From Xanthobacteraceae bacterium (GTDB taxonomy: Bacteria > Pseudomonadota > Alphaproteobacteria > Rhizobiales > Xanthobacteraceae): DNA of 40,363 nt. The stretch covers positions 1 through 40,363 of the forward strand of contig JAIESI010000174.1 in NCBI GenBank assembly GCA_019746135.1, in the 5' to 3' direction. Below, piece by piece: positions 1 through 40,363 of this stretch (positions are counted from its first letter, which is position 1; each line of letters starts with the position of its first letter). A program made the translations under genes and the position numbers. The notes below the pieces were generated by a model, which did no database searches, was not told where the DNA came from, and was given only the letters and a program-made list of their open reading frames with translations.

Positions 1-119
1 GTCACCATCTCGCCGGCGGAGATCGCCAGCGAGATGCCGAACAGCACCTGGCTCAGCCCGTAGCGGGTTTCGATTTTGTCGACGGCGAGCAGCGGCTCGG
101 ACTTAGACGGTTCAGACAT
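1..119 (-). CDS. livF: ABC transporter ATP-binding protein LivF, N-terminal fragment
   Basis: Only the first 39 or so codons are inside the window; the gene continues beyond base 1. The start is the ATG at 119-117, and the beginning MSEPSKSEPLLAVDKIETRY followed by GLSQVLFG matches the usual opening of LivF, the second cytoplasmic ATPase of branched-chain-type amino acid or aromatic-acid ABC importers. The start overlaps the end of livG by 8 bases, which indicates translational coupling as the last gene of a livKHMGF operon. The Walker motifs lie outside the window, so the family call rests on the N-terminus and on gene order. Confidence 0.85.
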   Translation of the reverse strand, partial: MSEPSKSEPLLAVDKIETRYGLSQVLFGISLAISAGEMV

Positions 120-876
120 GCGTCACCGCCTCCTGCTCGCCGAGATAGGCCTGCCGCACCTCGGCATTGGCGCGGATCGCGGCCGGATCGCCCGAGGCGA
201 TGACGCGGCCATAGACCAGGACGGTGATGCGGTCGGCGAGCGCGAACACCGCCTCCATGTCGTGCTCGATCAGGAGGATGGTCAGCTCGCGCTTGAGCTC
301 GCGCAGCGTCCTGACCATGCGCGCCGACTCGTCCGGCCCGAGGCCCGCCATCGGCTCGTCGAGCAGCAGCATCCGCGGCCGGGTCGCCAGCGCCATCGCC
401 AGCTCGATCTGCCGGTGCTCGCCGTGGCTCATGCGGGCGACCACCGCGTCGGCGCGGTGGCCGATGCCGACCCGCTCGAGCGCCGCCCGCGCCGGCTCGC
501 GCAACGCCGCTTCGCTGCGCGCGTCGCGCCAGAAATGGAACGAATGGCCGGCATGGGCCTGCACCGCCAGCGCCACGTTCTGCAACGCGGTGAAGTTCGG
601 AAACAGCGAGGTGATCTGGAACGAGCGGGCAAGCCCGGTCAGGCTGCGGTCATAGACCGGCAGTGCGGTGATGTCGCGGCCGTCGAAATGGATGCGGCCG
701 GCGTCGGGCACGATCTCGCCGGTGAGCTGGCCGATCAGCGTGGTCTTGCCGGCGCCGTTCGGGCCGATGATCGCGTGCAATTCGCCCGGCGCCACGTCGA
801 GGCCGACATTGTCGGACGCGACCACGCCGCCGAAGCGCTTGGTCAGGCCTTCGACCCTGAGCAGCGCGTCAGCCAC
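112..876 (-). CDS. livG: ABC transporter ATP-binding protein LivG
   Basis: This 254-residue protein is one of two ATPases that drive a LivKHMGF-type importer on the inner face of the membrane. Walker A is GPNGAGKTT at residues 38-46, the signature is MSHGE, and Walker B is MLLLDEP followed by MAGL. The C-terminal tail (ANAEVRQAYLGE) is diagnostic of LivG, which characteristically ends in an AYLGE-type segment. The length is normal. The start overlaps the livM stop by 8 bases and the end overlaps livF by 8 bases, so the three genes are translationally coupled. The substrate cannot be read from the ATPase; the neighbouring boxA and ligase relic suggest an aromatic acid. Confidence 0.95.
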   Translation of the reverse strand: MADALLRVEGLTKRFGGVVASDNVGLDVAPGELHAIIGPNGAGKTTLIGQLTGEIVPDAGRIHFDGRDITALPVYDRSLTGLARSFQITSLFPNFTALQNVALAVQAHAGHSFHFWRDARSEAALREPARAALERVGIGHRADAVVARMSHGEHRQIELAMALATRPRMLLLDEPMAGLGPDESARMVRTLRELKRELTILLIEHDMEAVFALADRITVLVYGRVIASGDPAAIRANAEVRQAYLGEQEAVTHV

Positions 877-1864
877 GGGGGGACCTCGCCAGCAGACTGT
901 CGATGCCGCCGCGGGCGTAGAGCACGATCAGGAGCATCATCGGGCCGAGGAGCAGCTGCCAGTATTCCTTGGCGGCGGCGATCTCCTTGCCGGTGAACAC
1001 ATGGGTGACGAAGCCGATCAGGTGCGGCAGCGCCTCCTCGAGCACGAGCAGCGCGATCGCGCCGATCACCGGGCCGAACACGCTGCCCATGCCGCCCAGC
1101 ACCGCCATGACGATCAGGTCGCCGGAGCGCGTCCAGTGCATCAGCGCCGGGCTGATGAAGTTGGTGTGGTTGGCGAGCAGCACGCCGGAGAGCCCGCAGA
1201 GGACGCCGGCGATCACGAAGCAGGTCAGCTTGTAGCGGAACGTCGGAATGCCGATGGCGCGCATGCGCCGCTCGTTGGAGCGCGCGCCCTGGATCACCAG
1301 GCCGAAGCGCGAATTGACCATGCGCCAGACGAGGTAGACGGTGGCGAGCAGCAGCGCGAGGCAGAGATAGTAGAACGCGGTGCGGTTCGACAGGTTGAGC
1401 AGGCCTGCGAACTCGCTGCGGCGCTGGATGGTCAGCCCGTCGTCGCCGCCGTAGCGGTCGAGGCCGTTGGCGACGTAGTAGACCACCTGGGCGAAGGCGA
1501 GCGTGATCATGATGAAGTAGACGCCGCGGGTGCGCAGGCTCAGCGCGCCGACGCCGAGCGCGAACAGGCCGGACACGAGAAGCGCCAGCGGCCATTGCAC
1601 GAAGCCGGTGTCGATACCTTCCTTGGCGAGAATGCCGACCACATAGCCGCCGATGCCGAGATAGGCGGCGTGACCGAAGCTCACCATGCCGCCGAAGCCC
1701 ATGATCAGGTTGAGGCTGACGGCGGCGATGCCGAGAATGACGATGCGGGTGAACAGCGTCATCAGGAAGGTGTTGCCGGTCGCGGCGGCATAGACCGGGA
1801 TCAGCGCGAGGATCGCGATCAGGCCGGCGACGACGGCGTTGCGGGGGGTGAGCCAGGCGGTCAT
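869..1864 (-). CDS. livM: ABC transporter permease LivM
   Basis: This 331-residue polytopic membrane protein is the LivM-type permease of the importer. Several hydrophobic segments are visible, and the LivM motifs SLNLIMGFGGMVSFGHAAYLGIG and VLGGMGSVFGPVIGA are present (only short parts of these need be matched: GMVSFGHAA and GGMGSVFGP). The start ATG at 1864 opens with MTAWL. That start lies inside the downstream copy of a 22-bp direct repeat, whose other copy overlaps the livH stop codon; an inserted repeat element has apparently separated an originally overlapping livH-livM pair. The end overlaps livG by 8 bases. Confidence 0.94.
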   Translation of the reverse strand: MTAWLTPRNAVVAGLIAILALIPVYAAATGNTFLMTLFTRIVILGIAAVSLNLIMGFGGMVSFGHAAYLGIGGYVVGILAKEGIDTGFVQWPLALLVSGLFALGVGALSLRTRGVYFIMITLAFAQVVYYVANGLDRYGGDDGLTIQRRSEFAGLLNLSNRTAFYYLCLALLLATVYLVWRMVNSRFGLVIQGARSNERRMRAIGIPTFRYKLTCFVIAGVLCGLSGVLLANHTNFISPALMHWTRSGDLIVMAVLGGMGSVFGPVIGAIALLVLEEALPHLIGFVTHVFTGKEIAAAKEYWQLLLGPMMLLIVLYARGGIDSLLARSPRG

Positions 1865-1872
1865 GTGCTGGA
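1851..1872. repeat. Right-hand copy (in operon order) of the 22-bp direct repeat flanking R1-A
   Basis: This copy matches 2069-2090 at 21 of 22 positions. It contains the functional livM ATG and its first codons. It is best read as one half of a target-site duplication made when the repeat element entered. Confidence 0.8.
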
Positions 1873-2068
1873 TCTCTCGGCACGCGCCCCGGATGCGGTG
1901 CAGCGCGAAGCGCGCAGCGCGCAGCGGTGCACCGCTGATCCGGGACCGTTACGGACACTGCCTTTGGAACGGTCCCGGGTCTGCCATAGCGCGTCGAAGA
2001 CGCGCGTAAACGCGCGTGTGGCACCGCTTCGCGCTGCGCTGCGCCCGGGACAAGAGAAAGGAAGATAT
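1873..2068. repeat. Palindromic repeat element R1-A inserted between livH and livM
   Basis: This 196-bp segment is almost all inverted symmetry. An 11-bp perfect stem pairs 1940-1950 with 1968-1978, and a 13-bp word at 1900-1912 (gcagcgcgaagcg) recurs inverted at 2025-2037. Bases 1984-2015 are a 32-bp core identical to 38611-38642 and found inverted, with two changes, at 19590-19621. It contains no plausible gene. It is flanked by direct repeats at 1851-1872 and 2069-2090 (21 of 22 bases identical). Confidence 0.85.
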
Positions 2069-2090
2069 AGCCAGGCGGTCATTTGCTGGA
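2069..2090. repeat. Left-hand copy (in operon order) of the 22-bp direct repeat flanking R1-A
   Basis: This copy overlaps the livH stop codon and still holds an ATG with the livM first codons (ATGACCGCCTGGCT on the minus strand). The reading frame from this ATG runs into the repeat element. The livH TGA overlaps this ATG as ATGA, the likely ancestral livH-livM junction. Confidence 0.8.
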
Positions 2091-2996
2091 CGCCGGAAAC
2101 AGGCCTTCCGGCCGGAACACCAGGATCGCCGCCATCAGCGTGTAGATCAGCATCGACGACAGCGCGGGCCCAAGGCTCGAGCCGGCGCTGTAGCTCAGGA
2201 ACATCCGCATCACGTCCGGCAGGAAGGCGCGGCCGATGGTGTCGATCAGGCCGACGATGACGGCGGCGACGAAGGCGCCGCGGATCGAGCCGATGCCGCC
2301 GATGATGATGACGACGAAGGCGAGGATCAGGATGTTCTCGCCCATGCCGATCTGCACGAACGAGATCGGCGCCTGAATCATGCCGGCGAAGCCCGCAAGC
2401 GCGGCGCCGAGCCCGAACACCAGGGTGTAGAGCAGCTTGATGTTGACGCCGAGCGCGCCGACCATCTCGCGGTTGGAGGCGCCGGCGCGGATCAGCATGC
2501 CGATGCGGGTGCGCATCACCAGCACGTAGAGCAAGAGCGCGACCGCGAGCGTGGCGAGAATGATGACGAGCCGGTAGAGCGGATAGTAGATGCCGGGCAG
2601 CACCTGCACCGCGGTGAGCATCTCCATCGGCAGCGAGATGGTGCGGCCTTCCGGGCCCCAGATCAGCCGCACCAGCTCGTTGAAGAAGATCAACAGGCCG
2701 AACGTGCCGAGCACGTGGTCGAGATGGTCGCGGCCGTAGAGCGGGCGGATCGCGATCACCTCCAGGACCATGCCGGCGATCAGGATCGCGATCAGGCCGA
2801 GGCCAAGGCCCAGCAGGAAGCTGTCGGTCAGGGCGATGAAGGTCGCGGCGAAGTAGGCGCCGAGCATGTAGAGCGAGCCGTGCGCCAGATTGACCAGATC
2901 CATGATGCCGAAGATCAGCGTCAGGCCCGCCGCCAGCAAAAACAGCAGCATGCCGAGCTGGATGCCGTTCAGGCACTGTTCGATCAGGTACAACAT
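2079..2996 (-). CDS. livH: ABC transporter permease LivH
   Basis: This 305-residue membrane protein is the LivH-type permease, pairing with LivM to form the channel. The N-terminus (MLYLIEQCLNGIQLGMLLFL) and the NLAHGSLYMLGAY segment are typical, as is the cytoplasmic loop GGIGSIRGAFVAA near residue 235-250, which contacts the ATPases. Length is normal for the family. It lies 126 bases after livK behind a terminator-like hairpin. Its TGA stop overlaps an abandoned ATG that begins with the livM codons, showing that the gene once ran directly into livM. Confidence 0.94.
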   Translation of the reverse strand: MLYLIEQCLNGIQLGMLLFLLAAGLTLIFGIMDLVNLAHGSLYMLGAYFAATFIALTDSFLLGLGLGLIAILIAGMVLEVIAIRPLYGRDHLDHVLGTFGLLIFFNELVRLIWGPEGRTISLPMEMLTAVQVLPGIYYPLYRLVIILATLAVALLLYVLVMRTRIGMLIRAGASNREMVGALGVNIKLLYTLVFGLGAALAGFAGMIQAPISFVQIGMGENILILAFVVIIIGGIGSIRGAFVAAVIVGLIDTIGRAFLPDVMRMFLSYSAGSSLGPALSSMLIYTLMAAILVFRPEGLFPASSK

Positions 2997-3059
2997 GGTC
3001 CCGCGCCGGCCCTTGCGCCCGGCCCCCTCGCATCCCCGATGCGATCAGGCCACGACATC

Positions 3060-3101
3060 GCCCCCAAAAACAAGACGGCAGAAGCGCATGCGCTCCTGCC
3101 G
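3060..3101 (-). terminator. Hairpin with U-rich tail after livK (attenuator or partial terminator)
   Basis: The stem occupies 3076-3101, an almost perfect palindrome (cggcag...ctgccg with agcgcatgcgct inside). On the minus strand it is followed by TCTTGTTTTTG. It lies 22 bases after the livK stop and before livH. In binding-protein operons such a site typically lets the receptor be made in excess over the membrane genes; that role is inferred here. Confidence 0.7.
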
Positions 3102-3122
3102 CCCGTTGACGCCGATGCCCGA

Positions 3123-4301
3123 TCAGTTCGGCATCTTGCACTTCTGCCAGTGCTTGTCCTGGTCGTTCTCGACGATGGTGGCGACGGTCTTCAGCCGGTA
3201 CTCGTCGCCCTCCTTCACCGTGTCCTGGAGATAGAAGTTCTGGATCGGGACGTGGTTCGGGCCGAACTTGAAGTTGCCGCGCACCGACTTGAAGTCGGCC
3301 TTTTCGGCGGCGCGCCGCATCTCGTCCTTCTTAGTGAGGTCGCCCTTGACCGCGGTGACCACGCTGTCGAGCAAGGGGACGGCGTCATAGGTCTGCGCGC
3401 CGTAGAACGACGGGTCGCTCTTGTGCTTGGCGCGGAAGTCGTCGACGAACTTCTTGTTGGCGGGGTTCGGCAGGTCGCGCACCCACTGCTGGGCGCCGGG
3501 GACGCCGATCGCGAGGTCCTTGAGCCGTGGCAGCGACAGCGAGTCGATGGTGAACGCCGTGTAGAGCGGGATCTGGCCCTTCAGACCCGACTGCGCATAT
3601 TGCGTCACGAACTGGATGCCGGCGCCGCCGGGATAGAACGCGAAGATCGCGTCGGGCCGCGCCGCGCGCGCCTTCGACAGCTCGGCGGAGAAGTCGAGCT
3701 GGTTCGGCCAGGCGGTCAGCTCGCGGCCGATCACCTCGCCCTTGAAGGTCGCGGCCACGCCTTCCAGCATGTCCTTGCCGGCGGCGTAGTTCGGGCCGAT
3801 CAGGAACGCCTTCTTGACGTTCTTCTGGTTCATGTAGAGGCCGACCGCCTGCGGCGTCTGGTCGTTGTTCCACGAGGTCGTGAACACGTAGGGCGAGCAC
3901 AGCTCGCCCGAGATCTGCGAGGCGCCGGCGTTGGTGATGAGCGTGAAGGTCTTGGAGTCGACGATCGGCTTAAGCGAAGCGAGCGCCACGTTCGACCAGA
4001 TGTAGCCGACGAGGAAATCGACCTTGTCGGACTCGATCAGCTTCTGGGTCTTCTGCACGCCGACTTCCGGCTTGATCTGGTCGTCCTCGTAGATCACCTC
4101 GACCGGCAGGCCGCCGATCTTGCGGCCGTGATGGTCGAGCGCGAGCTCGAACGAGTTGCGCATGTCGTTGCCGATCGCCGCCACCGGTCCGCTGAACGTC
4201 GAGACGAAGCCGATCTTGATCGTCTTCTGCTGCGCCGTGGCCGGAGCCGCGGCGAGCGCCAGCGCCGCCAGGGCGCAGGAAGCAAGGAACGTACGTTTCA
4301 T
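3123..4301 (-). CDS. livK: ABC transporter substrate-binding protein LivK family
   Basis: This 392-residue periplasmic receptor belongs to the type I LivK/HBP family. The start chosen is the ATG at 4301, which has a GGAGG ribosome site in front (tttggaggggtttgtcc) and opens a clear signal peptide, MKRTFLASCALAALALAAAP, with cleavage near ATAQQ. The mature part begins KTIKIGFVSTFSGPVAAIGND, a classic LivK first strand. A longer open frame upstream to 4577 is non-coding, since it crosses the ligase relic in another frame. It is the first gene of the liv operon. The ligand is unknown; context points to benzoate or a related aromatic acid. Confidence 0.93.
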   Translation of the reverse strand: MKRTFLASCALAALALAAAPATAQQKTIKIGFVSTFSGPVAAIGNDMRNSFELALDHHGRKIGGLPVEVIYEDDQIKPEVGVQKTQKLIESDKVDFLVGYIWSNVALASLKPIVDSKTFTLITNAGASQISGELCSPYVFTTSWNNDQTPQAVGLYMNQKNVKKAFLIGPNYAAGKDMLEGVAATFKGEVIGRELTAWPNQLDFSAELSKARAARPDAIFAFYPGGAGIQFVTQYAQSGLKGQIPLYTAFTIDSLSLPRLKDLAIGVPGAQQWVRDLPNPANKKFVDDFRAKHKSDPSFYGAQTYDAVPLLDSVVTAVKGDLTKKDEMRRAAEKADFKSVRGNFKFGPNHVPIQNFYLQDTVKEGDEYRLKTVATIVENDQDKHWQKCKMPN

Positions 4302-4338
4302 GGACAAACCCCTCCAAAAGAACCTGTTGGGAGAAATC

Positions 4339-4476
4339 TTAGCGCGGCGCGGCCTCGCTGCGCAATTTGAAGCGCCGAATCCGGCCGGTTGCCGCCTTGG
4401 CCAGGTCAGCCCGAAACGCGATCCAGCGCGGGTATTTGCCGGGCGCAAGCCGGTTTTTGACGTGCTCCCGCAACGC
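4339..4476 (-). pseudogene. C-terminal relic of an aryl-CoA (benzoate-CoA-type) ligase
   Basis: The minus frame ends with 45 residues that resemble the extreme C-terminus of benzoate-CoA ligases: LREHVKNRLAPGKYPRW, then a stretch ending ATGRIRRFKLR. In active enzymes this part reads PKTATGKIQRFKLR; the TGK catalytic lysine is arginine here. Upstream the open frame continues to 4857 but loses any resemblance to the ligase, and no adenylation core motif (such as TSGTTG) is seen. The relic is 37 bases upstream of livK on the same strand, the position a ligase gene would hold as first gene of the operon. Similarity is judged by eye. Confidence 0.7.
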
Positions 4477-4734
4477 CCGCGACATCGCGTCACGAGCGGC
4501 GGCGTCTGCGACTTTGGTCTGATCCTGCGGCCGACGCCGCGCGCATCGGGTGCAGGCTTGCCGCCCGCGGCCGGCATTCAGTTTGCGCGCGAGGAGGTCG
4601 GCCGCAAGCTTGCCGTCGCGCGGGACGGCGCCGCGACGCGCATGCGTCGCCCGCCTGAAGACGGCAGCCTCGGATCCCTGGTTCATCCCGCCACGGCCTG
4701 TTGTCGCTGCAAGCAGCACCGCACCTTCGCGACC

Positions 4735-4767
4735 TGCATTATCATGCATATTACCGCTCGTTGGCAA
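4735..4767 (-). promoter_or_regulatory. Minus-strand promoter overlapped by a TGCA-N6-TGCA operator
   Basis: On the minus strand, TTGCCA (4767-4762), an 18-base spacer and GATAAT (4743-4738) form a plausible sigma-70 promoter reading toward the ligase relic and livK. TGCA at 4735-4738 and 4745-4748, six bases apart, straddles the -10 box. TGCA-N6-TGCA is the operator form described for the BzdR/BoxR regulators of benzoate degradation, recalled from the literature. Confidence 0.6.
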
Positions 4768-4915
4768 CTCCCGGTTTCGCCCCATGGCCCATGGCCCGAT
4801 TGCGAAACGGGCCTGCCGCCCCGGCTGATGCCAAGAAATCCCGGTCATCGGCGACAATGTGGAACCGGCGGGGACAGCGAATTCCGCCCGACCACAAAAG
4901 TGATCATGAAATATA

Positions 4916-4945
4916 TTGCATATCGGCAGATTGCATTATAATGCA
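4916..4945 (+). promoter_or_regulatory. boxA promoter with three TGCA half-sites
   Basis: A perfect TATAAT lies at 4937-4942 with TTGCAT at 4916-4921 (15-base spacer). TGCA half-sites are at 4917-4920, 4932-4935 and 4942-4945, so the last two give TGCA-N6-TGCA exactly over the -10 box and the first overlaps the -35 region. This layout would let a BoxR-type repressor block boxA transcription. No boxR gene is in the window. Confidence 0.65.
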
Positions 4946-5042
4946 TGTCGCGCAACGCTTCCGGTCCGAACCCGGCACGCCGGCCTGACGTGCAAGAGCA
5001 TGGGCCGGGGTCGATTGCGGCATCGAATTGAGAGCAGGCGAC

Positions 5043-6266
5043 ATGACCCAGGCGATCAATCCGGCAGCGGAGGCCCCGGCCGCCGCCCGTTCATTCGACA
5101 AGCAGCATGTCATCGACCCGGAAATCTGCATCCGCTGCAACACCTGCGAAGAAACCTGCCCGGTCGATGCGGTCACCCATGACGACAACAACTATGTCGT
5201 CGATCCGGACAAGTGCAATTTCTGCCTCGATTGCATCTCGCCCTGCCCGACCGGCGCGATCGACAACTGGCGGCTGGTGAGCGCGCGCTACAGCGTCGAC
5301 GACCAGTTCGGCTGGAGCGAGCTTCCGGCGCAAGAGGAGGTTCGAGCGGCCGAACCCGTCGAAGCCGTCGACGACGAGGCCGGACGGCTGATTGCCGAGG
5401 CGCATCTCGGCACCGGCGGCAAGAGCGTCGCGCCGGCATCGGCGGCAAGCCCACAGGTCAACCTCTACAACCGGCAGCGCCCCGCGCTCGCGACGGTCAC
5501 CGGCAATTTCCGGCTCACGGCACCGGACGCCGACAACGACGTGCGCCATGTGATCCTGGATTTTGGCGACGTCACGTTTCCGGTGCTGGAGGGACAAAGC
5601 GTCGGCATCGTCGCGCCCGGCACTGATGCCAGCGGCGCGCCGCACCGGGTGCGGCTCTATTCGGTTGCGAGTTCCCGCGACGGCGAGAAGCCGAACACGA
5701 ACAACCTCGCGCTCACCGTCAAGCGTGAGCCCGACGGCGTCTGCTCCAACTACATCTGCGATCTGAAGAAAGGCGACCGGGTGCAGGTGACCGGCCCGTT
5801 CGGCGCGACATTCCTGATGCCGAACGATCCCACGGCGAACATCCTGATGGTCTGCACCGGCACGGGCTCCGCTCCGTTTCGGGCTTTCACCGAGCGAAGG
5901 CGGCGCGCGATGCGGGAGGCGCCCGGCCGCATGATGCTGTTCTTCGGCGCCCGCCGTCCGGAAGAGCTTCCCTATTTCGGCCCGCTGCAGAAGGTGCCGG
6001 ACGGATTGTTGCGCAAGCACTTCGCCTATTCGCGAATGTCCGGACAGCCGAAGGTCTATGTGCAGGACCTGATGCGCGAGAAGGCGAACGAGGTCGGCAT
6101 CCTGCTGAAACACCCGCACACGCATATCTATCTCTGCGGGTTGCGCGGCATGGAAAGCGGCGTGGACGAGGCCTTCGCCGCGATCTGCAATGATCTCGAG
6201 GTCGGCTGGCCGGCGCTGCGGGCCGACATGCGCGCGCAAGGGCGATACCACGTCGAGACCTATTGA
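5043..6266 (+). CDS. boxA: Benzoyl-CoA 2,3-epoxidase reductase component BoxA
   Basis: The 407-residue protein is the iron-sulfur flavoprotein that passes NADPH electrons to the oxygenase BoxB in aerobic benzoyl-CoA degradation. It has two 4Fe-4S ferredoxin motifs (cysteines 29, 32, 35, 39 and 58, 61, 64, 68; CIRCNTCEETCP and CNFCLDCISPCP), then a ferredoxin-NADP reductase domain with the FAD motif RLYSVASS and the NADP motifs CTGTGSAPFRAF and LFFGARRPEELPYF. The CPTGAIDNWR segment is typical of BoxA. The ATG at 5043 is preferred over an upstream TTG at 5028. Oddly, no boxB or boxC follows: the next gene is an unrelated one on the other strand. Confidence 0.9.
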   Translation: MTQAINPAAEAPAAARSFDKQHVIDPEICIRCNTCEETCPVDAVTHDDNNYVVDPDKCNFCLDCISPCPTGAIDNWRLVSARYSVDDQFGWSELPAQEEVRAAEPVEAVDDEAGRLIAEAHLGTGGKSVAPASAASPQVNLYNRQRPALATVTGNFRLTAPDADNDVRHVILDFGDVTFPVLEGQSVGIVAPGTDASGAPHRVRLYSVASSRDGEKPNTNNLALTVKREPDGVCSNYICDLKKGDRVQVTGPFGATFLMPNDPTANILMVCTGTGSAPFRAFTERRRRAMREAPGRMMLFFGARRPEELPYFGPLQKVPDGLLRKHFAYSRMSGQPKVYVQDLMREKANEVGILLKHPHTHIYLCGLRGMESGVDEAFAAICNDLEVGWPALRADMRAQGRYHVETY

Positions 6267-6302
6267 GCGGACACGCGATCGGCGAGAGCGCCTGGCGGGC
6301 TG

Positions 6303-6578
6303 CTAGCGAAACGGCATCGGCGCGACCAGCACGCGGCTCGGATCGTCGGGCGGCGGCCGGTCGGCGGGACGCCGCACCGGCACGCAGACACCATCGACAC
6401 GGGTGAAGCCGCGATCGCAGAAGCATCGCGCGGTCTGCAGGTTTCCCGCAAAGGCGACGGCCTCCGGATGCGAGTTCGGCGGACAGCGCTGCGCCGCCGC
6501 GTGCGGCACGCCCGCGAGCACGAACACCGCGGCCAACAGAATGGGTTCGGGACGCGGCGGCATGATCTTCCAGGCCAT
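6303..6578 (-). CDS. Small exported cysteine-containing protein, function unknown
   Basis: This 91-residue protein has a hydrophobic signal (ILLAAVFVLAGVPHAAAQ) with likely cleavage after AAA, then a short mature chain with four cysteines: RCPP, ARCFCDRGF and GVCVPV. The CFCDRGFTRVDGVCVP spacing resembles an EGF-like or trypsin-inhibitor-like turn, so disulfides are likely in the periplasm or outside. The last 20 residues are proline- and arginine-rich. The start could also be the ATG six codons in (MPPRPEP). It stands alone, convergent with boxA. I do not recognise a function. Confidence 0.65.
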   Translation of the reverse strand: MAWKIMPPRPEPILLAAVFVLAGVPHAAAQRCPPNSHPEAVAFAGNLQTARCFCDRGFTRVDGVCVPVRRPADRPPPDDPSRVLVAPMPFR

Positions 6579-6634
6579 TGCGACAGGCGGAGCTTAAGCG
6601 AACCGCAGCGGCGGGGCCATTGCCCATGGGCGCC

Positions 6635-6687
6635 GAGCCCAGGGCTATGAGCCCAGGCTGTGAGCCCAGGCTATGAGCCCGGTGCCT
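6635..6687. repeat. 13-bp tandem repeat, four units
   Basis: Four adjoining units built on gagcccaggctat lie just upstream of the MetE-like gene: 6635-6648 (14 bases), 6649-6661, 6662-6674 and a diverged 6675-6687. They sit about 70 bases before the start codon, in the likely leader or promoter region. Confidence 0.75.
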
Positions 6688-6756
6688 GACATCCGGTTGC
6701 GACTGCGGCTATGGTGGCGGCCGCCAAAAAACACCAGGCCTGACGGGAGCGCCAGA

Positions 6757-7929
6757 ATGATTTCGAGCCGGGACCGCATCCTCACCACCCATGTCGGCAG
6801 CCTGCCGCGCAACGAGAAGCTCTCCGACCTCCTGATGGCGCAGGAGGAAGGCAAGCCGTACGAGCCGGCGGCGCTGACCACGGCCATGGACAACGCGGTG
6901 CGCCACGTGGTGCAGGCGCAGATCGAGGCCGGCATCGACGTCGGCAACGACGGCGAGCAGGGCCGGATCGGCTTCCAGACCTACGTGCCGCAGCGCATGA
7001 CCGGCTTTGCCGGCGTGTCGAAGCGCCGCCGCGGCCAGGAGTTCGAGGAGTTTCCCGAGCTGCTCGCCTACCTGATGCGCCGGTTTCCGAACCCGACCAA
7101 GAGCCAGCAGGGCGCGCCGGAGGCCCAGGCCGACATCAAATATGTCGACCTCAAGCCGATCACCGAGGAGACCGCGCGCTTCAACCGGATCGCCGGCGAG
7201 CTCGGCGCGTTCTCCGAGCGCTTCATGACCGCGGCCTCGCCCGGCATCATCTCGACGACGATGCTCAACGCCTATTACGACTCGCACGACGCCTACCTCG
7301 ACGCGATCGCGCGCGAGATGAGCAAGGAGTACCAGGCGGTGCACAAGGCCGGGCTCATTCTGCAGATCGATGCGCCGGACCTCGCGATGGACCGCACCAT
7401 GATGTATCGCGATCTCTCCGACAGCGACTTCGTCAAGCGCTGCGAGCGCCATGTCGCCGCGATCAACAAGGCCATCGAGGGCATCCCGCGCGACCGGGTG
7501 CGGCTGCATGTCTGCTACGGCAACTGGGAAGGCCCGCACATCCACGACATTCCGCTGGAGACGATCCTGCCGGCGCTCTACACCGCCAACGTCGGCGCGC
7601 TGACGATCGAGTTCTCCAACCCGCGCCACGCGCACGAATATGCGGCGCTGAAGCAGCACAAGCTGCCGCCGCACATGCTGCTCATTCCCGGCGTGATCGA
7701 GACCACGTCAAACTTCGTCGAGCATCCCGAGGTGGTGGCGCGGCGGATCGAGGAGGCGGTGGCGGCGGTCGGCGACCGCGAGCGGGTGATCGCCTCGACC
7801 GACTGCGGCTTCGGCACGTTCACCAAGCGCGAATGGGTGATCGAGCCGGTGGTGTGGCTGAAGCTGAAGTCGCTGCGCGAGGGCGCCGACATCGCCTCGC
7901 AGCGGCTGTGGGGCAAGAGGGTGGCTTAG
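6757..7929 (+). CDS. Cobalamin-independent methionine synthase II-like (MetE C-terminal family) protein
   Basis: This 390-residue protein has the fold of the C-terminal catalytic half of MetE, a zinc-dependent methyl or alkyl transferase barrel. The opening ILTTHVGSLPR is characteristic, and the zinc ligand region is visible as HVCYGNW (His and Cys) with the second cysteine in ASTDCGFGTF near the C-terminus. It lacks the N-terminal half of true MetE, so it is unlikely to be the housekeeping methionine synthase; relatives include epoxyalkane-coenzyme M transferase and uncharacterised thiol transferases. The ATG at 6757 follows cgggagcgcc. The gene is monocistronic. The actual substrate is unknown. 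Confidence 0.85.
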   Translation: MISSRDRILTTHVGSLPRNEKLSDLLMAQEEGKPYEPAALTTAMDNAVRHVVQAQIEAGIDVGNDGEQGRIGFQTYVPQRMTGFAGVSKRRRGQEFEEFPELLAYLMRRFPNPTKSQQGAPEAQADIKYVDLKPITEETARFNRIAGELGAFSERFMTAASPGIISTTMLNAYYDSHDAYLDAIAREMSKEYQAVHKAGLILQIDAPDLAMDRTMMYRDLSDSDFVKRCERHVAAINKAIEGIPRDRVRLHVCYGNWEGPHIHDIPLETILPALYTANVGALTIEFSNPRHAHEYAALKQHKLPPHMLLIPGVIETTSNFVEHPEVVARRIEEAVAAVGDRERVIASTDCGFGTFTKREWVIEPVVWLKLKSLREGADIASQRLWGKRVA

Positions 7930-8086
7930 GCGGGCGCGCCCATGCGTCGGCCGCAGTTGCCGGATCTCCGGTTGCGGCAGAGCGAAGCGTTCCGCTTTTC
8001 CGAGGGCTCGCGCGGCCGTCGACAAGTTTGTATGGTCCGACCGCCGGATCATCCATCGCGTTGCGGGAGCGCGTGACACGCCTCTC

Positions 8087-9373
8087 ATGGCTGCCAGGGA
8101 ATTTCTGCGGGCGAATTGGCACGTCGTTACGATCGCCGTGACGGCGGGCGCCATCGCCTTCGCTGCGGTCTTCCTGGTGAGCACCGTGCCGCCACGCACG
8201 ATCACGATGGCGACCGGGCCCGAGGGGGGTGGCTACCAGGAGCTCGGCAAACGATATCGGGCGTTGCTGGCCGAAAAGGGCGTGGAGCTCAAGCTCGTCG
8301 CAACGGCAGGCAGCGTGGAAAACCTGGCGCTGCTGCGCGATCCGCGCTCCGGCGTGGATATCGCGCTGGTGCAGGGCGGCACCGTCGGCAAGCAGCCGGG
8401 CGAGCTCGAGTCGCTTGGAACGCTGTTCTACGAGCCGCTGTGGATCTTCCATCGCGGCGGCTTGCAGGGCGAGACGCTGGCCGCCTTTCGCGGCCGGAAG
8501 GTTTCCATCGGACCGGTCGGCGGCGGGTCACACGCGCTGATCGTCCAGTTGCTCGAGCGCAACAATGTCGATCAGGGCTTTGCCGAGTTTCTGGCGCTCC
8601 CGCCGCAGGAGGCCGCCGACAAGCTCCTCGCCGGCGAGATCGATGCCGCGGCCATGCTCGCATCGTGGGACGCGCCGGTGGTCCAGCAACTCATTGCCGA
8701 CGAACACATCGCGCTTCTCAACATGGCCCGCGCGGACGCCTATGTCGCGCTCTATCCGTTCCTGAGCAAGGCTGTGGTGCCGCGGGGCGTCGGCGACCTT
8801 GCCAAGGATCTACCGCCGGCCGACGTCACGTTGTTCGCATCCAAGGCGAGCCTGGCCGTGCGCAAGGATCTGCATCCTGCGATCCAGTACCTTCTGCTGA
8901 GCACCGCGGAGCAGGTCCACTCCGGGGTGACGATGTTCAATCGCAGCGGGGCTTTCCCGGCAGCCGAAAGCATCGAGCTGCCGCTCTCCAACGAGGCCGT
9001 GCAGTTCTACAAATCCGGGCAGCCGTTCCTGCAGAATAACCTTCCGTTCTGGATGGCGTCGCTGGTCGGACGCCTGCTCGTCCTGCTGATCCCGATCGTC
9101 GCCGTGCTCTACCCGATGATGCGGTTCCTGCCCGCATTGTACGGCTGGATGATGCGCCGCAAGATCGCGCGGCTGTATGGCGAGCTGAGATTTCTCGAGG
9201 ACGAGATCACGGGCGGAGGAGCGGCCAAGACCGCGGAACTGATGGCGCGCCTCGACCACCTCGAGAGCCAGGCGAACCAGCTCAGGATGCCGATCGCGTA
9301 TGAAAGCCTGCTGTATCTGTTGCGCAATCACATCGGTGTGGTGCGCAACCGCCTGGCAGCGGGTCGGCCGTGA
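8087..9373 (+). CDS. TAXI-family TRAP transporter solute receptor, membrane-anchored
   Basis: The 428-residue protein carries the TAXI receptor domain: ITMATGPEGGGYQELGKRY near residue 45, then VDIALVQGGTVGK and GGGSHALIVQLL. Unlike the usual periplasmic TAXI protein of about 320 residues with a cleaved signal, it has a transmembrane segment at about residues 14-34 and a second one near 325-345 (GRLLVLLIPIVAVLYPMM), followed by a basic cytoplasmic tail with a likely coiled coil (LMARLDHLESQANQLR). No TRAP membrane subunit is adjacent. It may tether a receptor to the membrane or serve in sensing; transport has not been shown by context. The start has only a weak ribosome site. Confidence 0.8.
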   Translation: MAAREFLRANWHVVTIAVTAGAIAFAAVFLVSTVPPRTITMATGPEGGGYQELGKRYRALLAEKGVELKLVATAGSVENLALLRDPRSGVDIALVQGGTVGKQPGELESLGTLFYEPLWIFHRGGLQGETLAAFRGRKVSIGPVGGGSHALIVQLLERNNVDQGFAEFLALPPQEAADKLLAGEIDAAAMLASWDAPVVQQLIADEHIALLNMARADAYVALYPFLSKAVVPRGVGDLAKDLPPADVTLFASKASLAVRKDLHPAIQYLLLSTAEQVHSGVTMFNRSGAFPAAESIELPLSNEAVQFYKSGQPFLQNNLPFWMASLVGRLLVLLIPIVAVLYPMMRFLPALYGWMMRRKIARLYGELRFLEDEITGGGAAKTAELMARLDHLESQANQLRMPIAYESLLYLLRNHIGVVRNRLAAGRP

Positions 9374-9419
9374 TCGTTGTTGTGTAAACCGGCATCGGCG
9401 CCGCCCCGTCGCTGCGCTT

Positions 9420-9481
9420 TGGGCATGGCTTGGGCATGGCATGGGTATGGGCATGGGCATGGATATCCGGCCACGGATATC
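9420..9481. repeat. TGGGCA-type hexamer tract followed by an 8-bp hairpin
   Basis: From 9420 to 9465 the sequence is built of degenerate TGGGCA/TGGCA/TGGGTA units with five GGG runs. Directly after it gatatccg (9462-9469) and cggatatc (9474-9481) form a perfect stem with a GCCA loop. The block fills the space between the TAXI gene and the following Bug gene. Confidence 0.65.
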
Positions 9482-9570
9482 GCGCCGGGCGGTTTGTGGG
9501 GTAAAAAGGTGGCCTGGACGGCCGGACAGCGGCGCAAAGACGCCGCGCAACCGGCCTGCGGGAGGAAACC

Positions 9571-10572
9571 ATGCGCCAAGTCGATCTGCGCCATCTCAAT
9601 CTCGGGCGTCGCCTCGCTATGACGATCGCGGTCGTTGCGGCCACCGCCCTGCCCGCCGCCGCCCAGACCGCGGGACAGTGGCCGGAGCGCCCGGTTCGCA
9701 TGATCGTGCCGCTCGGCGCGGGCGGGCCTGCCGATCTGGTCGGCCGCTACATCGCGCAGCAGCTCGGCGAGCGGTTCAAGCAGTCGTTCTTCATCGAGAA
9801 CCGCCCCGGCGCGGCCGGCATCATCGGCACCGCCGAGGCCGCCAAGGCGGCAGCGGACGGCTATACCCTGCTCGTCGTCGCCTCGCCGCATGTCAACCTC
9901 GAGATCCTCAGCACCAACAAGCCGTACGTGCTGATGCGCGATTTCGTGCCAGTGGGGATGACCTTCTCGACCGATGCGATACTCGTGGTGCATCCCGCGG
10001 TGCCGGCGAAGTCCGTGACCGAGCTGATTGCGCTTGCGAAGTCGAAGCCCGGCGCGCTGACCTATGCGTCGTCCGGCCCCGGCTCGAACAAGCATCTCGG
10101 CGGCGAGCTGTTCAAGCTGATGAGCGGCACGGACATCCTGCACGTCGCCTACAAGGGCTCGACCGGCGCACGCAACGACATCATCGGCGGACACGTGCAG
10201 ATGATGTTCGACGAGGTGCCCTCGGTCGCGCCCAATGTGAAGGCAGGCCAGGTCCGCGCGCTGGGCGTCACCGGCGCCAAGCGCTCGAACGCGCTGCCGG
10301 ACGTGCCGACGGTGTCGGAGGCCGGCGTGCCGGGCTACGAGCACACCGGGTGGTTCGGCATCATGGCGCCGACCGGAACGCCGAAGCCGGTCGTCGACCT
10401 GCTCAACGCCGAGATCAGGGCGATGCTGGCGCGGCCCGACGTGAAGGCCTATTGGGCAAAACAGGACACCGAGACGATGTCGATGACGCCCGCGGAGACC
10501 GACGCCTTCCTGCGCGCCGAAATCGAAAAGTGGACCAAAGTGGTGAAGGCCGCCAACATCAAGCTCGAGTGA
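9571..10572 (+). CDS. Bug-family (TctC-like) substrate-binding protein
   Basis: This 333-residue periplasmic receptor belongs to the Bug/TctC family, which captures carboxylates and other small molecules for tripartite tricarboxylate transporters. After an N-terminal signal (LAMTIAVVAATALPAAAQ) come the Bug hallmarks: PERPVRMIVPLGAGGPAD, the ENRPGAAGIIG loop, AADGYTLL and the LPDVPTVSEAG motif near residue 245. A strong ribosome site (gggaggaaacc) precedes the ATG. There is no TctA or TctB partner nearby, so it is an orphan receptor, as is common in Bug-rich genomes. The ligand is unknown. Confidence 0.92.
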   Translation: MRQVDLRHLNLGRRLAMTIAVVAATALPAAAQTAGQWPERPVRMIVPLGAGGPADLVGRYIAQQLGERFKQSFFIENRPGAAGIIGTAEAAKAAADGYTLLVVASPHVNLEILSTNKPYVLMRDFVPVGMTFSTDAILVVHPAVPAKSVTELIALAKSKPGALTYASSGPGSNKHLGGELFKLMSGTDILHVAYKGSTGARNDIIGGHVQMMFDEVPSVAPNVKAGQVRALGVTGAKRSNALPDVPTVSEAGVPGYEHTGWFGIMAPTGTPKPVVDLLNAEIRAMLARPDVKAYWAKQDTETMSMTPAETDAFLRAEIEKWTKVVKAANIKLE

Positions 10573-10602
10573 GCCTGCGCGCGGAGAATTGGCTTCCGGA
10601 AC

Positions 10603-10812
10603 TCAGGCGGCGGGCTGGACTGCGCCGGTTCCCGGCGCGGCAGTCCGCTCCTCAGCATCGGCGAGTTGCAGATACATCTGCTCCAGACGGAGATAGCGCT
10701 GGCGCCCATCGTCGTCGTGGGTCTGCTTGGCCAAGGCCCGGCAACGTTCGGCCTGTTTTCTGAGGCGGTTGGCACTCACCGTGTCTGCACCTGCGGTATT
10801 TGCACCTGCCAT
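10603..10812 (-). CDS. Small conserved-looking hypothetical protein
   Basis: This 69-residue, charged, mostly helical protein has the pattern LRKQAERCRALAKQT...RQRYLRLEQMYLQLADAEE, a heptad-like arrangement typical of short uncharacterised proteins in Bradyrhizobium relatives. There is no signal or membrane segment. A good ribosome site (agaggaaaag) precedes the ATG at 10812. It is convergent with the Bug gene. I assign no function. Confidence 0.65.
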   Translation of the reverse strand: MAGANTAGADTVSANRLRKQAERCRALAKQTHDDDGRQRYLRLEQMYLQLADAEERTAAPGTGAVQPAA

Positions 10813-10883
10813 GGATCACTTTTCCTCTGTGACCCGACAATTGCAGTGCAGCATCTTTCATGTCGCGTTGCAACATGAATCTG

Positions 10884-11369
10884 TCACACGGGCGAAGATG
10901 TCCGGCGTTGTACGACCAAAGTCGATGTCATGACCTGAACCGGCTCGCCGCGCTGGTTGAGCGTCGTGGTGCGGACCTTCGCGAGCCCCTGCTCCGGCCT
11001 GGACCGCGACGGCCGGACCTCCAGCACCTCGGTTTCGACGCGGAGGCGGTCGCCCGGCCGGACCGGGCGCGGCCAGCGCACCTCCTCGACGCCGGCCCCG
11101 ACGATGCCGCCAGCGAGCGGCAGACCGCCCTCGACCAAAAGCTTCATCGTCACCGCCGCGGTGTGCCAGCCGCTCGCCGCAAGCCCGCGGAAGAAGGTCG
11201 CGCCCGCCAGAGCCTCGTCGAGATGAAACGGCTGCGGATCGAACTGCCGGGCAAAGGCCCTGATGCTCCCGGCGTCCATCTCCTGCGGCTCGCCGTCCGA
11301 CCAGTGAATTGCTCCGGGCACGAGATCCTCGAGATAGAGCGGCCGGGCCGTCAGCGTTTCGGTCGTCAT
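10884..11369 (-). CDS. MaoC-family (hot-dog fold) dehydratase
   Basis: The 161-residue protein is a single hot-dog domain of the MaoC/R-specific enoyl-CoA hydratase family. The FARQFDPQPFHLDEALA motif at about residues 38-54 supplies the catalytic Asp and His. The start at 11369 is supported by gaggag nine bases upstream; a longer frame overlapping the MATE gene is rejected. It follows the MATE gene by 11 bases and is probably cotranscribed with it. The substrate (an acyl-CoA or similar) is not evident, and the pairing with an efflux pump is unusual. Confidence 0.87.
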   Translation of the reverse strand: MTTETLTARPLYLEDLVPGAIHWSDGEPQEMDAGSIRAFARQFDPQPFHLDEALAGATFFRGLAASGWHTAAVTMKLLVEGGLPLAGGIVGAGVEEVRWPRPVRPGDRLRVETEVLEVRPSRSRPEQGLAKVRTTTLNQRGEPVQVMTSTLVVQRRTSSPV

Positions 11370-11380
11370 GACAACTCTCC

Positions 11381-12760
11381 TCACGAAGGCTGCACGGCCG
11401 GCACGGTTTTCGGCTTCGGCTCCGCGAACCACGAGCCGCTCGCCACGGCCACCACGTTGGCGACGCCATAGACCACAATCGCCCCGGCGAGCACCGCGAA
11501 CAGTCCGGTGCTGCCACCGAAACTCCGGACCGCGAACCAGCCGCCGCCTGCGGCAATGACGACGCGCGCAACCGCGATCAGCACGGCCCAGCCGACGCGG
11601 CCCGCGCCCTGCGAGGCGAAATACAGGAGCAGTCCCGCGCCGAAGAAGCCGTAGACCGGGCCGACGATGTGCAGGTAGCTGGTCCCGACCTCGATCATCT
11701 TCGGGTCGTGGCCGAACAGCGACAGCCACGCCGCCGGGAACAGCGCCGCCGCAAGCCCGATCGCCCCGGTGATGCCGAAGGCGATGGCTGCGCCGGTCCA
11801 CGCGACCTTGAGCGCGCGGTCCCGCCGCCCCGCGCCAATCGAGGTGCCGACCATCGCCGCAACCGGCGCGCCGAGGCCGAACACCAGCGGCACCAGGAGA
11901 TATTCCAGCCGCGCGCCGGTGCCGTAGCCGGCAACCGCCGCAGGCCCGACGAGACCGGCGAGGCCGGTCGCGGTCGCGATGGTGACGTTGGTCGAGACAC
12001 TGGAGATGGTCGAAGCGAGACCGACGCGGAGAATGTCGCGCATCGGCTCCCAGGCGAGCTTCGGCGGCACGCGCGCGGGCTTGAGCACGCCGCGGCCGGA
12101 CCAGATGTACCAGATGAAGATCGCGCAGCCGATCACGTAATAGAGCAGCACCGCGGCCGCACCGCCGGCAATGCCGAGCTGCGGCACCGGTCCGAGGCCG
12201 AAGATCAGCAGCGGCGACAGCGGGACAAGAAACACGGCGCCGACGCTGATCACCGCCGCCGGGAACAGCATGTTGCCGGTGCCGCGGATCACCGCCGCCA
12301 ACGAGTTGAACAGCCAGAGCGGAATGGCGCCGGCGAACACCAGCGTCGAGTAGGTCGTCGCCGCCGCCAGCGAACCGTCACGCCCGCCCATCAGCGCGTA
12401 GAGCTTTGGGCCGAACAGCAGCGCCGCGACCGTGGTCAGCGCGCCGAGCACGACCGTAATGGCGACCGCAGACCAGACCAGTTCGTTCGCCCGCTCGCGC
12501 TGCTGCGCGCCCAGCGCCCGGGCGACGGCCGACAGGATGCCGCCGCCCATCGCACCCGCCGACACCATCTGCAGCAGCATGAACAGCGGAAACACCAGCG
12601 CCATGCCGGCCAGCGCATCAAGCCCCAGCCTGGCGACGAAATAGGTCTCGATCAGCCCGATCGAGGCCTGCACCACCATGACCACCACGTTCGGCAGCGC
12701 GAGCCTGACGATCGTCGAGCCGACCGGGGCCTCCAGCAGCATCCGGGTCCGCGGGTCCAT
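11381..12760 (-). CDS. MATE-family multidrug/organic-cation efflux transporter
   Basis: This 459-residue protein has about twelve hydrophobic segments in two related halves, the MATE (NorM/DinF) layout. Family features include the first helix LALPNVVVMVVQASIGLIET, the LAAVIRGTGNM stretch at mid-protein and the repeated P-x(n)-G pattern. Length is normal. It would export organic compounds in exchange for Na+ or H+. It faces a MarR gene across 144 bases that contain two palindromic operators, one inside its own predicted promoter, so repression by that MarR protein is likely. Confidence 0.93.
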   Translation of the reverse strand: MDPRTRMLLEAPVGSTIVRLALPNVVVMVVQASIGLIETYFVARLGLDALAGMALVFPLFMLLQMVSAGAMGGGILSAVARALGAQQRERANELVWSAVAITVVLGALTTVAALLFGPKLYALMGGRDGSLAAATTYSTLVFAGAIPLWLFNSLAAVIRGTGNMLFPAAVISVGAVFLVPLSPLLIFGLGPVPQLGIAGGAAAVLLYYVIGCAIFIWYIWSGRGVLKPARVPPKLAWEPMRDILRVGLASTISSVSTNVTIATATGLAGLVGPAAVAGYGTGARLEYLLVPLVFGLGAPVAAMVGTSIGAGRRDRALKVAWTGAAIAFGITGAIGLAAALFPAAWLSLFGHDPKMIEVGTSYLHIVGPVYGFFGAGLLLYFASQGAGRVGWAVLIAVARVVIAAGGGWFAVRSFGGSTGLFAVLAGAIVVYGVANVVAVASGSWFAEPKPKTVPAVQPS

Positions 12761-12802
12761 GAAAACGCCCTTTCTGCAAAGCCAATCTGCAAAGCCCGAA
12801 CA

Positions 12803-12822
12803 AAAGGTGCATACGCACCTTT
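12803..12822. promoter_or_regulatory. Palindromic operator O1 (MarR-type)
   Basis: The 20-bp palindrome aaaggtgcatacgcaccttt has perfect 8-bp arms. Its centre is 33 bases, about three helical turns, from the centre of the related palindrome at 12836-12855. It lies in the shared promoter region of the MATE and MarR genes. Confidence 0.75.
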
Positions 12823-12832
12823 CCCTTGACCT

Positions 12833-12861
12833 TTGATAAGCGCATATGCACCTATTGCCAA
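12833..12861 (-). promoter_or_regulatory. MATE promoter with palindromic operator O2 in the spacer
   Basis: On the minus strand, TTGGCA (12861-12856), a 17-base spacer and TATCAA (12838-12833) form a good sigma-70 promoter for the MATE-MaoC pair. The 20-bp palindrome ataagcgcatatgcacctat at 12836-12855, a relative of O1 with a GCATATGC core, fills the spacer. This is a classic repression site. Confidence 0.75.
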
Positions 12862-12904
12862 GGGGACCGGCCCGATCGGCCGCCCGGTTTCAGGAATACG
12901 AGCC

Positions 12905-13342
12905 ATGCAAAAGCAACCGGCCCCGGCCCTCGAATCCGCCGAGTGCAACTGCCTCGCGTTGCGCCAGGCGGCGCGCCACGTCAGCCAGATTTATGACGGC
13001 TATCTCGCCGCGGTCGGACTGAAGACCACACAGTATTCGATTTTGGCGAAGCTCAGCCGGCTCGGGCCGCTGTCGATCAACGAGCTGGCGAAGTCGATGG
13101 TGATGGACCGCACCACGCTCGGCCGCGCGGTGCAGCCGCTCGCGCGCGACAAGCTCCTGACCATCGGCGCGGGCGACGACGGCCGGACGCGGCGGCTGAC
13201 GCTCACCGCGGCGGGACAGGCGAAGCTGAAGGCCGCGATGGGGCAGTGGCGCGAGGCGCAGAAGAAGTTCGAGCTGGCGTTCGGGGTGGACGACTCGGCC
13301 GCTCTCCGGACCGCGCTGCGGCGCGCCGTCGCCGCGACCTGA
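12905..13342 (+). CDS. MarR-family transcriptional regulator
   Basis: The 145-residue protein is a winged-helix MarR regulator. The helix-turn-helix and recognition helix read PLSINELAKSMVMDRTTLGR followed by the wing (GAGDDGRTRRLTLTAAG) at about residues 55-103, with helical dimerisation parts on either side. An ESAECNCLALRQAAR segment near the N-terminus has two cysteines (CNC) that could give redox sensitivity, which is inference. The start ATG at 12905 follows caggaa. It is divergent from the MATE gene and probably represses both itself and MATE-MaoC through the two palindromes between them. Confidence 0.92.
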   Translation: MQKQPAPALESAECNCLALRQAARHVSQIYDGYLAAVGLKTTQYSILAKLSRLGPLSINELAKSMVMDRTTLGRAVQPLARDKLLTIGAGDDGRTRRLTLTAAGQAKLKAAMGQWREAQKKFELAFGVDDSAALRTALRRAVAAT

Positions 13343-13428
13343 CCGGAAGTCGCGCCGGGGGTCCGACCGGTGACGCGATGCGAATTGTTCAATAACGTGC
13401 CTGCCCCAACATTGATCCGGGTTCGCGC

Positions 13429-14235
13429 ATGCTCATTCTCTACGACTTCGGCAATTCGGTCTGCTGCCAGAAGGTCCGCATCACGCTGGTCGAAAAAAGC
13501 CTCACCTGGGAGGCGCGGCGGGTCGACCTGTTCAAGACCGAGCAGTACGACCCGGACTATCTCAAGCTCAATCCCAAGGGCGTGGTGCCGACGCTGGTGC
13601 ACGACGGCACGCCGGTGATCGAGTCGACGCTGATCTGCGAATACCTCGACGAGACGTTTCCCGATCCGCCGCTGATGCCTTCGACGCCGGCCGAGCGGGC
13701 GCGGATGCGGCTGTGGAGCAAGTTCGTCGACGAGGGCCTGTTCGACGGCGCGACCGAGCTGAGCTTCTCGGCGATGTTCCGCGAGCGGATGCGGAGCATG
13801 AGCCCGGAGCTGCGCGAAAAGCGCTTCCGCAATGTCGGCGACCCGCGCCGCACCGACCGCTTCAAATCGACCTACGAGCACGGCGTGCATTCGCCGTTCG
13901 TGCTGCACGCGATCGCGGCCTATGAGCGCGCCTTCAGGCTGATGGAGCAGACGCTCGCCGAGCGGGGGCCGTGGCTGCTCGGGAAACAGCCGACGCTCGC
14001 CGACATCAACCTGATGCCGTTCGTCGCCCGCCTCGCCTATCTCGGGCTCCTCGGCGCGTGGACCGACGGGCGGCCGCGCATCAACGCCTGGTGGGCGATG
14101 GTGCAGCAATGGCCGAGCTTCAGACGCGGGCTGCACGACCTGATTTCGGAGGCCGAATTCGCCGAGATGCGAACCCACGGCCCGAAGATCCGCACCGACG
14201 TGGAGCGGCTCGTGGCCGGCCTGCGGGCAAGCTAA
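13429..14235 (+). CDS. Glutathione S-transferase family protein
   Basis: The 268-residue cytosolic protein has an N-terminal thioredoxin-like GST domain (LILYDFGNSVCCQKVRITL, then NPKGVVPTLVHDGTPVIES with the cis-proline and the ES glutathione-binding pair) and a helical C-terminal domain with LLGKQPTLADINLMPFV. At 268 residues it is longer than the common 200-230, with an insert at about residues 115-150; this resembles beta-etherase and related aromatic-handling GSTs. Substrate unknown. The stop codon falls inside the stem of the following hairpin. Confidence 0.92.
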   Translation: MLILYDFGNSVCCQKVRITLVEKSLTWEARRVDLFKTEQYDPDYLKLNPKGVVPTLVHDGTPVIESTLICEYLDETFPDPPLMPSTPAERARMRLWSKFVDEGLFDGATELSFSAMFRERMRSMSPELREKRFRNVGDPRRTDRFKSTYEHGVHSPFVLHAIAAYERAFRLMEQTLAERGPWLLGKQPTLADINLMPFVARLAYLGLLGAWTDGRPRINAWWAMVQQWPSFRRGLHDLISEAEFAEMRTHGPKIRTDVERLVAGLRAS

Positions 14236-14275
14236 AGCGGGATGACTTTTCTTCGAATCGTTATCCCGCTTTAGC
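14231..14275 (+). terminator. 13-bp perfect stem-loop at the end of the GST gene
   Basis: gctaaagcgggat (14231-14243) pairs perfectly with 14263-14275 over a 19-base loop and is followed by ttcttgttt. It overlaps the GST stop codon. It probably ends transcription of the GST gene and is also the first half of repeat R2-A. Confidence 0.6.
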
Positions 14276-14284
14276 TTCTTGTTT

Positions 14285-14357
14285 GAGCATGATCTTTTCC
14301 GAAAACCGCTTCACACCCCGGATCAAGTCCGGGGCAGGCTTTTTCGGGATCATGCTC
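14285..14357. repeat. Palindromic repeat element R2-A
   Basis: This 73-bp element has 10-bp terminal inverted repeats (gagcatgatc at 14285-14294 and its complement at 14348-14357) and an inner hairpin ccccgga-tcaag-tccgggg at 14316-14334. Related copies lie at 18029-18100 (same orientation) and about 37370-37432 (inverted). It sits between two convergent genes. Confidence 0.85.
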
Positions 14358-14374
14358 TAGTTAGCCGGTCTCCG

Positions 14375-15346
14375 TCAGTCGACGTAGACGCCGACGGCCT
14401 TCACCATCGTGCTCCACTTGCCGACTTCGGACTTCAGATAGGCCTGCGTCTCGGCGACGCTGCGCGGCGTGAGGCGAAAGCCGAGCTTGCTCAGATGATC
14501 GCGTCCCGCAGCCTCGGTCACGATCGCGTTGATCGCCGAATTGAGAAAGGTGACAACGGCCGGATCGGTCTTGGCCGGCACGAAAAAGCCGACCCAGGAC
14601 TCGGCCTCGAAGTCGAAACCGCTCTCCTTATACGTCGGCACGTCCGGCATCGCCGGGTTGCGCGACGGGCTTGCAACGGCAAGGCCCTTGAGCTTGCCGT
14701 CGACCACCTGCGAGGTGACGCCGAACGAGGACGCGATCAGGTCCACCTGATTGCCGAGCACGGCCTGGATCGCCGGACTGCCGCCGCGGAACGGCACGTG
14801 CAGCGCCTTGGTCTTGGCATGCTCGCGAAAGAAGTATTCCGCCGCGAGATGCGAGCCTGAGCCGACGCCGGCAGAAGCAAATGTCACCTCACGGTCCTTG
14901 TTTGCCGCGATGAACTCCTTGAGCCCGCCCGGCGCCTTGCTCGGATGCGCGGCAATGGTTTCCGGCGAGGCGGCCGGGATCGCCACCGCCGCAAGCTCGT
15001 CGAGCGTAAAATCGAGACGCCGGTACATCGTCGGATTGATCGCCAGCGCAGTGGTCGTCACCAGCACCGTATAGCCGTCGGCTGCCGCCGAGCGGACCGC
15101 GCGTGCGCCGAGGTTTCCGCCAGCGCCGCCGCGGTTCTCGATCACCACCGACTGTCCCCAGCTCTCGTTGAGCTTCTGCGCCACGAAGCGCGCCAGCGTA
15201 TCGGCGAAGCCGCCGGCGGCGAACGCGACGATGAAATCGACCTTCTTGGTCGGATATTTCGCGTCCTGGGCGTGAGCCGCATTCGCGCCCGCGAGCATGA
15301 CAACGGCAGCGACGGCCCAGGCTGCGGCACGGCGCACGAATTTCAC
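14375..15346 (-). CDS. Bug-family (TctC-like) substrate-binding protein
   Basis: This 323-residue periplasmic receptor shows the Bug pattern: a signal peptide ending NAAHAQ, KKVDFIVAFAAGGFAD, ENRGGAGGNLG, AADGYTVLV and the AMPDVPTYKESGF motif. The start is taken as the GTG at 15346, since no ATG is in frame nearby and this start gives a proper signal (MKFVRRAAAWAVAAVVMLAG). It has no TctAB partners. It is divergent from the M24-family gene across 177 bases, so the two may serve one pathway. Confidence 0.9.
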   Translation of the reverse strand: MKFVRRAAAWAVAAVVMLAGANAAHAQDAKYPTKKVDFIVAFAAGGFADTLARFVAQKLNESWGQSVVIENRGGAGGNLGARAVRSAAADGYTVLVTTTALAINPTMYRRLDFTLDELAAVAIPAASPETIAAHPSKAPGGLKEFIAANKDREVTFASAGVGSGSHLAAEYFFREHAKTKALHVPFRGGSPAIQAVLGNQVDLIASSFGVTSQVVDGKLKGLAVASPSRNPAMPDVPTYKESGFDFEAESWVGFFVPAKTDPAVVTFLNSAINAIVTEAAGRDHLSKLGFRLTPRSVAETQAYLKSEVGKWSTMVKAVGVYVD

Positions 15347-15523
15347 GATCAGGCCCCCATCGAATCCCGATGGCCTCCCTAGCCCGAGGCCGCTGACCGC
15401 GCAATGCAAGCCAGCCGGAACAACCCTTTGCTGCGGCTGCCGGCGTGATGGACCGGCCGCCGGCCGTGCTATAACCCCGTCACGCCATCGGGCCCCGGGC
15501 CCCACCAAATCGAGGAGACCCCC

Positions 15524-16828
15524 ATGGACGACATCACCAAGCGCGAACCGCGCCGGATCACCGCCGAGGACATCAATCCGCGCTACAACTGGGGCCGCCA
15601 CCTGCCGGTGCTCGGCACCATGGGGGTCGATTTCGAGGAGCGCGTCGACTACCGCCGCCTGCAGCGCTACCGCCTCGCCCGTGCGCATGCCGCGCTCGAA
15701 GCCTCCGACCTCGGCGCGCTGCTGGTGTTCGACGTCAACAACATCCGCTACCTCACCTCGACCAAGATCGGCGAGTGGGAGCGCGACAAGCTCTCGCGCT
15801 GGGCGCTGCTGCCGCGCGGCGGCGATCCGATCGTCTGGGACTTCGGCTCGGCCGCCGTCCATCACCAGCTCTATTCGCCGTGGCTCAAGCCCGAGAACTG
15901 CAAGGCCGGCCTGATCGGTCTGCGCGGCACCGTGGACCCGAGCTTCGGCCGGATGAAGTACCATGCCGAGGAGTTGGCCTCGATCCTGCGCGACCTGGGG
16001 CTTTCGAAAATGCCGATCGGCGTCGACATCATCGAGCCGCCGATGATGTTCGAGCTGGAGAAGGCCGGGCTGAAGGTCAAGGACGGCCAGCAGGTCATGC
16101 TCGAAGCGCGCGAGATCAAGTCGGCCGACGAGATCGCGCTGCTCAACCGCGCCGCGGCGATGGTGGACGGCGCCTATCACCTGATCCACGAGAAGCTGAA
16201 GCCCGGCGTGCGCGAGAACGACATCGTCGCCGAGGTGAACAAGTTCCTCTACACCCACGGTTCCGACGACGTGGAGGCGATCAACGCCATCTCCGGCGAG
16301 CGCTGCAACCCGCACCCGCACAACTTCACCGACCGCATGATCCGTCCGGGCGACCAGGCGTTCTTCGACATCCTGCAGTCGTTCATGGGCTATCGCACCT
16401 GCTACTACCGCACGTTCAATGTCGGCCGTGCGACGCCGGCGCAGCGCGACGCCTACAAGAAGTGCCGCGAGTGGCTCGACCGCGCGATCGAGCTGATCAA
16501 GCCCGGCGTCTCCACCGACACCATCGCCAAGGTGTGGCCGAAGGCGGAAGAATTCGGGTTCCCGAACGAGCTTTCCGCATTCGGGCTGCAATTCGGCCAC
16601 GGTCTTGGTCTGAACTTGCACGAGCGGCCGATCATCAGCCGCGTCGTGTCGCTCGACCATCCGACCATCATCAAGGAAGGCATGGTGTTCGCGCTCGAGA
16701 CCTACTGCCCCGCGACCGACGGCTATTCGGCGGCGCGCATCGAAGAAGAGGTCGTCGTCACCGACAAGGGCCACACGGTCATCAGCCTGTTCCCAGCCGA
16801 GGAACTACCGATCTCCGCACAGTACTGA
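15524..16828 (+). CDS. M24-family (Xaa-Pro peptidase / DddP-like) metalloenzyme homologue
   Basis: The 434-residue protein has the two-domain plan of M24 proteins: a creatinase-like N-terminal domain (to about residue 165) and a pita-bread catalytic domain. Metal-ligand positions read by eye are D282 (FFDI), C293 in GYRTCYYRTF where M24 enzymes have Asp, H359 (GHGLGL), E392 (ALETY) and E407 (RIEEEV). The Asp-to-Cys change would alter the usual two-metal site. Relatives of this length are sometimes annotated as DMSP lyase DddP, but DddP-specific ligands are not evident, so lyase activity should not be assumed. It is divergent from a Bug receptor. Confidence 0.82.
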   Translation: MDDITKREPRRITAEDINPRYNWGRHLPVLGTMGVDFEERVDYRRLQRYRLARAHAALEASDLGALLVFDVNNIRYLTSTKIGEWERDKLSRWALLPRGGDPIVWDFGSAAVHHQLYSPWLKPENCKAGLIGLRGTVDPSFGRMKYHAEELASILRDLGLSKMPIGVDIIEPPMMFELEKAGLKVKDGQQVMLEAREIKSADEIALLNRAAAMVDGAYHLIHEKLKPGVRENDIVAEVNKFLYTHGSDDVEAINAISGERCNPHPHNFTDRMIRPGDQAFFDILQSFMGYRTCYYRTFNVGRATPAQRDAYKKCREWLDRAIELIKPGVSTDTIAKVWPKAEEFGFPNELSAFGLQFGHGLGLNLHERPIISRVVSLDHPTIIKEGMVFALETYCPATDGYSAARIEEEVVVTDKGHTVISLFPAEELPISAQY

Positions 16829-16844
16829 GGGGCTAAATCCAATC

Positions 16845-17159
16845 ATGAAAACTACGACGTGGAATTTGTCCGGCGCGTTTCCTGGAGCGTTTCTTGGAGC
16901 CGCGTCCGGAGCACTGGCGATTTTGTTCGTGGCCGGATCGACGCCCGCGGCCGCGCAGGCGTCCGACGCCGCCGAGCGCTGCACGCCCGACGTGATGCGG
17001 CTGTGCAGCGAGTTCGTCCCCGACGCCGACCGCATCGTGAAGTGCCTCAAGGTCAAGCGGCGGCAGCTCAGCCCGTCCTGCGCCACCGCGTTGCAGCCCA
17101 AGGACGGGACCAAATCCGCGAGCAAGGGCAAGGGCAAGAAGCGCTCGGCGCAGCGCTGA
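16845..17159 (+). CDS. Small exported cysteine-containing protein
   Basis: This 104-residue protein has a signal peptide (ALAILFVAGSTPAAAQA), four cysteines in RCTPDVMRLC and KCLKVKRRQLSPSC, and a lysine-rich tail (KGKGKKRSAQR). The spacing of the cysteines and the RLC-x(12)-CL pattern recall Cys-rich repeats seen singly in many Hyphomicrobiales exported proteins. It starts 16 bases after the M24 gene on the same strand and may be cotranscribed. Function is unknown. Confidence 0.7.
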   Translation: MKTTTWNLSGAFPGAFLGAASGALAILFVAGSTPAAAQASDAAERCTPDVMRLCSEFVPDADRIVKCLKVKRRQLSPSCATALQPKDGTKSASKGKGKKRSAQR

Positions 17160-17262
17160 CGGGGCGTTGCAGCCCTTTGGCGGCCCTTTGGCCGCCCCGG
17201 TTCCGCTCTGCTAAGCTTCGCCGCATCGATGGGGCTGCCCCATCGGCGCGGCGGAGGTGTTC

Positions 17263-18027
17263 ATGCGGACCGGATGGCGGGCGGCGATATTCGGATCGGT
17301 TGCACTGATCGCGGCGAACATGGTGCAGAGCCCGGCGCAGTCTGCCGAGATCAAGGTGTTCCTCACCGGCGCGGCGCGCGGCGCCTGGGAGATCCTCGCG
17401 CCGCAGTTCGAACGCGCCACCGGGCATAAGCTCGTCATGGTGTCCGCGCTGCCGCTCGAGCTCGTCGCCAAGGCCGAGGCCGGCGAGCCGTTCGACGTCA
17501 TCGTGCTGTCGATCGACGTCGACGGGCTGATCAAGAAGGGCAAGGTCGAAGCCGCATCGCGCATCGTGCTCGGCCAGATCGGCGTCGGTGTCGCGGTCCG
17601 CGCCGGCTCGCCGAAGCCCGATTTCAGCACCGTCGAGAAATTCAAGCAGTCGCTGCTCAACGCCAAGAGCATCGCCACCTCGGGCGAAGGCAGCAGCGGG
17701 CGCTTCGTCGCCGGCCTGATCGAGCGCCTCGGCATCGCCGAGCAGGTGAAGCCCAAGATCAAGTCCGGCGGACCGGGCCGATCGGCGCAACTGGTCGCCG
17801 CGGGAGAGGTCGATTTCGTGGTATCGGGCCTGCCGCCGTTGATCGACACGCCGAATATCGAATGGCTGGGACTGCTGCCGCCCGAGATCAACAGCTTCGT
17901 GCTGTTCACCGGAGGACTGGGCACGGCGGCGAAGGAGCCCGAGGCCGGGCGCGCGCTGCTGCGCTTCCTCACCTCGCCGGAGGCCATGGCGGTCTACAAG
18001 ACCAAGGGTCTCGACCCGCCACCCTAG
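17263..18027 (+). CDS. ModA-like periplasmic substrate-binding protein
   Basis: The 254-residue receptor has a signal peptide ending PAQSAE and a type II binding fold resembling molybdate-binding ModA: EIKVFLTGAARGAWEILAPQF, then FDVIVLSIDVDGLIKKG and a C-terminal FLTSPEAMAVYKTKGL. The ATG at 17263 has an ideal GGAGG five bases upstream; a GTG two codons earlier overlaps that site and is less likely. No ModB or ModC gene is near, and many proteins of this subgroup are orphans with unknown ligands. Molybdate is only one possibility. Confidence 0.82.
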   Translation: MRTGWRAAIFGSVALIAANMVQSPAQSAEIKVFLTGAARGAWEILAPQFERATGHKLVMVSALPLELVAKAEAGEPFDVIVLSIDVDGLIKKGKVEAASRIVLGQIGVGVAVRAGSPKPDFSTVEKFKQSLLNAKSIATSGEGSSGRFVAGLIERLGIAEQVKPKIKSGGPGRSAQLVAAGEVDFVVSGLPPLIDTPNIEWLGLLPPEINSFVLFTGGLGTAAKEPEAGRALLRFLTSPEAMAVYKTKGLDPPP

Positions 18028-18028
18028 A

Positions 18029-18100
18029 GCGCATGTCCTGTTCGGAAAACCGCGGCCCATCCCGCATCAAGTGCGGGGCAGGCTTTGTCCGGACATGCGC
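18029..18100. repeat. Palindromic repeat element R2-B
   Basis: This copy shares the layout of R2-A: terminal gcatgtcc (18031-18038) with ggacatgc (18091-18098), an inner cccgca-tcaag-tgcggg hairpin from 18061, and the conserved gaaaaccgc and gcaggcttt words. Both stems differ from R2-A but remain paired. Confidence 0.8.
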
Positions 18101-18172
18101 GAGCACCCGGTGTCACGGACGTGTCACAACGGGCCGATTGATTGGTGTGGGGTGGCAAACCGGGGCTCAATC

Positions 18173-19471
18173 ATGACGCAGCGTCCTTTCCTGGTTCTCG
18201 CGGTCCTGGCGATGGTTGGATTCGCCGGGACGGCTCCCGGCGCCGACGTCACGACGCGCATCTACACCAGCGACGACACGCTGCAGCGGCTCGGCCCCTT
18301 CGCGTTCGACGGCGGCAAGACGCTCAATCTTTCGGTCGGCATCGGCAGCGCGGCGTTCCGCCATCCGAACGATCCGCCGAACGTGATCTGGACGCTCGGC
18401 GACCGCGGCCCGAACATCGCCTGCAACGACATGAAGGAGCAGGCCGGCACGGAGCTGACCTGCGGCCAGGTGAAGAACGGCCGGGTCTATCCGACGCCGT
18501 CCTATGCGCCGTCGATGTACCGTGTGCTGCTGCTCGACGACGGCACGTTCCGCGTCACCGACGTCGTCACGCTCAAGGACCGCGACGGCGTGCCGCTCAA
18601 CGGCATGCCCAATCCGCTGCGGACCGCGACCACCGAAACCCCGCTCGACGGCAAGGGCGCGCCCCTGAAGCAGGACGTGCGCGGCATCGACGTCGAGGGG
18701 CTGGTGAAGCTTGCCGACGGTACGTTCTGGGTCGGCGACGAGAACGGGCCGTCGCTTGTGCATTTCTCCGCCGACGGGCGGCTGATGGCGCGGCACGTGC
18801 CGCAGGGGACCGAAGGCGATTTCGCCGGTGCAGCCTATGAGACGGTCGGCTCGCTGCCCGCGATCCTCGCCAAGCGGCAGGCCAACCGCGGCATCGAGGC
18901 TGTGTCGATCTCGCCCGACGAGCGCTTCCTCTATTTCATCCTGCAGAACCCGCTGGCGAACCCGAACACGGCGGCCTACCAGCAGGCCCGCAACACCCGG
19001 CTGTTCAAGATCGACCGCGCGACCATGAAGGTCGCGGGAGAGTTCGTCTACACGCTCGACGATCCGAACACGTTCCGCCGCGACCCGTCGAACAAGCAGA
19101 ACGATCCGCGGATCAGCGAGATGATGGCGATCGGGCTCGACCGTCTGGTGGTGCTGGAACGCACCGAGCAGACCACCAAGCTCTACGAGATCGAGCTCGG
19201 CGGGGCGACCGACATCGCCGGCAGCCGCTGGGACGACGCGGCCACCAGCCCGTCGCTCGAGCAGAGCGAGGTGGCCGCGGCGAAGATCGTGCCGGTCAAG
19301 AAGACGCTGCGTTTCGACACCGCCGACCACAGCGCGATCCTCGGCAAGACCGAGGGCATGACGCTGCTCGGCGATGACGCGCTGCTCCTGATCAATGACG
19401 ACGACTTCGGCGTCACCGGCCAGCGCACGCAGATCGTGGTGGTGCGCGGCACGGGCATCGTGCGGAAGTGA
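18173..19471 (+). CDS. Esterase-like activity of phytase family protein, exported
   Basis: This 432-residue protein starts with a signal peptide (LVLAVLAMVGFAGTAPGAD) and is followed by a beta-propeller-like domain of the phytase-like esterase family. Typical stretches include WTLGDRGPN, RGIDVEGLVKLADGTFWVGDENGPSL and RGIEAVSISPDERFLYFILQNPL, and the C-terminal EGMTLLGDDALLLINDDDFG. The Asp- and Glu-rich loops probably bind calcium. It would act in the periplasm on phosphorylated or ester substrates; the real substrate is unknown. It lies alone after R2-B and is followed by R1-B. Confidence 0.85.
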   Translation: MTQRPFLVLAVLAMVGFAGTAPGADVTTRIYTSDDTLQRLGPFAFDGGKTLNLSVGIGSAAFRHPNDPPNVIWTLGDRGPNIACNDMKEQAGTELTCGQVKNGRVYPTPSYAPSMYRVLLLDDGTFRVTDVVTLKDRDGVPLNGMPNPLRTATTETPLDGKGAPLKQDVRGIDVEGLVKLADGTFWVGDENGPSLVHFSADGRLMARHVPQGTEGDFAGAAYETVGSLPAILAKRQANRGIEAVSISPDERFLYFILQNPLANPNTAAYQQARNTRLFKIDRATMKVAGEFVYTLDDPNTFRRDPSNKQNDPRISEMMAIGLDRLVVLERTEQTTKLYEIELGGATDIAGSRWDDAATSPSLEQSEVAAAKIVPVKKTLRFDTADHSAILGKTEGMTLLGDDALLLINDDDFGVTGQRTQIVVVRGTGIVRK

Positions 19472-19483
19472 CGGCAGGCCGCT

Positions 19484-19739
19484 CCGCGGTCATTCCGGGG
19501 CGCTCGCGACACCAGCGTGCTTACGCGCGTCTTCCGCCTTCGCGCTCACGCGCTACGGCGGACTCACAGCCCGCCGTAGCTCGCCACCAGTGCGTTTGCG
19601 CGCGTCTTCGACGCGCTATGGCGAGCGGAGGCGGGTCGACGCGCTATGGAGCGGGCCCGGAATCCAAACAAGCAGGGATTTTCTCTGGAACTGGATTCCG
19701 GGCTCGCGGGCTTTCGCCCGCGCCCCGGAATGACGGCGG
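19484..19739. repeat. Palindromic repeat element R1-B
   Basis: This 256-bp element is bounded by inverted ends: ccgcggtcattccgggg at 19484-19500 and its near complement at 19722-19739. Inside, bases 19590-19621 are the inverted copy of the 32-bp R1 core with two changes, and further degenerate gcgcgtcttc words occur at 19523-19560. It fills the whole space between two convergent genes and holds no gene I can support. Confidence 0.85.
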
Positions 19740-19742
19740 AAA

Positions 19743-20345
19743 TTACTGGCACATCGCCCGGCTGATGAAGGTCACGGTCTGGCACTGGCTGGGCGACGCG
19801 CCGCCGAGATAGACCCTGGCCGGGCATTCCTCGGCCGAGGTGAAGTCCATGCTCTTGCCGGACCCATAGCCGTGCTTCCTGCAAAGCTGCTCGGCCGCGG
19901 CGACGCAGTCGGGCGCGCCGTTCGGCGCGACCGCGCATTTCTCGCGGCCGCTCATCACCCGCGCCGTCGGCAGCCGGGTCATCGCGTCGACCGCGCCTTT
20001 GGTGGCGTCGGCGGCGCCCTTGGTGGCATCGGCCGCGCCCTTGCTCAGGTTCCGGCTGTTGGTCGCGGCTTCGTCCTGCAGGTCGTCCATCCGGCGCTTG
20101 GCGCCCTCGAGATGCTCGCGGAAGTTCGTGGCGCCCTGATCGAACCAGCGGCCGAGGGATTCGAACATGCCGGGCTTTTGCTCGGGCGCAGGCGCAGGCG
20201 CAGGCTGCGGCGACACCCCCTGCGGCGGCACGCCTTGCGGCGGCACGCCTTGCGCCAGCGCAGCGGCCGGCAGCAGCAAGGCGCAAACGACCACCCCCGC
20301 GGCGCATCGCGGCCAAACCCAACGCTGAAATCCGATACCGCACAT
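19743..20345 (-). CDS. Exported protein with short tandem repeats, function unknown
   Basis: The 200-residue protein starts, in the preferred reading, at the ATG at 20345 with a signal peptide (GVVVCALLLPAAALAQ). Then come three GVPPQ/GVSPQ repeats, a proline-alanine linker, an amphipathic helical part with KGAADATKGAADATKGAVDA repeats, and a C-terminal domain with five cysteines (EKCAVAPNGAPDCV, QLCRK, EECPARVYL, SQCQ, AMCQ). The helical repeats recall LEA-like or apolipoprotein-like sequences. The stop lies against the end of R1-B. No function is assigned. Confidence 0.7.
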   Translation of the reverse strand: MCGIGFQRWVWPRCAAGVVVCALLLPAAALAQGVPPQGVPPQGVSPQPAPAPAPEQKPGMFESLGRWFDQGATNFREHLEGAKRRMDDLQDEAATNSRNLSKGAADATKGAADATKGAVDAMTRLPTARVMSGREKCAVAPNGAPDCVAAAEQLCRKHGYGSGKSMDFTSAEECPARVYLGGASPSQCQTVTFISRAMCQ

Positions 20346-20570
20346 CGCTTGCAAGCCAGACCGACCGTCAGAGATCGTAAAGCCCCGCCCGGGTCCGCTC
20401 AACGACGCCTTGGCGCTGTTCGGGCATGCCGGGCGGCGATGGCGAAAATGAGGACGGGCGGTGGAGCTCAGGACAGTATACCGGCAATCGCGGCCGTGAC
20501 ACGGGCGACGGATGCGATCGGCGTTGCCTGGAAATCCGGAGCCATTCCAAGGGCCTCGGCCGTCAGGCGG

Positions 20571-21170
20571 TCAGGTTCCGGACGCGAAAACCATCTTGAC
20601 CGCGAAGTAGAGGAGGACGAGGACCAGCACGCCGGCCAGCGCGATGAGGCCGAGGCGTTTTTCGATGAATTCTCGAATCGGCTCCCCGTAGCGCCGCAGC
20701 AGCCAGGCGATCAGAAAGAACTTGCCGCCGCGCGCAACGATGGCCGAGGCGACAAACAGCCAGCCATCGATCGCCGCGGCCCCGGACAGGATGGTCACCA
20801 CCTTCATGGGCGGCAGATGGGCGATGCCCGAGGTGATCAACATCAGCAGGATGGCGTCGCGACTGGACGACGAGCGCAGCATCTCGAATTTGTCGAGACT
20901 GCCGTAGAATTCGAGCACCGGACGGGCGATCAGCTCATAGGCGTAATATCCGAGCAACCAGCCGGCGACGCCGCCGAGCACCGATCCCACCGTGGCGATG
21001 AGCGCATATCGGTACGCGCGCTCCGGCCGGGCCAACCCCATCGGCACAAACAAGGCTTCGGCCGGCACGACAAAGACCGAGCTTTCGACGAAGGAAATGA
21101 TGCCGAGCCACCATTCGGCGCTCTTGCGGGCGGCAAGCGACAGCGTCCAGTCGTACAGTCTTTTCAACAT
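20571..21170 (-). CDS. YqaA-type DedA-family inner membrane protein
   Basis: The 199-residue protein has about five hydrophobic segments and resembles the YqaA branch of the DedA/SNARE-associated family: FVESSVFVVPAEALFVPMGL in the first third, a GSVLGGVAGWLLGYYAYE segment, and FVASAIVARGGKFFLIAWLLR ahead of the last helix. DedA proteins support lipid flipping and membrane homeostasis; YqaA itself is poorly characterised. The gene is monocistronic. Confidence 0.88.
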   Translation of the reverse strand: MLKRLYDWTLSLAARKSAEWWLGIISFVESSVFVVPAEALFVPMGLARPERAYRYALIATVGSVLGGVAGWLLGYYAYELIARPVLEFYGSLDKFEMLRSSSSRDAILLMLITSGIAHLPPMKVVTILSGAAAIDGWLFVASAIVARGGKFFLIAWLLRRYGEPIREFIEKRLGLIALAGVLVLVLLYFAVKMVFASGT

Positions 21171-21222
21171 GGCGCGCTTGCCTAGCGGCCGGGGCCGGAT
21201 TTGTCCACGAATCCGGTCCGGC

Positions 21223-21615
21223 TCAGCGCCGTTTCGGCGGCCGGCGGCCGGCCAGCATCACCACCTTGCGGCGTTGGCCGGCTTCCCCGAGCTTGGCCTG
21301 GATCTTCTTCGGCAGCTTCTCGGCGAGGCCGAACAGCCGCTCGCGCCGCGCCATCTCCTCCCAGACGTCCTCCGGCCGGACGCCGGCCTCGGACCAGAGC
21401 ACGACGAGATTGTAGAGCAGGTCGGCGCTTTCGCGGACCACCGCCTCGCGCTCGCCGTTCATGGCGTCGATGACGACCTCGATCGCCTCCTCGGCGAGCT
21501 TCTTGGCCATCTTCGAGCGGCCGGCATTCAGGAGCTTGGCCGTGCGGGACACCGACGGATCGGCGCCCTTGGCGGCCACCACCTGCTCGAACAACCGCCC
21601 CAGCGAATCGCTCAT
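21223..21615 (-). CDS. hisE: HisE-like phosphoribosyl-ATP pyrophosphohydrolase family protein
   Basis: This 130-residue protein belongs to the all-alpha NTP pyrophosphatase group and most resembles HisE, which removes pyrophosphate from phosphoribosyl-ATP in histidine synthesis. The metal-binding pattern is visible: KLAEEAIEV then ESADLLYNLVVLW. ATG 21615 is preferred because gaagg sits five bases before it; ATG 21627 is the alternative. A basic tail of some 35 residues (LPKKIQAKLGEAGQRRKVV...) extends beyond the usual HisE domain. No other his gene is near, so it may be a second copy with a different role. Confidence 0.78.
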   Translation of the reverse strand: MSDSLGRLFEQVVAAKGADPSVSRTAKLLNAGRSKMAKKLAEEAIEVVIDAMNGEREAVVRESADLLYNLVVLWSEAGVRPEDVWEEMARRERLFGLAEKLPKKIQAKLGEAGQRRKVVMLAGRRPPKRR

Positions 21616-21684
21616 GTCAACCTTCATACACCGGCGCGCGTCTCCTGTCGGTTAATGCCGGCCCCGCGCGCAACGCAACGCGCA

Positions 21685-21717
21685 AGAAAAAAGGCGCCGC
21701 GGGTTAAGACGGCGCCT
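21685..21717 (-). terminator. Intrinsic terminator
   Basis: On the minus strand ggcgccg (21716-21710) pairs with 21699-21693 and is followed by CTTTTTTCTT. It lies 48 bases past the stop of the Tyr/Gly-rich exported protein gene and ends its transcript before the HisE-like gene. Confidence 0.88.
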
Positions 21718-21764
21718 CGGAAGTTCACGTCGTGACCGCTTCGGACGGCGGTCTCTGGACGGTC

Positions 21765-22106
21765 TCAGTAGCCATAATACCGGTGCGGCCCGCCGTAGCC
21801 GTAATGAGGCCCGCCGCCGTAGTAGTGGGGGCGATCATAGTAACGGTAGCGGGACTCCTGGGCCTTCCGGTATTCCCGCGCTGCGGCATAGGCGCCGACC
21901 GCACCGATGATGCCCATCATCATCGCGGCAGCCGCCCGATCGTTGCGGTAGTAGCGGCGGCGCTGCGAACTGAAATCGGTCGCGCCGGATGTCTCGACTT
22001 GCGGTTTGGACGCCGGTGCAGCCGTCGCCGGAGCGACCGCGACGGAGGTGAGCGCAATCGCAGCCGCCGTCACGGCAGCAATGGCGCGATTACGAGTGTT
22101 CAACAT
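21765..22106 (-). CDS. Small exported protein with Gly/Tyr/His-rich tail
   Basis: The 113-residue protein begins at ATG 22106 (agggcgaag in front) with a clear signal peptide (AIAAVTAAAIALTSVAVAPATA). The middle has a short hydrophobic helix (AAAAMMMGIIGAVGAYAAA) and the last 35 residues are rich in Tyr, Gly, His and Pro (RPHYYGGGPHYGYGGPHRYYGY in pattern). Such tails are common in exported proteins of Hyphomicrobiales; metal binding or surface association is possible but unproven. It is monocistronic and ends with a strong terminator. Confidence 0.72.
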   Translation of the reverse strand: MLNTRNRAIAAVTAAAIALTSVAVAPATAAPASKPQVETSGATDFSSQRRRYYRNDRAAAAMMMGIIGAVGAYAAAREYRKAQESRYRYYDRPHYYGGGPHYGYGGPHRYYGY

Positions 22107-22300
22107 GACTTCGCCCTTTCGTTCGTGAACGCCCCTCGACTGAGGCCGGCGTAACAACTCAGAGAATAGGAAAGAGTTCGGGCGAAGGTTAGGTCACAGC
22201 AAATGATGTTTTGGTAATGTAGCCAAACGGCCATTCATTTTCGTCCGCGCGCTGCACGCGCTTTTGCGCATGCGCGTTTTGTCGCACCCTGCAACCAAAA

Positions 22301-25300
22301 TCAGATTTCGTTTTCGCTGAGCAGCGTCGCGTTGCCGCCGGCGGCTGCGGTGTTGATCGTCACCGTCTGCTCGGTGGCGAAGCGCTGGAGATAATCCGGC
22401 CCGCCGGCTTTCGGCCCGGTGCCGGAGAGGCCGGTGCCGCCGAACGGCTGCGTGCCGACGACCGCGCCGATCATGCTGCGGTTGACGTAGACATTGCCGT
22501 TGTTGAGCCGCGCGACGATCCTCGCCGCGGTGGCGTCGATCCGCGAGTGCACGCCGAGCGTCAGTCCCGTGCCGTTGCCGGCGATGTCGCCGAGCAGTTC
22601 GTCGAGCCGGCCGGCGCGCCAGCGCACGACGTGCAGGATCGGACCGAACACCTCTTCGCGCAGATCGCCGGCGCGGTCGAGGCGGATCATCGAGGGCGGC
22701 ACGAACAGCCCGCGCGACGGCAGTGCGCGGCCCAGGTCCCAGCGGAACATCACGCGGTTCTCCGCAGCCTTCGCAACCAGCCACTTGTCGAGCTTCTGTT
22801 TCGCTTCCTCGTCGATCACCGGACCGACATGGGTCGCCGGATCGCGCGGATCGCCCAGCGCAAGCTCCTTCGCGGCGCCCGCCACCATCGTGGTGATGCG
22901 GTCGGCGACGTCCTCCTGCACGCAGAGCAGCCGCAGCGCCGAGCAACGCTGGCCGGCCGAGCGGAACGCCGACATCACCACGTCGTCGGCGACCTGCTCG
23001 GGCAGTGCGGTGGCGTCGACGATCATGGCGTTGATGCCGCCGGTCTCGGCGATCAGCGGCACGATCGGCCCGTCCTTGGCGGCGAGCGCGCGGTTGATGA
23101 TGCGGCCGACCTCGGTCGAGCCGGTGAAGGCGACGCCGGCCACGCGCGGATCGGCGGTCAGCGCCGCGCCGAGGCGGCCGTCGCCGGGCACGAATTGCAG
23201 CGCGCTTGCCGGCACGCCGGCCTGGTGCAGCAGCCGGATGGCCTCGGCGGCAATCAGCGGCGTCTGCTCGGCGGGCTTTGCCACCACCGCATTGCCGGCG
23301 GCGAGCGCGGCGGTCACCTGGCCTAAGAAAATCGCCAGCGGGAAATTCCACGGGCTGATGCAGACGAACACGCCGCGGCCGCGGTGGCGCAATTCGTTCG
23401 ATTCACCGGTCGGCCCCGGCATCGGCCGCGGCGCAAAAACACGGCGCGCCTCCGCGGCGTAGTAGCGGCAGTAGTCCACCGCCTCACGCAGTTCGGACAG
23501 CGCATCGTCGAGCGTCTTGCCGCCCTCGGCCTGCATCAGCGCGATCAACCTGCCGCGCGCGGCTTCGAGCAGCTCACCTGTGCGCTCGAGAATTTCCGCG
23601 CGCTGCTCGACCGGCACAGCGCTCCAGGCGGCGAAGCCCCTGTCCGCCGCGGCCATCGCGGCGGACGCGGCTGCGGCATCGGCCTCGGTCACCTGGCCGA
23701 CCGGCTTGCGGTCGATCGGCGACAGCACCGGCCGCGTCGTGCCCAGGCGGGCGGCGCCGTCGATGAGCGGTCCTGCCCTGGCGTCCTTCGGAACCCCCTG
23801 CGCGACTTCATCGCGCAGGGCCGCGAACGCCGCGCGGTCGCCGAACTCGACGCCCGACGAATTCAGCCGCGACGGACGATAGAGATCGCGCGGCAGCGGA
23901 ATATGCGGGTGGCGGGCGTGCCCGGCGTCGACGATCCATTGCTGCGGGCGCTTCAGGATGGTCTCGACCGGCACATTCGGATCGGCGGCGACCGCAACGA
24001 AGGACGAGTTCGCGCCGTTCTCCAGCAGCCGCCGCACCAGATAGGCCAGCAGGTCGCGGTGGCTGCCGACCGGCGCATAGACGCGGCAGGCCGCGCCGGG
24101 CTCCTCGTCGAGCAGCGCCTCGTAGAGCACCTCGCCCATGCCGTGCAGGCGCTGGAATTCGTAGCCTTCGACGCCGCCCGCCTCCTCGATCACGCTCGCG
24201 ACCGTCAGCGCATTGTGCGTCGCGAACTGCGGATAGAGCCTGGGCCGCGCTGCCAGCAACTGCCGCATGCAGGCCATGAACGACAGGTCGGTCATGGCCT
24301 TGCGGGTGAACACCGGATAGTCGGCAAGCCCGCGCTCCTGGGCGCGCTTCACCTCAGTGTCCCAATAGGCACCCTTGACCAGCCGCACCATCAGGCGGCG
24401 GTCGAGGCCCTGTGCGGCGTCGTTAAGCCAGCCGATCACCGCGCCGGCGCGCTTCTGATAGGCCTGCACCGCGAGCCCGAAGCCGTCCCAGCCGGCCAGC
24501 GACGAATCGGCCAGCACCTTGCCGATCACGTCGAGCGACAGTTCGAGGCGATCGGCCTCCTCGGCATCCACGGTGAAGTTGAGGTCATGACGCTTGGCGA
24601 GCCGGGCGAGCTCCAGCACCTGCGGTGCAAGCTCGCGCATCACCCGCTCGCGCGAGGTCGCCTCGTAACGCGGGTGCAGCGCCGACAGCTTGACCGAAAT
24701 GCCCGGCCGCGCCGGCGGCGCGGCGTTGCCGGCGCGGGCGCCGATCGCGGCGATGGCCTCGGCATAGGCCACGAAATAGCGCCTGGCATCGTCGGCCGTG
24801 CGTGCGCCCTCCCCCAGCATGTCGAACGAATAGCGGAACTCGCGGTGCGAGCCCGCGCGAGCGAGCGCCTCCTCGATGGTCTGGCCGAGCACGAAGTGCG
24901 AGCCGAGCAGCCGCATCGCCTGCCGGGTGGCCAGCCGCACGGTCGGCAGGCCGAGCCGCTTCAGCACGCTTTCGACAATGTTTTCCGGGGTTTCGCCGGG
25001 CTGGACCACCCGCGCGGTGACGCCCAGCACCCAGGCCGAGGCGGAAACCAGGAAGGTGCCGGAGGTATCCGGTTCCGACCAGTCGCCGGCGGCCAGCTTG
25101 TCCTCGATCAGGGCGTCGGCGGTCGCGGCGTCGGGAATGCGCAGCAGCGCCTCGGCCAGCACCATGAGGGCGAGGCCCTCCTTGGTCGACAGCGAATAGG
25201 CGTGCAGGAAGTCCTCGATGCCGCCGAGCCCGCCCGCGTTCGACCGGATCGCGCCAATGAGCCGCCTCGCCCGGTCGTCGATCCGCGCCTCGGCCGCCTC

Positions 25301-25426
25301 GCCGCGCGATCCGGCGGCGAGCAGCTCAGGCGCGATCACCTGGTCTTGTGGCGCATAAGCGGCGGCAAAGGCCGGAAGCGCCGCGCCGCCACCTGCGCCG
25401 CCCGCCACCTTCAAGACCTCGCTCAT
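22301..25426 (-). CDS. putA: Bifunctional proline dehydrogenase / P5C dehydrogenase PutA
   Basis: The 1041-residue enzyme oxidises proline to glutamate in two linked steps. The N-terminal half is the FAD-dependent proline dehydrogenase (ISVKLSALHPRYE, MVRLVKGAYWDTE, EFQRLHGMGEVLYE, YAPVGSHRDLLAYLVRRLLENG). The C-terminal half is an aldehyde dehydrogenase (ISPWNFPLAIFLGQV, AFTGSTEVG, catalytic cysteine in SAGQRCSALR). ATG 25426 follows ggaggcgtccg. There is no N-terminal ribbon-helix-helix domain, so it is not the self-regulating E. coli form. It is divergent from the 25691 ABC operon across 264 bases. Confidence 0.96.
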   Translation of the reverse strand: MSEVLKVAGGAGGGAALPAFAAAYAPQDQVIAPELLAAGSRGEAAEARIDDRARRLIGAIRSNAGGLGGIEDFLHAYSLSTKEGLALMVLAEALLRIPDAATADALIEDKLAAGDWSEPDTSGTFLVSASAWVLGVTARVVQPGETPENIVESVLKRLGLPTVRLATRQAMRLLGSHFVLGQTIEEALARAGSHREFRYSFDMLGEGARTADDARRYFVAYAEAIAAIGARAGNAAPPARPGISVKLSALHPRYEATSRERVMRELAPQVLELARLAKRHDLNFTVDAEEADRLELSLDVIGKVLADSSLAGWDGFGLAVQAYQKRAGAVIGWLNDAAQGLDRRLMVRLVKGAYWDTEVKRAQERGLADYPVFTRKAMTDLSFMACMRQLLAARPRLYPQFATHNALTVASVIEEAGGVEGYEFQRLHGMGEVLYEALLDEEPGAACRVYAPVGSHRDLLAYLVRRLLENGANSSFVAVAADPNVPVETILKRPQQWIVDAGHARHPHIPLPRDLYRPSRLNSSGVEFGDRAAFAALRDEVAQGVPKDARAGPLIDGAARLGTTRPVLSPIDRKPVGQVTEADAAAASAAMAAADRGFAAWSAVPVEQRAEILERTGELLEAARGRLIALMQAEGGKTLDDALSELREAVDYCRYYAAEARRVFAPRPMPGPTGESNELRHRGRGVFVCISPWNFPLAIFLGQVTAALAAGNAVVAKPAEQTPLIAAEAIRLLHQAGVPASALQFVPGDGRLGAALTADPRVAGVAFTGSTEVGRIINRALAAKDGPIVPLIAETGGINAMIVDATALPEQVADDVVMSAFRSAGQRCSALRLLCVQEDVADRITTMVAGAAKELALGDPRDPATHVGPVIDEEAKQKLDKWLVAKAAENRVMFRWDLGRALPSRGLFVPPSMIRLDRAGDLREEVFGPILHVVRWRAGRLDELLGDIAGNGTGLTLGVHSRIDATAARIVARLNNGNVYVNRSMIGAVVGTQPFGGTGLSGTGPKAGGPDYLQRFATEQTVTINTAAAGGNATLLSENEI

Positions 25427-25690
25427 CGGACGCCTCCGCCCGGCGGCCCGGACATCCCGGTCAGCCGTCTCCAACTTATCAGCATCATTGCCCGCCGCCG
25501 CGGCAGGCTGGCGAACTCATGTGCAGAACCGGACCGGCCATGGCCTGCGGCATGGTCCGACCTTGCTCTTTCATTCGGCATGTTCTTTGCTGTGCAACAA
25601 ATGAGCGTCCATCGTGAACCCGCAACCCATTGAAGCAGGTCCGCGAGCGCCAACCGAAGACACCGTGAAGACACTGTAAGGGGTAGCGAC

Positions 25691-26731
25691 ATGAATCCGT
25701 TCAATAACGTCTGGCGCAGGCATTTCGGCCTGGCCCTGGCGGCCGCTCTGGGTGCCGCCCTGGCCGCGGGGCCGGCCGCCGCGCAGCAAGCGATCAAGTT
25801 CTCGCTCGATTTCAAGTTCGAGGGTCCGTCGGCGCCGTTCCTGGTCGCCATCGACAAGGGCTACTTCAAGGCCGAGGGCCTCGACGTCACCATCGACTCG
25901 GCGGCGGGCTCGCTCGAGCCGATCAACCGCGTCGCCGCGGGCACCTACGACATGGGCTTCGGCGACATCAACTCGCTGATCAAGTTCCGCGACGCCAATC
26001 CGTCGAACGCGATCAAGGCCGTGTACATGCTCTACAACAAGCCGGCCTTCTCGATCGTCGGCCGCAAGAGCCGCGGCGTCACCAAGCCCAAGGATCTCGA
26101 AGGCAGGACGCTCGGCGCTCCGCCGCCGGACGGCGCGTGGGCGCAGTGGAAGATCTTCACCCAGGCCAACGGCATCGACCCGTCCAAGGTGAAGGTCGAA
26201 GCGGTCGGCTTCCCGGTGCGCGAGCCGATGCTGCAGAACGGCCAGGTCGACGCCATCACCGGCTTCTCGTTCTCGTCCTTCATCAATCTGAAAACGATGG
26301 GCGTTCCGGTCGACGACATCGTCGTCATGCTGATGGCCGACTACGGCGTCAATCTCTACGGCAACACCATCATCGTGAACCCGAAGTTCGCCGCCGAGAA
26401 GCCGGAAGCGGTGAAGGGCTTCCTGCGCGCCCTGACCAAGGGCCTCAGGGACACGATCGCCAACCCGTCCGCCGCGGTCGACTCGGTGATCAAGCGCAAT
26501 GACGTCGCCCGGAAGCCGGTCGAGCTCGAGCGTCTGAACATGGCGCTCAAGGACAACATCGTCACACCGGAGGTGAAGGCGAACGGCTTCGGCGGCGTGG
26601 ACGCCGACCGGATGGCCAAGGCGATCGACCAGATCGCGCTGACCTACGAGTTCAAGAACCCCAGGCCGAAGGCGGCCGACGCCTTCGACCCGTCGTTCCT
26701 GGCGCCGGCCGCCGATCGCAAGGCGAACTGA
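25691..26731 (+). CDS. ABC transporter substrate-binding protein, NMT1/SsuA-like
   Basis: This 346-residue periplasmic receptor heads a three-gene ABC operon. A signal peptide (LALAAALGAALAAGPAAAQQ) precedes a type II binding fold with IKFSLDFKFEGPSAPFLVAI, KGYFKAEGLDVTIDSAAGS and GTYDMGFGDINSLI, the pattern of the nitrate/sulfonate/taurine/thiamine-precursor group. The ligand cannot be told from sequence. Aagggg lies before the start. The next gene begins 25 bases later. A LysR gene convergent with the operon is a candidate regulator. Confidence 0.9.
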   Translation: MNPFNNVWRRHFGLALAAALGAALAAGPAAAQQAIKFSLDFKFEGPSAPFLVAIDKGYFKAEGLDVTIDSAAGSLEPINRVAAGTYDMGFGDINSLIKFRDANPSNAIKAVYMLYNKPAFSIVGRKSRGVTKPKDLEGRTLGAPPPDGAWAQWKIFTQANGIDPSKVKVEAVGFPVREPMLQNGQVDAITGFSFSSFINLKTMGVPVDDIVVMLMADYGVNLYGNTIIVNPKFAAEKPEAVKGFLRALTKGLRDTIANPSAAVDSVIKRNDVARKPVELERLNMALKDNIVTPEVKANGFGGVDADRMAKAIDQIALTYEFKNPRPKAADAFDPSFLAPAADRKAN

Positions 26732-26756
26732 CGCGGGAGAGTTGGGGGACTTTCCC

Positions 26757-27539
26757 GTGACGGGGTTCGTGACGCTTGATGGGGTCAGCCACGCCTACGG
26801 CGCGGCGACCAATGCTCCGGCGGTCGAGGGTCTGTCGCTGGAGATTGCCGAGGGCGAATTCGCCGCGGTGGTCGGCCCCTCCGGCTGCGGCAAGTCCACG
26901 CTGATGAAGCTCGCGACCGGCCTGCAGTTCCCGTTCAAGGGAACCGTGAAGGTCGCGGGCGAGCAGGTCAGCAAGCCGGTGAAGATCGCCGGCATGGCGT
27001 TCCAGGCGCCGACGCTGCTGCCGTGGCGGACCACGCTCCAGAACCTGCTGCTGCCGCTGGAAATCGTCGAGCCGCACCGCAGCGAGATCCGTCGCAAGCG
27101 CCACGAGTATGCCGCGCGCGCCGAGAACCTGCTGGCCTCGGTCGGCCTGCGCGGCCAGGGCGAGAAATATCCCTGGGAGCTGTCGGGCGGCATGCAGCAG
27201 CGCACGTCGTTGTGCCGGGCGCTGATCCACGAACCGCAGCTCCTGATGCTGGACGAGCCGTTCGGCGCGCTCGATGCGTTCACCCGCGAAGAACTGTGGT
27301 GCGTGATCCGCGACCTGCACGCGGCGCGGAAAATCACCGTCTGCCTCGTCACCCACGACTTGCGCGAAGCGGTGTTCCTCGCCGACCGGGTGTTCGTCAT
27401 GTCGGCGCGCCCGGGCCGCATCCTGGTCGAAAGAAAGATCGAGATCCCGCGGCCGCGCGAGCTCGAAGTGACCTTCACGCAGGGCTTCCAGGACATCGTC
27501 CACGAGTTGCGCGGACATATCGTCAGGGCGCGGCAATGA
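26757..27539 (+). CDS. ABC transporter ATP-binding protein, nitrate/sulfonate/taurine type
   Basis: The 260-residue ATPase has Walker A GPSGCGKST at residues 40-48, the Q-loop AFQAPTLLPWRT, signature LSGGMQQR and Walker B LLMLDEPFGALD, the set typical of SsuB/TauB/NrtD-like proteins. The start is taken as GTG 26757, which has ggggga seven bases in front; a TTG at 26742 would sit too close to any ribosome site. Its last codon overlaps the permease start as ATGA, indicating coupling. Confidence 0.93.
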   Translation: MTGFVTLDGVSHAYGAATNAPAVEGLSLEIAEGEFAAVVGPSGCGKSTLMKLATGLQFPFKGTVKVAGEQVSKPVKIAGMAFQAPTLLPWRTTLQNLLLPLEIVEPHRSEIRRKRHEYAARAENLLASVGLRGQGEKYPWELSGGMQQRTSLCRALIHEPQLLMLDEPFGALDAFTREELWCVIRDLHAARKITVCLVTHDLREAVFLADRVFVMSARPGRILVERKIEIPRPRELEVTFTQGFQDIVHELRGHIVRARQ

Positions 27540-28309
27540 ACCGGAGCGATTTCATGGTCCGCGCCGCGCCGTGGCTCTACACGGCGGTGCTGTTCATCGT
27601 CTGGGAGGGCGCGGTCCGGCTGTTCGGCATCCCGGTGTTCTTCCTGCCGCCGCCGACCGCCATCGCGGTGGCCTTCGTCGAGTTCTGGGGGCCGATCTAC
27701 CGCAATTCGCTGTTCACGCTGTCGACCACGCTGATCGGCTTCGGACTGGCCGTCGGGTTCGGGCTCCTGCTCGGCCTCGTGGTCGGCTGGTCGCGCTCGA
27801 TCTATGCCGGGCTCTACCCGCTGATGATCGGCTTCAACGCCATCCCCAAGGTCGCGGTGGTGCCGATCCTGGTGCTGTGGTTCGGCATCGGCTTCATCCC
27901 CGCCGTGCTCACCGCGTTCCTGATCTCGTTCTTCCCGATCGTGGTCAATGTCGCCACCGGGCTTGCCACCATCGAGCCCGAGCTCGAGGACGTGCTCAAG
28001 GCGCTCGGCGCGAGCAAGCTCGACATCATGCGCAAGGTCGGCATCCCGCGCACGATGCCCTACTTCTTCGGCTCGCTGAAGATTGCCATCACGCTCGCCT
28101 TCGTCGGCTCGGTGATCTCGGAAAGCATCGCCTCGAACCAAGGCATCGGCAACCTGATGCTGCAGGCGCAGGCGCAGTTTCAGGTGCCGCTGATCTTTGC
28201 GGGACTGGTCGCGCTCGCGGTCGAGGGCATCGTCATGTACTGGCTGATGGCGATCCTCGAAGCGCGCTCGACCCGATGGGCGCAGCGCTCGGGCTTTGCG
28301 CAGGCCTGA
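27536..28309 (+). CDS. ABC transporter permease, SsuC/TauC type
   Basis: This 257-residue protein has six predicted membrane helices and the inner-membrane component motif near residue 160 (EDVLKALGASKLDIMRKVGIPRTMPYF), which docks to the ATPase. Upstream the NAIPKVAVVPILVLWFGIG helix is typical of the SsuC/TauC family. It overlaps the ATPase gene by four bases and is the last gene of the operon, convergent with the LysR gene 31 bases away. Confidence 0.94.
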   Translation: MNRSDFMVRAAPWLYTAVLFIVWEGAVRLFGIPVFFLPPPTAIAVAFVEFWGPIYRNSLFTLSTTLIGFGLAVGFGLLLGLVVGWSRSIYAGLYPLMIGFNAIPKVAVVPILVLWFGIGFIPAVLTAFLISFFPIVVNVATGLATIEPELEDVLKALGASKLDIMRKVGIPRTMPYFFGSLKIAITLAFVGSVISESIASNQGIGNLMLQAQAQFQVPLIFAGLVALAVEGIVMYWLMAILEARSTRWAQRSGFAQA

Positions 28310-28340
28310 CGCGATCTCAGGAAATTCGGGCCGCCCGGAT

Positions 28341-29243
28341 TCAAGCCGCTGTGGTGTGCTGGCTGCGCGCGAAACCATCGGCCGCGGCTTGCGGGCTGAC
28401 CGCCGCGGCAATCGCATCGGCGAGCTGCTCGCGCTCTTCGACGTCGGCCCCGCCGCGCACATAGATGCCGCAGAAAATGTCCGGCAGCTTCGGCAGCGGC
28501 GCGTTCTCCCAGATGGCGATGCCGGGAAGTCCGGCCCGGCTGCGCGGCAGCGCCATCACCCCGAAGCCCGCGGCCACCGCGCCGACGAGCGCGATCAGGC
28601 TCGTGCCGACGAACACCTTCTCGTAGTTGCGTCCGGCCTGGCTCAGCGTGTTCATGGCCACGCGGCCGAGCAGGCATTCCTCGCCGTACGACACCAGCGG
28701 CACCGGAGCCTCGGCATCCACCGCGGTCGAGGGCGCGCACACCCAGACCAGCGGCTCGGCCCAGCAATGCCGCGTGTCCTGCGAAGGCCCGGTGGTCGAC
28801 GCCCAGATCGCAAGGTCGGCCTCGCCCTCGCGCAGATCGCGGAGCAGGTGATCGACCTTGGCGCTGTAGAGCTGGAAATGCAGGTCGGGCCGGTCGGCGC
28901 GGGCGCATTTGAGCCCAAACGCAGCGCCGGCCGCGGTCACATCGCCGGTGGTTCCGATCCGGATGGTCTTGGCCGCAAGGCGCGGCCCGGCAATGTCGAG
29001 GATCTGGTCGTTGATCGAAAGCAGCCGCCGCGCGTAATTGACGACCAGTTCCCCCGAGGAGGTCAGGCTGACGCCCGGCGCGCTCTTGTCGAGGAGGTCG
29101 GCGCCGAGCAGGCCCTGCAATCGTTTGACCTGCGCGCTGACGGCCGGTTGCGTCACCCCAAGCGACTGAGCCGCCTTGGTAAAGCTCCGCAAATCCACCA
29201 CGGCAACCAATGTCCGAAGAAGCTCGGTCGGGATGTTGGTCAT
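28341..29243 (-). CDS. LysR-family transcriptional regulator
   Basis: The 300-residue protein has the N-terminal LysR helix-turn-helix (LLRTLVAVVDLRSFTKAAQS then LGVTQPAVSAQVKRLQGLLG, residues 8-48) and a periplasmic-binding-protein-like effector domain. It most resembles the group that controls uptake and degradation genes. It is convergent with the ABC operon and divergent from ndvA, so the targets are unclear; a site in the 369-base region upstream of it would act on itself and possibly on ndvA. Confidence 0.93.
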   Translation of the reverse strand: MTNIPTELLRTLVAVVDLRSFTKAAQSLGVTQPAVSAQVKRLQGLLGADLLDKSAPGVSLTSSGELVVNYARRLLSINDQILDIAGPRLAAKTIRIGTTGDVTAAGAAFGLKCARADRPDLHFQLYSAKVDHLLRDLREGEADLAIWASTTGPSQDTRHCWAEPLVWVCAPSTAVDAEAPVPLVSYGEECLLGRVAMNTLSQAGRNYEKVFVGTSLIALVGAVAAGFGVMALPRSRAGLPGIAIWENAPLPKLPDIFCGIYVRGGADVEEREQLADAIAAAVSPQAAADGFARSQHTTAA

Positions 29244-29612
29244 GGCCTATCCGTCCCTAGAAGCTGTCCGAAACCGCCGCATCATTCAGGCTCGTCCGAG
29301 CCGCAGTCACCACCCGTATGTCCCCTTGAGGCCTTGCGCACGCGCACGATGCAGAAGGCCAGGAATCTTACGGCATCTTATAATCCATTTCCACCACGCG
29401 ATGTACGAACAACCCCTGGGCAATATCCTCAATTCCCACACTATGGTGAAATTACACAGCCGAGCCGGAAACGGCCGTGCCGCACGGTGGAAACCGCATC
29501 GGCAAATCGTGTTAATGTCCGCCGCTGGGAGAACTACAACCGGCGGGGCGCATGCCGCGCCGAAGACGAGCCGTTTTGGCCTTGATGGCGACAGCAACCT
29601 GAAATCCAAATC
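29244..29612. other. 369-base divergent intergenic region between lysR and ndvA
   Basis: No gene is supported here. A TATAAT lies at 29379-29384 without a convincing -35 box, more than 220 bases before the ndvA start, so a long leader or an activator-dependent promoter is possible. The right half is less GC-rich (around 29360-29460) than the surroundings, as expected for a promoter zone. I find no clear palindrome. Confidence 0.4.
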
Positions 29613-31430
29613 ATGAACCTTGTCCGATTGTATACGCGCGTTCTGGAGATGCTGGGCGCCGAGTCGCGCCTCGCCTGGACGCTCGCCATTGCCAACGTGG
29701 CCCTCGCTGCCGCGCAATTTGCCGAGCCGATCCTGTTCGGCCGCATCATCGACTCGCTGGCCGGAGCCCAGACCCGCGGCTCCGTGCCGGCCTGGACCGA
29801 TCTCGTAACCCTGCTCGCAGCCTGGGTCGCGTTCGGGCTGTTCTCCATCGTCTGCGGCGCGCTGGTTGCGCTGCACGCCGACCGGCTGGCGCACCGCCAG
29901 CGCCACGTGGTGATGAGCAACTATTTCGAGCACATCCTGCAGCTGCCGCTCGGCTTCCACGGCACGGTCCATTCCGGCCGGATGCTGAAGATCATGCTGA
30001 CCGGCACCGATTCGATGTGGTGGCTGTGGCTCGGCTTCTTCCGCGAGCATTTCGCGGCCTTCGTGTCGCTGCTGGTGCTGCTGCCGCTGTCGCTGTTCCT
30101 GAACTGGCGGCTGGCTCTGCTGCTGATCATCCTCTGCGTCGTGTTCGCGGCGTTGACCGCACTCGTCGTTCGCCGTGCCGAAGAGGGGCAAGGCACGGTC
30201 GAGCGCCACTACAGCGACCTCGCCGAGCGTGCCTCGGACGCGCTCGGCAACGTCGCGCTGGTGCAGAGCTTCGCCCGTGTCGAGGCCGAGGTGGTCGGCA
30301 TCAAGGACGTCGTCACCAAGCTGCTCACCGCACAGATGCCGGTGCTGTCGTGGTGGGCGCTCTGCGCCGTGCTGACGCGCGCTTCGACCACGCTGACCGT
30401 GCTGGCTATCTTCGTGGTCGGCATCTTCCTCAACATGAAGGGCCTCACCAGCGTCGGCGAGATCGTCACCTTCACGAGCTTTGCCGGGCTCGTGATCAAC
30501 CGCCTCGAATATGCGGTGAGCTTCGCCAACCGCCTGGTGCTCGACGCGCCGCGGCTGCGCGAGTTCTTCGAGGTCGCCGACACCGTGCCGGCGGTGCGCG
30601 ACCGGCCCGACGCGGTCGACCCCGGCCGGCTGCGCGGTCTCGTCGAGTTCTCCGACGTGTCGTTCTCCTACGACGGCAAGCGGCCGGCGGTCGCCGACCT
30701 GAACTTCACGGCGCTGCCCGGCGAGATCATCGCCCTGGTCGGCCCGACCGGCGCCGGCAAGTCGACCGCGCTCGCGCTGCTGCACCGCGTGTTCGACCCG
30801 CAGTCCGGCACCATCAAGATCGACGGCATGGACGTCCGCGGCCTCAAGCTCGGGCCGCTCCGCCGCAACATCGGCGTGGTGTTCCAGGAGGTGCTGCTGT
30901 TCAACCGCTCGATCGCGGAGAACCTGCGCGTCGGAAAGCCCGACGCCACCGACGAGGAGCTTCGCTCCGCGGCCGAGCGCGCCCAGGCGCTCGACTTCAT
31001 CCAGAGCAACCCGCAGGGCTTCGAAGCGCCGGTCGGCGAACGCGGCCGCATGCTCTCCGGCGGCGAGCGCCAGCGGCTGTCGATCGCCCGCGTGCTGCTG
31101 AAGAACCCGCCGATCCTCATTCTCGACGAGGCCACCAGCGCGCTGGACGCCACCACCGAGATCAAGGTCTGGTCCGCGCTCGACGAACTGATGCGCGACC
31201 GCACCACCTTCGTGATCGCGCACCGGCTCTCCACCATCCGCAACGCCACGCGCATCCTGGTGTTCGAGCACGGCCGCATCGTCGAAAGCGGCACGTTCGA
31301 CGACCTGGTCAAGCGCGGCGGCGCGTTCGCGGAGCTCGCCAAGGCGCAATTCCTGGTCGCCGACGACACCGGCAGGGAGCCGGCCGCCGCGAAGGCGACG
31401 GGCAAGGTCACCGAGGACGCGGCCGAGTAG
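29613..31430 (+). CDS. ndvA: Cyclic beta-1,2-glucan ABC exporter NdvA/ChvA
   Basis: This 605-residue half-transporter carries an N-terminal six-helix membrane domain (residues about 15-310) and a C-terminal ATPase. Walker A is GPTGAGKST at 377-385, the signature LSGGERQR from 481, Walker [13 protein letters not shown] around 501-512, and the H-loop AHRLSTIR follows. The N-terminus ([19 protein letters not shown]) and the [15 protein letters not shown] stretch are those of NdvA/ChvA, which exports cyclic glucans needed for osmotic adaptation and plant interaction in rhizobia. A glucan synthase (ndvB) is not in the window. The tail beyond the ATPase is Ala/Lys-rich. Confidence 0.93.
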
Positions 31431-31433
31431 CGC

Positions 31434-31706
31434 TTACCCGTTATCGCCGAATGGCAACAGGCGGACGCGCAATCGCGCTTCCTCGAATACGACTATGGCC
31501 CCGCGATGCGGTTGCTCCGCAACAGCGTCAAGATTTGCCAGCAGGATGGCGATCTGGCGAGACGGCCTTCGGTCCGCGCTCGCGCCAGTACTGTGCTGTC
31601 CTCGGCAGTCTGCAGTCCGTAGTCGCGCACGTGAACCGCGTCGTGCCCCGCTTGTCGTAACCCGTCCGCTATGTCGGGCGACACGCGTTGTCGACCAGAA
31701 ACTCAC
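31434..31706 (-). pseudogene. Broken DUF5615 (PIN-like) toxin
   Basis: Pieces of a DUF5615 protein are spread over three frames. FLVDNA comes first, then after a one-base loss SPDIADGLRQAGHDAVHVRD and LARARTEGR, then after an out-of-frame internal deletion RQIAILLANLDAV and AIVVFEEARLRVRLLPFG. A further base seems missing next to the start (GTGAG before TTTCTG), and the central SADTDF-type active-site stretch found in the family is gone. The original start overlapped the antitoxin stop, as in intact pairs. The gene cannot make a toxin. Confidence 0.85.
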
Positions 31707-31927
31707 GGTATCGTCAGCGGCAGCTCGCGCTCACGCACAGCGGCCGCCGCATATCGAAGCGCTTCGGAAATGTTCCCCGGTTCGAGGTCTGGATAGGACT
31801 TGAGAATGTCCTCGGTCATCCCATCGGCCACCATGTCCACAACGGTCGAGACCGGAATGCGGAGACCGCGAATGCACGGCACTCCGCCGATAGGCTTGGG
31901 GTTCACGGTGATACGAGGAAACGTCAT
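31703..31927 (-). CDS. DUF433 antitoxin
   Basis: This 74-residue protein is a full-length DUF433 antitoxin. The hallmark segments are ITVNPKPIGGVPCIRGLRIPV, VVDMVADGMTEDILKSYPDLE and the C-terminal AAAVRERELPL. DUF433 proteins pair with DUF5615 toxins, and here the toxin remains directly downstream with an overlapping start, but it is wrecked. The antitoxin looks intact and could be a leftover or act in trans on a related toxin. It starts 15 bases after the stop of the thiolase gene upstream on the same strand. Confidence 0.9.
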   Translation of the reverse strand: MTFPRITVNPKPIGGVPCIRGLRIPVSTVVDMVADGMTEDILKSYPDLEPGNISEALRYAAAAVRERELPLTIP

Positions 31928-31941
31928 CGTTCGCCTCCGAA

Positions 31942-33108
31942 CTACTTGATCCGCTCCAGCAGGCTCACATAGTTCGCCACCGCGGCACCGCCCATGTTGA
32001 AGATGCCGGCAAGCTTGGCGTCGCGCACCTGAATGTCGCCCGCTGTGCCGGCAAGCTGCATGGCACAGAGCGCGTGCATCGACACGCCGGTCGCGCCGAT
32101 CGGGTGGCCCTTGGCTTTCAGGCCGCCGGATGGATTGACCGGCAGCCTGCCGTCCTTCTGGGTCCAGCCTTCCTTGATGGCGCGCGCGCCCTGCCCTTCC
32201 GGCACGAGCCCCATCGCCTCGTATTCGATCAGCTCGGCGACGGTGAAGCAGTCGTGGGTCTCGACCAGCGAGAGATCGCCGAGCGCGATGCCTGCGTCCG
32301 ACAGCGCGCGCTGCCAGGCGACCGAGCAGCCCTCGAACTTGAGGATGTCGCGCTTGGACATCGGCAGGAAGTCCTGCACGTGGGCGGTGGCGCGGAACGC
32401 GATCGCCTTCTTCAGCCGCAGCGCGGTCTCGACGTCGGCCAGCACCACTGCCGCAGCGCCGTCCGACACCAGCGAGCAGTCGGTGCGCTTGAGCGGTCCC
32501 GCGACGAACGGATTCTTCTCGCTGACATTGCGGCAGAATTCGTAGCCGAGATCCTTGCGAAGCTGCGCGTAGGGATTGCCGACGCCGTTCTTGTGGTTCT
32601 TCGCCGCGATCATCGCCAGCGCGTCGGACTGGTCGCCCCAGCGCTGGAAGTAGAGCCCCGCAATCTGGCCGAAGATGCCGGCGAAGCCGCCTTCGATGTC
32701 GGCCTCCTCGCGCACGTAGGATGCTTTCAACAGGTTTTTGCCGATCTCGGGACCGGGCGTGGTGGTCATCTGCTCGACACCGACCACGAGCACGATCCGC
32801 GCCGCTTTGGCGGTAAGTGACCTCAATCCAAGATGAACGGCAGCTGAACCGGTCGCGCAGGCATTCTCGACCCGCAGGGCACGCTTGAAGCGCAGGTCGG
32901 GCGAGGCCTGAAGCACCAGCGATGCGGTGAAATCCTGCGGCGAAAAGCCTGCGTTGAAGTGGCCGAGAACGATTTCGTCCACATCTTTCGCTTCGATTCC
33001 GGCGTCGGCCAGCGCGCCGCTCGCCGCTTTCACCACGAGACTTTCGACGGACTCGCCGTCGAGCCTGCCGAAGGGCGTGTGCGCCCAACCCACGATACAG
33101 CCGGTCAT
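31942..33108 (-). CDS. Thiolase family protein (acetyl-CoA acetyltransferase / SCP-x type)
   Basis: The 388-residue enzyme has the two-lobed thiolase fold. The nucleophilic cysteine is C84 in ENACATGSAAV, and the C-terminal lobe has VETHDCFTVAE and GGLKAKGHPIGATGVS. Absence of the usual CxG motif near the end (MGGAAVANYV instead) points to the SCP-x-like or acyltransferase-like subgroup rather than a classical biosynthetic thiolase. ATG 33108 follows aaggaggccgcg, much better than the upstream ATG at 33156. It would cleave or form acyl-CoA thioesters; the substrate is unknown. Confidence 0.88.
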   Translation of the reverse strand: MTGCIVGWAHTPFGRLDGESVESLVVKAASGALADAGIEAKDVDEIVLGHFNAGFSPQDFTASLVLQASPDLRFKRALRVENACATGSAAVHLGLRSLTAKAARIVLVVGVEQMTTTPGPEIGKNLLKASYVREEADIEGGFAGIFGQIAGLYFQRWGDQSDALAMIAAKNHKNGVGNPYAQLRKDLGYEFCRNVSEKNPFVAGPLKRTDCSLVSDGAAAVVLADVETALRLKKAIAFRATAHVQDFLPMSKRDILKFEGCSVAWQRALSDAGIALGDLSLVETHDCFTVAELIEYEAMGLVPEGQGARAIKEGWTQKDGRLPVNPSGGLKAKGHPIGATGVSMHALCAMQLAGTAGDIQVRDAKLAGIFNMGGAAVANYVSLLERIK

Positions 33109-33334
33109 CGCGGCCTCCTTGCCGAATTTTGGTCGCTTTCCTTTGGGATTTACCATGCCATGGGCTGGTTAAGCGTGAAAAGTTCCGCGTCCCGATAAAC
33201 CATGAACCCAGCTCCGGGTTCGGACGACTGAACCGTACGCTTTTCCTTCAGCCCGGCCTATGATTTAAATCGTTGCAACATCGAGTGAACCAACACTCGT
33301 TTCGAGGCCCGCAAACAGCAAACGGACCCCGCCA

Positions 33335-34912
33335 GTGAAATTCGCGTCGACTGTTCGACCCTCGATGTTCGTTGCGGCTTTGAGCGCCGCGATCCTGGTC
33401 AACGCCAATTCCGCGCGGGCGGCTTCGAACGAGGCGGCGCTGCTGATCGAGGCCGACACCGGCAAGGTGCTCTACGCCGAGAACGCCACGGTGCCGTGGT
33501 ATCCGGCTTCCATCACCAAGGTGCTGACGTCCTACGTCACGCTGCAGGCGGTGAAGAACCGCCGCATTACCCTCGACACGCTTGTCACCGTGTCGCCGCG
33601 CGCGGCCTCGCAGGCGCCCTCGAAGATGGGCTTCAAGGCCGGCAGCCAGGTCACCATCGACAACGCGTTGAAGATGCTGATGGTGAAGTCGGCCAACGAC
33701 ATGGCCGTGGTGCTCGCCGAAGGCGTCTCCGGCTCGGTCGAGAATTTCTCCGCCGAGATGAACCAGACCAGCCGGCGGCTCGGCATGATCCAGTCGAGCT
33801 GGGTCAACCCGAACGGGTTGCCGGCCGACGAGCAGATTTCCTCCGCCCGCGACCTCGCGATCCTTGCCCGCGCCCTGCTGCACGATTTCCCGGAATACGA
33901 CATGTACTGGAGCATTCCGGCGATCCAGATCGGCAAGAAGGTCATGCGCAACTACAACACGCTGATCGGCCGCTATGACGGCGCCGACGGCATGAAGACC
34001 GGCTTCATCTGCGCCTCGGGCTTCAACCTCGTCGCCTCGGCGACGCGCAACAACAAGCGCCTGATCGCGGTCGTGCTCGGCGCCAAGTCCTCGCCCTATC
34101 GCGGCGCCAAGGCCGCGGGCCTGCTCGAGCGCGGTTTCAACCGCGGCACACTGTCCTGGCTCACGCCGTCGCTCGGCGCGGTGGAGCAGTTGCAGCCGGC
34201 CAACGTCGCGCCGCCCGATCTGCGCGACGAGATGTGCGGTCCGCACCGCAAGCGCCCGGCCGCCGAAGAGGCCGACGACGACACCAGCGGCAGCTTCATG
34301 CTCTCGAGCCTGCCGCCGAGCAGCGGCAAGGCCTCGACGCTGGTCAAGGACAAGCCCGCCGCGATCAAGCCCGTCGCCGTCTACCTGGGCGCCGCAAAGA
34401 AGAGCGCGGAGACCCAGTTCGCGGACGCGCGCGCCAAGCTCGCCAAGCAGGGCAAGGGCAAGGGCGGCACGCAAACAGCGGCGATCAGCCGCGATCCGCA
34501 CACCGCTCCGCTCGCCGACCCACAGCCGGCCGCCACCGCAGCCCCTGCAGCCAATTCTGCAGTCAAGCCTGCTGCCGCGGCCAAGCCGGCCGTGTTGCCC
34601 GCACAGGCGCCCGCTCCCGCGCCGACGCCGGCGTTGCAGACCGCCACCGCACCGCCGCCCGGCGTCTTTGCTCCGCCGCCGAGCCAGCCGGGCCGCTTCG
34701 TCCGCGCCATGCCCGGCGCGTCGTCCGACCTGCACAATCCGTCGCTGTTGAGCTTCGCGCCGGCCGCCGCTCAGGCCGCTCCCGCGCCGCTCACCGCCAC
34801 GCCCGGCGCGATGCCCGCCGGCAAGCTCGCCAACGTGCCGCTGCCGCGGCCGCGGCCGAAGCTTGCGACGGCGACCGCCGCCGCGGCCAAGCGCGCCGCG
34901 CCGGCTCACTGA
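33335..34912 (+). CDS. D-alanyl-D-alanine carboxypeptidase (peptidase S11)
   Basis: The 525-residue periplasmic enzyme trims the terminal D-alanine from peptidoglycan stems. After a signal (VAALSAAILVNANSARA), the S11 active-site motifs are all present: SITK at 59-62, SAN at 119-121 and KTG at 221-223. The catalytic domain ends at about residue 275; the rest is a long alanine- and proline-rich tail with low complexity (residues about 390-525) in place of a clear PBP5-type C-terminal domain or amphipathic anchor. The start is a GTG at 33335 with a weak ribosome site; an ATG at 33364 is out of frame. Confidence 0.93.
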   Translation: MKFASTVRPSMFVAALSAAILVNANSARAASNEAALLIEADTGKVLYAENATVPWYPASITKVLTSYVTLQAVKNRRITLDTLVTVSPRAASQAPSKMGFKAGSQVTIDNALKMLMVKSANDMAVVLAEGVSGSVENFSAEMNQTSRRLGMIQSSWVNPNGLPADEQISSARDLAILARALLHDFPEYDMYWSIPAIQIGKKVMRNYNTLIGRYDGADGMKTGFICASGFNLVASATRNNKRLIAVVLGAKSSPYRGAKAAGLLERGFNRGTLSWLTPSLGAVEQLQPANVAPPDLRDEMCGPHRKRPAAEEADDDTSGSFMLSSLPPSSGKASTLVKDKPAAIKPVAVYLGAAKKSAETQFADARAKLAKQGKGKGGTQTAAISRDPHTAPLADPQPAATAAPAANSAVKPAAAAKPAVLPAQAPAPAPTPALQTATAPPPGVFAPPPSQPGRFVRAMPGASSDLHNPSLLSFAPAAAQAAPAPLTATPGAMPAGKLANVPLPRPRPKLATATAAAAKRAAPAH

Positions 34913-35030
34913 CGCTCTCAGTTTGCACTGCACGCGGGCGCCGCAAGGCGCCCGCAGGCTTTCGTTCAGCCTTCGATGCTAGGATGTGGCGCGCGGCTGC
35001 GATTCGAGCCTGAACGCGCTTCCGGGACGC

Positions 35031-36827
35031 ATGAGCTTCTTCTCGAACCTGAAGGACGATATCGCCTATCTGAAAGGCGCGCTGCGCGCCCTGAAGATGA
35101 CGACGCCGATCGCGAAACATCCGACGCGGGTGTTCCCGTTCGTCATCGCGGAGCTCGCGGAGAAATTCGGCGATGCGCCAGCGCTGATCTCCGAGCGCGA
35201 GCGCTTCAGCTATCGCACGCTGTCGGAGCGGGCCAACCGCTACGCGCGCTGGGCGCGGCAGGAGCACCTGCAGAAGGGCGAGACGGTCTGCCTGCTGATG
35301 CCGAACCGGCCGGAATACATCGCGGCATGGCTCGGCATCACCAGCGCGGGTGGCGTCGCGGCCCTGATCAATTTCAATCTGGTCGGGCCGTCGCTCGCCC
35401 ACTGCATCGATATCGTCGAGCCGAAGCATATCGTGGTCGCAGCCGAGCTCGCCGACGTGTTCGCGACCGCCCGCCCGCTGCTCAAATCGAGCCCCAAGGT
35501 CTGGTCGCACGGCGCGAGCCCGGACCTCCCTCGCCTCGACACCATGATCGACGTGCTGCCCGGGCATGCGCTGTCGGAGACGGAGCGCGCGAAGCTGACC
35601 ATCGAGGACCGCGCCCTTTACATCTACACGTCCGGCACCACCGGCCTGCCGAAGGCAGCCAACATCAACCACTACCGCGTCATGCTCGCGAGTTGCGCCT
35701 TCGCCGGCGTGATGGACACCAAGCCGGACGACCGCATGTACGACTGCCTGCCGATGTATCACACAACCGGCGGCGTCCTCGCGATCGGCTCGGTTCTGCT
35801 CAACGGCGGCTCGGTGGTGATCCGCGAGAAGTTCTCCGCGCGCGAATTCTGGGACGACGTGGTGCGCTACGACTGCACGCTGTTCCAGTACATCGGCGAG
35901 CTTTGCCGCTATCTCGTCAACTCGCCGCCGAATCCGAACGAGACCAGGCACAGGCTTCGCGCCGCCTGCGGCAACGGGCTCCGCCCCGATCTCTGGGACG
36001 CTTTCCAGAAGCGCTTCCGCATTCCCAAAGTTCTTGAATTCTACGCCGCGACCGAAGGCAACGTGAGCATCTTCAACTTCGAGGGCAAGCCCGGTGCGGT
36101 CGGCCGCGTGCCGTGGTTCGTCGCACACCGCTTCCCGATTGCGGTGGTGCGCTTCGATGTCGACAAGCAGCAGCCGGTGCGCAACGCCGAGGGCTTCTGC
36201 GTGCCCTGCCCGCCGAACGAGCCGGGCGAGGTGATCGGCCGGATCGTCAACGACCCGTCGAAGCCCGGCAATCGCTTCGAGGGTTACGCCGCGGCAGGGC
36301 AGAATGAGAGCAAGATCCTGCGCGACGTGTTCGCGAAGGGCGACGCCTGGTTCCGCACCGGCGACCTGATGCGCAAGGATACGCGCGGCTATTTCTATTT
36401 CGTCGACCGTGTCGGCGACACCTTCCGCTGGAAGGGCGAGAACGTCTCGACCTCGGAGGTCGCGGAAACGATCAACACCTTCCCCGGCGTCGAGGACGCC
36501 AACGTCTATGGCGTCACCGTGGTCGGCCGCGACGGCCGCGCCGGAATGGCGGCCATCGTCTGCAACGGCGAATGCGACCTGCCGGGCCTGCACGCGCATC
36601 TGCGATCGAACCTGCCGGAATATGCGCGGCCGCTGTTCGTCCGCATCCAGCCCAAGCTCGAGATGACATCGACGTTCAAGCAGAAGAAGGGCGATCTGGT
36701 GCGCCAAGGCTTCAATCCCAAGGCCACCACCGATCCGATCTTTTTCAGCGATCCGCAGACCAAAAGCTTCGTCCGCCTCGACGTTGGGCTCTATCAGCGC
36801 ATCGAGAACGGGGACATCCGGCTGTGA
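35031..36827 (+). CDS. Long-chain acyl-CoA synthetase, FATP-like
   Basis: This 598-residue protein is an adenylate-forming ligase of the FATP/very-long-chain acyl-CoA synthetase group. The P-loop YIYTSGTTGLPKAA starts near residue 197, followed by YDCLPMYHTTGG, EFYAATEGNVSIFN and the GDLMRKDTRGYFYFVDRVGDTFRWKGENVST block. The C-terminal catalytic lysine lies in TFKQKKGDLVRQG. It activates fatty acids or bulky carboxylates such as bile acids as CoA esters. The start ATG 35031 is preferred over 34986. The stop overlaps the next gene's GTG start (GTGA), so the two are coupled. Confidence 0.93.
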   Translation: MSFFSNLKDDIAYLKGALRALKMTTPIAKHPTRVFPFVIAELAEKFGDAPALISERERFSYRTLSERANRYARWARQEHLQKGETVCLLMPNRPEYIAAWLGITSAGGVAALINFNLVGPSLAHCIDIVEPKHIVVAAELADVFATARPLLKSSPKVWSHGASPDLPRLDTMIDVLPGHALSETERAKLTIEDRALYIYTSGTTGLPKAANINHYRVMLASCAFAGVMDTKPDDRMYDCLPMYHTTGGVLAIGSVLLNGGSVVIREKFSAREFWDDVVRYDCTLFQYIGELCRYLVNSPPNPNETRHRLRAACGNGLRPDLWDAFQKRFRIPKVLEFYAATEGNVSIFNFEGKPGAVGRVPWFVAHRFPIAVVRFDVDKQQPVRNAEGFCVPCPPNEPGEVIGRIVNDPSKPGNRFEGYAAAGQNESKILRDVFAKGDAWFRTGDLMRKDTRGYFYFVDRVGDTFRWKGENVSTSEVAETINTFPGVEDANVYGVTVVGRDGRAGMAAIVCNGECDLPGLHAHLRSNLPEYARPLFVRIQPKLEMTSTFKQKKGDLVRQGFNPKATTDPIFFSDPQTKSFVRLDVGLYQRIENGDIRL

Positions 36828-37366
36828 CCGACACCGCCGACGCGGTGCTGGCGTTCTGGCGCAGCGCCGGTCCCGACAAATGGTTCAAGAAAGACACCGC
36901 GTTCGACGACGAGATCCGTGCGCGCTTTCTCAAAAGCTACGAGGCGGCGGTGCGCGGCGAGCTTGCCGCCTGGGGCGAGACGCGCGAAGGCGCCTTGACG
37001 CTCGTGATCGTGCTCGACCAATTCCCGCGCAACATGTTCCGCGGCAGCGCCCGCGCCTTCGAAGCCGACCCGCTGGCGCTTGCGGTCGCCGCGCGGGCGA
37101 TCGAGCGCGGCTTCGATCTGCAGTTGCCGGTGCAGGAGCGGGCATTCTTCTATCTGCCGTTCGAGCACTCCGAGCGCCTGGCCGACCAGGAGCGCTGCTG
37201 CGCCCTGTTCCGCACCACCGGCGATGCCGAGCTCCTGAAATGGGCCGAGCTGCATGCCGACATCATCCGCCGCTTCGGCCGCTTCCCGCATCGCAACTCA
37301 GCGCTCGGCCGCACCACGACCCCGGAAGAACAGGCCTTTCTCGATAACGGCGGCTTTGCGGGGTAG
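36824..37366 (+). CDS. DUF924 family protein
   Basis: The 180-residue protein belongs to DUF924. Recognisable parts are VLAFWRSAGPDKWFKKDTAFD, LVIVLDQFPRNMFRGSARAFE, FFYLPFEHSE and RFGRFPHRNSALGR. It is soluble and helical, with a tetratricopeptide-like fold reported for family members; its activity is not known to me. It begins with GTG, sharing four bases with the acyl-CoA synthetase stop. That coupling hints at a link with acyl-CoA metabolism but is not proof. Confidence 0.92.
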   Translation: MTDTADAVLAFWRSAGPDKWFKKDTAFDDEIRARFLKSYEAAVRGELAAWGETREGALTLVIVLDQFPRNMFRGSARAFEADPLALAVAARAIERGFDLQLPVQERAFFYLPFEHSERLADQERCCALFRTTGDAELLKWAELHADIIRRFGRFPHRNSALGRTTTPEEQAFLDNGGFAG

Positions 37367-37369
37367 AGC

Positions 37370-37432
37370 ATTGTCCGGCGAAAGCCCGCCCCGGGTCTGA
37401 TCCGGGGTGTGAAGCGGTTCGCCGCAGAAAAT
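37370..37432. repeat. Palindromic repeat element R2-C, inverted
   Basis: Read on the minus strand this matches R2-A: gcat, a gcgaaccgcttcacaccccgg word, an inner hairpin with cccgg arms, the gggctttcgcc word and a terminal gacaatgct. The ends are more degraded than in R2-A and R2-B. It follows the DUF924 gene. Confidence 0.75.
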
Positions 37433-37536
37433 GCGCCCAAGCAAAAAGCCAGCCCAAGGTCGCAGCCGGACGGCACTGGACGTTCACCCAAAACCAGCCC
37501 TTAATAGCCTTAGGGAGCGATCCAGGGAGATTTCGC

Positions 37537-38502
37537 ATGTCATCGCCGGTCCGTCGTTTGTGCCAGGCTGCGCTGATTGCGGGCGCAGCCTTGTTCGCGA
37601 CGCAGGCTTCCGCCCAGATGGAGCTGAAGATCATCGCGCCGGCCGCGCCCGGCGGCGGCTGGGATCAGACCGCGCGGTCGATCCAGCAGGCGCTGACCGC
37701 CGAGAAGCTCGTGAAAAGCGCGCAGGTGCAGAACATCGCCGGCGCGGGCGGCACGGTCGGGCTCGCCCAGTTCGTCAACAGCGCCAAGGGCGACGGCAAC
37801 CAGCTCATGGTCAACGGCTTCGTCATGGTCGGTGCGATCCTGATGAACAAGTCGCCGGTGTCGCTGTCGCAGATCACGCCGATCGCCCGCATCACCGAGG
37901 AGACGCAGGTGATGGTGGTGCCGGCCAACTCGCCGATCAAGAACGCCAAGGACCTCGCCGAGGCGGTGAAGAAGGACGTCGCCAAGGTGACGTTCGCCGG
38001 CGGCTCGGCTGGCGGCGTCGACCACATCATGGCGGCGCTGTTCGTGGGCGCTGCCGGCGGCGACGCGTCGAAGGTCAACTACGTGCCGTTCTCGGGCGGC
38101 GGCGAGTCGCTCGCGGCGATCCTCGGCGGCAAGGTCACCGCCGGCATCTCCGGCGTCGCCGAATACGACGGCCAGATCAAGGCCGGGAAGCTCCGCGCCA
38201 TCGGCGTCACCTCGCCGAACCGCCTGCCCGGCCTCGATTATCCGACCTTCAAGGAACAGGGCATCGATCTGGTGCTGACCAACTGGCGCTCGGTGTTCGG
38301 CGCGCCCGGGATCAACGACGCGCAGAAGAAGGCTCTCGCCGAGCTGGTCGACAAGATGGTGAAGTCCAACGCCTGGAAGGAAGTGCTGAAGCAGAAGGGC
38401 TGGGACGACGCTTATCTCTCGGGCGATGCCTTCGCCAAGTTCATCGCCGACGAGCAGAAGCGCGTCGAAGGCGTGATGAAGACGGTTGGGTTGGTGAAGT
38501 AG
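37537..38502 (+). CDS. tctC: Tripartite tricarboxylate transporter receptor TctC
   Basis: This 321-residue periplasmic receptor opens a tctCBA operon. A signal (ALIAGAALFATQASAQ) is followed by LKIIAPAAPGGGWDQTARSI, the characteristic TctC N-terminus, then NIAGAGGTVGLAQFVN, SAGGVDHIMAALF and GGESLAAILGGKVTAGISG. It is closer to true TctC (citrate/tricarboxylate) proteins than the two orphan Bug receptors elsewhere in the window. TctB follows after 214 bases that hold repeat R1-C. Confidence 0.93.
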   Translation: MSSPVRRLCQAALIAGAALFATQASAQMELKIIAPAAPGGGWDQTARSIQQALTAEKLVKSAQVQNIAGAGGTVGLAQFVNSAKGDGNQLMVNGFVMVGAILMNKSPVSLSQITPIARITEETQVMVVPANSPIKNAKDLAEAVKKDVAKVTFAGGSAGGVDHIMAALFVGAAGGDASKVNYVPFSGGGESLAAILGGKVTAGISGVAEYDGQIKAGKLRAIGVTSPNRLPGLDYPTFKEQGIDLVLTNWRSVFGAPGINDAQKKALAELVDKMVKSNAWKEVLKQKGWDDAYLSGDAFAKFIADEQKRVEGVMKTVGLVK

Positions 38503-38527
38503 ATCAAAGAGCGGCCGCGAGGGACAA

Positions 38528-38671
38528 CCGCCGTCATTCCGGGGCGGCCCGAAGGGCCGAACCCGGAATCCATAACCACCACTGCGGAGTATGGATTCCG
38601 GGTTCGCTCGCCATAGCGCGTCGAAGACGCGCGTAAACGCGCTTGTGGCGAGCGCCCCGGAATGACAGCGG
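38528..38671. repeat. Palindromic repeat element R1-C
   Basis: This 144-bp element has inverted ends (ccgccgtcattccgggg at 38528-38544 and its near complement at 38654-38671). It also has inner gaagggccgaac and ggattccgggttcg arms, and the 32-bp core at 38611-38642, identical to that in R1-A. It lies between tctC and tctB, a position where a stem-loop could lower expression of the membrane genes. Confidence 0.87.
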
Positions 38672-38716
38672 CACTCTCCGAAAGCCGCCGCGCGTTGTGA
38701 GGTTGGGGAGGCCGCT

Positions 38717-39184
38717 ATGGACGAAGCAAGAAAACCCGACCGCGCGGCCATCGCCATTGCGGTGTTCCTGCTGGTGGTCGCCGCGGTCACCGCCTGGGAC
38801 GCTTCGGTCCTGCAGCTCGCGCCGACCTACGGCCTCGGCCCGAAGATGATGGCCTACGTGGTCGCGGCCGGAATGGCCATCATCGCCGCCGCCAATCTCG
38901 TGCTCGCCTGGCGCGGCGACTTCCCCGAGCGCGAGAGCTATGACCCGAAGGCGATTGTCCTCATTCTGGGAGGCTTCGCCGCCCTGATCGCCATCATTGC
39001 CTTCGGCGGCGGCTTTATCCCGGCGACCGCAGTGCTGTTCGCCGCCACCGCCGCGGCGTTCGGGCGCAAGGCCGTGATCACCGATCTCGCCATCGGCGCG
39101 GTGCTGGGCCTCGCCGTGTATCTGCTGTTCGACAAGCTGCTCACATTGTCGCTGCCCGCCGGGCCGATCGAGCGCCTGTTCTGA
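38717..39184 (+). CDS. tctB: Tripartite tricarboxylate transporter small membrane subunit TctB
   Basis: This 155-residue protein has four predicted membrane helices, the TctB layout: the first near residues 11-31 ([17 protein letters not shown]), then [41 protein letters not shown] and [16 protein letters not shown]. TctB forms the transport unit with TctA. A gaggccgct site precedes the ATG, and tctA starts seven bases after the stop. Confidence 0.9.
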
Positions 39185-39191
39185 GGCCGCC

Positions 39192-40288
39192 ATGGAAGCG
39201 CTTTCCTCCCTCATCCATGGCCTCACCATCGCCTGCCAGCCGATCAACCTGCTTTACGCGCTGATCGGCGTGCTGCTCGGCACCGCGGTCGGCGTGCTGC
39301 CCGGCATCGGCCCGGCGCTGACCGTGGCGCTGCTGCTGCCGATCACCTTCAAGCTCGATCCGGCGGGTTCGCTGATCATGTTCGCCGGCATCTACTACGG
39401 CGGCATGTATGGCGGCTCGACCACCTCGATCCTGATCAACACGCCCGGCGAAAGCGCCTCGATGGTCACGGCGCTCGAGGGCAACAAGATGGCCAAGGCC
39501 GGCCGCGGCGGACCTGCGCTCGCAACCGCCGCCATCGGCTCGTTTGTCGCCGGCACCATCGCCACGCTCGGCATCGTGTTCCTTGCGCCGTGGCTGGTGA
39601 ACGTCGCGGTGAACTTCGGGCCGGAGGACTATTTCGCGCTGATGTGCGTCGCCTTCGTCACGGTGTCGGCGACGTTCGGCGACTCGCCGGTGCGAGGACT
39701 GACCAGCCTGTTCATCGGACTGACGCTCGGTCTCGTCGGCATCGACAAGCTCACCGGCCAGCCGCGGCTCTCGTTCGGCGTGCCGGAGCTGCTCGACGGC
39801 GTCGAGGTGACGACGCTCGCGGTCGGCCTGTTCGCGGTCGGCGAAGCGCTTTACGTCGCCTCGCGCCGGCATCACGGCGAGGAGAAGATCGAGCCGGTGC
39901 GCGGCTCGCTGTGGATGACGGCGAGCGACTGGGCGCGCTCGTGGAAACCATGGCTGCGCGGCACGATGTTCGGCTTCCCGATCGGTGCGCTGCCCGCGGG
40001 CGGTGCCGAGATCCCGACCTTCCTGTCGTATTCGACCGAGCGAAAGCTCACCAAACATCCGGAGGAGTTCGGCAAGGGCGCGATCGAAGGTGTCGCGGGG
40101 CCGGAAGCCGCCAACAACGCCTCCGCCGCGGGCACGCTGGTGCCGCTGCTCACGCTCGGACTGCCGACCTCGGCCACCGCCGCGATGCTGCTCGCGGGCT
40201 TCCAGCAGTACGGGCTCAATCCGGGGCCGCTGCTGTTCGCCGAGAAGCCCGACCTCGTGTGGGGCCTGATCGCGAGCCTGTTCATCGC
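39192..40288 (+). CDS. tctA: Large membrane subunit TctA, interrupted by a group II intron
   Basis: About 365 residues of TctA are present, roughly three quarters of the usual 500. Many membrane helices and the family motifs [16 protein letters not shown] and [18 protein letters not shown] are clear, as is the later [14 protein letters not shown]. After SLFI near 40286 the TctA similarity stops, where the usual continuation would be close to GNVMLL, and the sequence becomes the antisense 3' end of a group II intron. The frame stays open to the window edge but the residues are no longer TctA. The intron lies antisense, so it could not splice from the tctA transcript: the gene is broken unless it was repaired elsewhere. 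Confidence 0.85.
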
Positions 40289-40363
40289 GCCGGGTAGGCG
40301 AGGAAGTTGCCTCCCTCGCCCCCCACAGACCCGGACGTGCAGGATTCCCGCATCCGGTTCCTC
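40289..40363 (-). mobile_element. 3' end of a group II intron (domains V and VI), antisense to tctA
   Basis: On the minus strand, 40360-40328 reads as a domain V hairpin (GAACCGGATGCGG...CCTGCACGTCCGGGTC in form), 33 bases against the usual 34. Then a tgtgggg linker and a domain VI hairpin (40320-40297) with 10-bp arms and a GCAA loop follow. The unpaired A at 40295 fits the branch point. The exact 3' end is uncertain between 40284 and 40289. Domain V has A where the catalytic AGC triad has G, so activity is doubtful. The rest of the intron and any reverse transcriptase lie beyond the window. Confidence 0.75.

Follow-up and report, generated by a model that had tools for sequence, protein, structure and literature searches.

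The junction between the livH and livM genes of a Xanthobacteraceae bacterium (G000) carries a palindromic repeat of a dispersed family, which probably entered the ATGA overlap of the two genes here and, separately, in a second species of the genus (G002). Each insertion would have duplicated 21-22 bp of the junction and left a small reading frame that could relay ribosomes from livH to livM; we place the probability of this reading at roughly 0.58. Across the repeat family, exact bridging, in which a frame starts on the stop codon of the upstream gene and stops on the start codon of the downstream gene, is over-represented at junctions that hold a copy.

In the window (the whole stretch of DNA analysed, 40,363 nucleotides) both genes lie on the minus strand, livH at 2079-2996 and livM at 869-1864, as open reading frames whose products match the Pfam permease model BPD_transp_2 (E 1.3e-34 and 2.2e-43, respectively). 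The best NCBIfam scores of these products are to UrtB and UrtC, followed by LivH and LivM, and since all fall below the model cut-offs the names are only shorthand, taken over from the first, sequence-only reading of this DNA, for a pair of permeases of the branched-chain amino acid or urea type. Read along the coding strand, livH is followed by a 22-bp junction copy (TCCAGCAAATGACCGCCTGGCT, 2069-2090), a 12-bp spacer (2057-2068), a 176-bp palindromic repeat (1881-2056), an 8-bp spacer (1873-1880), a second 22-bp copy (TCCAGCACATGACCGCCTGGCT, 1851-1872) and livM. The upstream copy carries the livH TGA (2081-2079), which forms the first ATGA overlap, and the livM ATG (1864-1862) lies inside the downstream copy. 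The sequence-only reading had claimed as much: direct repeats identical at 21 of 22 positions, flanking 196 bp of strong inverted symmetry, with the livH stop kept as ATGA in one copy, the livM start supplied by the other, and the split junction left usable. Our comparison of the repeats and the reading frames bear this out, both genes being intact permeases, and repeats of the livHM score are expected by chance 0.0 times (5112 cross-paired flanks from 72 family copies). Amendment is needed on two counts. The symmetric insert is real, but the conserved repeat within the 196 bp is confined by the family ends to about 1881-2056, and the upstream copy does overlap the livH stop, but its ATG is also the start of an open frame 73 codons long.

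The family to which the repeat belongs is defined by its ends, CTCG|TGTCCCGG...CCGGGACA|CGAG, taken from 48 copies in which they are exact; it is this profile that separates the livHM repeat from its 22-bp copies by spacers of 8 and 12 bp, the former outside the conserved family unit. With element cores TGTCCCGG/CCGGGACC, the unit is a three-hairpin element of 120-210 bp (121-209 bp as measured). At livHM an inverted repeat search places the central hairpin at 1934-1984, with arms at 1934-1950 and 1968-1984, and a small nested palindrome (GCCATAGCGCGTC..., 1983-2022), read from the sequence, is present in other family copies as well. The fold of the interval 1851-2090 has a z-score of -4.6, equalled by none of 200 shuffles, and the coding-strand RNA of the repeat folds at -104 kcal/mol (z -5.5). 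The interval 1700-2300 contains neither a terminator-like nor a sigma-70-like site, and at the Rfam gathering score the junction repeat has no match. The sole Rfam match in the window lies elsewhere, at its very end (40289-40362, minus strand), where a group II catalytic intron scores 40.6 bits, barely over the gathering score. The earlier suggestion that a palindromic repeat was inserted here is upheld, the repeat being dispersed, with 78 match rows in its own genome, and 158 of 391 genomes of the bacterial family match one repeat copy at E 1e-8. Among copies with confidently called flanking genes, the neighbours are co-directional for 95 of the 132 in set 1, convergent for 34 and divergent for 3; for the 68 of set 2 the corresponding counts are 44, 20 and 4. 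Some junctions hold a repeat in several species, forming ortholog groups (L204, L232, L006, L445; L236, L272, L279, L284, L295, L296).

Since the duplicated segment takes in the stop of livH as well as the start of livM, the arrangement in the window is livH-ATGA-[73-codon frame]-ATGA-livM. The bridging frame (1861-2082, minus strand) begins with its ATG on the livH stop, runs across the whole insert and closes on a TGA (1863-1861) that overlaps the livM ATG. A frame of 57 codons, likewise opened by the ATG of the upstream copy and closed by a TGA on the livM start, spans the insert in G002, so that both of the livHM inserts are bridged exactly in spite of their unequal lengths; the start-to-start distances are 218 in G000 and 170 in G002, each 2 modulo 3. 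The peptides begin MTAWL and MTALL, as LivM does, and continue into repeat-encoded sequence; that of 73 residues has no Pfam or NCBIfam match. The mechanism we propose begins with insertion of the three-hairpin repeat at the 4-bp ATGA overlap of co-directional permease genes, with duplication of the junction. Ribosomes finishing livH would restart on the overlapping ATG and translate through the repeat, opening its hairpins as they go; they would then terminate at the TGA on the livM ATG, where they would reinitiate for livM. Coupling would in this way be carried across an insert that, left untranslated, would form a structured, GC-rich gap of 176 nt.

The same pattern was looked for at other junctions, namely wherever a family copy lies between co-directional genes with no more than 60 bp on either side, the flanking genes being called by codon usage. 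A loose bridge is a frame whose start lies close to the upstream stop and whose end lies close to the downstream start; a strict, or exact, bridge has its start codon on the upstream stop and its stop codon on the downstream start. For the null, the repeat of another copy was placed in the same junction in the same orientation. By the loose measure 42 of 84 junctions in set 1 are bridged against a null of 24.1, with none of 300 draws as high. Since the pattern in set 1 was one of overlap at both ends, the strict measure was derived from it and coded before set 2 was examined, the loose measure being the pre-set replication test. The loose measure failed to replicate in set 2 (12/37 against 10.83, with 404 of 1000 draws as high). 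The strict measure gives 19/84 against 4.58 in set 1 (0/1000 draws) and 6/37 against 1.69 in set 2 (2/1000 draws). When the junctions are reduced to 95 ortholog clusters, 17 are strictly bridged against 4.23 (0/1000) and 36 loosely against 24.9 (3/1000). Junctions with a start on the upstream stop and a stop on the downstream start are bridged in 22 of 30 cases, for a null of 5.2 (15 of 23, null 3.6, when collapsed), and all ten ATGA...ATGA junctions, seven of them in set 1 and three in set 2, are bridged where element swapping gives 1.86 (about 18%). Collapsing orthologs leaves 8 of 8 of these against 1.48, reached in 0/5000 draws, and 7 of 7 when livHM is set aside. A third set, of 30 loci from one genus with nine usable junctions, has 8/9 loose bridges against 2.5 and 2/9 strict against 0.5 (63/1000), and its single ATGA...ATGA junction is bridged. 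A different repeat family showed no effect at 17 junctions (strict 0/17 against 0.24, loose 6/17 against 4.3), and its one ATGA...ATGA junction is not exactly bridged.

From these sequence patterns we infer translation of the bridging frames, reinitiation at their ends and selection for continuous translation at bridged junctions. The best of the alternatives is a role for the hairpins at the RNA level, for example in setting the livH:livM ratio or in the stability or processing of the mRNA, with the open frame incidental to a GC-rich, stop-poor sequence. The very stable fold favours such a role, REP-type repeats have been proposed to act on transcripts in the accessible text of two papers (PMC3733652; PMC5082802), and minus-strand frames through 70 further family copies are open in any case 85 times out of 210, the right phase adding a factor of 1/3. 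The swap null, however, retains this openness of the family and yet yields only 1.5 of 8 where 8 of 8 are observed, and we consider the RNA explanation rather unlikely, though an RNA role and a relay frame could coexist. Over all tandem copies, sense and antisense frames are about equally open (1.62 against 1.51), with no clear bias.

How far the livHM history extends to the bridged junctions as a class is a different matter. Double start-on-stop junctions are not above chance (30/121, with 28.5 expected), and outside livHM the two ends of a junction are on average no more alike than random sequence (14 junctions, mean 4.5/18, null 4.85); copying of the junction is thus shown at livHM alone. 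At other bridged junctions a decayed duplication is no more than hinted at, by murE-murF (L147), with p 0.037 uncorrected among 17, and by L256, where 11 of 18 positions agree in register but the gapped test gives p 0.21. A more general version of our reading, that repeats are tolerated at coupled junctions as relay genes, the junction being copied, the resulting micro-gene overlapping both neighbours by 4 bp and selection holding its frame open and in phase as the repeat sequence changes, is put forward only tentatively. If true, it would describe a recurrent route by which selfish palindromes become new small translated genes in operons, and would amount to a natural test of the reach of relayed termination-reinitiation.

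What the junction looks like without the repeat is seen in other genomes. Among the best 80 of 295 livH loci from other genomes, 71 lack an insert and have a start codon overlapping the livH stop, 8 lack it in some other arrangement, and one, in G002 (L081), has the insert; the single junction copy with a 4-bp overlap that the first reading expected of an empty site is therefore the arrangement at 71 of the 80. No relative with two junction copies and no insert appears among the junctions listed. The genus of G000 is represented by 11 genomes, those matched to named records being metagenome assemblies, and the insert is present in G000 and G002 and absent from the other nine. A further comparison of livH matches gives the same result, with the insert in 2 of the best 30 loci of 246 genomes, again those of G000 and G002. 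In two of the insert-free genomes, G001 and G009, LivM is slightly extended at its N-terminus in a different way; across loci L015 to L066 the livM start varies by about 24 bp in G001 and by 51 bp in G009, through short tandem duplication or extension.

The insert in G002 lies between two copies of the same junction, a 21-22 bp duplication of its own in which 20 of 22 positions match, and differs from that in G000 by 48 bp in length, through several indels. On a 20-row tree of livH and livM, in which G000 is flagged for unusual base composition, G000 falls within a supported seven-row group (95/99) in which none of the six other rows has an insert, and G002 adjoins G004 (80/67), which also has none. 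Parsimony requires a minimum of two changes, and forcing G000 and G002 into one clade costs 136 log-likelihood units and is rejected by the AU test (p 2e-9), which makes separate insertions the likelier history. The junction copies point the same way. They differ at 1 of 22 positions within G000 and 2 of 22 within G002, whereas between the two genomes the downstream copies differ at 7 of 22 and the upstream ones at 4 of 22, so that each duplication looks younger than the split of the species. The competing account is a single ancient insertion and duplication that preceded the split, followed by exact recombination losses elsewhere, with the copies kept alike by conversion. It would explain why the site, the orientation and the right-hand boundary of the duplication are identical in G000 and G002, and why the spacers beside the repeat appear somewhat similar by eye. 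It is nevertheless unlikely, given that empty sites occur on both sides of the tree, that two gains are enough and that a clade of the two is rejected, and it would need four positions to have been altered in step in both copies. On the gene tree and the copy differences, two separate insertions therefore remain the likelier account. Differences between the central loops of the two inserts were dropped as proof of separate insertion, because serS-surE inserts of one clade (L347, L348, L349, L350, L358) differ likewise, as if hairpins had been exchanged between copies.

A further possibility is ordinary transposition of a MITE-like element that makes a target-site duplication of about 22 bp, with the reading frame as a by-product. 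Empty sites with one copy exist, as this would predict, direct repeats of 21/22 and 20/22 are present in two species, and a 22/24 repeat accompanies a family copy in G250. In its inverted ends, CTCGTGTCCCGG...CCGGGACACGAG, which are typical of the family, and as a small dispersed palindrome the element resembles a MITE; the test for an abutting target-site duplication failed. A scan of 72 copies found a flanking repeat scoring at least 12 only in the two livHM copies, and adding the copies of other genera gave 3 of 166, the third being that in G250. With at least 18 matches in 22 there are 3 among 146 unique copies for a null of 0.25, the shifted-flank null comprising 3504 values of which two, 21 and 22, are so high. 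At 16 or more matches there are 5 of 146 against 4.2, hence no half-decayed tail; an apparent excess of half-matching flanks (7/163 at 16 or more, null 1.3) was gone once duplicate loci were removed and flanks of the same locus were shifted for the null. The other 143 unique copies thus have no such repeat, and at livHM in both genomes the direct repeats are set apart from the conserved element. In G250 (L287, about 370-590) the family copy lies downstream of a livF-type gene and its 22/24 direct repeat is of the last codons of that gene; the native stop codon comes after the first repeat copy, so the layout is not target-insert-target. The bridged ATGA...ATGA pattern, finally, is not something that transposition of this kind predicts, and we judge it improbable as an explanation. 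The first reading had proposed the 22-bp duplication as a mark of the family, to be sought beside other copies; the three flank scans rule it out as a family habit, and with 3 of 146 and no decayed tail the duplication at livHM is exceptional. It may be visible there since only insertions that copy both stop and start would keep both genes working. There is likewise no support for a simple tandem duplication of the livM start as a first step with insertion as a second, the sequences that follow the two copies being unmatched by eye; the livM start of G001 does contain a short tandem duplication. A MITE of Geobacter uraniireducens, Chunjie, has reportedly entered an operon without disturbing it, and to judge from the title of that report, as cited in PMC10969869, it resembles the livHM repeat as a small inverted-repeat element within an operon whose structure is kept.

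That the arrangement is an artefact of assembling or binning a metagenome-like genome (G000 is 97.6% complete, in 395 contigs, with 8.5% contamination) is very improbable, intact livH and livM flanking the insert on a single contig and the same arrangement being repeated in an independent assembly, G002 (record SHVN01000008).

Several known systems bear comparison. The GTAG/CGTC-tagged REPs are palindromes scattered mainly through the intergenic DNA of alphaproteobacteria, Bradyrhizobium and Rhodopseudomonas among them, and they and their dimers prefer gaps between co-directional or convergent genes, according to the accessible text of their description (PMC3733652). The livHM family is likewise small, dispersed, palindromic and found mostly in such gaps; it differs from what that text describes in that its unit is of 120-210 bp rather than 20-40 bp and its ends, CTCG-TGTCCCGG in 48 copies, have no CGTC or GTAG tag. 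Br-REP1 of Bradyrhizobium, in the accessible part of PMC5082802, belongs to a three-palindrome repeat near gene ends and so shares with the livHM repeat its three palindromes and its occurrence in related genera, but the cores given there for Br-REP1 and Br-REP2 (CCGGAATCTCGAGATTCCGG and the Br-REP2 core) are by eye absent from 1873-2068. Rickettsia palindromic elements, of about 150 bp, can be read as protein and are tolerated on that account, as the available portions of three sources have it (PMC2229807, PMC10969869, PMC3733652). The livHM repeat can also be read as protein, but whereas those elements are described as lying in frame within a host protein, it forms a separate frame with stop/start overlaps to two intact genes. 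We found no description of palindromic repeats in bridging frames between overlapping genes in the literature searched, which left most subscription journals outside its coverage. If the bridging rule holds, translation continuity, beyond gene integrity, decides where hairpin repeats stay in operons, and repeat DNA would have a route to small translated frames, of a kind that annotation would usually discard as spurious.

The rule would also supply natural experiments on ATGA termination-reinitiation, with inserted and empty alleles at livH-livM, murE-murF and serS-surE. The last two junctions were named through NCBIfam, murE-murF from 40-residue pieces. At murE-murF a single, empty ATGA overlap is present in G001, G002, G004, G006, G009 and G010, and the repeat in G000 and G007, where both alleles are bridged. 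At serS-surE a tight stop/start junction with no insert is present in G001, G002, G004 and G009, the family repeat in G000, G003 and G005 and twice in G007, and other repeats in G006 and G010. Inserts longer than 60 bp occur at 20 of 32 serS-surE loci, and the loose rule bridges 13 of these 20 and not the other 7; as counts with no null, these divide into 7/7 in the genus of the window and 6/13 elsewhere. With inserts at 20 of the 32 loci (for example L447-L476) by several unrelated-looking repeat types, serS-surE resembles a hot spot of intergenic repeats.
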